Source: Candidatus Nanoarchaeia archaeon (lineage in GTDB: Archaea > Nanobdellota > Nanobdellia > Woesearchaeales > JACPBV01). Taken from it: a stretch of 64,000 nt of DNA. The stretch lies in assembly GCA_028279655.1 (NCBI GenBank), contig JANQNH010000030.1, positions 1 through 64,000 of the forward strand, in the 5' to 3' direction. The position numbers and the translations under genes were made by a program. This document shows positions 1 through 64,000 of the stretch, one piece after another; position 1 is the stretch's first letter; every line of letters starts with the position of its first letter. Below the pieces are notes generated by a model. That model had not been told where the DNA came from, made no database searches, and was given only the letters and a program-made list of their open reading frames with translations.

Positions 1-2253
1 AACATCAACACCCTGCTGACAATCATTAACAGCATCACAGGTCTCCAAACCATTACAATACAATCCATCATCACAATAGCTATCCTCAGCCACATTATCA
101 CAGCTATCAGTTGCTTCATTACATGAATCATCTGTACATCCTACACCATCGTTACAATCGATTGCAACACCAGCCTGACAAGATCCACCTACACAACTCT
201 CTGCACCATTACAATAAACTCCATCGTCACAGTCAGGATCTGATTGACAGGATACACACCTTGGATCACCATAATATACTATTGGATTAACACATTGATT
301 ATCCGAACACTCACAGATTGTTGAATCGCACCAGTTATCAACATCACTATAGTCATAATAGTCATTACCGACACAGCCATCAAGAGTATCACAGTCGGTT
401 GCATCACAATCAGTATCATACTCACAACCTGCACCGCAGGTAGCGATATCGCAGTAATGTCCAAATGAATAATCAGCCAACTGGCAGTCATTTACAGGAT
501 CACATACGCCCTCTACCTTAGCTGCGTGGTCCCATGTATATGGCTTGTTATCAGGGTCTGAATCACATCCGTTTACTTCTGGCCTGTCTGGACAGTTATT
601 ATCATTAGCAACATTATCACAGCTATCTGCTGCTTCATTACATGAATCGTCAGTACAGCCTACACCATCATCGCAGTCTACAGGAGCACTATTCTGGCAT
701 CCTGTAATCCCAGTACATATCTCTGCACCATTACAGTAAAGACCATCTGTACATAGGGAATCTCCACCATTATCGATTATTGTATCACAATCATTATCCT
801 TACCATTGCACTTCTCTAAAGCTCCAGGATATACAGTAGCATCATTATCATCACAGTCCGTACCACCATATTGTATATCATTATAACCATCATCATCAAC
901 ATCAGGATCGATCACAACCAACTGACCGATATACTCCTCTCTGATTAAAGTACTGCCACAACCGCAGTCAATTGCCTCTGTCTTTACAGTTATGTCATAA
1001 GTTCCTGGTGCTGGTGTCCAATCAAGGCTAAAATCAGTGCTTGAAGATAGCAAGATCTCTCCGATCTTATGTCCTATCTCAACACCGTTAGCATAGAAAG
1101 TTACCTTTGTTTCTGCAGAATAATAATCCTTTATATCATCTGGAACAACAGATGTATCAGGAACACCCTGAGGGAATGTATATGCGCTCTCAACATTAGC
1201 AGTTAAGGTAACCTGTTCCCCTTCGAATATGCTGTTTGAAGATATATCAACATTATTGATTGCAGGATCGCAATCCTCTTTATGATTGAATATTGCTTCA
1301 TGGGTATGCTGGCCTGTCAGACCATTAGGGATAAATAACTTAAATACATTAGACCTATAACAATTATTGTAGTCAAATTCCAAAAGATGCCTATCGCCTA
1401 TAAATTTAGGGCTGTAGGTATTCTGTGTTGTCCCGCTGTTCACTTTTTCAAAAAGAGTTAGGTCACTGCATGTTGCATCTGAACATACATATACATCTGT
1501 ATTGAAATCAGGAGTGTTAGAATCAACAATAACTAATGGATCAGGGATAAACGCTGTAACCTCCACAGTACCCAGAGAGGTTGTTTGCTCAACAGCACTA
1601 CCGCATGAACAATCGATAACCTCTGTCTTGACAGTTATCTCATATGTGCCGATAACAGGAGCCCAGTCAAATTCAAAATTCTTACTTGAAGAAAGAAGAA
1701 TCTCACCAGTCTGCTGTCCTATCTCAACACCGTTAGCATAGACAGTCACCCTTGTATCAGCAGAATAATAATCCTTTATATCATTAGGAACAGCTGCTGT
1801 AGATGGTACTGATGGTGGAAATGAGAATGCGCTTCCAACATCAACTGAGATGGTAAGATGCTGCCCCTCTGTAATGCTATTGCTCGACAAAGATGTGTCT
1901 ACAATAGCAGCAGTACAATCATCTTTCTTATTGAATATCACATCATGTTCATAATCACCAGTAACATAATCTGGTATAGTTACCTTAAATACATTAGAAC
2001 GATAACAACCGTTATAGTCAAACTCAAGATAATAATGATTACCACTACCTGCTAGATGATATACATTCTGTAAGGTCCCGCTGTTTACCTTCTGATGCTC
2101 ATCTATAGTAGCACAACCTGAATCAGTGCAGCTATAGACGTCAGTATGGAAGTCAGCTACATTTGAGTTGACAGCCATATCCAGATCATAAGCAAAAACA
2201 AGTGGGGTTAAAAATAAAAAAAATAACAAAGCCCAGGCTTTGTGTTGTGTCAT
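1..2253 (-). CDS. Cys-rich secreted surface protein with MopE-like repeats (3' end missing)
   Basis: The frame is open from the ATG at 2253 to the window edge, giving 751 codons, so the C-terminus lies outside. Residues 1-21 form a signal peptide ending near VFA. Residues about 25-235 and 236-430 are two copies of a beta-rich domain; both carry a DIKDYYSA segment followed by an ANGVEIG segment. About 450-491 is a MopE-type metal-binding motif (DxDxDG, GGTDCDDND, PGA, CNGKDNDCD). The remainder is a Cys-rich array with repeated DDGxYCNGxExC and DCxDGVGCTDDSC units. It is probably a calcium-binding, disulfide-rich cell-surface protein. It starts 1 nt after the upstream lipoprotein gene, so the two are probably co-transcribed. 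The ligand or partner is unknown. Confidence 0.85.
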   Translation of the reverse strand, partial: MTQHKAWALLFFLFLTPLVFAYDLDMAVNSNVADFHTDVYSCTDSGCATIDEHQKVNSGTLQNVYHLAGSGNHYYLEFDYNGCYRSNVFKVTIPDYVTGDYEHDVIFNKKDDCTAAIVDTSLSSNSITEGQHLTISVDVGSAFSFPPSVPSTAAVPNDIKDYYSADTRVTVYANGVEIGQQTGEILLSSSKNFEFDWAPVIGTYEITVKTEVIDCSCGSAVEQTTSLGTVEVTAFIPDPLVIVDSNTPDFNTDVYVCSDATCSDLTLFEKVNSGTTQNTYSPKFIGDRHLLEFDYNNCYRSNVFKLFIPNGLTGQHTHEAIFNHKEDCDPAINNVDISSNSIFEGEQVTLTANVESAYTFPQGVPDTSVVPDDIKDYYSAETKVTFYANGVEIGHKIGEILLSSSTDFSLDWTPAPGTYDITVKTEAIDCGCGSTLIREEYIGQLVVIDPDVDDDGYNDIQYGGTDCDDNDATVYPGALEKCNGKDNDCDTIIDNGGDSLCTDGLYCNGAEICTGITGCQNSAPVDCDDGVGCTDDSCNEAADSCDNVANDNNCPDRPEVNGCDSDPDNKPYTWDHAAKVEGVCDPVNDCQLADYSFGHYCDIATCGAGCEYDTDCDATDCDTLDGCVGNDYYDYSDVDNWCDSTICECSDNQCVNPIVYYGDPRCVSCQSDPDCDDGVYCNGAESCVGGSCQAGVAIDCNDGVGCTDDSCNEATDSCDNVAEDSYCDDGLYCNGLETCDAVNDCQQGVDV

Positions 2254-2254
2254 T

Positions 2255-4036
2255 TTAGATGAACCCTCCAGCTACTGAAAATCCGCTGTTAGCTCCGCCT
2301 GCTGCTCCACCAGCTGCTCCACCAGCTGCAAGGTTAATAACACCATATGTAAGGGCTGCTGTCTGCAGTGCACCAAACAAGAATGCTGTTCCAACCTTAT
2401 CGTTAAGATCCTTTAACTCACACATGTAAGGATGCAAGGTCCGGATATAAGCTTCTCTGATTGTTGCCATGCCCTCATGAGTCTTTGTCATTCCAGTACT
2501 CTTAAGTTTATTATTGTAATCCTGCCACTGATTATAGAATATCGCCTTATCTGATTCGTCTGTTGCCAGAACATAAGCAGCAAGTGATTTTGCAGTTGCC
2601 TCAGCAAGGTAGATGTTTGCTTCCTGGTTCCTTGCATTGTCTCTTGGAACATTCTCATGTTTATGATAAGATTCCCTGGCTCCTCTCCACTCTTTCCATG
2701 AAAGTCCTGTCTGAGCCTTTGACTTAATTTCCCAGATTCCTGCTATCTCCTTCCAAAGGTGCACAGCATTAGGATTTTTCTTATCCCATCTCCAGTCACC
2801 GCATGGACCAGTTCTCTGTTTATACTCGCATATCTTCTCCTTAAGATCTGTACAAGCAAGCTTATTCAGGTACTGTGCCTCTCTTAGATTCCCAGAAGCG
2901 ATAGAATTATTGAACTCCACTATCCAATCGTGGGCTTGAGGGATATCTATAGATATATTATAATAATCAGTCCCATCACTATTATGTTTAGCTACTTTAG
3001 CCATTCTGCTTCTTTCAAAAAACTTAATCATCCCTTCTTCAGGCTCACTGTGAGCTCCAAACATAGTATTTATCTCGTTCTCTCTGATGCTATCTATAGT
3101 GCTGCCTAACTCAAAATTTCTAACCAGATATTTATGAAGTTCAACCTCAGATTTCTGTTGCTCTTCAGGCTGTGTAGCTACCTTACCAGGTGCAGCAGGT
3201 AGGTCATAATGCTTAAAGGCATAACCAAGTTCATCCAATGGTGAAATAGTCTTTGCAATAAACCCAGCGACATTAGCTAGCCCCTTAAATGGTCCATCAG
3301 GCTTGATTGCGTCATCATATATTCCCTTAAATTCCCCATCAGCAGTGATTTCCCTCATCTTATATTGCTTCAACACACTATTAATTGGCCTTAACAATTC
3401 CCACTGTGCATGTTTTCCATGATAATCAGATTTCTTAACCCTTATACCTTCCTGTTCATAGAAGAGATCCTCATAAGCCTCCCTTCTCCTCTTTATAACT
3501 TCCCTAGCAGCATTATTAGTAGTAATAGTCTCTGCAATATGAAGCTTTACCAGATGTTCAATTCCAAAGGTTTTTGGAATAGCAGGAATATTCCTGATCA
3601 TTGACATAGCTACAAGGTTGGTATATCTCTGAGCAACCCATCCTAATCTTCTTTTTTCTTCATCATTCTTCCATATCTTAGCATCATATGCTTTTACTGC
3701 AGTATGCGCATTATATGTTAGACGACTAGTAACAGAACCAGATTGAGGGTCCCTGACACTAGAGTAAATTGCCTCTTCTAAGTTCTGGATATCAGAAATC
3801 AATGAATTCTCATAGTCATAAACAGAATCAAATTTCTGTGGTGTAGCATCATTAAAAGCAGTTTGCTGAATTACTCTAGTACAACTAGAGGTAGCTAGGG
3901 CTGCAGCAGCTGCGGCCTTCAAAAACCACCTTCTGTTACCAACTGGCTCTTCACTTGCAGAAGGCTCAGCATTAAAAGAATCTCTACCTGATCTCCCAAA
4001 ATTTCTTACTATTGACGCAATAGACATAATTATCAT
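2255..4036 (-). CDS. Tat-exported putative lipoprotein, unknown function
   Basis: This 593-residue protein has a twin-arginine signal (NRRWFLK, about residues 34-40), an Ala-rich hydrophobic stretch and a lipobox-like ATSSC, so export in folded form and lipid anchoring are likely. The body is mostly helical and charged, with no catalytic motif I recognise. The C-terminus turns Gly/Ala-rich (repeated GGAA after a hydrophobic segment) and may be membrane-associated. ATG codons at 4036 and 4027 are both possible; a GGGG-rich segment precedes 4036. A TATA-like TTTAAATA near 4074-4082 on this strand serves as promoter. It is the first gene of an operon with the Cys-rich surface protein. Tat export often goes with cofactor-containing proteins, but none is visible here. 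Confidence 0.75.
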   Translation of the reverse strand: MIIMSIASIVRNFGRSGRDSFNAEPSASEEPVGNRRWFLKAAAAAALATSSCTRVIQQTAFNDATPQKFDSVYDYENSLISDIQNLEEAIYSSVRDPQSGSVTSRLTYNAHTAVKAYDAKIWKNDEEKRRLGWVAQRYTNLVAMSMIRNIPAIPKTFGIEHLVKLHIAETITTNNAAREVIKRRREAYEDLFYEQEGIRVKKSDYHGKHAQWELLRPINSVLKQYKMREITADGEFKGIYDDAIKPDGPFKGLANVAGFIAKTISPLDELGYAFKHYDLPAAPGKVATQPEEQQKSEVELHKYLVRNFELGSTIDSIRENEINTMFGAHSEPEEGMIKFFERSRMAKVAKHNSDGTDYYNISIDIPQAHDWIVEFNNSIASGNLREAQYLNKLACTDLKEKICEYKQRTGPCGDWRWDKKNPNAVHLWKEIAGIWEIKSKAQTGLSWKEWRGARESYHKHENVPRDNARNQEANIYLAEATAKSLAAYVLATDESDKAIFYNQWQDYNNKLKSTGMTKTHEGMATIREAYIRTLHPYMCELKDLNDKVGTAFLFGALQTAALTYGVINLAAGGAAGGAAGGANSGFSVAGGFI

Positions 4037-4183
4037 CCCCCGATGTTTTAGTTAAGAGTGGGTATAACAAACTAGTATTTAAATCTTTTGATAAATTCAC
4101 TATTAAAGAATGATTAATCACTTTAATTATTATATAATAGTTATATTATATATAACACTCCAAAATTCAAAAGTATTTTAAAA

Positions 4184-5284
4184 ATGCACATCCTCCCCCT
4201 GGATATGATATCAGTAATAGGTGCAGGTCCTTCTGGATGCTATGCAGCGTATCTGTTGGCAAAAACAGGAAAACCTGTACAGATCTTTGAGGAGCACAAA
4301 GAGATAGGCCATCCAATCCAATGTACAGGATTGGTTACCTCCTCGATTAAAGATATAATCGACCTAAAACAAGACATAATAATAAACGAGATAGACAAAG
4401 TAAGGATTTTCTCAAAACATGAAGAATTAGAGCTAAAGCTTAAGAACAAAAACCTTATAATCGACAGGAAAAAATTCGACAATTATCTGGCAGACCTGGC
4501 AGTAAGCAAAGGAGTCAAGATCTTCCTTAACTATAAGTTCATCGACAAAAAGAACAACCTGTTAAAACTGAAGTACAACAACGAAAAGGAAACAATTGTA
4601 AAGACAGATCATCTTATAGGAGCAGATGGACCATTGAGCAAAGTAGCAGGATCTATAAATCCCAAAAAAGAAACAAAGCTGATGACTGGCATACAGGCAG
4701 TCGTAAAGCTAAAGAATGAAAACCACATTGAGTTCTATCCGTCGATAGGAACCTTTGCATGGATCGTTCCAGAAAACAAAGAGATCTGCCGAATAGGTGT
4801 AGCTTCCTACAAAAATCCAAGGGAAGAGTTCCAGAAATTCCTAAAGACAAAAAACATAGAGCAGAAAGATATAACAGATACCCAGGGGGGACTTATACCA
4901 ATATACAATCCTAGGTTAAAGACAGACAAAAACAACACATATCTTCTAGGCGATGCAGCTGCACAGGTAAAGGCAACAACAGGCGGAGGTATCATCCAGG
5001 GCCTTAAGGCTGCACAAGCCATGACTAAATCCATAATAGAAGGAAAAGATTATGAAAAAGAATGGAGAAGATCCATCCACAAAGACCTGTTGCTGCACCT
5101 CAGGATGAGGAAGATAATGGACAGGTTCAAAGACAAAGACTGGGATCTATTGATAAGGCTCTTCAAGAAACCTAAGACCAAAAGCATAATTGAGAACTTC
5201 GACAGGGACTATCCGAGTAAGTTCATGGTAAAGCTGGCATTGACAGAACCAAGGCTGATATATTTCTCAAGATTCCTGCTATAA
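4184..5284 (+). CDS. Geranylgeranyl reductase family flavoprotein
   Basis: This 366-residue protein matches the digeranylgeranylglycerophospholipid reductase family, which saturates the isoprenoid chains of archaeal lipids and in some members reduces dolichol phosphate. An FAD-binding GAGPSG lies at residues 13-18, the family segment PIQCTGLV near residue 45, and the second FAD motif GDAAAQVKATTGGG near 256-270. The protein is near the usual family length. The start is ambiguous: ATG 4184 follows a TATA-like box at 4144-4154, while ATG 4205 gives the more typical N-terminus MISVIGAGPSG. Its position next to aglB is compatible with either membrane-lipid or dolichol-carrier saturation. Confidence 0.9.
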   Translation: MHILPLDMISVIGAGPSGCYAAYLLAKTGKPVQIFEEHKEIGHPIQCTGLVTSSIKDIIDLKQDIIINEIDKVRIFSKHEELELKLKNKNLIIDRKKFDNYLADLAVSKGVKIFLNYKFIDKKNNLLKLKYNNEKETIVKTDHLIGADGPLSKVAGSINPKKETKLMTGIQAVVKLKNENHIEFYPSIGTFAWIVPENKEICRIGVASYKNPREEFQKFLKTKNIEQKDITDTQGGLIPIYNPRLKTDKNNTYLLGDAAAQVKATTGGGIIQGLKAAQAMTKSIIEGKDYEKEWRRSIHKDLLLHLRMRKIMDRFKDKDWDLLIRLFKKPKTKSIIENFDRDYPSKFMVKLALTEPRLIYFSRFLL

Positions 5285-5305
5285 ATCCATGATTTTATGC
5301 CAAAG

Positions 5306-5424
5306 CAGACCAATTCGTACTATCGAACGAAGTGAGATAGTACTAATAGTGCACGGGGGTCTATGCGGGTGGTTTCCCGAACGAAGTGAGCGGAACTAGG
5401 AGAACTTCGTTCTCCGTGAAACCC
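5306..5424 (+). ncRNA. GC-rich structured element A (hairpins, three-way-junction-like)
   Basis: This sits in the 197-nt gap before aglB. An 8-bp perfect stem GTACTATC/GATAGTAC (5317-5324 with 5336-5343) closes a loop carrying the motif CGAACGAAGTGAG, which recurs at 5378-5390. From 5367 a second fold can be drawn: GGTTTC pairs with GAAACC and encloses a CCG/CGG hairpin, the linker CTAGG, and a perfect GGAGAAC-TTC-GTTCTCC hairpin followed by CCGTGA. The order hairpin, TAGG, hairpin, CCGT matches the elements at 13812, 17579 and 17692. Whether it acts as RNA, leader or mobile DNA hairpin is unknown. Confidence 0.5.
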
Positions 5425-5471
5425 TTAGAATAGAAACCTTTTTATTTAATATAGCATTTTCTCAAACCCCT

Positions 5472-5478
5472 AGGTGAT
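5472..5478 (+). promoter_or_regulatory. Shine-Dalgarno site of aglB
   Basis: AGGTGAT lies 3 nt before the ATG at 5482 and supports that start. An AT-rich TATA-like segment (TTTATTTAATATA) lies near 5440-5453. Confidence 0.6.
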
Positions 5479-5481
5479 CTG

Positions 5482-8400
5482 ATGGATTTTGATGAAGACA
5501 AAGAAGATGAAGAAATAAGCATAGATTTCTCTAAGATTAAAAACCTGTTCGGCAAGAAGAAAAAGAAAGAAGGTGAAGAGTCAGGAGAAAGAGCACAAGA
5601 GAAAAAAGAGGAAGTAAGCCAGGATCATGTAGAACAAAAGACAGAAACACCAAAAGAAGAGAAACAGCCTGAAGAAAATGAACAGAAAGAAAGCGATGAT
5701 GATGAAGATATATCCATAGATTTTAGCAAGATAAAAAATATATTCAAGAAGAAAGAAGGACCAAAGAACGAGGAGAAGAAACAGGATTCCGAAGAAAAGG
5801 AAGACGACGAAGAGATATCCATAGACTTTGGTAGGATAAAGGGATTCTTCAAAGGGTTAAAAGAAAAATCAAAAGACCAGGAAGGAGATGATGAAGAGAT
5901 CTCCATGGATGTTAGAAAGACTGTAGATACCGTTATGAGGCATAGAAGAATATTGGTGCCTGCATTATTGATAATAATAGCATTGTTCTTTAGCATCTCT
6001 ATCAGGATGATGCCTGCATATCTGCCTGCAACAGACAATTGGGCAGAAAGCACAGTGCACAGCCAGATAAGAAATTCTATATATCAACAGGTCAGCCAGC
6101 AATATCCCAATCTTCCTGAAGCTAACAAGGATTCGTTGGTGGATGCTGAGTTTGACAAGGTAAAGAAAGAACAGAAATCCCAGATCGATCAGCAGATAGA
6201 AGCTACATCTAACTTCTTTAAATCCCAGCTACAGGATGATAACGGCCAGACCTATCTCTTGGCTATAGACCCGTATTTCTGGATGAGGCATGCAAAAAAT
6301 GTCCTTGAGAACGGTCACCCTGGAGACAAACTTATAGAAGGAAGACCTTATGACACATTCATGTTTGCTCCTGTTGGAAGGCCCGTGCCTCCAGACATGT
6401 TCCACGCTTATCTGGAAGCTTACCTTTTCAAGTTTCTAAGCATATTCAATAGCAACCTTCATCTTATGACCTTAGCATTCTATATCCCTGTATTGCTGTC
6501 TGCATTGGCTGTTTTCCCTGCTTTCTTCATTGGAAAAAGATTGTCCGGAAACTTTGGAGGTTTCATATCTGCATTTATAATAGCTGTCCATCCTGCCTTC
6601 CTTACAAGAACCGTAGGAGGATTCTCAGATACTGACGCCTATAACGTCTTATTTCCTTTGTTCATCACATGGCTTTTCCTGGAAGGTTTTGAGAGCAAGA
6701 GCAGAAGAAAGACCACCATCTATTCAGTCTTATCAGGTATCACAGTGGGCCTTTTCAGTGCTACATGGGGGGGATGGTTCTATATATTTGATTTCATACT
6801 TTTTTCCTCTGTTGCCTACCTCTTCTATTACATAGCTTTACATAGGGATGAGATAAAAGACTTTAAGGGGTTCATCAAGAAGACTGCTTTCTATAATGCA
6901 TTGATGTCCATCGTAACCTTTGTCATATCCTCTGCAATATTCACATCCATATTCACAAGCTTCACCAATTTTAGAGAAGCTTTCTTTGTTGGGCCACGTG
7001 CATTCGCAAGGCTCAAACAGGTTGCCATAACATCGATATGGCCAAATGTTTATACCACAGTTGCAGAGCAGAATCCAGCCTCCCTTGATTCAGTGATTTC
7101 ACAGATAGGGGTTGGAAGCATCCTTCTTTTCCTGATAGGCCTCACAGGGATAGCCCTGACAATGTTAAGGAAACAATCAAGAAAGAAATCTGACCTTTGG
7201 TTTGCAATAGGATCAGTATTGTGGTTCATGATTATACTGGGCATAAGGCCTCAGAACCTGACATTATTCCTGGCTTTGATAAGCCTCCCAATAATAATAA
7301 GGTTGATCCTCATAATAAAAGAAAAGGACGAAGGGATTGACATTAAGGCAGCCATCCTTCTTATCCTATGGTTTACATCTACTATCTATGCCAGTGTAAA
7401 AGGAGTAAGATTCACTCTGCTAGCTGTGCCTGTTTTCGCTATTGCAGTAGGGGTCACTTTAGGCATCAGTTATTCCTACCTTCACAGGATCATAACACAA
7501 AGTCTCAAGATCAACAAAGAGATATCAAAGATACTTGTTGTAGTATTGTTATCCCTTCTGCTTTTCGGGCCGTACCAGTCTGGCAGGGTAACAGCAAGAA
7601 ACGAGATACCTTCCATGAACGATGCATGGTACAATTCCCTTCAGAAGATAGACCTGGAAGCAGAACCAGATGCGATAATTAATTCCTGGTGGGACTTCGG
7701 GCATTGGTTCAAGATGATCGGCAACAGGGCAGTTACCTTTGACGGAACATCCCAGAACTCCCCTAACGCCCATTGGATAGGATCAACATTATTGACTAAG
7801 GACGAAGACTATGCTGTTGGTGTTCTAAGGATGGTGGACTGCGGGCAGAACAAGGCATTCGAAGAGCTGGATAAGGTTATAGAGGACGGCGCAAAGTCAA
7901 TAGAGATTTTGCATGAGATAGTTAGGTATGACAAGGAAGAGGCAGGTGATGTCCTGCTTGAAAATGGATTAAGCAATGAAGAGACTGAGAAGGTCTTGGA
8001 ATTCACCCATTGCATACCTCCGGAGAATTATTACATAACATCCTATGACATGATCGGTAAATCAGGCGTATGGGCTCATTTCGGGTCATGGAACTTTGAC
8101 AGGTCATTGATCTACAATACGTTAAATAAAAAAGAATATGAAGATGATATAGAAAAAAGCGTTTCCTTCCTTCAGGATAGGTTCAATTATACCAGAGAAG
8201 ATGCAGAGGATATGTACTATGATGTTTTATCAATCAAGGATGATGCAGAAGCAAACTCATGGATAGCACCATGGCCTTCTTATGCAGGATCCAGCGGGTG
8301 TGGAAATGTAGAAGAGAATAAGATTGCCTGCAATATCGGGAATGGAGGCATTGTAGAGATCGACATGCTTACCTTACAGGCAGATATCCAGACACCCCAG

Positions 8401-8853
8401 GGAGTTATGCATCCTGATTCTGTAGTTCTTCCTTTGGAAGACGGTAGCTACCAGAGAAAAGAATTCAATGAAACAATAGGGATAAGCATGGTTTTAGTCC
8501 CAGAAGGAGACGGAGAGTATAGTGCACTGATGATGCATCCAAGGTTAGACAAGTCAATGTTCACAATAATGTTCTATCTGAACGGACATGGTCTTAAGTA
8601 TTTCGAAAAGTTCAGTGACGTAACTGATATAACAGGCGGAAGGATCATAGTATGGAAGGTTGACTGGGAAGGAAATGCAGAAAATTTCCTGGAAGAATTT
8701 GAGCCAGAACCTGTTGAGGAGGAGATTGAAGAAGAGCAAGTGACTGAAGAAGAAACAGAAAACCAATCATCAGAAACAAACGACCAAAAAGAAACAACTC
8801 AAGAGAAAGATAATTCACAAGATATAAATACCACAAATAATTCTAGCGAATAG
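5482..8853 (+). CDS. aglB: Oligosaccharyltransferase AglB/STT3 with acidic repeat extension
   Basis: This 1123-residue protein is an archaeal oligosaccharyltransferase that moves lipid-linked glycan onto Asn-X-Ser/Thr of exported proteins. Residues 1-150 are a cytosolic extension with four variants of a repeat (DEEISIDFSKIK followed by Lys/Glu-rich linkers). The first membrane helix starts near 154. The DPYFWMRHA motif near 263 holds the metal-binding Asp. TVGGFSDTDAYN lies in the multi-helix core. The catalytic-site motif reads WWDFG at 736-740, where WWDYG is usual. The C-terminus is an acidic Glu/Thr/Ser-rich tail. The next gene starts immediately after the TAG. It is the central transferase of this glycan locus. 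Confidence 0.95.
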   Translation: MDFDEDKEDEEISIDFSKIKNLFGKKKKKEGEESGERAQEKKEEVSQDHVEQKTETPKEEKQPEENEQKESDDDEDISIDFSKIKNIFKKKEGPKNEEKKQDSEEKEDDEEISIDFGRIKGFFKGLKEKSKDQEGDDEEISMDVRKTVDTVMRHRRILVPALLIIIALFFSISIRMMPAYLPATDNWAESTVHSQIRNSIYQQVSQQYPNLPEANKDSLVDAEFDKVKKEQKSQIDQQIEATSNFFKSQLQDDNGQTYLLAIDPYFWMRHAKNVLENGHPGDKLIEGRPYDTFMFAPVGRPVPPDMFHAYLEAYLFKFLSIFNSNLHLMTLAFYIPVLLSALAVFPAFFIGKRLSGNFGGFISAFIIAVHPAFLTRTVGGFSDTDAYNVLFPLFITWLFLEGFESKSRRKTTIYSVLSGITVGLFSATWGGWFYIFDFILFSSVAYLFYYIALHRDEIKDFKGFIKKTAFYNALMSIVTFVISSAIFTSIFTSFTNFREAFFVGPRAFARLKQVAITSIWPNVYTTVAEQNPASLDSVISQIGVGSILLFLIGLTGIALTMLRKQSRKKSDLWFAIGSVLWFMIILGIRPQNLTLFLALISLPIIIRLILIIKEKDEGIDIKAAILLILWFTSTIYASVKGVRFTLLAVPVFAIAVGVTLGISYSYLHRIITQSLKINKEISKILVVVLLSLLLFGPYQSGRVTARNEIPSMNDAWYNSLQKIDLEAEPDAIINSWWDFGHWFKMIGNRAVTFDGTSQNSPNAHWIGSTLLTKDEDYAVGVLRMVDCGQNKAFEELDKVIEDGAKSIEILHEIVRYDKEEAGDVLLENGLSNEETEKVLEFTHCIPPENYYITSYDMIGKSGVWAHFGSWNFDRSLIYNTLNKKEYEDDIEKSVSFLQDRFNYTREDAEDMYYDVLSIKDDAEANSWIAPWPSYAGSSGCGNVEENKIACNIGNGGIVEIDMLTLQADIQTPQGVMHPDSVVLPLEDGSYQRKEFNETIGISMVLVPEGDGEYSALMMHPRLDKSMFTIMFYLNGHGLKYFEKFSDVTDITGGRIIVWKVDWEGNAENFLEEFEPEPVEEEIEEEQVTEEETENQSSETNDQKETTQEKDNSQDINTTNNSSE

Positions 8854-9504
8854 ATGAAATTCGCTGTTATTCCTGCATATAACGAAGAGATAGATATAAG
8901 AAAAGTTATCTGTGATACAAAGAAGTATATCTCCAATGTTATAGTGGTTGATGACGGCTCTAAGGACAACACCTATGAGGAAGCAAAAAAAGAAGATATA
9001 ACAGTGCTGAAGCACATCATAAATCTTGGCAAAGGGGCAACCCTCAAGACAGGATGTGACTATGCCTTGGAAAATGGAGCATCACAGATCATAGTCTTGG
9101 ATGCCGATGCACAGCATGAACCTGCACACATCCCTGAATTTTTAAAAGAACTGGAAGACGCAGATGTGGTCCTTGGTTACAGGGAGCTGAACAAGAACAT
9201 GCCAGCCATCCTGAAATTTGGCAATTGGTTCATAAACAAAACAACAAAATTATTATATGGTGTTGACTTACAGGACACACAATGCGGCTATAGGGCATTC
9301 ACATCTGATGCTTACAAAAAGATAAGATGGAAAGCATCCAATTATAGCATGGAATCAGAGATGATCGCAAACATCGGGAAAAACGGATTGAAGTATAAGG
9401 AGATCCCGATTAAGACCATCTATGCCAACAAATACAAGGGAACAACGATGATTGACGGAATAAAGATTGTTTCAAACCTGTTTTGGTGGAGGTTATCAAG
9501 ATGA
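8854..9504 (+). CDS. GT2 family glycosyltransferase (dolichol-phosphate sugar synthase-like)
   Basis: This 216-residue soluble GT-A enzyme resembles dolichyl-phosphate mannose/glucose synthases. It has the N-terminal PAYNEE, the nucleotide-binding VVDDGSKDNT, a DxD-type DADAQHEP near residue 84, and the later CGYRAF and ESEM motifs typical of this group. It probably loads a sugar onto a polyprenyl phosphate at the inner membrane face. The start codon follows the aglB stop with no gap, implying translational coupling. It has no membrane helix of its own; the DUF2304 partner downstream probably anchors it. The exact sugar cannot be read from sequence. Confidence 0.9.
   Translation: MKFAVIPAYNEEIDIRKVICDTKKYISNVIVVDDGSKDNTYEEAKKEDITVLKHIINLGKGATLKTGCDYALENGASQIIVLDADAQHEPAHIPEFLKELEDADVVLGYRELNKNMPAILKFGNWFINKTTKLLYGVDLQDTQCGYRAFTSDAYKKIRWKASNYSMESEMIANIGKNGLKYKEIPIKTIYANKYKGTTMIDGIKIVSNLFWWRLSR
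9488..9493 (+). promoter_or_regulatory. Shine-Dalgarno site fixing the DUF2304 start
   Basis: GGAGGT lies 7 nt before ATG 9501, inside the end of the GT2 gene. This favours 9501 over the upstream TTG at 9483. Confidence 0.7.
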
Positions 9505-9836
9505 CACCTGGATTGCTGGGGATACAGATACTGGGTCTTTTCTTCGGATTGTTTATGATGTATTACGTATTCCTTCACCACAAGAGAAAAGAACTGACGA
9601 TCAAAGAGTACCTGTTCTGGATAAGCCTGTGGATATTGTTTATCATACTTACATTATTCCCTACATTATTAAGGCCATTTGTAAAATCCATAGGCTTCGC
9701 AAGGACCATGGATTTCTTCATCGTGGCAGGATTTCTCTTCCTTATAGTCAGCCTTTTCTATATCTACCTCCTGGTAAGGGGAAACCAGAAGAGATTAGAG
9801 AACATCGTAAGGAAAATGGCTATTGAGAAAAAATAA
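9501..9836 (+). CDS. DUF2304-like small membrane protein
   Basis: This 111-residue protein has three predicted membrane helices, starting near residues 4, 36 and 68, and a basic C-terminus (RGNQKRLENIVRKM). It resembles DUF2304 proteins, which usually lie beside GT2 polyprenyl-phosphate sugar synthases and probably act as membrane partners. The start overlaps the GT2 stop as ATGA and has a strong Shine-Dalgarno site. I infer that it anchors the preceding soluble enzyme or helps move the lipid-linked sugar; neither role is proven for the family. Confidence 0.75.
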   Translation: MTPGLLGIQILGLFFGLFMMYYVFLHHKRKELTIKEYLFWISLWILFIILTLFPTLLRPFVKSIGFARTMDFFIVAGFLFLIVSLFYIYLLVRGNQKRLENIVRKMAIEKK

Positions 9837-9838
9837 AA

Positions 9839-10981
9839 ATGGGAGTTAGACTCATCAAGTTTGTTGACAGGTTCATTGGAGCCCCATATTGCATAGTCTT
9901 GGGCATTATAAGATTATTCTCAAAAAAAGACATGCCAAAAAGAGAGAACACCAGGAACATATTGATAGTTCAGCTATGGGGCATTGGAGAGACAATACTT
10001 ACTGTTCCTGCGATCAAAGCATTAAGAGAAAGATATCCAAAGACAGCCATAGATATCCTGTGCACCCCAAGGAACAAGGATATCTACTTTAATTACCCGT
10101 TTATCAGCAAGCTCAACGTGGTCAGGCTGAACCTATTCTCACTTAAATGGTTTGTCCTTAAGAACTGGAAGAGATATGATATTGTGATTGACATGGAAGA
10201 ATATCTAAATATCTCTGCCATCATGTCCTTCTATCTGGGAAAGAGGACAATAGGCTATTCTCATGGGACCAGATCCTTAACCTATTCCAGAAAAGTAAAG
10301 TACAACGACAGGCAGCACACCTCAAAGACCTTCTTTGATCTTGTCAAAGCCTTAGGTGTAAGAGGGACCACAGAAAACCTGGAGAAACTGAATTACACAG
10401 GGACTGACAAGAAGATTGTTGATCTGGCATTGAAGTACTCCAGGATTGAAAAAAAGACTTTTCTAGTTGGGATTGCTCCTGGAGCTGCAGAATCATCCAG
10501 ATCAAGGATGTGGCCGCAGGAGAACTTTGCAGAACTGATCCAAAGGATCTATAAGAAGAAGAACTGCAAGATAGTCCTCATAGGAGCCAACCATGAAAGA
10601 AAGCTTAACGAATACATAATTGAGCTGATCAAGGAAAAAAGGATAAGGAGAAACGTGATAAACCTTGCCGGAAAGTTCAACCTAAGGCAGATTTTCTATC
10701 TTATATCAAGATGTAATGTATTGATAGGTAATGATTCAGGCCCTATGCACATAGGAGCAGCCATGAACGTAAAGACGATCGGTCTCTTCGGTCCAAACCT
10801 TCCTGTAAGATTCGGACCCCTAAACAAGAAATCAAAAGCTATATACAAGGACATGCCCTGCTCTCCATGCATAAACGTCCACAAAGGCCAGGTACCGGAA
10901 TGCTTCTATGGAGAAGGATCCAGAGACTACAGAAAGTGCATAAAAGAGATAAAAGTAAAAGATGTTCTTAAGTATGTTTAG
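9839..10981 (+). CDS. GT9 family glycosyltransferase (heptosyltransferase-like)
   Basis: This 380-residue GT-B enzyme fits family GT9, known for ADP-heptose:LPS heptosyltransferases. The N-terminal domain has ILIVQLWGIGETILTVPAIKALRERYP. The C-terminal domain has GIAPGAAESSRSRMWPQENFAEL, a Rossmann strand VLIGANHE, and the nucleotide-sugar segment GNDSGPMHIGAAMNVKTIGLFG. A Cys cluster (CSPCINVHKGQVPEC) near the C-terminus also occurs in many GT9 proteins. With an ADP-heptose pathway encoded from 14016, heptose is the likely donor sugar. The acceptor in an archaeon without LPS is presumably a lipid-linked or surface glycan. The gene follows the DUF2304 gene by 2 nt. Confidence 0.88.
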   Translation: MGVRLIKFVDRFIGAPYCIVLGIIRLFSKKDMPKRENTRNILIVQLWGIGETILTVPAIKALRERYPKTAIDILCTPRNKDIYFNYPFISKLNVVRLNLFSLKWFVLKNWKRYDIVIDMEEYLNISAIMSFYLGKRTIGYSHGTRSLTYSRKVKYNDRQHTSKTFFDLVKALGVRGTTENLEKLNYTGTDKKIVDLALKYSRIEKKTFLVGIAPGAAESSRSRMWPQENFAELIQRIYKKKNCKIVLIGANHERKLNEYIIELIKEKRIRRNVINLAGKFNLRQIFYLISRCNVLIGNDSGPMHIGAAMNVKTIGLFGPNLPVRFGPLNKKSKAIYKDMPCSPCINVHKGQVPECFYGEGSRDYRKCIKEIKVKDVLKYV

Positions 10982-10984
10982 AAA

Positions 10985-10995
10985 TATTTATAAAC
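10985..10995 (+). promoter_or_regulatory. TATA-like box before the asparaginase-like gene
   Basis: ATTTATAAAC lies about 25 nt before ATG 11018 with no Shine-Dalgarno site, which suggests a leaderless transcript. Confidence 0.5.
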
Positions 10996-11017
10996 AAGTT
11001 CTCTTAATAAAGATATA

Positions 11018-11539
11018 ATGAGAAAAACATCATCTATCCATTTTGTCATAACCGGAGGAACTATTGATTCTTTCTATGATGGTACTAAAGACACCGTGGT
11101 ACCAAATAAATCATCAGTCATCCCTAATGTTATCAAAAGTCTAAGATTAGTTAATAAAACCGAATTCACCCAAGTTTGCATGAAAGATAGTAGGGATATA
11201 ACAAAAGCAGATATGAAGAAGATCTTAGCAATAATTGAAGAAAGCCCACATAAGAACATAATAATAACTCATGGGACATATACAATATCTGACACCGCAA
11301 GGTACCTAAAAGCAAACCTAAAGAGAAAGGATCAAACCATAGTGCTAACAGGCTCTTTAATACCAATACTAGGATTCTCTCCATCTGACGGTACTTTCAA
11401 CCTTGGCTATTCTATAGCAAAAGTCCAAGAATTACCAATAGGAATCTATGTGTGTATAAATGGAAAAGACTTCTCCCCAGAAGAAGTAATGAAGATAATC
11501 CAAAAAGGAGAATTTACCTCCATTTTTGAAAAAAATTAA
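11018..11539 (+). CDS. Short asparaginase-fold protein
   Basis: This 173-residue protein corresponds to the N-terminal domain of type I/II L-asparaginases. The nucleophile loop TGGTIDS (residues 12-18) is intact. The second active-site motif reads THGTYTISDTARYL where enzymes have HGTDT, so the catalytic Asp is a Tyr. A TGSLIP segment follows. The C-terminal domain of full-length asparaginases (about 320 residues) is absent. Similar stand-alone domains occur in archaea and bacteria, but I know no proven function. Canonical asparagine hydrolysis is doubtful. It has its own promoter and converges on the gene at 11540 with no spacer. Confidence 0.75.
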   Translation: MRKTSSIHFVITGGTIDSFYDGTKDTVVPNKSSVIPNVIKSLRLVNKTEFTQVCMKDSRDITKADMKKILAIIEESPHKNIIITHGTYTISDTARYLKANLKRKDQTIVLTGSLIPILGFSPSDGTFNLGYSIAKVQELPIGIYVCINGKDFSPEEVMKIIQKGEFTSIFEKN

Positions 11540-11773
11540 TTACATACTCTCCAGGGCCTTCTGCATAACAGGAATGATTGCTTCAACTTCGTCCTTAAAC
11601 ATCCTTCCTGCCTTGGCGAACTTCCACTCACCGTCCTGGTTCCTGTTCTCTCTGCTTATCTGAAGTTTCTTCTCACCTTCGTTATACTGGCAGACTGCAA
11701 CAGTAAGCCTGGTCATATCAAATTCTTTTGTCTCACTAAATAACTTTTTGTCTAGATTTGGATCAAATGGCAT
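11540..11773 (-). CDS. Small PC4-like or unknown protein
   Basis: This 77-residue protein has two predicted beta segments (RLTVAVCQYNEGEKKLQISRE), a Trp-containing turn (DGEWKFAKAGRMF) and a C-terminal helix (DEVEAIIPVMQKAL). The pattern resembles the ssDNA-binding PC4/YdbC fold, but the match is weak and made by eye. The start at 11773 is supported by GGTGAT 6 nt upstream, and a TATA-like TTTTTATA near 11806-11816 on this strand acts as promoter. The stop abuts the stop of the asparaginase-like gene. It could be a small nucleic-acid-binding protein; otherwise the function is unknown. Confidence 0.6.
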   Translation of the reverse strand: MPFDPNLDKKLFSETKEFDMTRLTVAVCQYNEGEKKLQISRENRNQDGEWKFAKAGRMFKDEVEAIIPVMQKALESM

Positions 11774-11867
11774 ATTCTATCACCAGATTAAAGGATTAGG
11801 GGGTTGTATAAAAAGGTAACTGAAATGAAAATGATACCACTATAAAGTTACTATATATCCGAAAGAC

Positions 11868-11877
11868 TTATATAATT
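11868..11877 (+). promoter_or_regulatory. TATA-like box
   Basis: CTTATATAA lies about 27 nt before ATG 11901, which fits a leaderless start for the next gene. Confidence 0.5.
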
Positions 11878-11900
11878 TTATACTATCTCTAACAAGGAAA

Positions 11901-12434
11901 ATGTCATTGGAATCTACCATACACCTAACTAATATGGCTATAGGAATGACCTCCGGTGCAATTGCCTATCTTAATAGGGGCGACTGGGAATTTGATCCAA
12001 CAAAGGGTAGAAATGTTCCTGCAACTGATTTTGAACCTGAAGGTAAATGCCGACTCGTAGATAAATACTATTACTCAAATTTCATGAACGCTTTACGTAG
12101 GGGGTTTTCAAAAAAAATAGCAGAAAAATTCCCTAGGTACGAAGGTTTAAGCCCTCTTGTAGACCATGCTGCTGGTTCAGTAGGAATAATTGCATTATTT
12201 GGTGGAATATTTGGATTAATTAAAGAGTACACAGGTCTGTCAGGCTCAGAGATAGATCCTTATTACGTCTCCACTGCTCTTTGGTATATACATCAAATGT
12301 TATGGGAAGCAAAAACATATCTACACGGCAAAAGAAAATGGAGTAAGAATGATTTTGCACAAATAGCCACAGACCTGATAACACCTGCCTTGTATTTATA
12401 TGCCTTGCACCAAGTAATTGAAAAGATTAAGTAA
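11901..12434 (+). CDS. Hypothetical protein with one or two membrane segments
   Basis: I do not recognise this 177-residue protein. A hydrophobic stretch around residues 93-108 (AGSVGIIALFGGIFGLI) is a probable membrane helix, and a weaker one lies near the C-terminus (LITPALYLYALHQVI). The region between holds aromatic residues and a basic HGKRKWSK segment. The arrangement resembles many small DPANN membrane proteins of unknown role. It has its own TATA-like box and converges on the gene ending at 12447. Confidence 0.65.
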   Translation: MSLESTIHLTNMAIGMTSGAIAYLNRGDWEFDPTKGRNVPATDFEPEGKCRLVDKYYYSNFMNALRRGFSKKIAEKFPRYEGLSPLVDHAAGSVGIIALFGGIFGLIKEYTGLSGSEIDPYYVSTALWYIHQMLWEAKTYLHGKRKWSKNDFAQIATDLITPALYLYALHQVIEKIK

Positions 12435-12446
12435 AATTTTATTCTA

Positions 12447-12947
12447 CTATTCGGAGTACTTCCCCTTCCTAATCTGACACATAATAACAGTTTGAAGTGT
12501 TGAAAATTCATGTGGACCAATTTGTCCTAGCCTATCAACAACCTGTTCCAACTGCCCTATGTCTCTTTCAAACCTTGCTCTGTATCTATCTTTTACTCGA
12601 TCGAAAGAAAAAACCTCTTGATAAAACTCCTCAGGTGAAAGTACATAAGTATGTACTTTAGCTGACACAGTGTCTGGTATTATATCTCCAAAATATTTCC
12701 AAGCCCTCCTAAATCCAAAATGACCTACTTCTAGCCCATCAATAAGCAAGGAAATAAACCATTCTTTACCAACCCTTCGATATCCCAAGGTCCTTCTCAG
12801 CTTAAGCCCCCCTGCCTTTTTCTCCTCACCATAAGCAAGGGATAGGGAGTAGTATTTAGATTTACGTCTCGATTCAGAACTCAACATATCCTGTCTCAAT
12901 TGTTGATCCAATTCTCCATCATCCATATCAAAATTATCATCTCTCAC
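12447..12947 (-). CDS. Hypothetical soluble protein
   Basis: This 166-residue protein has no recognisable family motif. The N-terminus is acidic (DDNFDMDDGELDQQL), the middle is basic and aromatic (KLRRTLGYRRVGKEWFISLLIDG), and the C-terminal half is a charged helix (RYRARFERDIGQLEQVVDRL). It has no signal peptide or membrane helix. The frame begins at GTG 12947; ATG 12926 is an alternative. A TATA-like GTTTATAAAC at about 12976-12986 on this strand would give a leaderless GTG start. Confidence 0.6.
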   Translation of the reverse strand: MRDDNFDMDDGELDQQLRQDMLSSESRRKSKYYSLSLAYGEEKKAGGLKLRRTLGYRRVGKEWFISLLIDGLEVGHFGFRRAWKYFGDIIPDTVSAKVHTYVLSPEEFYQEVFSFDRVKDRYRARFERDIGQLEQVVDRLGQIGPHEFSTLQTVIMCQIRKGKYSE

Positions 12948-12999
12948 AATAAATCCATCAAGAAGAATAGAAATGCGTTTATAAACCTATTCCAGAAAC

Positions 13000-13749
13000 T
13001 TATCCAAAATGCCTATACTCGCCGTGCGTAAAAAAACCTATCAACTGCTTGATCCTAGCAAGCCTAGGAAACAAGTCCCCCTCTAAACTCTTAACATTAT
13101 CAAACAGCTCAAAAACCTCAGGCTTAAACACATAGATCCCTGCATTCACAACATTGGAAGAAACAGACTTAGGTTTTTCCTGAAAATCAACAATCAAATC
13201 ACCGTCCAGCACAGCATTCCCATACTTGGAAGCCTTCTCGATGCTCATCAGGCCCATAGTACCCAATTTATCAAGCTCAAGATGCTTCTTTATCATCCTG
13301 AGCAAATCAAAATTATTATAGGTATCTCCTGACATAACCACAAAGTTTGTATGCAGCTTATCCCTGACAGATATCAAAGCATCAGCATTACCTTTAACGT
13401 CCTTCTGAACAAGCTTAACAGATATAGGGGCCTTGTCTATCTCTAAAAGTATCTTAGTGGTAGAAGGAGTATGCTGGGTTACGATATACATTGTTTTTAT
13501 ACCGCTGGAAGCAAAGAAATCGATCTGCTGCCTGAGCAAAGATTTTCCCTTTAGCTCCTTAAGCAGATTACCCTGATGCTCTCCCTTGATCAGCAGAACA
13601 GCAACATCGATAGAGCTTTCCTTCAACCCTTTCCTCAGAAAATACTCTACAGCCTGACTACGAGAACGGATTATAGAACCATCAACCTTGCTGTCTATCT
13701 GGTCCAGCAAAGACTTATCAAGAGATATAGCAACCTTAGGTTTCTTCAT
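13000..13749 (-). CDS. Ribbon-helix-helix / degenerate nucleotidyltransferase fusion, putative sugar-nucleotide-sensing regulator
   Basis: Residues 1-45 are a ribbon-helix-helix DNA-binding domain (VAISLDKSLLDQID, then SRSQAVEYFLRKGL). Residues 47-249 follow the fold of sugar-phosphate nucleotidyltransferases: VVMSGDTYNNFD and VNAGIYVFKPEVFEL are clear. The catalytic loop is broken, however. Where enzymes have GGxGTR the protein reads GEHQG, and no clear PK motif follows. I infer a regulator that binds a sugar nucleotide or sugar phosphate instead of making one. Start 13749 is preferred over 13767: it places the ATG about 25 nt from a TATA-like box at 13769-13780 and leaves the operator at 13751-13771 outside the gene. 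It is divergent from the cupin-HldD operon. Confidence 0.8.
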   Translation of the reverse strand: MKKPKVAISLDKSLLDQIDSKVDGSIIRSRSQAVEYFLRKGLKESSIDVAVLLIKGEHQGNLLKELKGKSLLRQQIDFFASSGIKTMYIVTQHTPSTTKILLEIDKAPISVKLVQKDVKGNADALISVRDKLHTNFVVMSGDTYNNFDLLRMIKKHLELDKLGTMGLMSIEKASKYGNAVLDGDLIVDFQEKPKSVSSNVVNAGIYVFKPEVFELFDNVKSLEGDLFPRLARIKQLIGFFTHGEYRHFG

Positions 13750-13750
13750 A

Positions 13751-13771
13751 AAGTATGAACTAAGCATACTT
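13751..13771. promoter_or_regulatory. Operator O1 at the regulator promoter
   Basis: AAGTATG and CATACTT form 7-bp inverted arms separated by 7 nt. The site lies between the TATA-like box (13769-13780, minus) and the start at 13749. The 12-mer AAGTATGAACTA followed 2 nt later by CATAC is repeated at 13978. Autoregulation by the RHH protein is inferred. Confidence 0.65.
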
Positions 13772-13811
13772 ATATAAAAAACTTTGTATTACCTATAAGA
13801 TAGATAAAAAT

Positions 13812-13920
13812 CACAACAAAAATGGCGCAGGCCGACCGGGGGTTGCCCCCTACGGGGTGGTCGATAGGACAAAGCGAACGAAGTGAGTTTTGGCCGTCTG
13901 CTGCCATTATTTTTGTTGTG
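13812..13920 (+). ncRNA. GC-rich structured element B
   Basis: The element lies between the divergent regulator and heptose promoters. Outer arms CACAACAAAAAT and ATTTTTGTTGTG enclose GGCGCAG/CTGCTGCC, then a hairpin CGACC...GGTCG containing GGGGTTGCCCC and CTACGGGG, the linker TAGGAC, a second hairpin with CGAACGAAGTGAG (13875-13887), and CCGTCTGC. This is the same order of parts as in elements C and D. The inner GGGG-TTG-CCCC and CCCC-TAC-GGGG pairings exclude each other, so two folds are possible. Confidence 0.6.
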
Positions 13921-13977
13921 GTTTCTTGAAATATATATAAGAATATAGAAACATTTAAATACTTCCTATACTATACA

Positions 13978-13997
13978 AAGTATGAACTATTCATACC
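13978..13997. promoter_or_regulatory. Operator O2 at the ADP-heptose operon promoter
   Basis: GTATGAA and TTCATAC form 7-bp inverted arms around a 3-nt centre. The site shares AAGTATGAACTA plus CATAC with operator O1. It lies between an AT-rich promoter region (ATTTAAAT near 13952-13960) and ATG 14016, a position where bound repressor would block transcription. Confidence 0.65.
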
Positions 13998-14015
13998 AAA
14001 TAAAAATAATAAAAA

Positions 14016-15272
14016 ATGACGCAACATAAAGAAGTACAGAAGAAATGGGGGAAAGAATTGTGGATTGCCAACTATGACTACTGCGGTAAATTACTAATTC
14101 TAAACAAAGGATTTAGGTGTTCTATGCATTATCACAAGAACAAAGACGAGACATTCTACATAAATAAAGGAAAGGTATTGATGGAGATAGATAATGAAAA
14201 GAAGATAATGCTCCCAGGAGACTCTGTAAGACTAACACAGGGAATGAAGCATCGCTTTACAGGCTTAGAAAACTCAGAGATAATGGAATTCTCAACACAC
14301 CATGAAGATGAAGATTCTTATAGGGACGAAGTCTCAGGAGAAGTAGACTTAACTAAACTAAATCTCCCAAAAGAAGAGACATGCCTCGTAACAGGAGGGG
14401 CAGGCTTCATAGGATCAAACCTATCTTTAGAACTCGAAAAACAAGGATATAAGGTAATAGTCATAGATAACTTTTCAACAGGAACCAAAGAGAACCTCAA
14501 AGGCTTCAAAGGAGAGATAAGAGAGATAGACGTTTCAAGACCATTTGAGATAAAAGAAAAGATAAACATAATATTCCATCAGGCTGCAATAACAGATCCA
14601 AGATTCAAAGACGACAATGAAATGCTCAGGGCTAATCTGGAAGGCTTCAAGAACATCATACAACTGGCAAAGAAGAACGATGCTAAGTTAATCTACGCAT
14701 CAACAGCAAACCTATATGGAAACGCAAAGACGCCCATGAAAGAAGACCAGGAAAAAGAGATAATAACAACCTACGGTAAATCAAAGCTGGAGATGGACAA
14801 CATAGCAGAACAACTTAAGGATCAGATGCATATAGTAGGGCTTAGATACTTCAATGTTTTTGGGCCTAGAGAGAGCTTCAAAGGAAGAGCAGCCTCCATG
14901 ATATTGCACCTAAGCAGCCAGATGAAAGAGAACAAAAAGCCAAGATTGTTCAAGCATGGAGAGCAAAAGAGAGACCACATATATGTAAAAGATGTTGTCC
15001 AAGCAACAATAAAAGCCACTGAAGCAAAATCAGGTATATACAATGTAGGAACAGGAATAGCAACAAGCTTCAACGAACTTATAAATATACTAAACGAGAT
15101 CCTAAAGAAGGATCTCCATCCAGAATACTTTGATAATCCATATAATTTAAAAACCTATCAGAGTAACACACAGGCAGACACCAGCCTTGCAGAACAGAAC
15201 CTGAGATGGAAAGCAAGATACACATTAAAGCAGGGCATAAAAGATTATATGGGATGGTTAGAGAATGAATGA
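14016..15272 (+). CDS. hldD: Cupin / ADP-heptose 6-epimerase fusion (HldD-like)
   Basis: Residues 10-100 are a cupin, with the HYHKNKDETFYINKG metal-binding motif at 38-52. Residues 122-418 are an extended SDR epimerase: NAD-binding GGAGFIG near 127, and Tyr/Lys of YGKSK at about 254-258. The C-terminal TYQSNTQADTS followed by IKDYMGWL matches the segment that marks HldD, which converts ADP-D-glycero- to ADP-L-glycero-beta-D-manno-heptose. The following genes encode HldE kinase, GmhB and HldE adenylyltransferase, which supports the call. The cupin fusion is unusual; it could be a sugar isomerase or a regulatory domain. It is the first gene of a five-gene overlapping operon under operator O2. 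Confidence 0.85.
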   Translation: MTQHKEVQKKWGKELWIANYDYCGKLLILNKGFRCSMHYHKNKDETFYINKGKVLMEIDNEKKIMLPGDSVRLTQGMKHRFTGLENSEIMEFSTHHEDEDSYRDEVSGEVDLTKLNLPKEETCLVTGGAGFIGSNLSLELEKQGYKVIVIDNFSTGTKENLKGFKGEIREIDVSRPFEIKEKINIIFHQAAITDPRFKDDNEMLRANLEGFKNIIQLAKKNDAKLIYASTANLYGNAKTPMKEDQEKEIITTYGKSKLEMDNIAEQLKDQMHIVGLRYFNVFGPRESFKGRAASMILHLSSQMKENKKPRLFKHGEQKRDHIYVKDVVQATIKATEAKSGIYNVGTGIATSFNELINILNEILKKDLHPEYFDNPYNLKTYQSNTQADTSLAEQNLRWKARYTLKQGIKDYMGWLENE

Positions 15273-16188
15273 GATAATTGAAAGGTTCAAGGAAAAGAAC
15301 ATCCTCATTGTAGGAGACATAATGCTTGATAAATATATCTTCGGCAAAGTAGACAGGATAAGTCCTGAAGCCCCTGTACAGGTTGTTGAGGTAAAGAAAG
15401 AGAACTATGTTCCTGGAGGGGCAGCAAACGTAGCTAACAACATTGCAGCATTGAATGCAAAAGCCTTCATGGTAGGTATTGTAGGAAACGACAAGGAGGC
15501 AGACATCCTGTTAGAAGAGCTGAACAAGAGAAACATCAACACAGAAGGGATAGTAAAAGACGTACAGAAGCCAACTACACAAAAGGTAAGGATCCTAGGC
15601 CAGAAACAGCAGCTGTTGAGGATAGACTATGAAAAAAAGGATTACCTAAACAAGGAGACAGAAAACCAGATCCTAAACTTCATAAAGATAAGGATACCGA
15701 ACACAGACGCTATAATAATCTCAGACTATGCAAAAGGCGTGATCACACAAAACCTCATCAAAGAGATAAAAGACATTGCAAAAGAAAAGATAATGATCGT
15801 TGATCCAAAACCAAAACACAAGGATTTTTATAAAGGAGCAACCTTGATAACCCCTAATCTAAAGGAAGCAGAACAGATGACAGAAAAGGAAGAGGACCTG
15901 ATAAAAGAGCTTGACTCCCCCATATTGATCACAAAGGGAGAGAAAGGCATGTCCCTTTACGAAAAAGACGGCACCATTACAAACATCCCTACAAAAGCAA
16001 AAGAGGTATATGATGTCTCAGGAGCAGGGGACACAGTAGTTGCAACATTGGCACTGGCATTATCATCAAAAGCATCTTTAAGGCAGGCTGCAACATTGGC
16101 CAATCACGCAGCAGGAATAACCGTAGGAAAACTAGGGACATCAACAATAACAACAGAGGAGATTAAGAAAAGCATAGAAAATGAATAA
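15265..16188 (+). CDS. hldE1: D-glycero-beta-D-manno-heptose-7-phosphate kinase (HldE N-domain type)
   Basis: This 307-residue PfkB-family kinase matches the kinase half of HldE/RfaE: VGDIMLDKYIFGKVDRISPEAPVQVVEV at the N-terminus, PGGAANVANNIAAL, the middle TPNLKEAE, and the catalytic DVSGAGDTV near residue 251-259. It would phosphorylate heptose 7-phosphate at C1 to give the beta-1,7-bisphosphate. In enterobacteria this domain is fused to the adenylyltransferase; here that half is a separate gene at 17090. It overlaps the epimerase gene by 8 nt and the phosphatase gene by 8 nt. Confidence 0.92.
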   Translation: MNEIIERFKEKNILIVGDIMLDKYIFGKVDRISPEAPVQVVEVKKENYVPGGAANVANNIAALNAKAFMVGIVGNDKEADILLEELNKRNINTEGIVKDVQKPTTQKVRILGQKQQLLRIDYEKKDYLNKETENQILNFIKIRIPNTDAIIISDYAKGVITQNLIKEIKDIAKEKIMIVDPKPKHKDFYKGATLITPNLKEAEQMTEKEEDLIKELDSPILITKGEKGMSLYEKDGTITNIPTKAKEVYDVSGAGDTVVATLALALSSKASLRQAATLANHAAGITVGKLGTSTITTEEIKKSIENE

Positions 16189-16717
16189 GGTTGTATTTCT
16201 TGATAGGGACGGGGTTCTAAATGAGGACACATATTACCCCCATAAGATAGAGGATTTTATACTCCTGCCAAAAGTTCCAGAAGCCCTAACCCTGCTAAAA
16301 GACAAGTTCAAGTTCATAATAATAACAAACCAGTCAGGCATAGGAAGAGGATACTTCACCAAAGATGATTTCGACAACTTCAACAACCACCTCATTAAAA
16401 CACTTGCAGAACACAACATCAAGGTAGAAAAGACATATGTCTGTCCGCACACAAAAGAGGAAAACTGTGACTGCAGGAAGCCAAACATCAAGTTCATAAA
16501 GCAAGCAGCGAAAGAGTTTGATATAGACCTGCAAAGTTCGTTTATGATCGGAGACCATCCCTATGATATGGACTTAGGGAAAAACGCAGGTATAAGGACA
16601 GTATTCATGCTGACAGGTCACGGAATGAAACACAGAGAGGAGATGAAAGGAAAGCCTGATTTCACAGCAAAAAACCTTTTAGAGGCAGCACGATGGATAA
16701 TAGGCCAAACTTCATAA
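16181..16717 (+). CDS. gmhB: D-glycero-D-manno-heptose-1,7-bisphosphate 7-phosphatase
   Basis: This 178-residue HAD hydrolase fits GmhB: DRDGVLN with the nucleophile Asp near residue 8-12, TNQSGIGRG, the zinc-binding CPHTKEENCDCRKPN loop, and the IGDHPYDMDLGKNAG motif. It removes the 7-phosphate from heptose 1,7-bisphosphate. It sits between the heptose kinase and, after a GtrA gene, the adenylyltransferase, so it completes the ADP-heptose route. A paralogue lies at 32511 in the second heptose cluster. The gene overlaps its neighbours on both sides. Confidence 0.93.
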   Translation: MNKVVFLDRDGVLNEDTYYPHKIEDFILLPKVPEALTLLKDKFKFIIITNQSGIGRGYFTKDDFDNFNNHLIKTLAEHNIKVEKTYVCPHTKEENCDCRKPNIKFIKQAAKEFDIDLQSSFMIGDHPYDMDLGKNAGIRTVFMLTGHGMKHREEMKGKPDFTAKNLLEAARWIIGQTS

Positions 16718-17097
16718 AAAGGGCAGTTAAGAAGCATACGAAGAAATTCTCACTATTCATGGTAGTTGGCATCATAAAGACAATATTATCGATCCTGCTT
16801 ACCGGACTATTTATAGATATACTGAAACTGGATGCATTGTTCAGCTCAACAGCTGTTGTAGTGATTGTATTCTTCATCACTTATATGATCTATGTATCCA
16901 CTAAACTTGTAAAGCCGCAGTTCATGAAATACACGTCTGCAACAATAGGATTCAACATAGCCACCATCCTGCTGATCTGGATCCTGGTTGATTATGTGGG
17001 TCTTTCCGGTTTCATAAGCTCCGCCATAGTAACAATAACCTCCTTTGTGCTGAGATATCTGTTCTTCAATATAATCGGGCTGATACGCCATGGATAA
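16693..17097 (+). CDS. GtrA-like membrane protein
   Basis: This 134-residue protein has four membrane helices starting near residues 22, 50, 78 and 104, in the layout of GtrA (PF04138) proteins thought to help move polyprenyl-phosphate-linked sugars across the membrane. The N-terminus is basic (FIKRAVKKHTKKF). It overlaps gmhB by 25 nt and the adenylyltransferase gene by 8 nt, so its translation is tied to the heptose genes. It resembles the GtrA protein at 29797, including the closing FNIIGLI segment. Flipping of a lipid-linked heptose is a guess from context. Confidence 0.8.
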   Translation: MDNRPNFIKRAVKKHTKKFSLFMVVGIIKTILSILLTGLFIDILKLDALFSSTAVVVIVFFITYMIYVSTKLVKPQFMKYTSATIGFNIATILLIWILVDYVGLSGFISSAIVTITSFVLRYLFFNIIGLIRHG

Positions 17098-17557
17098 GAT
17101 AAAGACAAGAGAAGAGATAGAGGATATAGCCAGACAGTCAAGGCAACAAGGAAAGAAGATAGTCACCTGCAACGGTTGCTTTGATATCCTGCATGCAGGT
17201 CATATCAAATTTCTGAGGGAAGCAAAGGCGCAGGGAGAAATCCTTATTGTAGCCATCAACTCAGATTCCAGTGTAAAGCAGAACAAAGGACCGCAAAGGC
17301 CGATAAACTCTGAACAAGAAAGAGCAGAAGTTCTCGAAGCACTGGAGATGATTGACTACGTAACAATTTTCAACGAAGAAACACCCATAGAACTGCTGGA
17401 AGCTATAAAGCCGCACATCCATGCCAACGGAGAAGAGTATGGGGAGGACTGCATAGAAGCCCCAACAATAAAAAAGAATGGCGGAAAGATACACATCATA
17501 AAGCTCAAACAAGGTTACTCTACAACAAACATAATAGAGAAGATTTCTAAAGATTGA
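17090..17557 (+). CDS. hldE2: Heptose-1-phosphate adenylyltransferase (HldE C-domain type)
   Basis: This 155-residue cytidylyltransferase-fold protein has CNGCFDILHAGHIKFLREAK with the HxGH nucleotide-binding motif, a VAINSDSSVKQNKGPQRPI segment and the C-terminal KLKQGYSTTNIIEKI that marks RfaE2/HldE adenylyltransferases. It would join ATP and heptose 1-phosphate into ADP-heptose. It closes the operon that begins with cupin-HldD. The protein has the normal length for the free-standing domain. Related enzymes use glycerol-3-phosphate or ethanolamine phosphate, but the closing motif and the neighbours favour heptose. Confidence 0.92.
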   Translation: MDKIKTREEIEDIARQSRQQGKKIVTCNGCFDILHAGHIKFLREAKAQGEILIVAINSDSSVKQNKGPQRPINSEQERAEVLEALEMIDYVTIFNEETPIELLEAIKPHIHANGEEYGEDCIEAPTIKKNGGKIHIIKLKQGYSTTNIIEKISKD

Positions 17558-17578
17558 TACAATAATGATCAGTATTCA

Positions 17579-17689
17579 GCAAAACCACCAACAATAAAGG
17601 CAGGAGACGGACTTTGCAGAGCAAAGTCCTACGGGGGGTTTCCGAAGGAACAACCCTCCCCCCGTCTCCGCCTTTGTTGGTGGTTTTGC
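17579..17689 (-). ncRNA. GC-rich structured element D
   Basis: This element reads in minus orientation. Arms GCAAAACCACCAACA and TGTTGGTGGTTTTGC, then GCC/GGC and GGAGACGG/CCGTCTCC, form a long stem. On the minus strand it encloses a hairpin with GGGTTGTTCCTTCGG and CCCCCC, the linker GTAGG, the hairpin GACTTTG...CAAAGTC, and CCGTCT. The part order equals that of elements B and C, but the stem sequences differ. It follows the hldE2 gene by 21 nt and faces element C. Confidence 0.6.
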
Positions 17690-17691
17690 CA

Positions 17692-17804
17692 GAAAAAGTC
17701 CAGCCATGGCGCAGACGAGCCAGGGGTTGTCCCTTACGGGGTGGCTCGTAGGGCAGAATGCAAAGCATTCTGACCGTCTGCCGCCATGACTGGATGGACT
17801 TTTT
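17692..17804 (+). ncRNA. GC-rich structured element C
   Basis: Arms GAAAAAGTCCA and TGGACTTTTTC, then CATGGC/GCCATG and GCAGACG/CGTCTGC, form the closing stem. It encloses CGAGCCA/TGGCTCG around GGGGTTGTCCCTTACGGGG, the linker TAGGG, a perfect hairpin CAGAATGC-AAA-GCATTCTG, and CCGTCTGC. Its core aligns with element B (ATGGCGCAG, GGGGTTG, TACGGGGTGG, TAGG, CCGTCTGC). Elements D and C fill most of the 310-nt space 17558-17867. Confidence 0.62.
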
Positions 17805-17837
17805 CCTTCATAAGCTCAACTCAACAATTTCTAAAGA

Positions 17838-17847
17838 TTTATAAAAA
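17838..17847 (+). promoter_or_regulatory. TATA-like box
   Basis: TTTATAAAAA lies about 25 nt before ATG 17868. There is no Shine-Dalgarno site, so a leaderless transcript is likely. Confidence 0.55.
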
Positions 17848-17867
17848 GCAGAGACTTCCAAGAGGCA

Positions 17868-18458
17868 ATGAAGACAGAATACGAGACAGAGATAGAGAAA
17901 TACAGCTCCAGAAATCCGTTGGTAAGAGCAGTTATAGATTCCTTCTTAAAAGACCTCCACAAGAGCATCAGAGCCACAAAAGCAAGGCACATCATAGATA
18001 TAGGATGTGGTATTGGAATAACAATAAACAAGTTAAAGAAGATAGACAGATCCATAAATATAGATGGTTTCGACACCCTTCAGAACTCTCTCAATCTTGC
18101 AAAAAAGAAAAATCCAGAATCAAGATTCTACAAAGGAGACATATACAATATCCAGCTTAAGAGCAGCTATGATCTCGTAATGTGCAACAGCGTACTTGAG
18201 CATCTTAAAGAGCCGAGCAAGGCAATAAAAGAATTAAAAAGGATCAGCAAAGACTTTGTCATAATCTCTGTCCCTAACGAACCATTGTTCTCGATAGTAA
18301 ATCTGATGAGATTAAAATACATAAGAACATTGGGAAACTATCCTGGACATATACAGAGATGGAACAGATACTCTTTAAGACGATTATTAAAGAGACATTT
18401 CAACAAGGTAAATATCAAGACCTCAACCTTCTGGTTGATAGCCCTCTGCAGAAAATGA
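17868..18458 (+). CDS. Class I SAM-dependent methyltransferase
   Basis: This 196-residue protein has motif I IIDIGCGIGIT near residue 41-51, an acidic end of strand 2 (DGFDT), and the motif IV region VMCNSVLEHLKEP followed by DFVIISVPNEP. It matches Methyltransf_11-type enzymes that work on sugars, lipids or small molecules. Its gene overlaps the polysaccharide deacetylase gene as ATGA, so I infer action on the same glycan or lipid-linked sugar. The substrate cannot be deduced. Confidence 0.85.
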   Translation: MKTEYETEIEKYSSRNPLVRAVIDSFLKDLHKSIRATKARHIIDIGCGIGITINKLKKIDRSINIDGFDTLQNSLNLAKKKNPESRFYKGDIYNIQLKSSYDLVMCNSVLEHLKEPSKAIKELKRISKDFVIISVPNEPLFSIVNLMRLKYIRTLGNYPGHIQRWNRYSLRRLLKRHFNKVNIKTSTFWLIALCRK

Positions 18459-19741
18459 GCCTCATAGACCATTGGAAGATTCCGAAGAAGAAGATAACCA
18501 TACAGAACTATAAGAACTACAGGACAAACAAGGGCCTCTACACCATCGAGATAAAGAACAAAGACCTTGTTCCAGGATGGGGGAACAAAAGGCTAAAGAT
18601 ATGGCTTAATGGATTTTCTAGGGAATATAAAGATGCAGACTGCAACATAATAAGCAACAAAAGACCGATAAGCCTTCTGAGCATTGAAAAAAAGGTAATG
18701 ACAAATCACCTGGATAGGATCATAGAAGATATCCTCCTTGAAAGATACATAAAAAGAAAGAAACCTTTATTCACAAAGCTCCCTTTTGACTACACAAAGA
18801 TACCTCCAAAGGTAAGGGTAGGATTATTCAATATACTGCTGAAGTTCAAGAAGGATCCAGGATTTCCAGAGTGGCCGATTGACAAGAGCGTAGAAACCCT
18901 AAGACACGTCTTCATCAGGTCACTGCCAAAAACACCCTACATAAGGTTCTGGCCAAACAAGAAAGAGACAGCAGCCATAATCACCCATGATTGTGATTCC
19001 AGCTCAAGCTTCAGGACCATGGATAAGGTTTTAGAGATAGAAGAAAGATATAACTTTAAATCAAGCTGGAACTTCGTTCCCAAAAAATACAAGCTAAACA
19101 TAAAAAAGATAAAAGAACTAAAAAGAAGAGGATTTGAAATAGGAGTTCATGGCTATAACCACCAGGGAAAGATGCCCTTCCTTCCAAAAAGACAGGCAGA
19201 GATCATGATAAGGGATGCAAAAGATATACTAAAAGATTTCGATCCTAAAGGCTTCAGATCAGCACTGCTCCAAAGGAACGAACAGTTCCTAAACCTTTTA
19301 TCGCAACAGTTCAATTACGATTCCTCTGTCCCAGACACAGATATCTACTCCCCTCTAGCTTTCAGGAACGGCTGCTCCACTGTATTCCCATTTATGATAA
19401 ACAACATGGTAGAGCTGCCTTTGACAATGCCCCAGGAGTGGAGATTGATCCGGATGGACATGAACACCAACAGGATGTTAGACCTATGGAAAGACAAGAT
19501 ATCCTACATAAGATCAGTCAACGGACTGATCAACATAAACATGCACCCAGATGATTTCATCTCAGGCAATGATAAGTACCTAAACCTATATGAAAGGCTT
19601 CTGAAAGAGATATCAAAGATAGAAAACGCCTGGACAACCCTCCCAAATAAGGCCGCATTATGGTGGGAAAAGAGAGACAAAGCAGAGATTAAAGGAGATA
19701 AGATAATAAACCTGAAAGGGGGCAGCATAGATTACACATAA
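18455..19741 (+). CDS. Polysaccharide deacetylase (NodB-type) family protein
   Basis: This is a 428-residue protein when started at ATG 18455, which overlaps the methyltransferase stop as ATGA. A longer frame from 18359 is possible but would overlap that gene by 100 nt. The C-terminal half is a carbohydrate esterase 4 domain: THDCDS with the metal/catalytic Asp pair, the His pair of GVHGYNH, the Arg of FRSALLQRN, and the late His of NMHPDD. The N-terminal 180 residues match nothing I know. CE4 enzymes remove N-acetyl groups from sugars, so it may de-N-acetylate a HexNAc of the glycan or its precursor. No signal peptide is visible, suggesting cytosolic action. Confidence 0.82.
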   Translation: MSLIDHWKIPKKKITIQNYKNYRTNKGLYTIEIKNKDLVPGWGNKRLKIWLNGFSREYKDADCNIISNKRPISLLSIEKKVMTNHLDRIIEDILLERYIKRKKPLFTKLPFDYTKIPPKVRVGLFNILLKFKKDPGFPEWPIDKSVETLRHVFIRSLPKTPYIRFWPNKKETAAIITHDCDSSSSFRTMDKVLEIEERYNFKSSWNFVPKKYKLNIKKIKELKRRGFEIGVHGYNHQGKMPFLPKRQAEIMIRDAKDILKDFDPKGFRSALLQRNEQFLNLLSQQFNYDSSVPDTDIYSPLAFRNGCSTVFPFMINNMVELPLTMPQEWRLIRMDMNTNRMLDLWKDKISYIRSVNGLININMHPDDFISGNDKYLNLYERLLKEISKIENAWTTLPNKAALWWEKRDKAEIKGDKIINLKGGSIDYT

Positions 19742-19746
19742 TAGAA

Positions 19747-19757
19747 AATATTTATAA
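19747..19757 (+). promoter_or_regulatory. TATA-like box
   Basis: ATATTTATAA lies about 30 nt before ATG 19784 of the oxidoreductase gene and marks the start of a new transcription unit. Confidence 0.5.
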
Positions 19758-19783
19758 AGGCAGTTATAATCACCCAATACAGA

Positions 19784-20743
19784 ATGGTAAACATCGGGGT
19801 AATAGGTACTGGTAAATGGGGATTAAACCACATAAGGATTTTCTCAGAGTTAGGCAATCTCAAGGCAATTGCTGATATAAGGCCAGAATCAGAACAAACA
19901 GCCAAAGAGTTCAACGCATCCTTCTACACAGACTACAAACAGCTTCTCCCTGAAGTAGATGCTGTTACTGTTGTCGTTCCAACAGACAAACATTACGAGA
20001 TCGTAAAAGAATGCCTAAACCAGGGGAAACACGTGCTGGTTGAAAAACCAGTAACCTTATACGCAGACCAGACCAAAGAACTGGTAGAGCTGGCTAAGCA
20101 GAAGGGATTGATCCTTTCAGTAGGATACCTGTTCAGGTTCAACCCTGCTGTAAAAAAACTAAAAGAATTAGTAAAAGACATAGGGCAGATCCAATACATA
20201 AAAGGAAGATACATTCACTCAAGCAAGCCTCCAAGGAAGGATTCAGGAGCTATCCTTAACCTGGGAGTGCACCTTATAGACTCCCTTAACTTCATACTGG
20301 AAGAAAGGCCAAAAAGGGTATATTGCAAGAAAGTAAACCTATTGAATGAAAAGAATGAGGATTCTGCCACCATAGTCCTGGATTACGAAAAGTTCTTTGC
20401 AGAGTTTGAGCTGAGCTGCTGCCACCCTGAAAAGAAGAGGGACATGTGGATAATAGCCAAAAACGATAAGATATACGCAGATTTCTTTGACCAGAAGATA
20501 ACCAGAAATCCTTTCCAGGTGACTGAAGAAGGAATAAAAGGAGAAAGGAACCTTAAACTGGAACTCAACAAGAACGAGCCATTAAAAGAGGAGCTGAAGC
20601 ATTTCGTGGAATGTGTAAAAGATTATCACCAGGGAAAAGGCAGCGAGATAACAAATATCGGAGAAGAAGAGTATTACACCACAAGGATATGCGAACTTGC
20701 ATTACAGTCAGCAAAGCTAAGGAGAGATCTGGATGTCGAATAA
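19784..20743 (+). CDS. Gfo/Idh/MocA oxidoreductase (WbpB/WlbA-like)
   Basis: This 319-residue protein has the NAD-binding GVIGTGKWG near the N-terminus, the family signature EKPVT near residue 87-91, and catalytic-region LNLGVHLIDSLNFI near 165. With an acyltransferase and a DegT aminotransferase next to it, it fits the C3-dehydrogenase step of UDP-2,3-diacetamido-2,3-dideoxy-uronic acid synthesis, in which UDP-GlcNAcA is oxidised to the 3-keto sugar. This sugar type occurs in bacterial O-antigens and methanogen N-glycans. The UDP-GlcNAc 6-dehydrogenase needed first is not in the window. It overlaps the acyltransferase gene by 11 nt. Confidence 0.87.
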   Translation: MVNIGVIGTGKWGLNHIRIFSELGNLKAIADIRPESEQTAKEFNASFYTDYKQLLPEVDAVTVVVPTDKHYEIVKECLNQGKHVLVEKPVTLYADQTKELVELAKQKGLILSVGYLFRFNPAVKKLKELVKDIGQIQYIKGRYIHSSKPPRKDSGAILNLGVHLIDSLNFILEERPKRVYCKKVNLLNEKNEDSATIVLDYEKFFAEFELSCCHPEKKRDMWIIAKNDKIYADFFDQKITRNPFQVTEEGIKGERNLKLELNKNEPLKEELKHFVECVKDYHQGKGSEITNIGEEEYYTTRICELALQSAKLRRDLDVE

Positions 20744-21338
20744 GATACATGAAAACGTAGAACTTGGAGAAGATCCCAAGATAGGAGATTACTGCATAAT
20801 CGGAATACCAAAAGAAGACCAAAAGACAACCATAGGCAACAAAGCAGTGATAAGGTCCCATACGACGATATACGCAGGAAACAATATAGGAGACAATTTC
20901 CAGACAGGCCATGCAGTGAACATAAGGGAAAACAACAATATAGGGAACAACGTAAGCATAGGGACAAAGACCATAATTGAACACCATGTAAACATCGAAG
21001 ACAACGTAAGGATACACTCTGGAGTGTTTATACCTGAATTCACAATACTGAAGGAAGGCTGCTGGATAGGCCCTTGTGTAGTTATCACAAATGCAAAATA
21101 TCCAAAATCACAATACACAAAAGATAACCTGCAAGGAGTAGAGATAGGTAAAAAGGCAAAGATAGGAGCAAATACCACGATCCTTCCAGGAATTAAGATA
21201 GGAGAGAACTCATTGGTAGGAGCAGGATCTGTAGTCACAAAAGACCTGCCGGATAATGTTGTTGCTGCAGGAAACCCTGCCAGGATCATAAGAAACATAG
21301 ATGAAGTAAAGTACAAAGAGGGGAAAGCATATGAATAA
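20733..21338 (+). CDS. Left-handed beta-helix N-acetyltransferase (WbpD-like)
   Basis: This 201-residue protein is built of hexapeptide repeats (for example IGDNFQTGHAVNIRENNNIGNNVSIG) with the closing VGAGSVVTKDLPDNVVAAGNPARII typical of sugar O/N-acyltransferases. By position between the oxidoreductase and the aminotransferase it should acetylate the 3-amino group of the UDP-sugar. It overlaps the next gene by 8 nt. The family alone does not fix the substrate; the WbpD role rests on the gene trio. Confidence 0.87.
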   Translation: MSNKIHENVELGEDPKIGDYCIIGIPKEDQKTTIGNKAVIRSHTTIYAGNNIGDNFQTGHAVNIRENNNIGNNVSIGTKTIIEHHVNIEDNVRIHSGVFIPEFTILKEGCWIGPCVVITNAKYPKSQYTKDNLQGVEIGKKAKIGANTTILPGIKIGENSLVGAGSVVTKDLPDNVVAAGNPARIIRNIDEVKYKEGKAYE

Positions 21339-22434
21339 GATACCGTTTGTCGACCTAAAGGCCCAATACAGGGAGATAAAAGAAGAGATTGATGATGCAG
21401 TAAAAGATGTGTTGGACAACACTGCCTTCATTATGGGAGAAAGGGTCAGTAATTTTGAGGATAGGTTTGCAGAATACTGTAATGCAAAAAGCTGTATCGG
21501 AGTAAGCTCAGGGACATCTGCCCTGTTGGTTGCACTGAAAGCAGCAGGCATCAAGCAGGGAGACGAAGTCATAACAACTCCCAATACGTTCATCGCAACA
21601 ACAGAAGCAATATCAGAATTAAATGCAAAAGTAGTATTCGCAGATATCGACAGAGAGACATACACCATAGACCCTGAGAAGATAAAAGAGAAGGTAACAG
21701 AAAAGACAAAAGCCATAATCCCTGTACACCTTTACGGGCAGCCAGCAGACATGGATCCCATAAAGGAGATTGCCCAGGAAAATGATCTGGCCATAGTAGA
21801 GGATTGTGCGCAATCACATGGGGCAGAATACAAGGGAAGGAAAGTCCCTGTAAGCCAGATCGGATGTTTCTCCTTCTATCCAGGAAAAAACCTGGGTGCC
21901 TATGGTGATGCTGGTGCTATCGTGACAAACGACAGCGAGTTTGCAGAAAGAGCTGCAATGATAAGAGACCATGGGAGAAAAAAGGGAGAGAAATACACCC
22001 ATACCATAATTGGCTCAAACTACAGGATCGATGCATTGCAGGCAGCTATCCTGAATGTAAAACTGAAGCACCTGGATGAGTGGATAGCAAAAAGAAGGAA
22101 AAATGCCCAGCTGTATAACGATCTGCTTAAGGACGAGGTAGCTACACCAAAAGAACCAGAATACTCAAAACATGTCTATCATCTATATGTGATAAGGACC
22201 AAGAACAGGGATAACCTTCAATCACAATTGAAAGAGAACCAGATCTCAACAGGCATCCATTACCCAATACCACTGCACCTGCAGCCAGCCTACCAAGATC
22301 TACACTATAAAGAAGGAGACTTCAGAGATACTGAAGAATCTACAAAAGAGATCCTATCCCTTCCTATGTACCCGGAACTTACAGAAGAGCAGATAAAATT
22401 CATAGCAGAAAAGATAAAAGAGGCTGCATCATGA
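21331..22434 (+). CDS. DegT/DnrJ/EryC1 aminotransferase (WbpE-like)
   Basis: This 367-residue PLP-dependent sugar aminotransferase begins with IPFVDLKAQYREIKEEID, has the cofactor-binding SSGTSAL, EDCAQSHGA, and the PLP-binding Lys in FSFYPGKNLGAYGDAG near residue 186. It would convert the 3-keto sugar to the 3-amino sugar, the middle step between the oxidoreductase and the acetyltransferase. Its length and motifs are those of WbpE/WlbC-type enzymes. The stop overlaps the next start as ATGA. Confidence 0.9.
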   Translation: MNKIPFVDLKAQYREIKEEIDDAVKDVLDNTAFIMGERVSNFEDRFAEYCNAKSCIGVSSGTSALLVALKAAGIKQGDEVITTPNTFIATTEAISELNAKVVFADIDRETYTIDPEKIKEKVTEKTKAIIPVHLYGQPADMDPIKEIAQENDLAIVEDCAQSHGAEYKGRKVPVSQIGCFSFYPGKNLGAYGDAGAIVTNDSEFAERAAMIRDHGRKKGEKYTHTIIGSNYRIDALQAAILNVKLKHLDEWIAKRRKNAQLYNDLLKDEVATPKEPEYSKHVYHLYVIRTKNRDNLQSQLKENQISTGIHYPIPLHLQPAYQDLHYKEGDFRDTEESTKEILSLPMYPELTEEQIKFIAEKIKEAAS

Positions 22435-22703
22435 AACAGACCTTAAAGAAGTTTTATCTTTATTTTTTCAAGAGAGACGAGTTTAAATCACTTAGATTAG
22501 AAGGAACATGCAAGGGATGTGGCGAATGCTGCAAACACCTTCTGGGCTATTTCAAGTGCCCCTTCCTTTCCAAAGAGAACAAATGCAGGATACATGATCA
22601 TAAGCCGCTATTCTGTAAATTAACCCCGATAAATATGGGAGTTAGAAATAAAAATTGTGGATATCTGGAAAATGAAAATAACAACGATAATTCCGGCCTA
22701 TAA
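22431..22703 (+). CDS. YkgJ-type Cys-cluster protein
   Basis: This 90-residue protein has CKGCGECCKHL near residues 27-35, then FKCPFLSKENKCRIHDHKPLFCKLTP, the eight-Cys pattern of YkgJ/CxxCxxCC proteins thought to bind zinc or an iron-sulfur centre. The function of the family is not established. It overlaps the aminotransferase gene as ATGA and the GT2 gene by 32 nt. A partner for the radical SAM enzyme two genes downstream is possible, but this is only a guess from position. Confidence 0.75.
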   Translation: MKQTLKKFYLYFFKRDEFKSLRLEGTCKGCGECCKHLLGYFKCPFLSKENKCRIHDHKPLFCKLTPINMGVRNKNCGYLENENNNDNSGL

Positions 22704-23574
22704 TGAGGCCAAGAACCTACCATTGGTGACAAGGAAAGTAAAGGACACATATACCAAGAAAAGCATAGATGGAGAGATAATACTGGTAAATGATGGTAGC
22801 ACTGACAACACCAGGGAAGTTACGGATAGGTTAGAAAAAGAGATTCCTATACTAAAGGTCATCCACCACCCAACAAACCAGGGACTAACCCAGGCACTGA
22901 TGACCTGCTTCAGGAACGCTTCTGGAGACGTATTGGTTTTTCTCCCTGCTGACATGGAATCAGATCCTGAAGAAGACATACCTATCCTACTGGAAGGCAT
23001 CAAAAGAGGGAATGATGTGGTGCTGGGATGGAGACAGAACAGGAAAGGTATAAAGAGGGTGGCTTCTAAGGTCTATAATATTCTTTCGAGACTGCTCTTC
23101 AATATAAGGGCCCATGACCTAAACTGGATAAAGGCCTTTAAGAAAGAGGTTGTCAAAGACATGGAACTAAGGTCTGATTGGCATAGGTATATTGCGATAC
23201 TGGCAAAAGCAAAAGGCTATAAGATAGGAGAGGTAAAGGTAAATGCCCATAGAAGGGCTCATGGAAAATCCAAGTTCGGGATAATGCGGATCTTTATAGG
23301 GCTGTTGGATCTTTTTGTTGTGAAATTCCATCTTTCCTTCATAAAAAAGCCCATGCTCATATTCGGATCAGTAGGTGTCCTCTTGTTCACCCTTGGATTG
23401 ATCGGAGGCATTTATGTTACCATAACAAAGTTTTTGATCGGCACAGTAAGTGACAGGATGCCTTTCATATTCCTCATAGTACTTTTGATAATTCTTGGGA
23501 TACAGTTCTTCGCTTTAGGGTTCATAGCAGAGGTTTTAGCTACAATAAGAGAGGATATCAGGAAGCTAAAATGA
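22672..23574 (+). CDS. GT2 glycosyltransferase with C-terminal membrane helices
   Basis: This 300-residue protein starts at ATG 22672, giving the usual MKITTIIPAYNEA; the upstream GTG at 22657 adds five residues. The GT-A domain has LVNDGSTDNT and a DxD-like PADMESDPEED. Two hydrophobic helices follow residue 220 (MLIFGSVGVLLFTLGLIGGIY and FLIVLLIILGIQFFALGFIAEVL). This is the GtrB/polyprenyl-phosphate hexose synthase layout, so it should load a sugar onto a membrane lipid carrier. It overlaps its neighbours on both sides (ATGA with the radical SAM gene). Confidence 0.88.
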   Translation: MKITTIIPAYNEAKNLPLVTRKVKDTYTKKSIDGEIILVNDGSTDNTREVTDRLEKEIPILKVIHHPTNQGLTQALMTCFRNASGDVLVFLPADMESDPEEDIPILLEGIKRGNDVVLGWRQNRKGIKRVASKVYNILSRLLFNIRAHDLNWIKAFKKEVVKDMELRSDWHRYIAILAKAKGYKIGEVKVNAHRRAHGKSKFGIMRIFIGLLDLFVVKFHLSFIKKPMLIFGSVGVLLFTLGLIGGIYVTITKFLIGTVSDRMPFIFLIVLLIILGIQFFALGFIAEVLATIREDIRKLK

Positions 23575-25010
23575 AAGTGCTGTTGATGAGTGTTCCATAC
23601 ACTACCGAAGAAAGGTATGGAAAGACCATAAAAAAGCTTGTAGGTCCATCTCTCCTTCCTCCTTTAGGGCTGGCGTATATCGCTGCTGTAATAAGGAAGA
23701 TGGAGGACGTTGATGTCAGGATACTGGACACAGCCATAGAAAATATGGATATGACTGACATCAAAGAATTTCTTGAAAAAAACAGGTTTGATCTTATAGG
23801 CATCTCTATGATGACCCCTATGTATGGTAAATTCCTAAAGCTGATAAAACAGATAAAACCCATAACCAAAGAAACACCTATACTTGTTGGAGGCCCTCAT
23901 GCATCCATCCTGCCTGTAGAGACCCTTAAAGAGAATCCAGAGGTGGATTACACGGTATTCGGGGAAGGAGAAGCAATAATGCCTGACCTGATCCTGCATC
24001 TGCAGGGTAAAAAGAAGATCGAGGACGTAGAGGGCATAGCTTACCGGCAAGGGAACGACATAAAACTCAACAAGCCAAAGAAACTTATAGAGAACCTCGA
24101 CACCTTGCCGTTCCCAGCATTAGACCTGCTCCCGATAAAAAAGTACATCCCTGCCCCCTCCACATACAGAAGATTACCGACATTGCACATGATAGCCTCC
24201 AGGGGCTGCCCCTTCTATTGCACATATTGCTCGGCTCAGTCAATTTTTGGAAGGGTCCATAGGGCATATTCCCCAAAAAGGATGATGGATGAGCTGGAAT
24301 GGATAATAGATAAATATGGTGCAAAGGACATATTCTTCCTTGACGACCTCTTTACAAAAGACAAAGAATGGGTACATGCAGTCTGCGATGAGATCCTGAA
24401 AAGAGGAATACACAAGAAGATCTGCTGGTCCTGCAGTACAAGGGTAAGCATGGTTGATTACGAGATGCTCAAGAAGATGAAAAAAGCAGGATGCTGGCAG
24501 ATACACTTCGGAGTTGAATCAGGATCACAAAGGCTTCTGAACCTGATAAAAAAAGGGATAACCCTGGAGCAGTCCAAGAATGCTATGAAAATATGCAGAA
24601 AAGCAGGCATTCAGACAAGGGCATATTTCATGCTCGGCCTTCCGACAGAGACAAGGGAAGAGAGCCTGCAGACCATAAGATTTGCCAAAGACATAGACCC
24701 GGATTACGTTAAATACAGCCTCACTACCCCATATCCAGGAACAGAACTCTTTGACATAATAAAAAAAGAAGGCAACCTTAAGACAGAATCCTGGGAGCTC
24801 TATAAGACAATGGGAGGCCTAGGAGAAGATTCAGAAAGGCCATACACTCCAAAAGGAAGGACCAGCAAAGAACTTAATGAACTTCAAAAAAGAGCACACA
24901 AGGAGTTTTTCCTAAGGCCAAAGATAATCCTAAGGTTTCTGTTCAACATCAGAAGCTTTGACGAGTTGAAAGTTTACGCAAAAGGAGCACTTGCTCTACT
25001 CAACATCTAG
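23571..25010 (+). CDS. B12-binding-domain radical SAM enzyme
   Basis: This 479-residue protein has an N-terminal cobalamin-binding-like Rossmann domain (PPLGLAYIAAVIRK, VGGPHASILPVETL, FGEGEAI) and a radical SAM core with CPFYCTYC near residues 213-220. The classical base-off DxHxxG motif is not evident. It belongs to the large group that includes methylases and other modifiers of lipids and sugars. The C-terminus ends in basic and hydrophobic segments. It is the first of four similar enzymes here (also 25996, 43360 and 45884), plus a more distant one at 50284. The substrate is unknown; a GT2 upstream and a methyltransferase downstream point to glycan or lipid-carrier modification. Confidence 0.87.
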   Translation: MKVLLMSVPYTTEERYGKTIKKLVGPSLLPPLGLAYIAAVIRKMEDVDVRILDTAIENMDMTDIKEFLEKNRFDLIGISMMTPMYGKFLKLIKQIKPITKETPILVGGPHASILPVETLKENPEVDYTVFGEGEAIMPDLILHLQGKKKIEDVEGIAYRQGNDIKLNKPKKLIENLDTLPFPALDLLPIKKYIPAPSTYRRLPTLHMIASRGCPFYCTYCSAQSIFGRVHRAYSPKRMMDELEWIIDKYGAKDIFFLDDLFTKDKEWVHAVCDEILKRGIHKKICWSCSTRVSMVDYEMLKKMKKAGCWQIHFGVESGSQRLLNLIKKGITLEQSKNAMKICRKAGIQTRAYFMLGLPTETREESLQTIRFAKDIDPDYVKYSLTTPYPGTELFDIIKKEGNLKTESWELYKTMGGLGEDSERPYTPKGRTSKELNELQKRAHKEFFLRPKIILRFLFNIRSFDELKVYAKGALALLNI

Positions 25011-25021
25011 AAGGAATTAAA

Positions 25022-25762
25022 ATGAAGATATCCCTAAAAACCATAAGCCCGATATATCAGAATAAGCATAATTTTGTTAAAGAGAACATCAAAAAGATCT
25101 CAAAGAACAATAAGGTTCTTGACGTTGGGTGCGGCTATGGAGAGTATCTCAATCTGTATGAAGAAAGAGGGGCAGTAGTGGCTGGTATGGACGTAGATAA
25201 GGAAGCGATCAAAGGGATAAAGAATGCAAGATATGCCTCTATAACCAGCATCCCTTTCGAAGACAATTCCTTTGACACCCTGAACTGCATCGATGTCCTT
25301 GAGCATGTGGATGATGAAGACAAGGCTTTCAGTGAACTCAGCAGGGTCCTTAAGAAGGACGGAACCCTGATCATGACAGTCCCAAACAGGTACTACCCCA
25401 TATCCTATGATCCCATAAACAGGCTTCTGATGGTTTTTGGAAAACATCTGAAGATCGGGATGTGGCACTGGGGTCACAAAAGGCTGTACTCAAAGAAGCA
25501 CCTGTTATCTATGCTGAACAAGAACGGGTTCCAGATAATAAGATACCAGCAAAGAAGCCACTTTCTCATAGCCCTGTTTGTAAATTACATCCCGTATCTG
25601 ATGGACAGGTTTGTGATAAAAAGTGATTACAAGAAGAAAAAGAAGAGCTCAATCTTCCTCTTCCTGATAAACATGATGTATTCTACCCTAAACAGTATAG
25701 ATAAGATCCTGTTCAGTAAGTTAAACGGCATAAGCCATTGTGTTGTTGCTGTCAAGAATTAA
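25022..25762 (+). CDS. Class I SAM-dependent methyltransferase
   Basis: This 246-residue enzyme has motif I VLDVGCGYGEYL near residue 34-45, MDVDKEA, LNCIDVLEHVDDED and a post-motif VPNRYYP. The C-terminal 60 residues contain a basic stretch (KKKKKSS) and a hydrophobic helix, suggesting membrane association. It belongs to the group that methylates quinones, lipids or sugars. It follows the radical SAM gene by 11 nt with AAGGAATT before the start. It is probably the last gene of the unit that starts at 19784. Confidence 0.85.
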   Translation: MKISLKTISPIYQNKHNFVKENIKKISKNNKVLDVGCGYGEYLNLYEERGAVVAGMDVDKEAIKGIKNARYASITSIPFEDNSFDTLNCIDVLEHVDDEDKAFSELSRVLKKDGTLIMTVPNRYYPISYDPINRLLMVFGKHLKIGMWHWGHKRLYSKKHLLSMLNKNGFQIIRYQQRSHFLIALFVNYIPYLMDRFVIKSDYKKKKKSSIFLFLINMMYSTLNSIDKILFSKLNGISHCVVAVKN

Positions 25763-25995
25763 AAAACCAGATTATCGCAAGCAAAGATCGTTCTATATGG
25801 TACAAAATACGCTTTAGGTTGATGATTACACACAACCAAAAGATTAAAATAGAGGAATAGAATGACCATATGTGGGGATTAAGGTCGGTATTAAGTTAGC
25901 AAGCCACAGTATGATGCTCTGTTTGTTTTGAGATATACATTATAACACCGCTTGGTTTGTACAATAGGTGAGTCAAACAATTAATGGTCTGTAAA
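25763..25995. other. Intergenic region with promoter, no gene seen
   Basis: This 233-nt gap has no convincing ORF. A small GGTTG/CAACC inverted repeat lies near 25817-25837, including a TGATGA. A TATA-like ATATACATTATA lies at about 25932-25945, and AGGTGAG at about 25966-25972 is a possible ribosome site for the next gene. It is longer than most gaps here, so a long leader or small RNA is possible but not shown. Confidence 0.35.
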
Positions 25996-27420
25996 ATGAA
26001 AGTCTTATTCGTAGTCAAGAAGATTATATTCCATGAATATTTTGGGATCATGTATCTTTCTGCTATTCTAAAAGGTGCAGGGCATAAGACTGATCTGCTT
26101 GTAGTAGATAAGATGGATGTCGATAGAAAGCTAAAAGAATATAATCCGGATATCCTGGCTTACAGCATCACAACAGGCATACACAAGTACTACCTTGACC
26201 TCAACAGAAAGATAAAGGCAAAGTTTAATATCCCTTCTGTCTTTGGAGGCCCTCATTGTACGTTCTTTCCAGAGACAATAAAGGAAGAGGGTGTTGATAT
26301 ATTGCTCATGGGTGAATCAGAGTACGCCTTCCTTGATGTTGTCAATGCCATGGAAAAAGGGGAGAAGGTTGACAATATCTCCAATGTTGTTGTCCTGAAA
26401 GAAGGCAGGATAAAGATAAACCCTGTAAGGCCCTTGGTAGAAGACCTGGACTCTATCCCTTTTCCTGACAGGGATATCATATATAAGTACAGCAATCTGG
26501 GCAAGTTAAAGATAAATGGTTTCTTTAGTGGCAGGGGCTGCCCCTACGCATGCACCTATTGCTTCAACCACAAGATCAATGAACTATATAAGGGCAAAGG
26601 CAGGATAGTGAGGAAAAGAAGCGTAGATAACTTCATTGAAGAGGTATTGGAAGTAAAGAAAAGGTACCCGTTGGGATTTGTAAGGATAATGGATGACACG
26701 TTCATACTTTCTACAGATGAATGGCTGGAAGAATTTGCTGAGAAATTCAAGACTAAGGTTGGATTGCCTTTCTTTTGCATGGTTAGGGCAAATCTGGTCA
26801 ATGAAAAGAACGCTCGTCTTTTGGCTAAAGCAGGTTGTATCAGTGTAGCTATGGGGATAGAAAGCGGAGATGACGAGATAAGAAATGCAGTGATGAAGAG
26901 GAACATAACAAAAAGACAGATGATAGATGCCGCCAGGTTATTGCATAAGAATAAGATAAAGATTATGAGTGAAAACATCCTGGGACTGCCCTCAGGTTCA
27001 CTGGAAAAGGATCTGAAGACATTAAAGCTTAATATCAGGTGCAGGATCGATTTTGCATTGGCCTCTATATTCCAGCCTTATCCAAAAACAGAGTTGGCAG
27101 AATTTGCGATCAAAGGAGGATATTTTGATGGTAACTACAAAAAAATTGAGGAAAGCTACAGGTTTGGCTCTGTTCTGAACTTCTCAGAGAAAGAGAAGAG
27201 GCAGATAAAGAACCTGCAGGACCTTTTTGGCATCACTGTTGCCTTTCCATGGATGCTTCCAATAACAAAAATTTTAATAAAGCTGCCTCTTAACAGGTTA
27301 TATCATTATATATACTTGATTTGGAGGGCATACTGCTCGTATCTGAAGATGTATCCTCACAAGACCACTCTAAAGGATAAGTGGTTGTTGTTCAGGACCA
27401 TGACTATGAGGGATGATTGA
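25996..27420 (+). CDS. B12-binding-domain radical SAM enzyme
   Basis: This 474-residue protein starts at ATG 25996 (MKVLFVVKK); an ATG at 25984 adds four residues. The N-terminal domain shows FGGPHCTFFPETIKEEGVD and MGESEYAFLDV. The radical SAM core has CPYACTYC near residues 181-188, and GIESGDDEIRNAVMKRNITK follows as in related enzymes. It is similar in layout to the proteins at 23571, 43360 and 45884. The stop overlaps the next start as TGATG. Since it leads an operon of membrane glycosyltransferase-like proteins, action on a lipid-linked sugar is plausible but unproven. Confidence 0.87.
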   Translation: MKVLFVVKKIIFHEYFGIMYLSAILKGAGHKTDLLVVDKMDVDRKLKEYNPDILAYSITTGIHKYYLDLNRKIKAKFNIPSVFGGPHCTFFPETIKEEGVDILLMGESEYAFLDVVNAMEKGEKVDNISNVVVLKEGRIKINPVRPLVEDLDSIPFPDRDIIYKYSNLGKLKINGFFSGRGCPYACTYCFNHKINELYKGKGRIVRKRSVDNFIEEVLEVKKRYPLGFVRIMDDTFILSTDEWLEEFAEKFKTKVGLPFFCMVRANLVNEKNARLLAKAGCISVAMGIESGDDEIRNAVMKRNITKRQMIDAARLLHKNKIKIMSENILGLPSGSLEKDLKTLKLNIRCRIDFALASIFQPYPKTELAEFAIKGGYFDGNYKKIEESYRFGSVLNFSEKEKRQIKNLQDLFGITVAFPWMLPITKILIKLPLNRLYHYIYLIWRAYCSYLKMYPHKTTLKDKWLLFRTMTMRDD

Positions 27421-29813
27421 TGATGGAAAAAAGCGAGGAAGAAGCACAGGTCCAAAAACCAGAGACCATACCAGATACCAAGATAAACAAAAGTAAAGAA
27501 AGAAAGAAACACGCGTTCTACATAACCCTTCTGCTCATAATATTATTGGTGTATCTAAGCACATTCATGATCAAATTCAATTCTGTGTACTACAGCGAGT
27601 ATCTTGCCTTTTACCCCACTGTTGCAGAAAGGCACAAGATATCTATGGAAGATTACAAAGATGCTGTACCATTATGGAATCCGTTTTCAATGTGTGGAGA
27701 ACCGTTTTTTGCAGCTGGTGGAACCCAGCTATACTATCTGATAACGCTTTTCAGCCTGATCCTGCCGAGTAATGTTGCTGCAGTGAAGATGGCCTCAGTT
27801 CTAAGCGTTTTCTTCGCTGGAGTGAGCATGTACGCCTTGGTCTATTATCTGCTAAAGAGACACAGGGTTGCTTTCTTATCTGCTTTCCTCTTCATGTTTA
27901 ATGGATGGACCATAAGCAGGTTCAAGGTCTCACACCTTACAACCCTAAGCCCATTGCCTCTGCTCCCGCTTGTGATCCTCTTCACAATAAAGGCCACAAG
28001 ATCAAAAGATTGGATAAAATATGCGATAATCACCGGGATCCTCTTTGGCCTGCAGATACATGTAGGACCAGACCTGAAGATAACCCTATGGGCTGCCCCA
28101 CTATGGGGGATAACCTTGCTTTTCACCTGCATTGGAAAAAGGTTTGGGAATAGGCTTATCAAAGCATCACTCATAGCAATGATAGTGATCTCGGTGATGG
28201 TCGGAGTAAGTGCTGTAAAGGTCTTCCCGACAAAAGCCTATATTGACATGAGCAGCAGGTCTAATGTTGCCTTTGAAAGAACCCTTGCAGGAAGGGTAGA
28301 CGGCATTGGTGACGCTTTCTCAAAGATGATCGAACCCATATATGAAGATATGCCCCAGGTATGGCACTTCAAGGGAGGATACAATATAGGGATCTTCGGA
28401 TTTCTGCTTATGCTTCTCGCCGTATGGAAAAAACCAAAGAACAAGAATGTGCTGCTCTTTTCAAGCATGGTGATATTCTCCCTCTTTATAGTCACAGGCT
28501 CCTTTGTCTGGTACCTTATCTGGAAGTATGTACCAGCCTATAGCTCTTTCAGATATCTGCATCGAACCTTTGTACTGTTTATATTTCCAGCTTCAGTTCT
28601 GGCAGGAATAGGTCTGATGGTCTTGCTTGACACCCTAAAGAAAAGAGGATGGTCAAGTACTAAGCAGAATATCTTGTTTATAGGTATAATGCTCCTGATA
28701 ATCCTGAACCTACAGGTATTCAATCGATCTCCTTACAGAGAAGGGCTGTGGGTGGATCTGGATGAGGTGATTGAAGACAACCACATACTCCAAAACATAA
28801 GCAAAAGACCAGGGATATTCCGTATGCATGTATTAGAGACCACAGGCATAGACTGGACCACTGAAAACCAGATGGTCCCCCTCAAGCTTAAACAGCTCTA
28901 TTCCCCCGGTGGGATGTGGTTGACAGAATATATGAACGAATATCTCGCTATTGCCCAGAGGCAGCCTGCCAAGTTCTGGGGGATCCTGAATGTAAGGTAT
29001 ATCACAAGCCAGCAGAAGGTTAACATCACAGGGCTTGAATACCAGGACGAATTTGAACGCTGCTACAAATGCTGGCCAGACGAGGAAAGGATCCAGAAGG
29101 TATGGGGACCCTACCTGTATGAGAACAAACAGTTCCTAAATAATGCATACATTGCTGACAAAGCCATCCTTATCATAGGAGAGAAGGAAGCTGCAAAACA
29201 GTCAATGTATGGTATAATGCTGGATGAAGATTTTGACCCTTCAAGAGTTATCATGGTCCTTGGCAGACCAAAGGTATCTGATTACAATCCCGATTTCCTA
29301 AAAAGGTTCAATGCGGTGTTGCTGGCACAGGGCTCTGTAGGTCAGAACAATGACGTTGCCATCCTAAGGCAGTATGTAGAAGACGGAGGGAAGCTCCTGC
29401 CAAACATAGTAGAAGGAGAAAATTCCATAACAAACGAGGATATCAAGGAAATACTGATTTATGACGGATACAATAACCGTGCAGTCAGTGATGAAGATGT
29501 GACCATACACAGTTTTGACAAGAAAGAGGTCAACCTGATAGGTGAAGACAGGGGGAAATTCCTGGTGATGAGCGAAAGATACGCTATGTTCCCTGGATGG
29601 GAAGCCAAAGCCGGAAACAAAGACTTTGAGATACTAAGGACAAACGGGGTAGTGAGCAGCATCTATCTGGATGGAGATTATCAATCAGTGGTTTTTGAAT
29701 ACAAGCCCCCCTCGTTCTATTTAGGGCTTATAACCACATTGATCACAGTACTCCTTATAATGGCATACTTAATATATAGGAAGATGAGAAAAAAAGATGA
29801 AGAAACACATTAA
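27420..29813 (+). CDS. YfhO-like multi-spanning membrane protein (putative GT-C transferase)
   Basis: This protein of about 797 residues has a basic cytosolic N-terminus, roughly 11 membrane helices to about residue 430, a soluble domain of about 330 residues, and one C-terminal helix. The first outer loop YYSEYLAFYPTVAERHK, PLWNPFSMCGEPFFA and the later YSPGGMWLTEYMNEY resemble YfhO family proteins, which add sugars from lipid-linked donors on the outer face. A paralogue follows at 30159 with a GtrA gene between them. The start is ATG 27420 within TGATG; a TTG at 27417 and ATG 27423 are alternatives. Confidence 0.75.
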   Translation: MMEKSEEEAQVQKPETIPDTKINKSKERKKHAFYITLLLIILLVYLSTFMIKFNSVYYSEYLAFYPTVAERHKISMEDYKDAVPLWNPFSMCGEPFFAAGGTQLYYLITLFSLILPSNVAAVKMASVLSVFFAGVSMYALVYYLLKRHRVAFLSAFLFMFNGWTISRFKVSHLTTLSPLPLLPLVILFTIKATRSKDWIKYAIITGILFGLQIHVGPDLKITLWAAPLWGITLLFTCIGKRFGNRLIKASLIAMIVISVMVGVSAVKVFPTKAYIDMSSRSNVAFERTLAGRVDGIGDAFSKMIEPIYEDMPQVWHFKGGYNIGIFGFLLMLLAVWKKPKNKNVLLFSSMVIFSLFIVTGSFVWYLIWKYVPAYSSFRYLHRTFVLFIFPASVLAGIGLMVLLDTLKKRGWSSTKQNILFIGIMLLIILNLQVFNRSPYREGLWVDLDEVIEDNHILQNISKRPGIFRMHVLETTGIDWTTENQMVPLKLKQLYSPGGMWLTEYMNEYLAIAQRQPAKFWGILNVRYITSQQKVNITGLEYQDEFERCYKCWPDEERIQKVWGPYLYENKQFLNNAYIADKAILIIGEKEAAKQSMYGIMLDEDFDPSRVIMVLGRPKVSDYNPDFLKRFNAVLLAQGSVGQNNDVAILRQYVEDGGKLLPNIVEGENSITNEDIKEILIYDGYNNRAVSDEDVTIHSFDKKEVNLIGEDRGKFLVMSERYAMFPGWEAKAGNKDFEILRTNGVVSSIYLDGDYQSVVFEYKPPSFYLGLITTLITVLLIMAYLIYRKMRKKDEETH

Positions 29814-30162
29814 AAACTTTTCAAAATTCACCCTGATTGGAGCTATATGGTCTCTTCTTAACATATTCCTTATGTGGTTGGTATTGGATATAATCGGCAT
29901 GCCGACCTTGATAGGTTCAACGCTTGTCGTATCTTTTATTTTCATAACAAGGTTTTATGCCTATATCTTTATTGGCCTGATACACCCAAAATTCATAAGG
30001 TATGCAGCAGCAAATATATCCTTCCCAATATTGAACATAGTTATTGTGTGGCTTTTGATCGACATACTAAAGATTCCGACTTTGATCTCTTCAGTGATAG
30101 CAGTAGGCTCTCTTTTTATCGCAAAGTTTATCATATTTAATATCATAGGATTGATAAAATGA
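29797..30162 (+). CDS. GtrA-like membrane protein
   Basis: This 121-residue protein has four membrane helices in the GtrA layout: a basic start KKHIKNFSKFTLIG, then hydrophobic blocks near residues 10-34, 38-58, 66-88 and 92-115. The C-terminus FNIIGLIK matches that of the GtrA gene at 16693. It overlaps the YfhO-like gene by 17 nt and the next one by 4 nt, so it is translated with both. GtrA proteins are linked to flipping lipid-phosphate sugars, which would feed the two membrane transferases beside it. Confidence 0.8.
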   Translation: MKKHIKNFSKFTLIGAIWSLLNIFLMWLVLDIIGMPTLIGSTLVVSFIFITRFYAYIFIGLIHPKFIRYAAANISFPILNIVIVWLLIDILKIPTLISSVIAVGSLFIAKFIIFNIIGLIK

Positions 30163-32501
30163 CAGGAAGTATCAAAGAAAAACTAAAAAAACATAAGTGG
30201 TTCTTTCTAATCTTGCTTATCTGGATATTGTTCTGGTCCATGAACTCTGTCTTTATGTTCAATACCCTGAATGGCCATGCTGAGGTTGCAGCAAGGATAC
30301 CTCAGGGGGAGTTCCTAAGGCAGTCGGTTAAGGAAAATAGGTTCCCCCACTGGGCAGACTGGTACTATGGAGGAGACCCCTATTTCTCCAACGGCCAAAA
30401 CACAGTCCTAAAGTTGTTCACCCTCCTCTCATATATAACTCCCACCTTGGAATCAAACTTCAAGATTGAGAAGATAATAACTGCATTGATAGCATCTATT
30501 GCAATATATCTGCTAATGCTGGAGATAAAGATAAAGCCAAAGATCGCAGTTATCCCTTCCCTGGTATATCTGTTCAACGTATCTGCCATACAAAGGTCAT
30601 TAACACTAGGGGATGATTTTCTGAACTCCTTTGTATGGATACCTCTGATCTTCCTTTTCGCCATAAAATGCATCAAGTCAAAGGGATACAAGGACGTGAT
30701 CCTGTATGCTATCCTAACAGGCTTTGTATTTGCACTGCAGTTCAACGGAGGTTATGTATCTATCTTTGTATATACTGCCTTCCTCTTTGGAGTATTTCTT
30801 TTGATTTTTATGCTGGTAAATTTCTCAAGACCAAGATTGATAAAAAAGATCCTGGCCTGCGGATTGATAGCTGCAATAGTCGCATTGGGCCTTTCCTCAA
30901 TAAAGATCCTTCCTGTTATGGAATTCAGCAAGAATTCTATCCTTAACCAGCCAAGAACCTTTGAAGCTGCAAAAGGCTATCATCTTGAGATCAACAGCTT
31001 TGGAGACCTGAAAAAACCATTCCTCTTCCTCATAGACAGAAGACTTATGGACACAGGAGGGTATGACAGCGCAGCGATAGGGATAATCCCATTTATCTTC
31101 CTCCTCTTTGCATTCGTAAGGATCAAGAACAAATACGTCCTGTTCTCCTTGGTTGCCTTGATCCTCCTTTTTATGATAGCCAGCGGTTCTTCCCTGTTCT
31201 ACATCCTCTGGAGATGGTTTCCAGGATTCAATAGACAGCACCATATAGCCAGGATCCTAACAGTGGTACAGCTCCCAGCAGCTATTATGGTAGGATTTGG
31301 AGCTCAGACCTTCTTCAAAAAAGCTGAAAAGAGATTCAGCAGGCTTCCCAAATATGCATTTACAGCCTTCTTCCTGATCATCATATTACTCATGCTCCTG
31401 AACTTCGGTTACTTCTCTGTAAACAAAGAATACAATGTAGGGAAGGAATTCAAGGTAAAGGATCTGGTAGAACAGAACGGGTTGTTCCAGTATATGTCCG
31501 GGGACAAAGATATCTTCAGGATACACAATATCAAGACAGACTACATAGGCTCTGAAGTAGGTATCTTCGCTGTCCCTAATAACCTAAAAGCCATCCATGG
31601 GGTCCATAGTGTTTGGAACCCAGAATACCTTAATGAATATTTCTCAGGTTACACCAAGCTTGCACCATACAAATTCCTAGGTATGCTCAATACAAAATAT
31701 ATCTATTCTGAAGAAGAGATAAATGATTCAAGGCTGAGGTTTGTCAAAGAATTTGAGGCATGCCCTACCTGCCGTGAGTTCTTTTGGGATAATCCAGAAG
31801 ACGGCCCTTACCTCTATTACAATAACCTCTACCTTCCAAGGGCATATGTAGCAGATCACGCAATACTGACTGTTGGGAACTACAATGAAGCAAAAGGGAC
31901 CATGTATCTGTTGATGACCAATCCAAAATTCAATCCATCCAACACCGCAATAGTGACTATCAGCAAATCGATCAATGATATCCCAATAGATACCTTAAAG
32001 AGATTCAATGCAGTATTCCTCACATCAGGATCCATAGACCAGAACTCCATACAGAAACTGCAGGAATACAAGTCCAGTAATGGGACAATCTTTCCTGACG
32101 TCCTTGAGAACAAGGACAGGATAAGTGAATTAGAGGTTGATAACCTATTATCCTCCTTCCAGGGGTCCTATGAAGATGTAAGAGGTATTGAGATACAGGA
32201 TTACTCCCCTAATGGATATAAGATCACTGTAGATAACAAAAAGGGATTTTTAGTCCTGGCAGAAAAATTCTTTATGTACCAAGCATGGGAAGCCAGGTCA
32301 GAAGACCAGGAGCAGGAGATGTTCAGAGCCAATGGCATAAACACCATGATCTACCTAGATGGCACTACAGAAGAGATATCAGTTGAATATAGGTCAAAAC
32401 AATTCCAAAAAGGATTGATCATCTCATCAATAACACTTCTTTTCGTCATAGTATACATTGTAGTCTACTTGGTGTCTAAAAAAAAGCATCAAGTAGATTA
32501 A
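30159..32501 (+). CDS. YfhO-like multi-spanning membrane protein (putative GT-C transferase)
   Basis: This 780-residue paralogue of the protein at 27420 has the same order of parts: basic N-terminus, first helix, outer loop with HAEVAARIPQGEFLRQSV and PHWADWYYGGDPYF, multiple helices to about residue 430, an outer domain with VWNPEYLNEYFSGY and NTKYIYSEEE, and a last helix with a basic tail. It probably transfers a sugar from a polyprenyl phosphate outside the cell. The acidic residues of the first loop are candidates for catalysis, as in GT-C enzymes. It follows the GtrA gene as ATGA. Confidence 0.75.
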   Translation: MTGSIKEKLKKHKWFFLILLIWILFWSMNSVFMFNTLNGHAEVAARIPQGEFLRQSVKENRFPHWADWYYGGDPYFSNGQNTVLKLFTLLSYITPTLESNFKIEKIITALIASIAIYLLMLEIKIKPKIAVIPSLVYLFNVSAIQRSLTLGDDFLNSFVWIPLIFLFAIKCIKSKGYKDVILYAILTGFVFALQFNGGYVSIFVYTAFLFGVFLLIFMLVNFSRPRLIKKILACGLIAAIVALGLSSIKILPVMEFSKNSILNQPRTFEAAKGYHLEINSFGDLKKPFLFLIDRRLMDTGGYDSAAIGIIPFIFLLFAFVRIKNKYVLFSLVALILLFMIASGSSLFYILWRWFPGFNRQHHIARILTVVQLPAAIMVGFGAQTFFKKAEKRFSRLPKYAFTAFFLIIILLMLLNFGYFSVNKEYNVGKEFKVKDLVEQNGLFQYMSGDKDIFRIHNIKTDYIGSEVGIFAVPNNLKAIHGVHSVWNPEYLNEYFSGYTKLAPYKFLGMLNTKYIYSEEEINDSRLRFVKEFEACPTCREFFWDNPEDGPYLYYNNLYLPRAYVADHAILTVGNYNEAKGTMYLLMTNPKFNPSNTAIVTISKSINDIPIDTLKRFNAVFLTSGSIDQNSIQKLQEYKSSNGTIFPDVLENKDRISELEVDNLLSSFQGSYEDVRGIEIQDYSPNGYKITVDNKKGFLVLAEKFFMYQAWEARSEDQEQEMFRANGINTMIYLDGTTEEISVEYRSKQFQKGLIISSITLLFVIVYIVVYLVSKKKHQVD

Positions 32502-32510
32502 GGTAATAAG

Positions 32511-33104
32511 ATGAAACCAAAAGATTCTAAACAAAAGGCGATCTTTCTTGATAGAGATGGAGTAATAGACAAACAGATTCCTAATATCCATAAGCCAGAA
32601 GACATAATCATGCTTCCAGGAGCTGTTGAAGCTATAAGAAAGATAAATCAGTCAGGATATCTAACGATTATAGTCACCAACCAACCAGACATTGCAAAAG
32701 GTTTCTGTACATTCAAGGACCAGGAAGACATCCACCAGAAGATAAGCAATATCCTAAAAGAAGGAGAAGCACATATGGATCATATCTACATCTGTCCCCA
32801 TCACCCAGAGAAAGGCTTTGAAGGAGAGATAACAGAACTAAAGATAGACTGCGACTGTAGAAAACCAAAACCAGGACTATTGACAAAAGCAATACAAGAA
32901 CACAACATAGACAAGGAACAGTCATGGATGATCGGTGACTCAAAGACCGATGTTGTTGCAGGGCAAAGAGCAGGCCTAAAGACAATATTTCTGACCGAAG
33001 GAGGAGGCTCAGGAAGCAGAGAAGAAAAAGACTGCAAAGACGCAGAGCCAGACTACACAAAGAAGAACCTAAAAGAAGCGATTGACTTTATAACCTCTTT
33101 CTAA
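32511..33104 (+). CDS. gmhB: D-glycero-D-manno-heptose-1,7-bisphosphate 7-phosphatase, second copy
   Basis: This 197-residue HAD phosphatase has FLDRDGVIDKQIPNIHKPEDI, TNQPDIAKGF, a zinc loop CPHHPEKGF...CDCRKPKPG and IGDSKTDVVAGQRAG. The zinc loop carries an insertion of about 12 residues relative to the copy at 16181. It is followed by an HddA-like kinase, GmhA and transaldolase, so it probably serves the alpha-anomer (GDP-heptose) branch. A weak ribosome site AAGGT precedes the start. The sequence differs strongly from the copy at 16181, so it is not a recent duplication. Confidence 0.9.
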   Translation: MKPKDSKQKAIFLDRDGVIDKQIPNIHKPEDIIMLPGAVEAIRKINQSGYLTIIVTNQPDIAKGFCTFKDQEDIHQKISNILKEGEAHMDHIYICPHHPEKGFEGEITELKIDCDCRKPKPGLLTKAIQEHNIDKEQSWMIGDSKTDVVAGQRAGLKTIFLTEGGGSGSREEKDCKDAEPDYTKKNLKEAIDFITSF

Positions 33105-33145
33105 ACCACATTTAATTTTCCCCTTTTTAAATCTTTCGCAGAAAG

Positions 33146-33155
33146 CTTTATATAT
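33146..33155 (+). promoter_or_regulatory. TATA-like box of the hddA-like operon
   Basis: CTTTATATAT lies about 27 nt before ATG 33178, which suggests a leaderless transcript starting with the kinase gene. Confidence 0.5.
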
Positions 33156-33177
33156 CAGTAGATTTTAAATAATTAAA

Positions 33178-34176
33178 ATGATTGTTTCAAGAACTCCATT
33201 AAGGATATCTTTAGGGGGCGGAGGAACCGACCTTCCGTTTTATGCAAACAAACATGGTGCTTCTCTGGTAACAGCAGCCATAAACAAATATATCTACATA
33301 ACCGCCAGCCCAAGGGTAAATGACGGAACCTTTAAGCTCAACTATTCAGAGACTGAGATCACAGACCAGGTAGATAATATAAAACATCCTTTGATCAAGG
33401 AATGTCTAAAGCTTTTAGACATCAAAGACCCTCTTGAGATCCATTCTGTGGCAGAGATACCTGCAGGTTCAGGATTAGGATCTTCATCCACTTTTACAGT
33501 AGGAGTGTTAAACGCCCTCTACTACCACAAAGGAAGCATTGTCTCAAAATATAAGCTTGCAGAGGACGCATCCCATATAACCATGGATATCCTAAAAGAA
33601 CCCTGTGGAAAACAAGATCAGTATGCCTCTGCCTTTGGAAACCTCTCTCATCTTAAGATAAACACAAATGGCAGGGTTACAGTAACTCCTATAAACGTAA
33701 CCCAGGAAAACCTTAAGAAGCTTGAAAACAACCTCATGATGTTCTTCACAGGTTTCACTCGCTCTGCAAATGAGGTGCTGGGGCACCAGAAGAAAAAAGC
33801 AGAGGAAAGATCAAGCTACGATATCTTTGAATACTATCACGAGATCAAGAAGATCGGAGATGAAAGCCTTAAGTGTCTTGAAAAAGGAGATCTAAAAAGA
33901 TTTGGGGAATGGATGAACATCCATTGGGAATTAAAAAGAAAGATCTCTGACAAGATGTCCAATCCGCAGATCAACAAATGGTACTCGCTGGCTTTGGAGA
34001 ACGGAGCTATCGGAGGAAAGATAATAGGTGCAGGGGGAGGAGGATTCCTTCTTTTGTATGTTGACAGGAACCATGAAAGGATAAGAAAGTTGATGGAAGG
34101 AGAAGGCCTTGTCTACAACAAGTTCATGTTTGACTTTGACGGTTCAAGGATAGTCTATGACGGAAAACATTTCTAG
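33178..34176 (+). CDS. hddA: D-glycero-alpha-D-manno-heptose-7-phosphate kinase (HddA-like, GHMP family)
   Basis: This 332-residue GHMP kinase begins with SRTPLRISLGGGGTDLPFYANKHG, as HddA-type sugar kinases do. The ATP loop is EIPAGSGLGSSSTFTVGVLNALY and the third motif is IGGKIIGAGGGGFLLLY. It would phosphorylate D-glycero-alpha-D-manno-heptose 7-phosphate at C1. Fucose kinases and related GHMP enzymes share these motifs, but the neighbouring GmhA, GmhB and transaldolase favour heptose. It leads a transcription unit with its own TATA-like box. The next start has an AGGGGG ribosome site. Confidence 0.88.
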   Translation: MIVSRTPLRISLGGGGTDLPFYANKHGASLVTAAINKYIYITASPRVNDGTFKLNYSETEITDQVDNIKHPLIKECLKLLDIKDPLEIHSVAEIPAGSGLGSSSTFTVGVLNALYYHKGSIVSKYKLAEDASHITMDILKEPCGKQDQYASAFGNLSHLKINTNGRVTVTPINVTQENLKKLENNLMMFFTGFTRSANEVLGHQKKKAEERSSYDIFEYYHEIKKIGDESLKCLEKGDLKRFGEWMNIHWELKRKISDKMSNPQINKWYSLALENGAIGGKIIGAGGGGFLLLYVDRNHERIRKLMEGEGLVYNKFMFDFDGSRIVYDGKHF

Positions 34177-34186
34177 GGGGTAGAAA

Positions 34187-34816
34187 ATGGAAGAACTAAA
34201 AGCTGACCAGGAAACAAATAAGGATTATCTTGATAACTATATGAAAGAGGTTATGGATATAGCCAATAGTATAGACAAGGAACAGATAGACAAGGCAATT
34301 GACATACTGTTCCAGGCATGGAAGAAAAAGAACCACGTCTATCTCATGGGCTGTGGAGGCAGCGCATCAACTGCATCCCATTTCGCAGCAGACCTCTCAA
34401 AGACAACCTTAAGCCCTGGAAAGAAAAGGTTCAGGGCCATAAGCCTGGTAGACAATACCCCGTGCGTCTCTGCATGGACCAATGACGAAGGATGGGAGTC
34501 AGTCTTCCAGGGACAGATAGAGAACTTCATGGAACCAGGAGACGTCATAATAGGATTTAGCGTCCATGGAGGAAGCGGAAAAGGAAATGCAGGAGCATGG
34601 TCCCAGAACATGACCAAAGCCATGCAGTATGTAAAGGACAATGGAGGGAAATGCATAGGCATAGCAGGCTTTGATGGAGGCGCTTTCAAAGAACTGTGTG
34701 ATGCATGTATCGTTGTCCCTAAAAATTCAACACCTCTGGTTGAAGGATTCCACGGAGATATCCAGCACATGATCATATTCAGGCTGAAACATCTTATTCA
34801 AAGCAGCAGCGAATAG
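34187..34816 (+). CDS. gmhA: Sedoheptulose-7-phosphate isomerase (GmhA-like SIS protein)
   Basis: This 209-residue SIS-domain protein has GCGGSASTASHFAADLSK near residue 56-73, TNDEGWESVFQGQIENFMEPGDVIIGFSVHGGSG and the C-terminal GDIQHMIIFRLKH, all matching GmhA, which converts sedoheptulose 7-phosphate to D-glycero-D-manno-heptose 7-phosphate. GmhA is the shared first step of both heptose routes, and this is the only copy here. A ribosome site AGGGGG lies just before the start. Transaldolase follows. Confidence 0.9.
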   Translation: MEELKADQETNKDYLDNYMKEVMDIANSIDKEQIDKAIDILFQAWKKKNHVYLMGCGGSASTASHFAADLSKTTLSPGKKRFRAISLVDNTPCVSAWTNDEGWESVFQGQIENFMEPGDVIIGFSVHGGSGKGNAGAWSQNMTKAMQYVKDNGGKCIGIAGFDGGAFKELCDACIVVPKNSTPLVEGFHGDIQHMIIFRLKHLIQSSSE

Positions 34817-34842
34817 ATAAAAAATATATTAGGGGGATAAAA

Positions 34843-35520
34843 ATGGCACTTTTTTTAGACACAGGAGATATAAACGAGATAAAGAAATTCATAAACATGG
34901 GGATAATAAGAGGGGTAACCACAAATCCGACTATCTTATTCAAATCAGGAGTTACAGGAGGCATGGAAGGCGTTAAGAAAACATCCATAGAGATTGCAAA
35001 TCTCATAGCTCCTAATCCATTATCAGTAGAGATCACAAAGAACGAAAGCCCGGAAGAGATGGTCCAGGAAGCCATAGAGCTCTCAAAGTGGGCAGATAAT
35101 ATTGTTATCAAGGTCCCTTTCCATGGTCCTGATGGAGAATTAGAGAATATCCAGGTGATCCATGAACTGGAAACCAAGCATAACGTCAGGGTCAACGTTA
35201 CAGCAATGATGAGCGCCCAGCAGTGCTTCCTTGCAGCTATGGCAGGAGCGACCTATGTCTCTCTTTTCTGTGGAAGAGTCAATAATATGGGCTACAACTC
35301 TGTAGAAGAGCTTAAGAAACTAAGAAAGCTCCTTGACGAACACAAACTCAACTCCAAGATCATATGTGCATCTACAAGAGAGGTACTTAACGTAGTAGAA
35401 TGGCTGGGAGCAGGAGGCCACATAGTGACAGTACTGCCAGACCTGTTAAACAAGATGATCGTCCACCCCTATACAAAAGAGACAGTACAGATGTTCTTGG
35501 ATGATGCCAAAAAACTATGA
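34843..35520 (+). CDS. tal: Transaldolase / fructose-6-phosphate aldolase family protein
   Basis: This 225-residue TIM-barrel protein of the short TalC/MipB type has FLDTGDINEIKKFI, VTTNPTILFKSG, the Schiff-base Lys in NIVIKVPF near residue 89 and YVSLFCGRVNNMG. Transaldolase can exchange fructose 6-phosphate and erythrose 4-phosphate with sedoheptulose 7-phosphate, the substrate of the GmhA encoded just upstream. I infer that it supplies heptose precursor. Some short family members are fructose-6-phosphate aldolases instead. AGGGGGGAT before ATG 34843 is a strong ribosome site. Confidence 0.9.
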   Translation: MALFLDTGDINEIKKFINMGIIRGVTTNPTILFKSGVTGGMEGVKKTSIEIANLIAPNPLSVEITKNESPEEMVQEAIELSKWADNIVIKVPFHGPDGELENIQVIHELETKHNVRVNVTAMMSAQQCFLAAMAGATYVSLFCGRVNNMGYNSVEELKKLRKLLDEHKLNSKIICASTREVLNVVEWLGAGGHIVTVLPDLLNKMIVHPYTKETVQMFLDDAKKL

Positions 35521-35532
35521 AAGAGTAATCTT

Positions 35533-35895
35533 ATGAAAACAAAACCCTGGGCTTTTGCTGTTGTACTCCTTTGCACCTTGCTTACCTCTGCTGGACAGAT
35601 ATTTCTAAAATCAGGAGTTAACAAGATTCTAACATTTAACATAGCATCAATAATAACAAACCAACACCTCATCCTGGGATTATTATTCTATGCAGTTGGA
35701 GCTGTCCTTCTGATAATGGGGCTGAGAGGAGGAGAACTCTCGGTTCTGTATCCATTGATAGCTACAAGCTTCATATGGGTAAGCATCGCCTCCCCATATT
35801 TCTTTCCCACAGATAGCATGAACCCCTGGAAATGGGCAGGAGTCCTACTTATAGTTGGAGGAGTTGCATCTATGGGGGTGGCAGGCAGAAAATGA
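35533..35895 (+). CDS. SMR/EamA-like four-helix membrane protein, subunit 1
   Basis: This 120-residue protein has four membrane helices and the conserved GGELSVLYPLIATSFIW of EmrE/ArnE-like carriers. It overlaps a second similar gene as ATGA. Such paired short carriers occur as ArnE/ArnF, which flip undecaprenyl-phosphate aminoarabinose. By analogy the pair may flip a lipid-linked sugar made in this locus. Multidrug export is the alternative, but the active Glu of EmrE in helix 1 is not evident. Confidence 0.8.
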   Translation: MKTKPWAFAVVLLCTLLTSAGQIFLKSGVNKILTFNIASIITNQHLILGLLFYAVGAVLLIMGLRGGELSVLYPLIATSFIWVSIASPYFFPTDSMNPWKWAGVLLIVGGVASMGVAGRK

Positions 35896-36239
35896 CAACC
35901 CTGCTGCTGGCCATGATCCTTGTGCTTATAGCCTCCTTCATAGCATCCTTAGGATCCATCTTCCTAAAGAAAGGAGCTGCAAAGATATCCGGCATAAAAA
36001 CCATAATCACAAACTACTCATTGATCACAGGGATTCTGTTTTATGGCATATCCACAGTCTTCTTTGTCCCTGCACTCAGAGGTGGAGAATTATCTGTCTT
36101 ATACCCTTTGGTCTCTACTGGTTACATATGGACCTGCCTCCTTTCTATAAAACTCCTGGGAGAGAAGATGAACAGGTACAAATGGATATCCATAGCATTC
36201 ATAGTTCTGGGAATAAGTTTTATTGGCATCGGTAGTTAA
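35892..36239 (+). CDS. SMR/EamA-like four-helix membrane protein, subunit 2
   Basis: This 115-residue protein starts at ATG 35892, overlapping the stop of subunit 1. It has four helices and GGELSVLYPLVSTGYIW, close to the motif of subunit 1, followed by LGEKMNRYKWISIAFIVLGI. The pair probably forms a heterodimer, by analogy with ArnE/ArnF. It is the last gene of the unit that carries the second heptose set, which suggests that the carried molecule is a lipid-linked sugar. Confidence 0.8.
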   Translation: MTTLLLAMILVLIASFIASLGSIFLKKGAAKISGIKTIITNYSLITGILFYGISTVFFVPALRGGELSVLYPLVSTGYIWTCLLSIKLLGEKMNRYKWISIAFIVLGISFIGIGS

Positions 36240-36273
36240 GACACCAACCATAAAAAACGAAATATAAAGTTGT

Positions 36274-36301
36274 GTTAAGTGCTATCAGGGATGGGATAGT
36301 A
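36274..36301 (+). terminator. Hairpin after the SMR pair
   Basis: AAGTGCTATC and GATAGTACTT form a 10-bp stem (one G-U pair) around an 8-nt loop. CCATAAA and TTTATGG flank it and can extend the stem. It lies about 35 nt downstream of the operon end, so it may be a processing or termination structure. The stem resembles the GTACTATC/GATAGTAC stem of element A. Confidence 0.35.
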
Positions 36302-36401
36302 CTTTATGGTTTTGAAGAATGTCACAAACAAAGAATAAAGTAAGGTGGTGTGTGAATAAAGCAAAGAAATATAAAGATGAAGGAAAGCCATAAATAGAAA
36401 C

Positions 36402-36923
36402 CTAAGCAAGAATCTTACTTATCTTTAGCACAAACTCCTGTGCATTTTTGTATATCTCATTTACTCTTTCTTCAGTATATGTCTTTATTGCGGAGTATCT
36501 AGCACTGTGGCTTTCTTTTCTTGCATCTTCGAAATATTTTATATATTCATCTTCAAATATTTTATACGCTTGGTTCAATAAATCCAGGTCTTCTTTTTCG
36601 ATTTCATCAGGAACCATTAAATGCCCTAAAGCTATTTGGGCAGCAAAATGGTCTTTTACTTCATAACCTTTTGAAAGTATAGCAGCTTTTGCAGAATAAA
36701 GCATAGAATAATAAGATATGGTGATTGCCCAGTAATCCCAGTGAAGTTTTTGGGGCAAATCTTTGCCAGGCTTTATATCCTTATGATATTTAGCGATAAC
36801 AAGACTATTCTCCGCTTTTCCAAGAAACAGCTTAATCTTAAATGTCTGAAAAGATTTAACTATCCGATTATCCTTAAGATACTCATCAAACTTACTTTTG
36901 TATTCTTTTTTGTTAAACTGCAT
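36402..36923 (-). CDS. HEPN domain protein (putative toxin)
   Basis: This 173-residue helical protein has the HEPN core WAITISYYSMLYSAKAAILSKGYEVKDHFAAQIAL. Toward the C-terminus ARKESHSARYSAIKTYTEERVNEIY resembles the RNase motif region of HEPN proteins, though the spacing (R-x3-H) is not the classical Rx4-6H. It is encoded after and overlapping a nucleotidyltransferase gene, the usual MNT/HEPN toxin-antitoxin pairing. The frame opens with TTG at 36926, but ATG 36923 is the likely start. Confidence 0.78.
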   Translation of the reverse strand: MQFNKKEYKSKFDEYLKDNRIVKSFQTFKIKLFLGKAENSLVIAKYHKDIKPGKDLPQKLHWDYWAITISYYSMLYSAKAAILSKGYEVKDHFAAQIALGHLMVPDEIEKEDLDLLNQAYKIFEDEYIKYFEDARKESHSARYSAIKTYTEERVNEIYKNAQEFVLKISKILA

Positions 36924-37485
36924 CAAGCACCACTTCCCAGAATCTTTTTGGATTGTTGAGGACTATATGCCCCTTTAAAGCCTGTTTACCAACATTCTCC
37001 TCTTTCTCCCTAAGCATTAAGATAAATTCCCTTTCTTTAAAAAACATAGGATTTATTTCCTTATTAAAAAGTATCTCCTGATTTGAAAATGAGATGGTTC
37101 TATCTCCTTTCTTATTTATAACAATTATGTCAATATCGCTATGTTTAGCCTCAGTTCCTTTTGCATAGCTTCCAAATAAAAGTACTATGTCTTTTGTATT
37201 TAAATTCTTATTAATAATCTTAATCAATGGCTTATTCTTAATGAATCCCTCTTTTTCCTGTTCTGAGGATATAGCAAGATACGAGTCTATAGTCTGGCTC
37301 TCAAGATTCAGCTTTAGAGTCTTAGATTTTCCAACCTTCTTAATAATAAGAAGCCCATTCATTTCCTGAACAGCCCTGTAGAATGAAGCATAAGGTATCT
37401 TTAGGGTTCTGCTTAGTTCGTGCATAGTGAACTCTCTATCAATGTTTTTCCCAAGATAATTGATGATTTTTAACCTATTATCCAT
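36913..37485 (-). CDS. Helix-turn-helix / minimal nucleotidyltransferase (MNT) protein, putative antitoxin
   Basis: Residues 1-60 form a winged helix (FTMHELSRTLKIPYASFYRAVQEM, then a wing at LLIIKKVGKSKTLKLN). Residues 95-150 are a minimal nucleotidyltransferase with the full GSx10DxD motif: G105-S106 and D117/D119. Such proteins neutralise HEPN toxins by adding AMP to a Tyr, and the DNA-binding part would repress the pair. A set of TATCC/GGATA palindromes overlaps the start codon (37476-37503). The stop overlaps the HEPN start by 11 nt. Confidence 0.85.
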   Translation of the reverse strand: MDNRLKIINYLGKNIDREFTMHELSRTLKIPYASFYRAVQEMNGLLIIKKVGKSKTLKLNLESQTIDSYLAISSEQEKEGFIKNKPLIKIINKNLNTKDIVLLFGSYAKGTEAKHSDIDIIVINKKGDRTISFSNQEILFNKEINPMFFKEREFILMLREKEENVGKQALKGHIVLNNPKRFWEVVLDAV

Positions 37486-37503
37486 ATTTGGATAATATTA
37501 TCC
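37476..37503. promoter_or_regulatory. Tandem operator over the MNT start codon
   Basis: TATTATCC and GGATAATA face each other across 6 nt (37476-37497), and the perfect palindrome GGATAATATTATCC (37490-37503) shares the middle half-site. A TATA-like ATATATAAAT lies at 37511-37520. The site would let the winged-helix antitoxin shut off its own operon. Confidence 0.65.
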
Positions 37504-37664
37504 ATATTTGATATATAAATCTTTCGCTTTTTTGGTTATGTAGCAATAGCTATACCTAAAATAGCGTTTTTTTCGTAAATAAACCTATAAAGTATATATA
37601 AGCTGTGATATCCTTTCTAACAGGTTGAATTGATTGTTCAGAATTGTAGTGGTTAACTAAGTCT

Positions 37665-38795
37665 TTACCTAAACACCTTAGGGGCCCAGTTCAGTATCGT
37701 AGGCAGATTAAGAGAAAACATAGCATTCAGCTCCATAAAGCAAGGCACCTGGCATGATTGGCATGTATTGTCCTTTATGCTATTCTCCAGAGCTTTCTTA
37801 AAACCCAATTTAAACACATTAGGTGCATTCTTAGGATAATCAGCATAGAAATAATAACTGCAGGGTATCAGTTCTCCTGTAACCAGTATGCTGTTGTAAA
37901 GAAGCCCTGACCAGCACCTGATAGACCTATCCAGTTTATATGGGAGGAAAGTTCTTTTAGGATCAGGCCACTCTAAAAATATCAATTTGATGATCCTCTT
38001 AGAAGTTGCGATATTCCTTCCCTTATCCTTAAGCCTAAGAAGCTTTCTTCCTATCTCAGCATATTCCTTCTTTGTAAGCATCAAAGGCACCAAAGGATTC
38101 TTATTAGGATCGTTTATCTGCTCTCTCTCAATATTATTCCTGTAGAGAGGAAACTGCAATGTCTGGAAATGAGCCTGAAAATTGTATTTTCTGGCAGTAT
38201 CGAGTATAAAATCTATATCCCCCTGGCTTTTCTTAGTAAGCACAGTGGTTGTCTGGAAGTTTATCTTTCTTGAAGAGAGAAGCTCAAAAGCCTCCATCAG
38301 ATCGTTAAATGAGCCTTTCCCTTTATGCGCATCATGCGCCTCCTCCTTACCGTCAAAACTCACAAAGACAAGATCCACATACCTGAGATCATCTATCCTC
38401 TCCTTTACCTTTGTCTCCCTGACAGAGATAGTGATAAAAAAACCTAATCTCCTGGCTTCCCTCACTATCCTCCCAAAGTCAGGATGCATCAGAGGATCCC
38501 CTCCATGAAAAGTTATACGGCTGACACCATTATCCCTAAGCTCCCTCAGCAGCTTAAACACCCTATCAGTAGGCATATGCTTAGGAGGCTGCTTCCATGA
38601 ATCACAATAACAGCAGCCCTTAGGGCAGACATTGGTAAGATTGATAAGAATCGATATAGGGGCAGATTTCCCCAAAAGCCTGGCTTTTAGATAAGACCTT
38701 CCCATCCTAAACATAAGCCCCAGTCCCCTAAGTTTAACCATAGTATATATACACCAAAGTAAAGCTAATTTATGGCCCTTTATAAAATTATTCAT
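37665..38795 (-). CDS. Radical SAM protein with C-terminal Cys-rich (SPASM/twitch-like) domain
   Basis: This 376-residue enzyme has the cluster motif CPKGCCYC (Cys57, 61, 64), ITFHGGDPLMHPDF, and a C-terminal ITGELIPCSYYFYADYP...CQSCQVPC set of Cys residues that can hold an auxiliary iron-sulfur cluster. Residues 1-40 are hydrophobic and basic, suggesting membrane association. Relatives act on lipids (hopanoid-like HpnH) or peptides. It stands alone between two toxin-antitoxin pairs and is divergent from the AbrB/PIN operon. The substrate is unknown. Confidence 0.83.
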   Translation of the reverse strand: MNNFIKGHKLALLWCIYTMVKLRGLGLMFRMGRSYLKARLLGKSAPISILINLTNVCPKGCCYCDSWKQPPKHMPTDRVFKLLRELRDNGVSRITFHGGDPLMHPDFGRIVREARRLGFFITISVRETKVKERIDDLRYVDLVFVSFDGKEEAHDAHKGKGSFNDLMEAFELLSSRKINFQTTTVLTKKSQGDIDFILDTARKYNFQAHFQTLQFPLYRNNIEREQINDPNKNPLVPLMLTKKEYAEIGRKLLRLKDKGRNIATSKRIIKLIFLEWPDPKRTFLPYKLDRSIRCWSGLLYNSILVTGELIPCSYYFYADYPKNAPNVFKLGFKKALENSIKDNTCQSCQVPCFMELNAMFSLNLPTILNWAPKVFR

Positions 38796-38831
38796 AGAGA
38801 AATTAAACCGAAAGCCTTTTATAGTTCAACT

Positions 38832-38846
38832 GTTTAACTGTTAAAC
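38832..38846. promoter_or_regulatory. Palindromic operator of the AbrB/PIN pair
   Basis: GTTTAAC-T-GTTAAAC is a perfect 15-nt palindrome between a TATA-like TTTTATAG (38817-38824) and the ribosome site AGGTGAT (38848-38854). Binding by the AbrB-type antitoxin is inferred. Confidence 0.6.
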
Positions 38847-38859
38847 CAGGTGATGTAAA

Positions 38860-39120
38860 ATGGACGCTGAAATCGTAAAGATGTCATCAAAAGGGCAGTT
38901 GGTAGTGCCACAGGATATTAGGGAAGATGCTGGATTCAGGCCATCTGACAGGTTCGTCCCTTTCCAAGTAAAGGATGGGGTACTATTTAAAAAACTAAAG
39001 ATACCTAGCCTCAAAGTAGAGTTCAATTCATTGGCAAAAGAGATCCAACAGCAGTTTAGGTCCAGAAAAGTAGCTCCTTCTGATGTAAAAGAGGCAGTTA
39101 AATGGGCAAGAAAAAGATAG
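38860..39120 (+). CDS. AbrB/SpoVT-type antitoxin
   Basis: This 86-residue protein has an N-terminal AbrB swapped-hairpin domain (EIVKMSSKGQLVVPQDIREDAGF) that binds DNA, and a C-terminal charged helix (RSRKVAPSDVKEAVKWARKR) that would wrap the toxin. It overlaps the PIN gene by 19 nt, the standard order for an AbrB-PIN toxin-antitoxin pair. The ribosome site AGGTGAT and a palindrome upstream support the start and autoregulation. Confidence 0.88.
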   Translation: MDAEIVKMSSKGQLVVPQDIREDAGFRPSDRFVPFQVKDGVLFKKLKIPSLKVEFNSLAKEIQQQFRSRKVAPSDVKEAVKWARKR

Positions 39121-39512
39121 TTATTGACACAAACACATTAATTTCAGCCTTTGGTTGGGGAGGCAAACCATCTGAGATAATAAAGGGGGTTATTGAAGGC
39201 AAATACGAACTAATACTATCACTAAAGCAGATGGAAGAATTTATTAGAGTCTTGGACTATCCAAAATTTGGCTTTACAAAAGTGCAAAAAGAGAGGATAT
39301 CTTTGCTACTCTTTGGAATCTCTACAGTTATAAAGACCAAGACTAAAATTGACAAAATATTGAGGGACGCTAAAGATAATATGTTATTAGAACCTGTTAA
39401 AGATATGAAGATAGATTATATTATAACAGGAGACAAAGATTTGTTAGTTCTAAAAAAATTTGGAAGTGCTAAGATAATAACAGCAAGCCAATTATTAGAA
39501 AAAGAAACATAA
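39102..39512 (+). CDS. PIN-domain toxin
   Basis: This 136-residue PIN nuclease has the acidic active-site residues in IVIDTNTLISAF (Asp9), LKQMEEF, LRDAKDNMLLEPV and YIITGDKDLLVL. It matches the COG1569-type PIN proteins that cut RNA, often tRNA, when released from their antitoxin. The AbrB-type antitoxin is encoded directly upstream with overlapping frames. All conserved acids appear present, so it is probably active. Confidence 0.88.
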   Translation: MGKKKIVIDTNTLISAFGWGGKPSEIIKGVIEGKYELILSLKQMEEFIRVLDYPKFGFTKVQKERISLLLFGISTVIKTKTKIDKILRDAKDNMLLEPVKDMKIDYIITGDKDLLVLKKFGSAKIITASQLLEKET

Positions 39513-39545
39513 AGTTATTTAAATGCAGCTATATTTGCAGAAATA

Positions 39546-40517
39546 ATGGAGCTTTCAAAAAAACGTTTTTTTGTAACAGGCGGAGCAGGATATATAGCCT
39601 CTCACCTGGTAGACAAGCTTATGGAGTATGGAGACGTTACCATATACGACAACCTAAGCTCAGGAAGGAAAGAGTTCTTCTCCCACCACGAAGATAAGGG
39701 CAACTTCAGGTTCATAGAAGGAGACATATTGGATAAAGAAGCATTAAGCAGCGCAATAAAGGACCACGACATTGTCTTCCATTTCGCAGCAAACCCAGAC
39801 GTACTCCTAAGCCTGAAGGAGACAGACCTTGACTTCAAACAGGGAGCTCTGGCAACCCTAAATGTATTAGAAGCCATGAATAAAAATAACATAAAGAATA
39901 TAGTCTTTTCATCAAGCGGCACAGTATGGGGCCTTACAGGAAAAGAAAAAGCTACAGAAGAATCACCCCTAAAGCCGATCTCCTTATACGCTGCAAGCAA
40001 GGTATCTGCAGAATCATACATAAGGGCATTCTGCCATATCTTCGGTTTTAAAGCATGGATCTTCCGCTTCGCAAATGTAGTTGGAGACCGGCAGACCCAT
40101 GGAGTTATCCATGATTTCATCATAAAGCTAAGAAAAGATCCTAAGAACCTAGAGATACTAGGAGATGGAAACCAGACAAAACACTATCTTCACACCTCAG
40201 ACTGTATAGGGGGGATATTGTTTGCAGTAGAAAATTCAGACCAGGAAGTGAACGTATTCAACCTTGCAAACGAGGGCGCAGTAACAGTAAAAAGGATAGC
40301 AGACCTGATCACAGAGGAGATGAACCTCAAGGATGTAACCTACTCATACACAGGAGGGTCCCAGGGATGGAAAGGAGATGTCCCTATATCCCTGTTCAAT
40401 GCAGAGAAGATAAAAAATCTTGGGTGGAAGGCAGGATTAAACTCTGAACAGGCAGTAAGAGAGACAATAAGATCATTATTAGAAGACAAATATCATATAT
40501 TCAAAAATGAGTTCTAA
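39546..40517 (+). CDS. NAD-dependent sugar epimerase/dehydratase (extended SDR)
   Basis: This 323-residue enzyme has NAD-binding FVTGGAGYIASHLVDKL, FHFAANPDV, SSSGTVWG, the catalytic YAASK near residue 148-152 and an FRFANVVG segment. It resembles UDP-glucose 4-epimerases. The third Gly of the NAD motif is replaced by Ala (GGAGYIA), a tolerated variation. A TATA-like TTTAAAT lies near 39515-39522. It begins a unit that continues with a methyltransferase and an FAD enzyme. The specific sugar is unknown. Confidence 0.88.
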   Translation: MELSKKRFFVTGGAGYIASHLVDKLMEYGDVTIYDNLSSGRKEFFSHHEDKGNFRFIEGDILDKEALSSAIKDHDIVFHFAANPDVLLSLKETDLDFKQGALATLNVLEAMNKNNIKNIVFSSSGTVWGLTGKEKATEESPLKPISLYAASKVSAESYIRAFCHIFGFKAWIFRFANVVGDRQTHGVIHDFIIKLRKDPKNLEILGDGNQTKHYLHTSDCIGGILFAVENSDQEVNVFNLANEGAVTVKRIADLITEEMNLKDVTYSYTGGSQGWKGDVPISLFNAEKIKNLGWKAGLNSEQAVRETIRSLLEDKYHIFKNEF

Positions 40518-41238
40518 GAAAGAAGATAAAGGTATGGTAGATTACTACAACAAGATCTACAGGAAAGAAAAACCATTCAGGGAAGAATGGGAAGGAAAGA
40601 TAGGCCTTGTATATAGGGTTCCTAAAGAGACCAGCTTCTTCATAAGATTCTTCCGAAGACTGAAAGATCCCTCAGTATTGGAGATAGGTGCAGGGGACGG
40701 TACTGCCTATCTGCAGGCAAAGAAAGCGATGGGTTTCTCAAGATATGTATTGACAGAGATATCAAAAAGTGCAGTTGAAAAGCTAAAGAAAGAAGGCTTC
40801 CAGGCAGAACAGATGGATGCCCAGGACATAAGATATCCAGACAACTCCTTTGACATTGTATGCACCTACAACACCATGCATCATGTAAAAAACCCAAGGA
40901 AGATGGCAGACGAGATGTTAAGGGTGGCAAAGAGATTCGTATTCCTTTCCGAGGCTAATGCCTTGTGTATCCCAAGAAAACTCCTGGAAAAGACCGAGAG
41001 AAACAGAAAAGCCAATGAAAATTCCTATACCCCAAAGCGCTATGCATCTTTTTTCAGAAAAGGCAATGAAGACATGATCAAGAGCATAAAGATAGTCCCT
41101 TTCTGTTTTGCATTTGCATTCACTCCGGATATCCTTCTAAGACCAATGATATTTCTAAGTGAGCTGTTTGAGAAGATACCAGTATTCAGGTGGCAGGGCT
41201 CAAGCCTGGCCATACTTGTAGAAAAAAAGACAAAATGA
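40507..41238 (+). CDS. Class I SAM-dependent methyltransferase
   Basis: This 243-residue enzyme has motif I VLEIGAGDGTAYL near residue 56-68, LTEISKSAVEKL, DNSFDIVCTYNTMHHVKNPRKM and a basic C-terminal half. It fits the Methyltransf_11 group. It overlaps the epimerase gene by 11 nt and the FAD-enzyme gene as ATGA, so it probably works on the same product. The MHH after motif IV resembles methyltransferases of sugar or quinone-like substrates; I cannot narrow it further. Confidence 0.85.
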   Translation: MSSKKEDKGMVDYYNKIYRKEKPFREEWEGKIGLVYRVPKETSFFIRFFRRLKDPSVLEIGAGDGTAYLQAKKAMGFSRYVLTEISKSAVEKLKKEGFQAEQMDAQDIRYPDNSFDIVCTYNTMHHVKNPRKMADEMLRVAKRFVFLSEANALCIPRKLLEKTERNRKANENSYTPKRYASFFRKGNEDMIKSIKIVPFCFAFAFTPDILLRPMIFLSELFEKIPVFRWQGSSLAILVEKKTK

Positions 41239-42539
41239 AGATAGGAATTTTAGGAGGAGGATTGACAGGCCTTACCATAGGTGCACATCTGGACAATGAA
41301 AAGCACAATTTTGAGATCCTGGAGAAGAACAGGGAATGCGGGGGATTATGCAGAAGCTTTAAAGAGGAAGGATTTGTCTTTGATATTGGAGGCCACATCT
41401 TCTATTCCAGAGACCAGGAACTCCTGAACCAGCTTATCTCTTTACTAGGAGATAACAAGACAGAAGGGACAAGAAAGAACAAGATATTCTTCAAAGATAG
41501 ATTTGTAAAATATCCTTTTGAGAACGCCCTAAACGAACTTCCGAAAAAAGACACCATAAACTGCGTTTACAACTATATCTTCAATCCATACTCAAAGAAA
41601 AAGCCAGAGAACTTCAGGGAATGGATATATCACACCTTTGGAAAAGGCATAGCTGAGAAATATCTCATTCCTTATAATAAGAAGATATGGAACTTCGACC
41701 CAGAAAAGATGAGTCTCCATTGGGTAGAAGGCAGGGTACCCAAACCCCCGACAATAGATGTACTTAAGTCAGCTATAGGTATATCCACAGAAGGCTACAA
41801 AGAACAGCTGAACTTCAAGTACCCAAAGACAGGGGGCATATCCACGATAATATCCTCTTTAGAAGAAAAAGCAAAGAAAAAAGGGAGCATAATAAAGGAC
41901 TTCGATATAAGTTATATCAGGAAAGAAAGCTCCTTCTGGATAGTCTCCAACGGAAAAGAAGAGAGAAGATATGATAAGCTCATCTCGACAATACCCATAA
42001 ACGAGCTGGCAACATACCTAAAAGCACCAGAAGATATCATAAACCATGCTCACAACCTAAGATACAACTCCCTGGTCCTGGTCATGATCGGGCTCAAAGG
42101 TCCCTCAAAAGACTACACTGCAATATACTTCCCAGAAGAGGATGTACTCTATAACCGTGTCTGTTTCATGAACTCCTTCAGCAAGTTTAATTCCCCTGAA
42201 GGAAAATCCTGCATAGTATCTGAGATAACCTTCAATAAAGGTGACAAGACCTCAGATATGTCTGATAAGGATATAATCGATCATGTAACCAGCACCTTAG
42301 ACGAAAAAAAGATAATCAAGAAAGAAGATGTCATATACTCCAAAGTCCTTCGCTTCAGGTATGCCTATGTTGTATATGACCTGGACTACAAAGACAATAT
42401 AGAAAAGATAAGAACATACATAAAAGAAAAGGATATAGAGCTCTGCGGAAGGTTTGGAGAGTTTGAATACCTGAACATGGATGCTTGCTTTGACAGGGCC
42501 CAGAAGATGGCCATAAAGATGAATTCTCTCAATAGTTGA
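41235..42539 (+). CDS. FAD-dependent amine-oxidase-fold protein (UDP-galactopyranose-mutase/protoporphyrinogen-oxidase-like)
   Basis: This 434-residue protein starts at ATG 41235, overlapping the upstream stop as ATGA. It has FAD-binding IGILGGGLTGLTIGAHL and the second conserved segment ILEKNRECGGLCRSF, with FDIGGHIFYSRDQELL after it. The pattern PYNKKIWNFDPEKMSLHWVEGRVPKPP is common to FAD enzymes in bacterial and archaeal glycan loci annotated as amine oxidases. It may desaturate or mutate a sugar or lipid carrier. No heme pathway genes are nearby. Confidence 0.82.
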   Translation: MKIGILGGGLTGLTIGAHLDNEKHNFEILEKNRECGGLCRSFKEEGFVFDIGGHIFYSRDQELLNQLISLLGDNKTEGTRKNKIFFKDRFVKYPFENALNELPKKDTINCVYNYIFNPYSKKKPENFREWIYHTFGKGIAEKYLIPYNKKIWNFDPEKMSLHWVEGRVPKPPTIDVLKSAIGISTEGYKEQLNFKYPKTGGISTIISSLEEKAKKKGSIIKDFDISYIRKESSFWIVSNGKEERRYDKLISTIPINELATYLKAPEDIINHAHNLRYNSLVLVMIGLKGPSKDYTAIYFPEEDVLYNRVCFMNSFSKFNSPEGKSCIVSEITFNKGDKTSDMSDKDIIDHVTSTLDEKKIIKKEDVIYSKVLRFRYAYVVYDLDYKDNIEKIRTYIKEKDIELCGRFGEFEYLNMDACFDRAQKMAIKMNSLNS

Positions 42540-42554
42540 AATCAGGAACACAAG

Positions 42555-43385
42555 ATGAAGATAGTAAGAAAGACCATAAGAACAAGGATAAAAGGTCTGG
42601 ATGGATTAAGGCTCTTGCATATCAGCGATCTCCATCTAAGAGGTGAAAAAAAGAAGATTGAAAGACACATAAAAAAACTAAGCCTCCTAAGCTTTGACCT
42701 GCTCTTCATCACAGGAGATGTCATAGACAGCAACAAAGGGATCAGGCCCTTATGCAGATATCTAAAGATGCTAAAACCAAGATACGGAGCATGGTTTGTG
42801 CTTGGAAATCACGATGAGTTCAGCCTGGATCTCCGCCACCTGTTTGCATTTCACAGGTTCAAGGGTAGGGTAAAGAACAACAACCTTGATCTCCTCTTCA
42901 AATCCCTAAAAAACATCAACATAAAAGTATTATTAAACCAATCAGAAGAGATAAAGATAAACAACTCATCAATAAGGATAACAGGCATAAAGATCCCTTT
43001 TGGAATAGACCGGACAAGACCAAACACCCCTTTCTATAAAGAAAAGCTAAAGGAGATAGAAATGCTTTTTTCAAAGCAGAATGAGAGTCAGTTTTCGATT
43101 GTGCTCACTCACCTGCCTGATATGGTAGATATAATAAAAAACATAAAAGCAGACCTCTACCTGGCAGGGCATACCCACGGAGGACAGATAAGGCTGCCTA
43201 TAATGGGTCCTATCTTTGCGTTCTCAAAACTTCAAAAAAAATACAACAAAGGATTATTCAAGCTAAAAGATGGATACCTTAATGTATCAGCAGGGATGGG
43301 CCAGAGCAGAGAGACCCCTGTAAGGTTCATGTGCCCGCCAGAAGCTACCCTCATAACGCTTAAACACCAAAAAGATTCTTCTTGA
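42555..43385 (+). CDS. Metallophosphoesterase
   Basis: This 276-residue phosphatase has all calcineurin-like metal motifs: HISDLHLRG, ITGDVID, VLGNHDEF and AGHTHGGQIRLP, followed by GMGQSRETPVRF. It is of the YkuE type, which includes UDP-2,3-diacylglucosamine and phospholipid phosphohydrolases. In this locus it may cleave a sugar nucleotide or lipid diphosphate, but a general role is equally possible. No membrane helix is seen. Its 3' end overlaps the convergent radical SAM gene by 26 nt. Confidence 0.88.
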   Translation: MKIVRKTIRTRIKGLDGLRLLHISDLHLRGEKKKIERHIKKLSLLSFDLLFITGDVIDSNKGIRPLCRYLKMLKPRYGAWFVLGNHDEFSLDLRHLFAFHRFKGRVKNNNLDLLFKSLKNINIKVLLNQSEEIKINNSSIRITGIKIPFGIDRTRPNTPFYKEKLKEIEMLFSKQNESQFSIVLTHLPDMVDIIKNIKADLYLAGHTHGGQIRLPIMGPIFAFSKLQKKYNKGLFKLKDGYLNVSAGMGQSRETPVRFMCPPEATLITLKHQKDSS

Positions 43386-44847
43386 TATGGTGCAGATAAT
43401 ACTTGATGTAATTAAACAGCCTCTTATCCCTGCATTTAACCATGCTGATAAACCTTATAGGCAGCCCAACCACAGGGCTTATGATGTAGAAAAAACGATA
43501 ATGCCTATTCTTGATTATCCACCTGGAGACACTACGAGGCAAGACAGGTATAAGCTCGTACAGCAAAGAAAGGTTCTTGCACACCCTGATAAGTTTCTTA
43601 TCCTTAACATCCCCCTTGTCAAAATAATTCCCTATCCTTCCATGCTTGATATCCTCTACCTCCTTCTCAGTCAATAACCCATGCTTCAGCGCAAAATCAG
43701 TTATCTCCACACCAGGAAAATAAGACAGCCAAAAGTTATTGATCTTTGTGCAACTCTTGCAATTGACGTAAAACTCTGCTGCTTTTATCCAGTCTTTTTC
43801 CGACTCAAACGGAAGTCCAAAGATATGATCGATATTATACTCAAGCTTATGCTTATCGCATAGGGCAAAGATCTCCCTAAGCTTCTCGTTTGTCTCATAT
43901 CTCTTGAGTATGTTCTTCCTCGTATCTTCATTTATGCTCTGCACCCCGAACTGCACCCCAACACAGTTGGTCCTCTTAAGCAAAAGAACTATCTCTTCAG
44001 TAAGGTAATTTGGATGCAACAGACACCTATAAGGTATGCCTATCTCCCTCTTATACTCCCCAAGAAAATCCTCCAGCCACTTTGCATCAAGCACAAAAAC
44101 ATCGTCATAGAATATGATCTCCTTCGGATTGTATCTCTTCTTCGCAGCTTTCAATTCATCAATAACATTCTTTATGCTTCGTCTGGTGAGGTATTTCCCT
44201 TTGCCTGTGTAGAGGGTTCGTAGATAATTATTTGAGCAATAGGTGCAGTTGAAGGGACACCTCCTGGATGTCATTATTATGTACTGCTCATGAAAGGAGA
44301 TATCCTTCTCAAACAATCTCTTATCCGGAAAAGGTGCAGAATCAGCATCCACTAACTTTCTGATGGGATTCCTGATGATCTTGCCATCCTTCTTAAACCA
44401 CAGATTATTGATCGAGTGATCCATCTCTCCATTCTTCAGGCTCTCCACAAGTTCAACAATAGCATCCTCCCCCTCCCCTATGCAGACCACATCCACAAAG
44501 TCCTCTTTGATGACCTCCTCAGGACAGCTGGTAGCATGTATTCCGCCGAATATTATAGGAACATTGATCTCCTTCTTTATCCTCTTTGCCAGGTCACATG
44601 CCCATAGATAATTGTTAGTGAAAACAGAGAATGCAACAAGATCAGGTCTTGATCTGACGACCTTTTCGATAATCCTTGATTTTTTGTTGAAAAGGTTAGC
44701 AAGCTTTGGACTGTTAAAGAGCCTCTGGTCATTGAAAAGAGCAGCATCAAAGACGAGGGTTGTTTCATGACCTTTTTGTTTTAGACAGCTTGAGAGGTAC
44801 TCTATACCAAGAGATTCAGCACCCATATGCACAAAAGTGACCTTCAA
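43360..44847 (-). CDS. B12-binding-domain radical SAM enzyme
   Basis: This protein of about 495 residues begins at TTG 44847 with the GGAGGG ribosome site at 44855-44860; this start aligns LKVTFVHMGAES with the MRITFVCMGAEN of the paralogue at 45884. It has FGGIHATSCPEEVIKEDFVDVV, the cluster motif CPFNCTYC, and VGVQFGVQSINEDTRKNILKRYET. The C-terminal 100 residues are basic and partly hydrophobic. It closes a unit of three radical SAM genes and a GT2 gene (48096 leftward). The paralogue pair suggests two related steps on one substrate. Confidence 0.85.
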   Translation of the reverse strand: MKVTFVHMGAESLGIEYLSSCLKQKGHETTLVFDAALFNDQRLFNSPKLANLFNKKSRIIEKVVRSRPDLVAFSVFTNNYLWACDLAKRIKKEINVPIIFGGIHATSCPEEVIKEDFVDVVCIGEGEDAIVELVESLKNGEMDHSINNLWFKKDGKIIRNPIRKLVDADSAPFPDKRLFEKDISFHEQYIIMTSRRCPFNCTYCSNNYLRTLYTGKGKYLTRRSIKNVIDELKAAKKRYNPKEIIFYDDVFVLDAKWLEDFLGEYKREIGIPYRCLLHPNYLTEEIVLLLKRTNCVGVQFGVQSINEDTRKNILKRYETNEKLREIFALCDKHKLEYNIDHIFGLPFESEKDWIKAAEFYVNCKSCTKINNFWLSYFPGVEITDFALKHGLLTEKEVEDIKHGRIGNYFDKGDVKDKKLIRVCKNLSLLYELIPVLPRSVSRWIIKNRHYRFFYIISPVVGLPIRFISMVKCRDKRLFNYIKYYLHHIKKNLFGV

Positions 44848-44849
44848 GG

Positions 44850-45884
44850 CTAATCCCTCCACTTCTTTGAATTATACAATATCTTCTCCTGTGACAGCGA
44901 ATCAAAGACAGTAAGTGCTATCTTTTCCTTGGTTGATAGTCCGCAATAAGAGCAATCCTTGCAGAATTTGATCTTCCCTCTTCCAAGGATATGCGCCTTC
45001 CGAAATCCCTTCATCCGCTCGCCGTTCCATATCTCCTTTAATGTCTTTTCCTTGACATTCCCAAAAGATATCTGCTTATCATAGATATTGCAGCAGGGCA
45101 CCACAGTACCATCCCACTGGATTGTGAGGTGCCTCCATATCTTATCGCACAATTCGTTCTGGTTTAGGTTTCTTTGATTTACCTGAAGTTCATTTATATC
45201 CTCATCCTCACCAGACCAGTTATGCACAGGCCTGAACTTGATAGTAACATCATACCTGCTGAAGATCCCCTGGACCTTCTTCTTCTCAAGTCTGTTCCCT
45301 TTCATTATCAGGGATTGTATTATGGTAGTCGGCTTCCTTTTGCCCTTGATCCTTAGGAATGTCTCTATGTTCTCCCTTGTCTTTTCGTACCTTGCTCCTT
45401 TCCTTATCTTGTTATAAGTACTAGGATCTACAGAATCAAAAGAGATGATAAAGAAATCAAGGCCTGACTCCACGATCTTTCTTGATATCTCAGCATTAAG
45501 AACAGTAGCATTGGTAGATATCCCCACCTTCAATCCTGCTTTCTTGCAGTATTTTACCATATCGATCAGGTTTTTGTGAAATAGGGATTCTCCAAACATC
45601 ATCAGGTATATGAGCTCCACAGGATACCTCTTCACTTCATCTATTATCTTACTGAACAGAGACATCTCCATATATCCTACTGCCCTCTTCATCTTCCTTC
45701 TTACACACATGAGGCAGTCCAGATTGCAGAAATTTGTAGGTTCTATATACAGAAGGTTAGGAAACCCTCTTGCCTTTGTCTTTTTCTTCTGATAATCAGT
45801 CATCAAAAGGACCCTGTTTATCATATTTCCTGCAGAGATAGTATTCCTGTTCAGATATGTATATATGCCCATATTATCCCCCAT
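44850..45884 (-). CDS. Radical SAM/SPASM-domain protein
   Basis: This 344-residue enzyme has CNLDCLMC (Cys53, 57, 60 from start 45884), LMMFGESLFHKNL and a C-terminal SPASM-type set: VVPCCNIYDKQISFGN followed by KFCKDCSYC. SPASM enzymes modify peptides, sugars or lipids using extra iron-sulfur clusters. It lies between two B12-type radical SAM genes, overlapping the upstream one as TGATG. ATG 45872, preceded by GGGGGAT, is an alternative start. Confidence 0.85.
   Translation of the reverse strand: MGDNMGIYTYLNRNTISAGNMINRVLLMTDYQKKKTKARGFPNLLYIEPTNFCNLDCLMCVRRKMKRAVGYMEMSLFSKIIDEVKRYPVELIYLMMFGESLFHKNLIDMVKYCKKAGLKVGISTNATVLNAEISRKIVESGLDFFIISFDSVDPSTYNKIRKGARYEKTRENIETFLRIKGKRKPTTIIQSLIMKGNRLEKKKVQGIFSRYDVTIKFRPVHNWSGEDEDINELQVNQRNLNQNELCDKIWRHLTIQWDGTVVPCCNIYDKQISFGNVKEKTLKEIWNGERMKGFRKAHILGRGKIKFCKDCSYCGLSTKEKIALTVFDSLSQEKILYNSKKWRD
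44855..44860 (-). promoter_or_regulatory. Shine-Dalgarno site for a TTG start
   Basis: GGAGGG lies 7 nt before TTG 44847, within the end of the upstream gene. It supports TTG as start over GTG 44862, which would sit on the ribosome site itself. Confidence 0.6.
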
Positions 45885-47380
45885 CAAAAAGTTCCGGTTA
45901 TCTTCTTATGTATTATCTTTCTCATCTGAAAAAAATAATTTCTCATCATCTGTATAGCAGAATAATCATGCTTGATGAACGACATGGATATGTCTATCAC
46001 CAATAAGCTGAATGCATGCGGGAAATATTTGAACATATAATGCCATTTATGGTTTATCATGAATAGTGCCATTCGCTTTGGTATTGCAGGAAGCACCCTG
46101 AAGAATATCTCATAGCACTTGAACATGGATTTCAGTTTCTTGTCCCTTAAGGAACCTCCCAGATAATAGTTAAGCTCGTTCGCATGATCTATGGATTCAA
46201 TATCCTTATCATTGATTATGCCCATGCCCTTTGATATCTCAACTATATCTGTTTTAGGCAGATAGGTAAGCCAGAAGCAGGTTATCCTTACACACTTCTT
46301 CATCTTGCAGTATATCCTTGCAGCCTCCAGCTGCTCCTCTTCTGTCTCTCCTGGCAGCCCAAACATATGATCTACAGAATATATCAGTCCTGCCTTGTCG
46401 CAGGCATCCAGGCATTTCTGTATGGTCTCGTTTGTCTCAAACCTGTTTAGGAAATTCCTTCGTATCTTAGGGCTCAAAGACTCCAGACCTAACTGTACTC
46501 TCTGGCATCCTGCATCCTTCAGTGCCTTTGCTGTCTCATAATCTATACATGAAGGGTGTGAAAGGGCCCTGAATGGCACATTGATCTCCTTTTTGAATCT
46601 TTCCAGGAAATCCATTGTCCACTCCTTGTGCATATTAAGTATATTATCATAGAAGGACATCTCAGTAAACTTATATCTTTCCTTGGCTAATTTCAGATCA
46701 GTTAGAACCTTATCCACGCTCCTCTGCCTGACATCAGGACCCTGGAGCCTTCTTAAAAAACTCTGAGAACAGTAACTGCAGTTAAACAGGCACCCTCTTG
46801 AAGTCATAGTCATGTAATTGTGTTTTATAAGGACCTCATCCTCAAACAAGGATTTATCATAGTTAGGAAGCTTATCCAGATCAACAAGGGGCCTAAGTTC
46901 ATTCCTTATGATATTGCCGTCTTTCTTGAACCATATGTTCTTGATCTTATGGTCGATCTCCCCTTTCTCCATGCTGTCCATCAACTCAAGTATAGGATAC
47001 TCTCCCTCTCCTCTGCATATCATGTCAACACAACCAGGTTTTATGGCTTCCTCAGGGTTAGATGTTGGGTATATCCCTCCAAATATGATAGGCACATCCA
47101 TCTTCTCCTTAATCTTCTCTGCCATGCTAATGGCCCACTTGAAACAGTCTGTAAAGACAGGAAAAGCCACTAGATCTGGTTTCTGTGCAACTACCTTCTC
47201 TATAACCTTCTCCTTGATATCAAAGATTTTATTCAGGAATGGGATGCAGAAATAGACCTTATCATCAAATAATGATGGATCATAAGAGAGCATTACCTCA
47301 TGCCCGTTTTCTTTCAATACCGCAGATATCTGCTCTGCTGCAAGATTTTCAGCACCCATACAAACAAACGTAATCCTCAT
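45884..47380 (-). CDS. B12-binding-domain radical SAM enzyme
   Basis: This 498-residue protein starts at ATG 47380 (MRITFVCMGAENL) with GAGGAAGG shortly upstream; a TTG at 47395 adds five residues. It has FGGIYPTSNPEEAIKPGCVDMICRGEGEYPI, the cluster motif CLFNCSYC, and VQLGLESLSPKIRRNFLNRFET. It is a clear paralogue of the protein at 43360, with the same length and matching blocks throughout. The GT2 gene upstream ends 17 nt before this start. Confidence 0.87.
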   Translation of the reverse strand: MRITFVCMGAENLAAEQISAVLKENGHEVMLSYDPSLFDDKVYFCIPFLNKIFDIKEKVIEKVVAQKPDLVAFPVFTDCFKWAISMAEKIKEKMDVPIIFGGIYPTSNPEEAIKPGCVDMICRGEGEYPILELMDSMEKGEIDHKIKNIWFKKDGNIIRNELRPLVDLDKLPNYDKSLFEDEVLIKHNYMTMTSRGCLFNCSYCSQSFLRRLQGPDVRQRSVDKVLTDLKLAKERYKFTEMSFYDNILNMHKEWTMDFLERFKKEINVPFRALSHPSCIDYETAKALKDAGCQRVQLGLESLSPKIRRNFLNRFETNETIQKCLDACDKAGLIYSVDHMFGLPGETEEEQLEAARIYCKMKKCVRITCFWLTYLPKTDIVEISKGMGIINDKDIESIDHANELNYYLGGSLRDKKLKSMFKCYEIFFRVLPAIPKRMALFMINHKWHYMFKYFPHAFSLLVIDISMSFIKHDYSAIQMMRNYFFQMRKIIHKKITGTF

Positions 47381-47397
47381 TAGAACCTTCCTCAAGA

Positions 47398-48096
47398 TTA
47401 TTTAGATCTCATCCTTAATTTCAATAGACAGCGTGATGTTTCCCATATAAGCCCTGGTATCTTATTTGTAGGTATCCCTCTTGACTCACCATATTTCCTT
47501 TCAAAATGCTGCACCTGGACCTCCCTCACCTTGAATCCATAACTTATAGCTCTCCCCATCAGCTCAGCACTCGCCAGCCTCATGCTGAATCTGTCATCCT
47601 TTATCCTATCGATCACCCTTTTTTTTATAAGCTTGAAACCTGAATTTGAATCCATAAGTCTCTGCCCGAAGAGCATACTCAAAAGACCGTTCATGCCATA
47701 AGATACAAATACCCTTAGAAAGCCGTCCTTTCGGTGGGATTTTCTTCCAGACACAATATCATAATTATCGATATGCTTGGACATCAGCCAGAAATCCCTG
47801 GGATCATGCTGCCCGTCTGAATCGCTGAAGAATATTACATCCATTTCAGCAAGCTTTAGCGCATCCAGCATGGCCTTTGTATAACCCTTACGCTCATCAC
47901 TCGATACTATCCTTAATGGAATTTCCTTTTCAAGCTTGCTTAGGATCTCTTTAGTGCCATCTGTACTTCCATCTTCTGCTATTATGAACTCAGAGCCAGG
48001 GATCTTCTGCACTATCTCTTTGTAATAATCCCTGATCGTATTCTCGATAATTTCAGCTTCATTATGAGCAATAATGACTAGAGATATGGGTTTCAT
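47398..48096 (-). CDS. GT2 family glycosyltransferase
   Basis: This 232-residue GT-A enzyme has VIIAHNEAEIIE, IIAEDGSTDGTKEIL, a DxD-type FFSDSDGQHDP and DSNSGFKLIKK. It is of the dolichol-phosphate sugar synthase type, without membrane helices. GAGGT upstream of ATG 48096 supports the start. It leads a unit of three radical SAM enzymes, so the product it makes is a natural candidate for their substrate. It is divergent from the HddC-like gene. Confidence 0.87.
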   Translation of the reverse strand: MKPISLVIIAHNEAEIIENTIRDYYKEIVQKIPGSEFIIAEDGSTDGTKEILSKLEKEIPLRIVSSDERKGYTKAMLDALKLAEMDVIFFSDSDGQHDPRDFWLMSKHIDNYDIVSGRKSHRKDGFLRVFVSYGMNGLLSMLFGQRLMDSNSGFKLIKKRVIDRIKDDRFSMRLASAELMGRAISYGFKVREVQVQHFERKYGESRGIPTNKIPGLIWETSRCLLKLRMRSK

Positions 48097-48179
48097 TAGT
48101 TACCTCGAAAAAGAGTTCTATTTATATATTTTGCTATATTACTATATCTATATTATAAGGGTTATTAGACGGAATTAAC

Positions 48180-48911
48180 ATGGTAAAGATAATAATTGTT
48201 GCAGGCGGACTTGCCACCAGGATGGGCCAAATTACCGAGGAGATCCCAAAATGTTTGATAGATCTGAACGGAAAACCCCTCATCCAGCACCAGCTTGAAT
48301 ATTTTAGGGACAAAGGATACAAAGATATAATATTCTGTGTTGCCCATCTTGCAGAGAAGGTAAAGGATTACTTCAGGGATGGAAAAGAATTTGGATTGAA
48401 CATCAGCTATGTTCAGGAAAAAGAAGAGCTTATGGGAACAGCAGGCAGTGTTAAGCTGGCTGAAGATATAATTGATGAAGATTTCATTGTATATTATGGA
48501 GATAATATAACCAGCATGGACTTTGATAGGTTTATTAGATTCCATAAAGAAAAAAAAACAATAGCCACAATCTGTATAAGGCCCTTGCCACAAGGATACA
48601 AGAGCTCAAGCCTCATAACCTTGGATGAAGACAAGAAGATCAAGCTGTTTTTAGAAAAACCGCCAATAGAAACCATAGAAAAACATAAAGATGAAAAAAG
48701 ATACATCAACTCGGGCATATACGCATTTAAGAAAGATATCTTTAAACTCATACCGGAAAACCAAAAATATGACTTCGCAAAACAACTCTTCCCTTCACTA
48801 ATAGAAATGGGAGTCTATGGTTACGTAACTGAAGAATTCTTCAGGGAAGTAGGAAGGGTGGAGAAGTATAAAGCGCTTCTTGAAGAGTTCAAGGATAAGG
48901 AGATATTATAA
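48180..48911 (+). CDS. hddC: Sugar-1-phosphate nucleotidyltransferase (HddC-like candidate)
   Basis: This 243-residue enzyme has an intact catalytic loop VAGGLATRMGQITEEIPKCLIDLNGKPLIQ, EELMGTAGSV, the metal-binding YYGDNITSMD, and YINSGIYAFKKDI. The length and motifs fit HddC, the D-glycero-alpha-D-manno-heptose-1-phosphate guanylyltransferase, the one step missing from the second heptose set at 32511-35520. Other mannose- or glucose-1-phosphate nucleotidyltransferases look alike, so the sugar assignment rests on pathway logic. It has its own promoter region. Confidence 0.72.
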   Translation: MVKIIIVAGGLATRMGQITEEIPKCLIDLNGKPLIQHQLEYFRDKGYKDIIFCVAHLAEKVKDYFRDGKEFGLNISYVQEKEELMGTAGSVKLAEDIIDEDFIVYYGDNITSMDFDRFIRFHKEKKTIATICIRPLPQGYKSSSLITLDEDKKIKLFLEKPPIETIEKHKDEKRYINSGIYAFKKDIFKLIPENQKYDFAKQLFPSLIEMGVYGYVTEEFFREVGRVEKYKALLEEFKDKEIL

Positions 48912-48920
48912 AAACCAAAA

Positions 48921-48930
48921 GTTTTAAATT
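48921..48930 (+). promoter_or_regulatory. TATA-like box of the MntA/HepT pair
   Basis: TTTTAAATTA lies about 27 nt before ATG 48953. This gives the pair its own promoter and probably a leaderless first gene. Confidence 0.5.
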
Positions 48931-48952
48931 AAGCAAGGATACCTAATATATT

Positions 48953-49237
48953 ATGAAAATGGACAAATTAAGAAAGACTATCGTCATGAATCTTCGAAAA
49001 GAAGGCGCAAAGAAGATAGCTCTCTTCGGATCATATGCAACAAAAAGACAAAACAAGAAGAGCGATATAGATATACTTGTAGAGTTTAAGAAAAAAAAGA
49101 GTCTTCTGAACCTTGTAAGGATAGAAAGAGAACTCTCCAAAGAAGCAGGAATAAAAGTAGACTTATTAACAAAGAAGTCAGTAAGTCCCTTGATCATGGA
49201 CAATATAAAGAAGGATATGGAAGTGATCTATAGATGA
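48953..49237 (+). CDS. mntA: Minimal nucleotidyltransferase antitoxin (MntA-like)
   Basis: This 94-residue protein has LFGSYATKRQNKKSDIDILVEF with the complete GSx10DxD motif (G26, S27, D38, D40). MntA-type enzymes silence the HepT toxin by adding AMP groups to a Tyr next to its active site. The stop overlaps the hepT start as ATGA. The pair differs from the one at 36402-37485, which has a larger antitoxin with a DNA-binding domain and a different HEPN family. Confidence 0.9.
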   Translation: MKMDKLRKTIVMNLRKEGAKKIALFGSYATKRQNKKSDIDILVEFKKKKSLLNLVRIERELSKEAGIKVDLLTKKSVSPLIMDNIKKDMEVIYR

Positions 49238-49560
49238 AAGAAGAGAAAGTTTACATTAAACACATATTGGATTCAATAGAGAGACTAGAATCATATATTC
49301 AAGGGGCAAACAAAGAGAAATTTATGAAGGAATCTATAATCCAGGATGCGATTATCAGAAAGATAGAGGTTATTGGCGAGGCATCGAAATTTATATCAAA
49401 AGAAACTAAAGAGAAGAACAAAGATATACCTTGGAAAGACATAGCAGGTATGAGAGACAAGCTAATCCATGCCTACTTTGGTGTTGATCTAGATGCCGTA
49501 TGGGAAACAGTAAAAAAAGATATTCCTGTACTCAAAAAAGAGATTAGCAAGTTAATTTAA
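49234..49560 (+). CDS. hepT: HEPN toxin, DUF86 family (HepT-like)
   Basis: This 108-residue helical protein has the RNase motif RDKLIHAY, an exact Rx4HxY (R74, H79, Y81), where the Tyr is the target of AMP addition by MntA. IRKIEVIGEASKFIS is also typical for the DUF86 family. It probably cuts tRNA or other RNA when not modified. It follows mntA directly and converges on the methyltransferase gene at 49574 with a 13-nt gap. Confidence 0.9.
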   Translation: MKEEKVYIKHILDSIERLESYIQGANKEKFMKESIIQDAIIRKIEVIGEASKFISKETKEKNKDIPWKDIAGMRDKLIHAYFGVDLDAVWETVKKDIPVLKKEISKLI

Positions 49561-49573
49561 GTAAGAATACTGT

Positions 49574-50287
49574 CTACATCTTCTCACAGATAAAATATCT
49601 TCTAAGGGCAATATGCCTTCTTATTCTCTCCCCTAAAAGCCTTTCAAGAACCTCGCCAAACTCAACAAGAAACTTTGGACCAATAGGGATCAATATTACA
49701 GTCTTCTCCTTAAGTATCCTGAATCCTGCTTTCCTAAGATGATATATGATCTCATTTCTAGGAACAAACCTATGCGGACCTTCGCTATGATGAATACCTA
49801 AAAAAGCCACTAGACTATGTATCCAATCCCATGAAGTATTTGGACAGGACATGATAAACTCTCCCTCTTTCTTCAGAACTCTGCTGAATTCAGATATTAT
49901 CTTCCCAGGATCAGGAAGATGTTCAATAGTCTCATAGCTAATCACATTATCAAAGGTATTATCCTTAAAGGGAATATCCAAAGAGGTAAGCTTAAACAGC
50001 TCTCCTTTGATATTATTCCTAGTGAACCTTTTATTGGCTTCTTTTAAAAGTCTTGAAGAAACATCCATGCTTGCAAACCTGAGGTTTTTTCTCTTCTGAT
50101 TATAGTATTCCTCTGCTTTTGCGCTCCTGCACATCACATCAAGCACATAAGCACCATCCTTGATAGAGGACATCTTAAGCCCATCGATAAACCTTTTGTT
50201 ATGGGAAGGGGTCTTGTCATTTATATCATCATAGTCAAAGGTATCATCATAATGCTTCTCCACTTGTTTTAAGGTAAATCTTTTCAT
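49574..50287 (-). CDS. SAM-dependent methyltransferase with altered motif I
   Basis: This 237-residue protein has the class I methyltransferase layout: ASMDVSSRLLKEA, the motif IV block FDNVISYETIEHLPDPG, and EFIMSCPNTSWDW. Motif I, however, reads VLDVMCRSAKAEE instead of the Gly-rich DxGCGxG, so SAM binding may be altered or lost. It is the last gene of the unit starting at 53508 and overlaps the radical SAM gene as ATGA. The neighbouring GT2 and radical SAM genes suggest a glycan-lipid role. Confidence 0.78.
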   Translation of the reverse strand: MKRFTLKQVEKHYDDTFDYDDINDKTPSHNKRFIDGLKMSSIKDGAYVLDVMCRSAKAEEYYNQKRKNLRFASMDVSSRLLKEANKRFTRNNIKGELFKLTSLDIPFKDNTFDNVISYETIEHLPDPGKIISEFSRVLKKEGEFIMSCPNTSWDWIHSLVAFLGIHHSEGPHRFVPRNEIIYHLRKAGFRILKEKTVILIPIGPKFLVEFGEVLERLLGERIRRHIALRRYFICEKM

Positions 50288-51711
50288 TTTCTCCTGTACG
50301 AATGAGAAAGCTCATTAGATCCATGAGTTGTAAGCTTAAACTTCTGCTTCTTAAAATAAAAAAGAGCAAACTCAGGAAAAGCTATAGGGTTATATATGAA
50401 CATTGTTAGGAAATTCAGTATCCTCATAGGAAATGGATTATAGAAGACAGGATTCAGAAGATCAGTCTTCCTGGTTATCTTACCCTCCTTAAGAGCTATC
50501 TTCTCAAGCAAGGTATGAGGATATATCCTTATTATAGAGAACAAGACCCTTCCCTTCTGTTTAACGAGGCCCATTCTGTATAGGCGGTATACAACCTTTA
50601 TGGTCTCCCATACTGTCTTGAAGTTCTCTCCAGGAGAATTGAACATCATATAATACCAGGTCTGGATCTCAGGATGCTTTCTTAACAGCCTGAAAGAGTT
50701 GATTATCTGTTCAGGCGTAACCTCTTTGTTTAATCTGTCTAGTATCTTTCCTGACCCTGATTCTGGTGAGAAATCAAGCCTATAGCATCCGGACTTTGCC
50801 ATCTTATCCAAAAACTTCTCATCAAAAGCATCTACCCTTACCTCTGCCTTCCACTTGACATCTATCTTCCTCTTTATCATCTCATCGATTATAGCCTCAG
50901 CATGCTTCCTTGGATGGGCAAAGATGCAGTCAACAAACGTAAAATCCTTTACTCCATGATTGTATCTAAGGTTCTCTATATCCTTGATTACTGTTTCTAT
51001 CTTCTTTAGTCTTATCTGGCTTCCCTGGGTTAATGAATATGTACAATAGGTGCACTTGAAAGGGCATCCCCTCATGGTCTGTATCCCGCTTCCATACACC
51101 TTTAGGTCCTTAGGTAATCCTTTGAATGCTCTCTTAGGAACAGTATTCAATGTCTCTTCACTTACAGGCTTCCTAACACCAGAAAAAATAAGCTTTCCAC
51201 CCTCTTTATAGTATAATCCTTTGATTTTCTTATAGGCATCAGGCTCATCCAGATGCTCCATCAGTTCAACCATCAGTTCTTCTCCCTCTCCTGCAATACC
51301 TGCATCCACAGCACTTGCCTTTGTAGCCCTATCCGCAAATGCACTAAATCCAGCACCTCCGGCAATAAGAAGCTTATCAGAAGCCACGGTCTTTATCAGT
51401 TTAGCAGCCTTCATAAAAGCAAACAAAGGAGTATTCTTCCATGTCAGTTTAATTGGAATGTATGGAAGTATATGCCTTGGATTAAAATCAATATCCCTCA
51501 CAGAAATCCCTACACAATCATAATCCTTATTTTCCAGTCTTTTCCTAAGAACCTTATAAGGTTTCTCATAAAGGTTCATATCAAGTATCTCAACAGAATG
51601 TCCGTTTTTTTCAAGAGCAGTGCCTATATAAGCTAATCCCAAAGGGAACAATACCCCAAATGACTTCTTGGGATTGTGCGAAAACACCAAAAGTACGTTT
51701 CTTTTTTTCAT
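50284..51711 (-). CDS. B12-binding-domain radical SAM enzyme
   Basis: This 475-residue protein has an N-terminal cobalamin-binding-like domain (LFPLGLAYIGTALEKNGHSVEILDMNLYE, LIAGGAGFSAFADRA, IAGEGEELM) and the cluster motif CPFKCTYC in the middle, then YRLDFSPESGSGKILDRLNK. It is more distant from the enzymes at 23571, 43360 and 45884. The C-terminus has a hydrophobic block (RILNFLTMFIYNPIAFPEFALFYF cut by prolines) that may touch the membrane. It overlaps a GT2 gene upstream and a methyltransferase gene downstream, each as ATGA. Confidence 0.86.
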   Translation of the reverse strand: MKKRNVLLVFSHNPKKSFGVLFPLGLAYIGTALEKNGHSVEILDMNLYEKPYKVLRKRLENKDYDCVGISVRDIDFNPRHILPYIPIKLTWKNTPLFAFMKAAKLIKTVASDKLLIAGGAGFSAFADRATKASAVDAGIAGEGEELMVELMEHLDEPDAYKKIKGLYYKEGGKLIFSGVRKPVSEETLNTVPKRAFKGLPKDLKVYGSGIQTMRGCPFKCTYCTYSLTQGSQIRLKKIETVIKDIENLRYNHGVKDFTFVDCIFAHPRKHAEAIIDEMIKRKIDVKWKAEVRVDAFDEKFLDKMAKSGCYRLDFSPESGSGKILDRLNKEVTPEQIINSFRLLRKHPEIQTWYYMMFNSPGENFKTVWETIKVVYRLYRMGLVKQKGRVLFSIIRIYPHTLLEKIALKEGKITRKTDLLNPVFYNPFPMRILNFLTMFIYNPIAFPEFALFYFKKQKFKLTTHGSNELSHSYRRK

Positions 51712-52571
51712 CTCTTTGACCTAACGACTAGCTCTGCGATCAATCCTAAGAAAGCTATCTGCAAGCCTGCAAGAAACAGGATAATTGGAAATTGGCCAAG
51801 ATTTCTTGGAGTTGTCATCAATATCTGGTAAAGTCCATAGATTACACCTATGAAAGAAAGCAGGAAACCAGGCCAGAGGAAGAATTTTAAAGGCTCAAAA
51901 TAAAGAACTATCTTAAAGATGATCTTGTTGAAATTGATAAAATCATTTATAGGGTGTATTGTTGATTTCCCTTTCCTTTTGTAATAATCGATAGGGATGA
52001 ATTTTACAGTATAATCATTGGTAAGGCAAGCTAAGGTTATTGTTGTTGTGAAAGAGAATCTCGAAGGGAATAGATGAAAGAACTCCATAGCGATCTCTTT
52101 TTTGAATAATCTTAAGCCTGAATTAAGGTCTGGAATCCTCTTCTTTGTAAGGAACTGTGCAAGCTGTGTAAGTATAAACTTTGCAGGTCTTCTCATCAGA
52201 GGCACATATACGTTCTTCCCTGTTCTTGCACCAACAACCATGTCGTAATTATCACTATGTTGAATTAATTTTGGGATATCACTTACTGGATACGTCCCAT
52301 CAGTATCAGTTATCAATATCCATGGATATTTTGCAGCCTTTATACCTCTCTTTAATGAAGCCCCATAACCAAGATTATATGCATTGTTGAGTACCCTAAT
52401 TCCTTCTTCTTTACCGAGAACGTCCCTGCTTGAATCAGAACTTCCATCATTAACTGCGATGATTTCGTAGTTAACATTAACAGAAGCCATCACATTCTTT
52501 ATCTGTTCTATAGTAGAATGTATAGACTGTTCTTCATTATATACAGGAAGTATTATAGTTATTTCATCCAT
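51708..52571 (-). CDS. GT2 glycosyltransferase with two C-terminal membrane helices
   Basis: This 287-residue enzyme has ILPVYNEEQSI, IIAVNDGSSDSSRDVL, the DxD-type ITDTDGTYPVSD, and DLNSGLRLFKKE. Two helices follow residue 225 (FFLWPGFLLSFIGVIYGLYQIL and FPIILFLAGLQIAFLGLIAELVV). It is a polyprenyl-phosphate sugar synthase of the GtrB/DPM type. It overlaps the epimerase gene by 8 nt and the radical SAM gene as ATGA. A four-gene unit epimerase, GT2, radical SAM, methyltransferase suggests one modified lipid-linked sugar. Confidence 0.88.
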   Translation of the reverse strand: MDEITIILPVYNEEQSIHSTIEQIKNVMASVNVNYEIIAVNDGSSDSSRDVLGKEEGIRVLNNAYNLGYGASLKRGIKAAKYPWILITDTDGTYPVSDIPKLIQHSDNYDMVVGARTGKNVYVPLMRRPAKFILTQLAQFLTKKRIPDLNSGLRLFKKEIAMEFFHLFPSRFSFTTTITLACLTNDYTVKFIPIDYYKRKGKSTIHPINDFINFNKIIFKIVLYFEPLKFFLWPGFLLSFIGVIYGLYQILMTTPRNLGQFPIILFLAGLQIAFLGLIAELVVRSKR

Positions 52572-53508
52572 TTAGCCACTCCACAAGGAGCTTTATTCCC
52601 TGCTCTATATTTACCTTTGGTTCATAGCCAAGTAATTCTTTAGCTTTTGAAATATCAGCATAGGTCATAGGAACATCCCCTCTCTGCATAGGAACATTGT
52701 TTATAATTGCTTTTTTCCCTGTTTCCTTTTCTATAACAGCTATGAATTCCTTCAGTTCTATAGGATTTGAATCTCCAAGGTTGATTATCTCAAAATCCCC
52801 CTCTCTTTCCGATGCCGAAAGTATTCCATCAACAATATCCATGACATAGGTATAGTCTCTCTTAGTTGTTCCATCACCATACATCTCTATAGGCTCTCCA
52901 TTAAGTATATTTTTTGTAAACTTATAAGGTGCCATATCAACCCTTCCTCTCGGCCCATACACAGTGAATAACCTTAAACAAGTAATCTTAAGATCAGAGC
53001 TATCTGCATATTCCTTACATAAGCTCTCAGCTTCTTTCTTAGTCTCTGCATATGGACTTATCGCATTATCTATTAGATCATCTTCTGAAAAAGGTATCTT
53101 TTCATTAGTTCCATACACAGAAGAACTGGATCCAAACACAAAGTTCTTTACATTAAACTCCTTAGAAAGCTCCAATAGGTTCTTAGTTCCATCAACATTA
53201 ACCTTCCTGTATAGTTCAGGATCCTCAAAAGAAGCCCTAACACCAGCTCTAGCTGCCAGATGTATCACCTTATCAGGCCTATGATCAGAAAATACCTCCC
53301 TTATCGCATCAGAATCAGTAATATCCACTCTACAAAGCGTAAAATCATCATTATTTGAAGCCTCAGAGATATTCCTCTCCTTCAGCTCAGGATCATAATA
53401 ATCATTAAAATTATCCACACAGATAACCTTAACCCCTTTACCCAAAAGCGCATCACACACATGACTCCCTATAAAACCAGCACCCCCAGTGACCATAATT
53501 GTTTCCAT
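52564..53508 (-). CDS. UDP-glucuronate 4-epimerase-like SDR
   Basis: This 314-residue protein starts at ATG 53508 (METIMVTGGAGFIGSHVCDAL); a longer frame to 53574 is unlikely because a TATA-like TTTTATAAAC at about 53533-53543 lies inside it. Further motifs are VCVDNFNDYYDPELKERN, HLAARAGVRASFEDP, SSSSVYG, catalytic YAETK, and FTVYGPRGRVDMAPYKFTK. The NDYYDPxLKxxR and AGVRxS segments are typical of UDP-glucuronate/galacturonate epimerases. It leads a four-gene operon. Confidence 0.9.
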   Translation of the reverse strand: METIMVTGGAGFIGSHVCDALLGKGVKVICVDNFNDYYDPELKERNISEASNNDDFTLCRVDITDSDAIREVFSDHRPDKVIHLAARAGVRASFEDPELYRKVNVDGTKNLLELSKEFNVKNFVFGSSSSVYGTNEKIPFSEDDLIDNAISPYAETKKEAESLCKEYADSSDLKITCLRLFTVYGPRGRVDMAPYKFTKNILNGEPIEMYGDGTTKRDYTYVMDIVDGILSASEREGDFEIINLGDSNPIELKEFIAVIEKETGKKAIINNVPMQRGDVPMTYADISKAKELLGYEPKVNIEQGIKLLVEWLNG

Positions 53509-53576
53509 AACCAAAGGGATTGATTTTTGGTTTATAAAATTATTGGAAATTAGGGAAAAGAAAAGATTTAACACAA

Positions 53577-53590
53577 AGTATTTAAATACT
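53577..53590 (+). promoter_or_regulatory. Palindromic TATA-like box
   Basis: AGTATTTAAATACT is a perfect palindrome centred about 27 nt before ATG 53611. It can act as TATA box, and an operator role is possible. Confidence 0.45.
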
Positions 53591-53610
53591 GTCTCCTCGA
53601 GAAAGAATAT

Positions 53611-54690
53611 ATGAAAGATAGGTCAAAGAGATATTTTCTGGTCTTTATTGCAATCTGGTTATTAACAGTAATAGGACTAAGTATCTTCTCCTATACCAAA
53701 ATTAAGGAAAAAGAGCAGCAGACGCTTGTTCTTCAGGAATCCTTAGACAAACTGCAATTAAACTACAATTCCATGAAAGAGACTTACAATAAACTTAAAT
53801 CGGAACATAGCACCGTACAAAATGAATATTCTACCCTTAAGAATCATTCAGAAGATCAGGATAAAAAGATGACATCTTTAAACAAATCAATGAGACAAAC
53901 TGAGATTGAAGCAGAAAAGGTAATTGAGAAACTAGAGGATTTTGAGATAGAGGTAAGGGAATCAATGGAGTGGTTTAGGAACAATAGCAATCTCGGCAAA
54001 TCAGAAGAATATGAAAGGATAAAAAAAAGATTAAAGAAAGAGTGCATTAATATCGAGGAAGGAGTCTGCAACATAAGTTTAGACTGTATATATGATGAAA
54101 ATAAAGAGGAAGGCATCATCTATAAAACAGACATAAAGACATATGATAAGATCGATTTTCTAAAAAGCCTAGACCTTATATCTAAACACAAAGGAGGGGA
54201 TTGTGAGGATTTCGCATTCTTATTCAAGGCAGAATATAATTACCTTATTGATGAATGTAGGTCCAGAGGATATTACAGCAGAAAGGATATTGCGACTCAC
54301 GCTAGAGGGACAAGCATCGATGCAGGCTATATGTATGTTGTATGTGGTACATTTGACTCTGGAAAGTCAATATCAGACTATTCAGGCCATTGTGTTGTGG
54401 CTATTGTCAATTCGACCATCAAGAAAGCCTCAGATATATACGAAAATTTGAAACATGCCGCATTAATAGAACCGCAAACAGGGAGATTTATGTACTATCT
54501 GAATGAGACAGATGAGATTATCCTATTCAAAGACAAGGAAGCCCCAGATACTCTATATCATGTATCGTTGATAATTACCAAGGACGATCTTAAGATATTC
54601 TACATATTTTCAGAAGAGATAGAATGGGTAGGATATTCTGAATTCCTTGATAAGATATCCGTATTAAAAGAAAGGTTAAAGGAGGGATAG
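53611..54690 (+). CDS. Membrane-anchored coiled-coil protein with transglutaminase-like domain
   Basis: Residues 1-28 contain a membrane anchor (RYFLVFIAIWLLTVIGLSIF), 30-120 form a coiled coil (repeated KLxxxYNSMKETYNKLKSEH pattern), and 140-330 a domain with GGDCEDFAFLFKAEY near residue 195, the Cys-loop of transglutaminase-like proteases, and DYSGHCVVAIVN for the His. ALIEPQTG may supply the acidic residue. The domain should face outward. Its target is unknown; crosslinking or proteolysis at the surface is possible. The downstream lipoprotein gene starts 2 nt later with a strong ribosome site. Confidence 0.75.
   Translation: MKDRSKRYFLVFIAIWLLTVIGLSIFSYTKIKEKEQQTLVLQESLDKLQLNYNSMKETYNKLKSEHSTVQNEYSTLKNHSEDQDKKMTSLNKSMRQTEIEAEKVIEKLEDFEIEVRESMEWFRNNSNLGKSEEYERIKKRLKKECINIEEGVCNISLDCIYDENKEEGIIYKTDIKTYDKIDFLKSLDLISKHKGGDCEDFAFLFKAEYNYLIDECRSRGYYSRKDIATHARGTSIDAGYMYVVCGTFDSGKSISDYSGHCVVAIVNSTIKKASDIYENLKHAALIEPQTGRFMYYLNETDEIILFKDKEAPDTLYHVSLIITKDDLKIFYIFSEEIEWVGYSEFLDKISVLKERLKEG
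54678..54686 (+). promoter_or_regulatory. Shine-Dalgarno site before the lipoprotein gene
   Basis: GGAGGGAT lies about 5 nt before ATG 54693, inside the end of the transglutaminase-like gene, and supports coupled expression. Confidence 0.6.
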
Positions 54691-54692
54691 AA

Positions 54693-55595
54693 ATGAAAAA
54701 GATAATTTTTTGTATAATAAGCATCTGCCTAGCATGCTTCTTGTTTGGTTGTCAAGACAAAACAGATATTATAAAATGTGAACTGCCTATGATACTGGTT
54801 GGTGGAGAATGTTGTATGGATGAAAATTCTAATTCCATCTGTGACGAGTTTGATGTTAAAGAACCAGAAGAAACAGAAGTACAGGAAGGAGAGGAACCTG
54901 AAGAGGAAGGAGAGGAACCTGAAGAGGAAGAAGTTGAGGAAATAGAGGAAGAGGTGGAAGAAGAGACTGAGGAAAAGAAAGAGACTACTATGGATGTGCG
55001 TAAATTGAAGCTGGAAATCATAAAGAAGTTCAATAGTGAAGATATGCACTCTTTCGAAGAGATGGAGAGGGAAAACATCACTGGCATCCATAAAACATAT
55101 GATGTTTTGGAATCATCTGATGGGCGTTTCTATATCCTGCAGATAAAGAAAGAGCATAATTTCCTTCACTACTATTCTAACTTCTCTAATTTTGTTAACC
55201 GAATGCATGAACTTGATATCAAGAACGAGAAGATAGCCCTAGATGCCGCAATATCTGCTATCAGCACATCTATGAATGAGTATGATTACTATTATGAACC
55301 AAAGTTAAAAGAGCACACCATTAGTAACTCCACCATGTTCACAGAAAGCTACTCCATAATGTTCATTGACCCAAAAGGGATGGCCATGGACTCTTATGGG
55401 GAGGTTAAATCAATTATATGGTGCACTCCTGAACTGCTGGTAGAAGTCTACCCATCTAAATATATCCCATTCACCTACTACGGTGCAGCACCAGTAGTAA
55501 AAGAGAGGATGAAATCAGTGGATAAACAACACGAAGAAGACGTCATAAAAGGATCTAAAGAGATAATAGATATATGTGAAAAAGCTGAAAAGTAA
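54693..55595 (+). CDS. Putative lipoprotein with acidic linker
   Basis: This 300-residue protein has a lipoprotein signal (IISICLACFLFGC, Cys20) followed by a Cys pair region GGECCMDENSNSICDEFD that resembles a small metal-binding loop. Residues 53-95 are an almost pure Glu/Pro/Val repeat (GEEPEE). The rest is a soluble domain with no family I know. It is co-expressed with the transglutaminase-like protein, and the two may form a surface complex. The acidic linker probably sets the domain away from the membrane. Confidence 0.75.
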   Translation: MKKIIFCIISICLACFLFGCQDKTDIIKCELPMILVGGECCMDENSNSICDEFDVKEPEETEVQEGEEPEEEGEEPEEEEVEEIEEEVEEETEEKKETTMDVRKLKLEIIKKFNSEDMHSFEEMERENITGIHKTYDVLESSDGRFYILQIKKEHNFLHYYSNFSNFVNRMHELDIKNEKIALDAAISAISTSMNEYDYYYEPKLKEHTISNSTMFTESYSIMFIDPKGMAMDSYGEVKSIIWCTPELLVEVYPSKYIPFTYYGAAPVVKERMKSVDKQHEEDVIKGSKEIIDICEKAEK

Positions 55596-55695
55596 CCCTC
55601 AGTATAAAATAGGAAAACTAATAAGAACATAAACAATCAGGATATTCAATTGATCGCAATTATTGTAATATCAATAGTTAAGGAATAGAAGATCT

Positions 55696-56295
55696 TTAAG
55701 CACTCCCTTTCTCTTCTTTTGGTTTAGGTTTTAATGTCATAATCAGTACAAGAATACCTAAAATGTTAAACACATAGGAAAGAGTTCTATAAAAATCCCT
55801 TTGAAATTTTTTTGTTTTAATTTTTCTTTCGAAATCAATATTGGTTCCCAATAGATACTCCATAAAATTTGCTTCTGATTTTTCCCACATTGGCCTAACT
55901 GAATTGAGATTTCCAACATCGCCAAAATACCATTGAATGTTTTGATGTTCATCAAACCATGATGTCAAATTAGGACTAAATTCAACAATTTCTACGCCCT
56001 TTCCTGGCACTGCCTGAATTACCTCAAATTGTTCATTTACAAATTTATTTTGAATATCAGAACTTAAGTATCTTAACAAGTACTCATTCATTGAGACTTT
56101 AATTTCAGTAAAACTCAATTTCACACCAATTGTTCCTATTAACATCTCAACTCTCTTATTTTGCAATTCATTCAATTCCATATCTTTACTTTGAGACAAT
56201 ACAATACTAATTGTCGCAATTGTAAATAAAACCATTGCAAATATCATTCTCTTATTCAAATGACGTTTAAGTAAAACTCTTTCTAAAAATTTCAT
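55696..56295 (-). CDS. Hypothetical membrane protein with two helices
   Basis: This 199-residue protein has membrane helices at about residues 16-34 (RMIFAMVLFTIATISIVL) and 168-186 (LSYVFNILGILVLIMTL), with an outer domain of about 130 residues between. It has basic ends and no known motif. The outer part carries aromatic residues (WYFGDVGNLNSVRPMWEKSE). It stands alone, separated by 100-200 nt from its neighbours. The AT content is higher than in the glycan genes. Confidence 0.6.
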   Translation of the reverse strand: MKFLERVLLKRHLNKRMIFAMVLFTIATISIVLSQSKDMELNELQNKRVEMLIGTIGVKLSFTEIKVSMNEYLLRYLSSDIQNKFVNEQFEVIQAVPGKGVEIVEFSPNLTSWFDEHQNIQWYFGDVGNLNSVRPMWEKSEANFMEYLLGTNIDFERKIKTKKFQRDFYRTLSYVFNILGILVLIMTLKPKPKEEKGSA

Positions 56296-56506
56296 ATTAA
56301 ATTGGAAGATACTTTAAAGTATAAATGCTTTTCTAAGGGAGATCCTAAAACTATGCAAACACAGTTTTCCAAAAGCTCGTACGTAAAAAGCATTTAAAAG
56401 GATTCAAATATTAGATTCAATTATGTTTAAGTTCTAAAAAGCAAAAATAGGAGAATTCTTCCTTCAAACATATAGTCTCACTTCACCAGAGGTCATTACC
56501 ATAATT

Positions 56507-57970
56507 TTAATGAATCTTATTTATTATTCTGAGGGGAGTTGTTAAATTAACTTCTTCATTACAATTAACGCAATCTACACTTATTGTTACATTGGTAGGT
56601 ATCAGATTACTGCCTTTTTGTTTAAATTTTTGATTCATACAATAATATGATTTTGAATCTATCCCTTGATAAATTCTAGTACTTCCTATAATCTTTGCAT
56701 CATTTATTTTTACCTCTATTTGACCTGTATCAATCTCGCCAATATTGATTAGACAAATTTCAGCATTATATATTCCCATATCTTTTTCTGAGTTATATTC
56801 CGCAAAAGACAATTTAGGAGTATATGGACTAAACATCAATGATGACTGTATTTGTAATTTCTCAAGCTCTAATCCTTGGATTAATATTTCATTTTGCTTG
56901 GATTGCATATTCATACCAACCAAGAGGTCTACTCCATTAAAGATAAGTAAATAAAGTGTTAACATAAGTGAGTAAAAGGCTAAAACTTGTGTTGATGTCC
57001 TATAATTATCAGTACTTCTTAAAGTTAATAATGATTGTAATTCTTTCATTAGTTTATTATAGTTTCTAACTTCATAATAGCCATTATTAATTCCGCCCTT
57101 TGTTGAATGAAATCTAAGAAATTCTAAATGCTTAAGTATTCTCACCACTTTCTCGTAATCTTCCTTGAATTTTATCTGAAGTTCATACTCAGTTATATTT
57201 TTATTTGATTGATTTAACATATAACGAAGTATTTTAATTAAAATTTGAGTTTTGTTTTTGCCAAATATCTTTTTTATCCACACAAACCATCCATTTTTGT
57301 TACTCTTATTAGTGTCAGTAGGTGATTCCACCTGAGTATTTCTTCTTATTCTACTATTTTTCACCATTTTTTCAACCTTGTTGATTATATCATATTTTAC
57401 ATTTAAAATCCAAAAAAGAGTATAGGTTATAATTAAGATAGTATATACTATAATATTGGGGGTTGTTTTCAATAAGGATATCATAAAATTGGGAAAGATA
57501 AAGGGAACTATTAGTAAAAAAAGTAATATAATTATGTTATATAATTTAATTCTTGGAAAATAATGTTTATTGAGATAATTCATCTCTTTTTTATCATCTA
57601 TGCTTTCTTTTTGCAAAAACTTAGCATACTCTAGCATTTTCCTAGTAATCAAATTTGAAATTCTTTTGTTGATACATATCACAAGATAGCTAAATGTGAT
57701 TCTTATAGGACTAAATACTATTGTTGTAAAAATTGTGGTTACATTCATTAATATATTCCATATAAAATAAGCAAACAAAAATACTAATGCTAATATAATT
57801 AAAACAACTACAGTTTTGACAGCAACATCTCCGATGGGACCTATGTCCAATAATTTATTAAATTCCAGTAATCCATATTTTTTGTTCACATATAAAGAGA
57901 TATATGCACTTGTAATTACAACAATTATTAATTTAATAAACTCATACATACTTTCTTTATTCTTTGTCAT
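56507..57970 (-). CDS. Hypothetical membrane protein with internal winged-helix-like region
   Basis: This 487-residue protein has membrane helices near residues 12-30, 49-77, 145-165, 170-190 and 330-350. Between the last two, ILIKILRYMLNQSNKNITEYELQIKFKEDYEKVVRILKHLEFL reads like a winged-helix domain that would be cytosolic. The C-terminal 130 residues (with the pattern VKINDAKIIGSTRIYQ and a CVNC) are probably outside. I do not recognise a family. A membrane-bound sensor-regulator is possible but unproven. It is very AT-rich and divergent from the GT-C gene at 58161. Confidence 0.6.
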   Translation of the reverse strand: MTKNKESMYEFIKLIIVVITSAYISLYVNKKYGLLEFNKLLDIGPIGDVAVKTVVVLIILALVFLFAYFIWNILMNVTTIFTTIVFSPIRITFSYLVICINKRISNLITRKMLEYAKFLQKESIDDKKEMNYLNKHYFPRIKLYNIIILLFLLIVPFIFPNFMISLLKTTPNIIVYTILIITYTLFWILNVKYDIINKVEKMVKNSRIRRNTQVESPTDTNKSNKNGWFVWIKKIFGKNKTQILIKILRYMLNQSNKNITEYELQIKFKEDYEKVVRILKHLEFLRFHSTKGGINNGYYEVRNYNKLMKELQSLLTLRSTDNYRTSTQVLAFYSLMLTLYLLIFNGVDLLVGMNMQSKQNEILIQGLELEKLQIQSSLMFSPYTPKLSFAEYNSEKDMGIYNAEICLINIGEIDTGQIEVKINDAKIIGSTRIYQGIDSKSYYCMNQKFKQKGSNLIPTNVTISVDCVNCNEEVNLTTPLRIINKIH

Positions 57971-58131
57971 TATATTACCCTAAAACCTCAAGAACTCTTG
58001 AGGTGAATCTAATCTCACCTCTTTTTATAATGGTAAGTCTAATAATATATAAAAACTTTCCCCCATTTTTATCTGACTCCTGTCTTGCTACGCCAAGAAT
58101 AACATTGCATCATACATCCAAATCAAAACCA

Positions 58132-58140
58132 TTAAATATA
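58132..58140 (+). promoter_or_regulatory. TATA-like box
   Basis: TTAAATATA lies about 25 nt before ATG 58161, consistent with a leaderless transcript. Confidence 0.5.
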
Positions 58141-58160
58141 CTACAAAATCCAACAATTCT

Positions 58161-59834
58161 ATGGGGGCAAAAGTAAACCTTGAAATCTTATTAATAATAA
58201 TATTCAGCACAGTATTCTTATACCTAGCTATTGGAGAGCCATGGGATCACAGAGTAGTACACCCATTCCCATATGCATACGGTGCATCTGACGCATTCTT
58301 CCACCAGGCTACAAACGAATACATAAAGAATCATGGAACCGTTACAATAACCCCTCCGAATACAGTAGGAGGATATGAAGGGGTAATTGATGCACACCCC
58401 CCGATTGTCTTTCAGCTCACAGCCGGACTAACAATACTAAGTGGCATCGAGGTTCACGACACGATAATGCTCAACGCAACCTTATTCTTCCTTTTCTCCA
58501 TACTTGTCCTTTACATGATATGGAGAAGATCAGGTATAAGCATAGCAATGTTAGCATTGCCTATATGCATCTTGATGTTAAGCGGAAAACTCCCTGCATT
58601 GATAACCTGGGGCTATTGGTTGCTATTAGCAGGAATCCTCTTCATGGTCGCTACATTATGGGCAATTATAAGATTTGACCTAAAATATTCATATATCCCC
58701 ATTGCCTTTTTCATCTCAGCAACAGCTCTAGCCCATCAGCCAGAGCTCGTATACGCAGCAGCCTTCTTCGGCATATTCTTATTAATTAAGATCCTAAAAG
58801 AAAAGAAGATAACAAAAGAATTGATAAAAAAGGCAGTAGCAAGCACTGCATTAGGAATAATCCTTTCATTCTATTCATTATTTATCTTCTCAAAAACCTT
58901 CATGAAAGCAGAAGGTTATAGGAATGTATGGGATTTTGCTAATGCAAACGGAGGATACCCTATCTTTAACCTAATCCACCTAAAATATGTAGGATTTATA
59001 GTAATAGCAGGATTTATCCTTTTCATAATCTCAAAAAAGAAAAAAACAAAAACAGCTGCCTCAGTTTCAATATTCTGCTTCTTATTAGGCTACCTAATAT
59101 ACTTAGGCTTAGGAAAGAGAGCATATGCCCATAGGCTATTCTGGATCATGTATCTTTCCTTTTTCGTAGGATTTGCCATCTATTACGTATTAAGATTATT
59201 CATAAAGAAGTCATCTATAGCGTACCCATTCATAATATCAATAATAATCTTGATAGTATCAGCAAGCACCATCCAAGGCAACACAAGAACAGGCCCTGGA
59301 GTCATGAACCAGTATGAATGGAATGCATTAAAGTGGATATCCCAAAATACACCAAAAGATGCGCATGTATTCTACTTCTATTCAGGCATGGTAGCCAGCA
59401 ATGCACCTTTATACAATTCAGAGAGAGTAGCCCTAAACCTACACCCGCCATCATATTTCGAAGGCCTGAGAGCAGGACAGATAAAAAAAGCATACAGGTT
59501 TAGCATAGCAGATGGCTATCCCATGTACCTTCACAAGACAGGACCATTCTCCTACTGCTATTTCAATGAAGAGCTAAAGCCAAAGAACAAGACAGTAGAA
59601 TGCATTAAAGAGCAAAAACCTCTTATCCCAGCCCAGATAGAAGAGGAAGACCTGAACATATGCGAGATAGAATACTATTATTTCCCAAAAATAACAGAAC
59701 CTGCAATAGCCCAGTATAACATGGCTATCAGGAACCTTCTGATGAAAAACGATTGGTTTGAAGAGATATACTCAAATCAGGCAGTATCAATAATAAAAAA
59801 CAACAGGCCAGGAGTTGATTGCTTTGAAGAATGA
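58161..59834 (+). CDS. GT-C-like multi-spanning membrane glycosyltransferase
   Basis: This 557-residue protein has an N-terminal helix, a first outer loop with HPFPYAYGASDAFFHQATNEYI and VIDAHPPIVFQLTA, then about ten helices to residue 370, and an outer C-terminal domain (WNALKWISQNTPKDAHVFYFYSG). The DxxxH in the first loop is the arrangement seen in GT-C enzymes that use polyprenyl-phosphate sugars. Together with a small four-helix partner (59824) it mirrors the pair at 60837-62712. The acceptor is unknown. Confidence 0.72.
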   Translation: MGAKVNLEILLIIIFSTVFLYLAIGEPWDHRVVHPFPYAYGASDAFFHQATNEYIKNHGTVTITPPNTVGGYEGVIDAHPPIVFQLTAGLTILSGIEVHDTIMLNATLFFLFSILVLYMIWRRSGISIAMLALPICILMLSGKLPALITWGYWLLLAGILFMVATLWAIIRFDLKYSYIPIAFFISATALAHQPELVYAAAFFGIFLLIKILKEKKITKELIKKAVASTALGIILSFYSLFIFSKTFMKAEGYRNVWDFANANGGYPIFNLIHLKYVGFIVIAGFILFIISKKKKTKTAASVSIFCFLLGYLIYLGLGKRAYAHRLFWIMYLSFFVGFAIYYVLRLFIKKSSIAYPFIISIIILIVSASTIQGNTRTGPGVMNQYEWNALKWISQNTPKDAHVFYFYSGMVASNAPLYNSERVALNLHPPSYFEGLRAGQIKKAYRFSIADGYPMYLHKTGPFSYCYFNEELKPKNKTVECIKEQKPLIPAQIEEEDLNICEIEYYYFPKITEPAIAQYNMAIRNLLMKNDWFEEIYSNQAVSIIKNNRPGVDCFEE

Positions 59835-60168
59835 GATAAAAGAGTTAGGATATATGACAACCTTCCTACTCATAACCATAATCCTGCTAAAGATAGTATT
59901 TTATAGCGAATCAATACTGACAATATCTAAACTAACCCTTTCCATCTTCTGGCTGTACATAATCCCAGGATTCTTTATGATGTATCTCTTCAAAGAACTG
60001 CCATTCATAGAAAGGATGATAATAGGAACAGCCTTGGGTATGGCCTTCTTCGGAGTTATTGGCTATAATCTAGGTGTATTTGGCCTGCATATAAAATACC
60101 AGATATGGATCCTTCCGATAATAGCTATAATTATCGGAATAATTGCATTAAGAAAAAAGGATAGCTAA
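59824..60168 (+). CDS. Small four-helix membrane partner of the GT-C protein
   Basis: This protein of about 114 residues has helices near 12-30, 33-54, 60-84 and 90-108. TTG 59824 is favoured by GGAG at 59811-59814; TTG 59815 and ATG 59854 are alternatives. The pattern GFFMMYLFKELPFIERMIIGTALGMAFFGVIGYNLGV resembles YILLGRFGLSRGERMVFSLFIGIGVFPSIVYWLGV of the protein at 60837. Fixed pairing with a GT-C enzyme suggests a helper role. It overlaps the GT-C gene. Confidence 0.65.
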   Translation: MKNEIKELGYMTTFLLITIILLKIVFYSESILTISKLTLSIFWLYIIPGFFMMYLFKELPFIERMIIGTALGMAFFGVIGYNLGVFGLHIKYQIWILPIIAIIIGIIALRKKDS

Positions 60169-60752
60169 TATAAAGAACACTCTCTCCAGACCATATCTCT
60201 AAAAGTCTCATCAATTGCATGATTCTTATCTAGAAGAAACATATTCAATACTGTTCCTACATATTTTCTTCCTTCTGGGAATTTTCTGAAAAACTCATCT
60301 ATTCCCTGCATTATTTTTGTTTTCCGATCTAATAAAGCTTCTTCGCATTCTGGAAGTCCATGCGACTTTCTAAAGTCTGCTTCAACAAATTCAGCGTAAT
60401 CATGTTCAGGTCTCACTATCCCCATTCCGTATGCATAGAATATCAATGTATCAATACCATAGCTCTCGATTATCTCATGTACAAGTATTGCTTTTCTTTC
60501 ACCTTCACTTTTATTAAAAAACGTAGAAGAATTTAGCAACAAACGGCCAGTTCTCAATCCTGCATACATAGCATCAACCTGTTTATTATATGCCTCAAGC
60601 TCAGGAACTAATTCCAGTTCCAGCCTGCTGCTATGCTCTATTAATGGCTCATCTGGATGTAATCTGCTGGCATAATGTGGATAATTAGAGTCTATCCATC
60701 TTGCGGATTCCATCAATTCTTCACGTAATGTATCTGCCTTCATAAGGTTCAT
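60165..60752 (-). CDS. Hypothetical protein with HExxE motif
   Basis: This 195-residue soluble protein has AILVHEIIESYGIDTLIF near residue 88-105, with an HExxE that resembles the first metal-binding motif of zincin proteases (HExxH), and a possible further acid in YAEFVEADFRKSHGLPECEE. It has no signal peptide. It could be a minimal metalloprotease or a non-enzymatic relative; I do not recognise a named family. A TATA-like TTAAATATA lies near 60760-60770 on this strand. Its 3' end overlaps the convergent gene by 4 nt. Confidence 0.65.
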   Translation of the reverse strand: MNLMKADTLREELMESARWIDSNYPHYASRLHPDEPLIEHSSRLELELVPELEAYNKQVDAMYAGLRTGRLLLNSSTFFNKSEGERKAILVHEIIESYGIDTLIFYAYGMGIVRPEHDYAEFVEADFRKSHGLPECEEALLDRKTKIMQGIDEFFRKFPEGRKYVGTVLNMFLLDKNHAIDETFRDMVWRECSLY

Positions 60753-60836
60753 TAGTCTCTATATATTTAAAAATCTTGTCATTTTAACTACTCAAGAGTT
60801 AATATATCTTTATTCCAAAGGATTGCACTTAATAAA

Positions 60837-61154
60837 CTAATCCCGAGACTTCTTAAGAAACAAAGCAACTATCATCAGAACTACAAAAGTAACAACAATA
60901 GCCAGCCTAAATGACATAAAGACCCCTAACCAATAGACAATAGATGGAAAAACACCTATCCCGATAAATAAAGAAAACACCATCCTTTCTCCCCTGGAAA
61001 GCCCAAACCTTCCAAGTAAGATATAAAATGGCAAAAAGAATACCAAAAGCATACCAAATATCACTCGAAATCCTGTAAAACCAAGGAATATAAATGAGAA
61101 TAATCCGATCAATACCAAAATTATCCCTAATGTCATCTTATTATCCATACTCAT
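60837..61154 (-). CDS. Small membrane partner of the GT-C protein, second copy
   Basis: This protein of about 105 residues has three or four helices (ILVLIGLFSFIFLGF, VIFGMLLVFFLPFYILL, MVFSLFIGIGVFPSIVYWLGVFM, AIVVTFVVLMIVALFL). It overlaps the upstream GT-C gene by up to 14 nt; ATG 61154 and 61148 both fit. The block FYILLGRFGLSRGERMVFSLFIGIG matches its counterpart at 59824, so both belong to one family in which the small protein accompanies a GT-C enzyme. Confidence 0.68.
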   Translation of the reverse strand: MSMDNKMTLGIILVLIGLFSFIFLGFTGFRVIFGMLLVFFLPFYILLGRFGLSRGERMVFSLFIGIGVFPSIVYWLGVFMSFRLAIVVTFVVLMIVALFLKKSRD

Positions 61155-62712
61155 ACACCCTTATATTATCCTTATTATACAATAAGGTATTATTCGCAAG
61201 ACTCATCTCAAAGGATTGCAGCTGATTTAATCCATCCCTGTTCCCGATCAACAAAAGATCAGAATAATCCATAACAATATAGGTAAAGTTCTTCTCATCC
61301 AGGCTTCCGCCTGCAGAGGTACCCATATACCTATGCCCCATCATGTATATAGACCTTGTCTTAGCCAAAGAAAGTGCACCCATATGGAACATATCAGCAT
61401 CATCAGGAACCTCACTCCCTCTTAACCAGGTTGAAAGTGCATGCTGAGAGGGATTTGCCCTTGCTATTATGCTCTTATAAGCTCCTTCTAAAGAATCCCT
61501 GGCACCAGCCCCTATAGAGATAAACACAACAATCATAAACGCAACCACCAAAACATACCTGATCAGGCTCTTATACCTCCTAAGCGCAGGAACAAGCTTA
61601 ACAAAAAAGGTATAAGCATAAAGAAGTCCTAAAACCATCAAAGGATAAAAGATATGGGCAGTCCCACTCAGAGACCTATGAACCCTTCCCTTGCCTATAA
61701 AATCAAGATGTATCATGATATAAAGGCTGACCAGCCATCCCAATATAACAAGATCCTTATTATTCCTTCGAAGCAGAAGAAACAAGACACCAAGCAAAAT
61801 CAATGGAACAGTCCAATAAGGCCCGATCATAGCACTATATGAAAAATACACAGGCGGTGTTCCAGTATTCTCCCTTGGAGCCTTAAACCATCCCAGTAAC
61901 CTGCCAAAATCCCCCTTAGCACTTTCCTCTGCCGTCCCAGACCTAAGCTTTACAAAAACATTCATAGACTGTGTTGGAAATATGCTCACTATCAGAAGAA
62001 ACAACACTATAGCAGCAGACACATGCTTAAGACTAAAGAATATCTTCCTCTCCTTAATAAAGAAGAACAACCCAATGATGATCAAAGCACCCACAGAATG
62101 AAAAAAATCCATAGGATGGATAAAAAAGTTTATAGCAAGAAGAAAAGACATGATATAAAGATAGACAGGCTTCTGCTCCTTCTTCAAAAAAGATGTAGCA
62201 TACTTATAGAAACAATATATTATCAAAGGAAGATAGGCAAAACCCATCCTCTCCGGCCACTGTCCCCACAAGAACACCATTATATCCCTCATAGAGAATA
62301 TCAGCAAAAACCCAGACAATAGAGCAGCCTCAAACCCAAAGAACCTCCGGATGATAAAATACACACTCAAGACGATCAATGAACAAAAGATTGCATTCAC
62401 AAGATATATAGGAAAATCACTCTCTCCTCCGATAGCTGCTCCGATCGCAAGCCCAGTATGGAACGGAGGAGGATACCATAGGGTATGCTGCTTAAACTCA
62501 TTATCCTTGCCATATCTCCTGTCGATATAGTGGGGAAGATCAGTAACTGATCTATCCGATGTATAGGTATAATCAGCAACCGCATAATGCGAGAAAGCAT
62601 CAACCTCCCCATAAGGCAGAGGATTGTCCTGTATAGGCAATGTCCAAAAATACAAACAAGTAAGATAAAGCAAGGTTACTATGATTGCCTCAACATTCTT
62701 ATTGACCTTCAT
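61141..62712 (-). CDS. GT-C-like multi-spanning membrane glycosyltransferase, second copy
   Basis: This 523-residue protein starts at ATG 62712 (TTG 62715 is the outer limit). After the first helix the outer loop reads LPYGEVDAFSHYAVADYTY, a DxxxH as in the protein at 58161, and LWYPPPFHTGLAIGAAIGG follows as a second loop. About ten helices lead to a small outer C-terminal domain (WLRGSEVPDDADMFHMGALSLAKTR). It probably transfers a lipid-linked sugar outside the cell. It shares layout and partner gene with 58161-60168 but differs strongly in sequence. Confidence 0.74.
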   Translation of the reverse strand: MKVNKNVEAIIVTLLYLTCLYFWTLPIQDNPLPYGEVDAFSHYAVADYTYTSDRSVTDLPHYIDRRYGKDNEFKQHTLWYPPPFHTGLAIGAAIGGESDFPIYLVNAIFCSLIVLSVYFIIRRFFGFEAALLSGFLLIFSMRDIMVFLWGQWPERMGFAYLPLIIYCFYKYATSFLKKEQKPVYLYIMSFLLAINFFIHPMDFFHSVGALIIIGLFFFIKERKIFFSLKHVSAAIVLFLLIVSIFPTQSMNVFVKLRSGTAEESAKGDFGRLLGWFKAPRENTGTPPVYFSYSAMIGPYWTVPLILLGVLFLLLRRNNKDLVILGWLVSLYIMIHLDFIGKGRVHRSLSGTAHIFYPLMVLGLLYAYTFFVKLVPALRRYKSLIRYVLVVAFMIVVFISIGAGARDSLEGAYKSIIARANPSQHALSTWLRGSEVPDDADMFHMGALSLAKTRSIYMMGHRYMGTSAGGSLDEKNFTYIVMDYSDLLLIGNRDGLNQLQSFEMSLANNTLLYNKDNIRVYEYG

Positions 62713-62818
62713 CAATAGATGCTAAACCTGGTTCATTAATAAATATTGTGGAAAAATGCATCATACTCTGGATAAGAATATGAAAAAAACAATAAAAAAT
62801 AATCCTATACTAGAATAT

Positions 62819-63082
62819 TTATCTTAATCTTTTGTTTACACTTTTCCTTCTATGCCTTACGTTAGCAACAACTCTTCCGTAACTTCTCCCAACCGGCACT
62901 ATTGTTATTGTCTTACCACTAACCAGGCCCCTAAGTCTACTAGTTGCTGATATGTAACCTCTTTGTCCTCTTTCGGGGGCTCTTACACCAGCTAACCTAA
63001 TCCTATTTGTTCCAGCAATCTTCCTATTTATAACTAAAGTGTCTCCATCAATTACCCTTTTTACGGTTCTTCTGATGGTCAT
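62819..63082 (-). CDS. Short staphylococcal-nuclease-like protein
   Basis: This protein of about 87 residues has the SNase core RVIDGDTLVINRKI, IRLAGVRAPERGQRG and VGRSYGRVVANVRH. Arg, Glu and a later Arg of the active site can be placed, but the Asp of the metal-binding DxPE motif is Arg (RAPE). The family usually has 130-150 residues; the C-terminal helices are missing, so it may be a remnant or a non-nuclease. ATG 63082 follows the antitoxin stop by 2 nt and has GGTGGT upstream. It is the third gene of the TumE operon. Confidence 0.72.
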   Translation of the reverse strand: MTIRRTVKRVIDGDTLVINRKIAGTNRIRLAGVRAPERGQRGYISATSRLRGLVSGKTITIVPVGRSYGRVVANVRHRRKSVNKRLR

Positions 63083-63084
63083 GA

Positions 63085-63573
63085 TTACCACCCCCCTACC
63101 ATCATTTTTTGATTAATATTTTCACCATCAACATATACTTCTACTAAAAGGGGTTCCTCTCTTTTATCTGATTGGATATTTGTTTCTAGTGCTTTCTCAA
63201 TTCTATCCATTGAATTATCTATACTTAACGGAAAAAGGATTATTTTCTTGTTTATTTGAGGAATTACTTTTCTACCATTCCTATACAAAGTTAAAACTTC
63301 GTGGCGTTCTAGTATTTTTAAATCTCTATTTATTGCTTGCTTTTTTCTTCCAGTAAGATCTGCTAACTCATTTAATGAATTAGGTCTTATTTTCTTAATT
63401 AATTTTACTAACTCTAATCTCTTTTTTGTAAATACCTCAAGCAAATCTTCATGATTTAAAAAGATTAAAGCACTATCTGGAACTTTGATCTTATCATTAA
63501 CTACTCCTTTTATTAGTTTTTTTACATCATTAGATTTACTAACTAACTTTTCATTTTGGATTTTCCTCTTCAT
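63085..63573 (-). CDS. HTH antitoxin-like protein (TumA-type)
   Basis: This 162-residue protein has a central winged helix (LVKLIKKIRPNSLNELADLTGRKKQAINRDLKILERHEVL, then wing TLYRNGRKVIP). The N-terminal 40 residues are basic and may bind the toxin. It matches HVO_A0114-type DNA-binding proteins, which pair with TumE-like toxins. It overlaps the TumE-like gene as ATGA. It probably represses the operon at the palindrome 63914-63934. Confidence 0.75.
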   Translation of the reverse strand: MKRKIQNEKLVSKSNDVKKLIKGVVNDKIKVPDSALIFLNHEDLLEVFTKKRLELVKLIKKIRPNSLNELADLTGRKKQAINRDLKILERHEVLTLYRNGRKVIPQINKKIILFPLSIDNSMDRIEKALETNIQSDKREEPLLVEVYVDGENINQKMMVGGW

Positions 63574-63908
63574 CGTTTCTCACTCTCCTTTGATTTTTTG
63601 TAATATTCTTTATATTTTTGGAAGTTCAATATTATTATTTCTGTATAATCTTCAACTATCTTATCATTTGAAAACTTTTCTTCCATAACTTTTAAAGGGA
63701 TTGGTTCTTTAGTTCTCCAAAATCTTTGCTCATGTAAAAATCCATGAAAATTATCAACTCTGTATATCTGATGCCATTTATTGCCTAGTACGCATCTATA
63801 GTTGAGTGCAAATTTCAAAATTCTCTTTTTATCTATGTAAAGCGTAACATCTAGGTAGTCTTCCGATGTTAACACTGTTGTAAATTTTTTAACTTTAATT
63901 GCTTTCAC
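63570..63908 (-). CDS. TumE-family toxin-like protein
   Basis: This 112-residue protein has LTSEDYLDVTLYIDKKRILKFALNYRCVLGNKWHQIYRVDNFHGFLHEQRFWR, the pattern of TumE (DUF6516) toxins encoded ahead of an HTH antitoxin. The biochemical action of the family is not clear to me. It starts at GTG 63908 about 30 nt from a TATA-like box (63937-63948 on this strand), so the message is likely leaderless. It leads a three-gene operon with the HTH protein and the nuclease-like protein. Confidence 0.75.
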   Translation of the reverse strand: MKAIKVKKFTTVLTSEDYLDVTLYIDKKRILKFALNYRCVLGNKWHQIYRVDNFHGFLHEQRFWRTKEPIPLKVMEEKFSNDKIVEDYTEIIILNFQKYKEYYKKSKESEKR

Positions 63909-63913
63909 CCTTA

Positions 63914-63934
63914 AGTAAACATAGTATGTTTACT
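63914..63934. promoter_or_regulatory. Palindromic operator of the TumE operon
   Basis: AGTAAACAT and ATGTTTACT are perfect 9-bp inverted arms around a 3-nt centre. The site lies between the TATA-like box and the GTG start at 63908, so binding by the HTH antitoxin would block transcription. Confidence 0.65.
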
Positions 63935-64000
63935 GTTATATTTAAATGTTTCGTTTAATAGTCCTGTATCATACTTCCCTCACTTAAACAGATAAAACCC

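Follow-up and report, generated by a model that had tools for sequence, protein, structure and literature searches.

An RHH protein with a degenerate nucleotidyltransferase domain as a candidate repressor of a nucleotide-heptose operon in a DPANN archaeon

To our knowledge, gene regulation in DPANN archaea that have not been cultured is almost entirely unexplored, and sugar-nucleotide sensors acting at the promoter level are poorly known in archaea. Among the RHH one-component repressors, the ligand-binding parts of NikR (ACT-like domain, nickel) and MetJ (S-adenosylmethionine) are unrelated to nucleotidyltransferases. Two other described proteins are also close to the case reported here. In PutA, an RHH domain at the N-terminus precedes a metabolic enzyme on the same chain, and the protein autogenously represses its own pathway (PMC5293562). 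GMPPA is a degenerate nucleotidyltransferase that takes up the pathway product, GDP-mannose, as a ligand and exerts feedback control (PMC11228364).

In the window, that is, the whole stretch of 64,000 nucleotides analysed, an RHH domain and a nucleotidyltransferase fold were found on a single protein of 249 aa, encoded on the minus strand at 13000-13749. This protein is probably a one-component repressor of the neighbouring heptose operon, with its dead nucleotidyltransferase domain as the sensor of a late pathway intermediate.

Domains and catalytic residues of the 13000-13749 protein

The protein consists of an RHH segment (residues 1-46) and a nucleotidyltransferase-fold domain (residues 47-249), and stops at residue 249, immediately past the fold. 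As its start, ATG 13749 was preferred to the in-frame upstream ATG 13767, because the latter falls within the operator-like palindrome at 13753-13769. By Pfam profile search, PF00483 scored 78.3 bits over residues 66-217, where 21.2 is the cut-off, and 27/27 orthologues matched it as well. RHH_1 matched residues 7-42 with 18.2 bits, slightly below the Pfam cut-off of 20.5, and was matched by 5/27 orthologues at E up to 0.01. AlphaFold2, supplied with 27 window/locus sequences (mean pLDDT 80, pTM 0.74; residues 175-197 poorly modelled), predicted RHH helices at 12-21 and 30-44 and a nucleotidyltransferase fold with a Rossmann-like core. The RHH beta strand was absent from this monomer model and would form on dimerisation. 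The two helices of the model and a segment conserved among orthologues (KIAIS-D-SLL-DSKVDGS-IRSRSQAIE) place these approximately 45 residues in the RHH superfamily (MetJ/Arc/CopG).

The sequence-only reading had described an RHH domain fused to a broken nucleotidyltransferase, and this description is borne out by the PF00483 match, the predicted helices and fold, and about 50 orthologues in Woesearchaeota-type DPANN archaea. The orthologues, 47-70% identical to the 13000-13749 protein, keep the fusion, the broken loop and the sugar-binding side of the pocket. A sequencing error or a pseudogene was rejected, since the broken loop is common to all of these and purifying conservation is clear. 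The fold motifs pointed out in that reading lie at 140-148 (SGDTYNNFD) and 201-208 (VNAGIYVF). The replacement of GGxGTR also holds, with KGEHQ standing there instead, in a register slightly different from that first given.

In the alignment, K55-G56-E57-H58-Q59 corresponds to G-G-x-G-T, and the following PxK segment, bearing the Lys, is deleted. Across 41 aligned orthologues the loop reads mostly K-G-E-H-Q-x; 41/41 are without the signature Thr and without the PxK Lys, no Arg was found at the signature Arg position among the residues shown, and the second metal Asp is replaced by His in 39/41. The first metal Asp, the EK pair and the N-A-G sugar contact are retained in 40-41 of the 41. The combination that marks an active sugar-1-phosphate nucleotidyltransferase, GGxGTR...PK plus two metal Asp residues, is thus absent from the 13000-13749 protein, and the proposed loss of catalysis is strongly supported by the signature residues.

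Foldseek and profile searches agreed on the nearest solved structures, GDP-mannose pyrophosphorylase VTC1/GMPPB and its inactive partner GMPPA, and the presence of an inactive regulatory subunit among these relatives counts in favour of a sensor. We mapped the pocket onto VTC1 via alignments and the contacts given in PMC9168903, in which Thr12, Arg13 and Lys23 hold pyrophosphate/citrate, Asp219 holds the metal, and Gly85, Tyr145, Gly146, Glu162, Asn173 and Glu195 hold mannose and the guanine edge. The equivalents of T12, R13, K23 and D219 are lost, and equivalents of the GDP-mannose contacts are retained (G120, D142, Y176, G177, E191, N202 and E223), the sugar-side residues being near-invariant across orthologues. 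This pattern fits a protein that would bind a sugar nucleotide or sugar phosphate and be unable to do the chemistry.

If the protein were still an enzyme, a divergent heptose-pathway nucleotidyltransferase with an RHH domain for autoregulation only, the good PF00483 score, the retained first metal ligand and EK pair, and the catalytically intact appearance of relatives with the same RHH (clade B, below) would be accounted for. Such an enzyme is very improbable in view of the Thr, Lys and Asp losses counted above; furthermore, adenylyl transfer has an enzyme of its own in the operon, HldE2, and the operator is found on the heptose operon, not solely on the regulator gene.

The heptose operon and its promoter palindrome

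Divergent to the regulator gene is a plus-strand operon for nucleotide-heptose synthesis. Its first gene (14016-15272) encodes a cupin domain plus ADP-glyceromanno-heptose 6-epimerase (HldD, TIGR02197), followed by D-glycero-beta-D-manno-heptose-7-phosphate kinase (HldE domain I, HldE1; 15265-16188, TIGR02198), a GmhB-like heptose-bisphosphate phosphatase (HAD-IIIA; 16181-16717), a GtrA/DPMS-like membrane protein (16693-17097) and heptose-1-phosphate adenylyltransferase (HldE domain II, HldE2; 17090-17557, TIGR02199). The assignments of HldD, HldE1 and HldE2 passed the NCBIfam equivalog cut-offs. A GmhA-like SIS-domain isomerase for the first step of the pathway is located further along the window (34187-34816, plus strand). 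On the other side of the regulator, a GT9 heptosyltransferase-like gene (9839-10981, plus strand), a GT2 gene and an STT3/AglB-like oligosaccharyltransferase gene (5482-8853, plus strand) form a neighbourhood that recurs in relatives. Divergent homologues of HldE1 and HldE2 were detected within 5.5 kb in 26/27 loci with enough flank, and hldE1 was present in 25/25 genomes with an orthologue of the regulator versus 8/43 without. Because of the heptose genes and the recurring GT9, GT2 and STT3/AglB genes, the most likely destination of the nucleotide-activated manno-heptose made by the pathway is a glycan, either N-linked or on the surface. Judging from known sugar chemistry, a manno-configured heptose fits the descent of the regulator from a mannose-binding nucleotidyltransferase.

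The operon begins with the cupin fusion at 14016-15272 here and with GmhA in several relatives (L178, L180, L182, L049); this genome keeps GmhA at 34187, and the cupin may be an alternative isomerase. Also observed in the window was a stand-alone N-terminal asparaginase domain of 173 aa (11018-11539, PF00710), which is without the C-terminal half.

Between the 13000-13749 gene and the divergent operon lies a 17-bp palindrome, GTATGAAnnnTTCATAC. The exact copy, putative target operator 2 (GTATGAACTATTCATAC, 13980-13996), is the sole one in the 2.07-Mb assembly, and is located 20 bp past the TATA-like TTTAAATA (13954-13961) and 19 bp ahead of ATG 14016. The putative autoregulatory operator 1 (GTATGAACTAAGCATAC, 13753-13769), a D6 repeat pair with 2 mismatches to the consensus, sits between a TATA-like box (about 13770-13779, minus strand) and ATG 13749. 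Within the window alone, the motif at 3 mismatches was not significant, and the case therefore rests on comparison across relatives. A large regulon was rejected from the single exact site in the genome, and a known RNA element from the absence of any Rfam match in the region between the two genes.

The two operators are divided by a GC-rich hairpin of about 120 bp (13808-13924) with near-perfect terminal inverted repeats and a DNA folding z-score of -5.6, and it makes their spacing wider than in relatives. The element is MITE-like, without Rfam match; 14 copies or fragments were found in the genome, together with a related stretch near 17706.

By de novo counting of gapped palindromes, GTATGA-N5-TCATAC was detected upstream of 30/40 members of clade A, as we designate the 13000-13749 protein and its orthologues, the shuffle maximum being 2. 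The 15.2 kb of DNA upstream of orthologues contained 28 copies of the exact 17-mer, versus 2 in 402.6 kb elsewhere (p about 2e-38), and both of the latter copies belong to the same system, one just past the 350-bp limit (L022) and the other before GmhA (L049). Counted by genome, the exact site was present in 15/25 with an orthologue versus 0/42 without (p about 1e-8), with one site in each of the 15 except G227, which has two at two contig ends. It was missing from the other 10 of the 25, some of which have variants with 1-2 mismatches; at L008, L021 and L046 no site within 2 mismatches was found upstream of the regulator gene. Where the regulator is not directly adjacent to the operon, being on contig C61 in G022, 25 kb away in G248 and separated by two genes at L049, the palindrome immediately precedes the GmhA or HldE1 gene of the heptose operon. 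Among the relatives compared, the site usually lies 5-25 bp past a TATA-like box and shortly ahead of the start codon. A chance AT-rich repeat was rejected from shuffles, the backward-pattern control and the genomes without regulator. Repeated or palindromic half-sites of the RHH type are therefore present at these promoters as candidate operators.

The link between palindrome and RHH protein is one of sequence association only, and the palindrome could in principle belong to a different regulator, the RHH protein being merely a neighbour. This is most doubtful, however: among the 42 genomes without orthologue or site, 7 possess hldE1 (p about 0.008), indicating that the site goes with the regulator and not just with the pathway, and the TCATAC half-site occurs as direct repeats upstream of paralogous RHH fusions, thus tracking the RHH domain across paralogues. 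The earlier proposal of a DNA-binding regulator linked to nucleotide-heptose synthesis gains strong support from this comparison, as the palindrome tracks regulator and heptose operon even where these are unlinked. The 13000-13749 protein very likely controls the heptose-making genes.

Proposed mechanism and the wider RHH-nucleotidyltransferase family

We propose that the RHH domain dimerises, forming a homodimeric repressor, and would bind the palindrome just past the TATA box of the divergent operon, thereby blocking transcription initiation. Repression is the likely mode because the palindrome sits just downstream of the TATA box; the protein may instead be an activator. Under repression, binding to the related repeats at its own start codon (13753-13769) would give autoregulation. 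The C-terminal domain, in which the pyrophosphate/triphosphate loop is gone, as is the second metal ligand, and the sugar side of the pocket remains, would most likely bind a late intermediate, ADP-heptose or heptose-1-phosphate, with a change in DNA affinity. Most simply, the ligand would be a co-repressor, giving feedback control of heptose supply to glycans. The product of HldE is beta-anomeric ADP-heptose, while GDP-mannose enzymes bind the alpha-anomer, and the ligand could therefore differ.

The same fusion was found in other genomes, and it is not a single odd fusion, since the protein represents one clade of a wider family. A search of 59 relatives and of 237 genomes of the phylum found RHH-nucleotidyltransferase fusions across the whole order, and also in further families of the same class. 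In the tree, whose bootstrap had yet to converge fully, clade B (38 rows), with intact motifs, is apart from one degenerate clade (60 rows, 100/95 support) composed of clades A, C and D. Inspection of the ORF table by eye, with representatives confirmed by Pfam, indicated that a phosphomannomutase/phosphoglucomutase gene comes next after many of the clade B genes, that several clade B genes are divergent to fructose-bisphosphatase or phosphofructokinase genes, and that clade C genes are mostly divergent to UDP-glucose/GDP-mannose dehydrogenase.

The rigid palindrome was not found upstream of the paralogue clades, where direct repeats of the same half-site occur. Exact TCATAC-N4-TCATAC was detected 10 times upstream of 27 clade B genes; elsewhere, 168 kb contained 2 copies, and the highest count among shuffles was 1. 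Homologues with intact motifs and no linked operator had been named as evidence against a regulator; intact homologues exist, but 16/27 carry a tandem TCATAC putative operator of their own within 1 mismatch, so that this objection does not apply.

A second RHH-nucleotidyltransferase of the same genome (L082, contig C30:179887-180681) has an intact GGKGTRLRPLT...PK signature, is divergent to a phosphofructokinase gene and has TCATAT/TCATAC repeats upstream; from its sequence, it may be an enzyme-repressor. Clade C (L100, L101, L114, L118, L119 and relatives) is degenerate, has also lost the sugar-contact residues, and has TCnTAC repeats at 10-11 bp spacing. Clade D (L083, L110) is even more degraded; its genes diverge from one for an aminotransferase or an epimerase, and half-sites of the TCCTAC type recur upstream of them. 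The frames of L088 and L005 diverge at the 3' end, possibly by assembly effects.

The chances are about even that these fusions constitute a regulator family of Nanobdellota (DPANN) with a nucleotidyltransferase sensor, B being intact and A, C and D pseudoenzymes on separate sugar-nucleotide pathways, with TCnTAC half-sites in common and a series leading from enzyme through enzyme-repressor to dedicated sugar-nucleotide-sensing repressor. The pathways would be heptose (A), UDP-glucose/GDP-mannose dehydrogenase (C) and aminosugar or epimerase genes (D), and the half-sites would be rearranged between palindrome and direct repeats. Clade B proteins encoded beside phosphomannomutase may be true enzyme-repressors.

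The main rival to a sensor is a heptose-operon repressor without small-molecule sensing, in which the dead domain serves only for oligomerisation or for binding another protein, for example an enzyme of the pathway. It would suit the loss of the catalytic loop in every orthologue, the known oligomerisation of nucleotidyltransferases of the same fold, and the independence of the DNA-binding evidence from any ligand. We consider it rather unlikely, because the sugar-side pocket has stayed near-invariant among orthologues of such low identity, and degenerate clade C has lost those residues, from which it follows that the fold does not require them. A sensor of a late heptose intermediate is preferred.

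Comparison with known systems

If this reading is correct, the locus brings together a specific protein, its operator, the operon under control and a class of candidate ligands, each of which is open to test in vitro, and the family displays, with intermediates still extant, a natural series of steps by which a biosynthetic enzyme turns into a transcription factor. Should ADP-heptose prove to be the ligand, a biosensor for this widely interesting metabolite could be made from the domain.

The protein resembles NikR and MetJ in the combination of RHH and a putative ligand site and in candidate operators that are palindromic or tandem. Of the weak matches to the RHH part NikR is the best, the nikR model scoring 20 versus a cut-off of 175 over residues 5-47 only, and its C-terminal nickel-binding ACT-like domain is absent from the 13000-13749 protein. 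With the PF00483 sugar-1-phosphate nucleotidyltransferases GMPPB, RmlA and HddC the protein shares the fold, the EKP and NAG motifs and the first metal Asp; it differs in lacking GGxGTR...PK, the second metal Asp and the C-terminal beta-helix, and in the extra RHH.

PutA is alike in carrying RHH on a metabolic-enzyme fold and in controlling its own pathway, as proposed here. It differs in being catalytically active and sensing redox/proline, whereas the present protein is archaeal, its nucleotidyltransferase is without catalytic residues, and PF00483 alone follows the RHH, in place of a proline dehydrogenase. GMPPA, the non-catalytic paralogue of GDP-mannose pyrophosphorylase GMPPB, belongs to the same family as the C-terminal domain; it acts allosterically on an enzyme and has a left-handed beta-helix domain, whereas the 13000-13749 protein has RHH and appears to act on transcription. 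No published account of an RHH-nucleotidyltransferase regulator was found in the open-access literature, the scope of the search. PutA, with RHH on an enzyme, and GMPPA, with a dead nucleotidyltransferase as product sensor, are thus the apparent precedents for a design whose combination of the two seems new in that literature.
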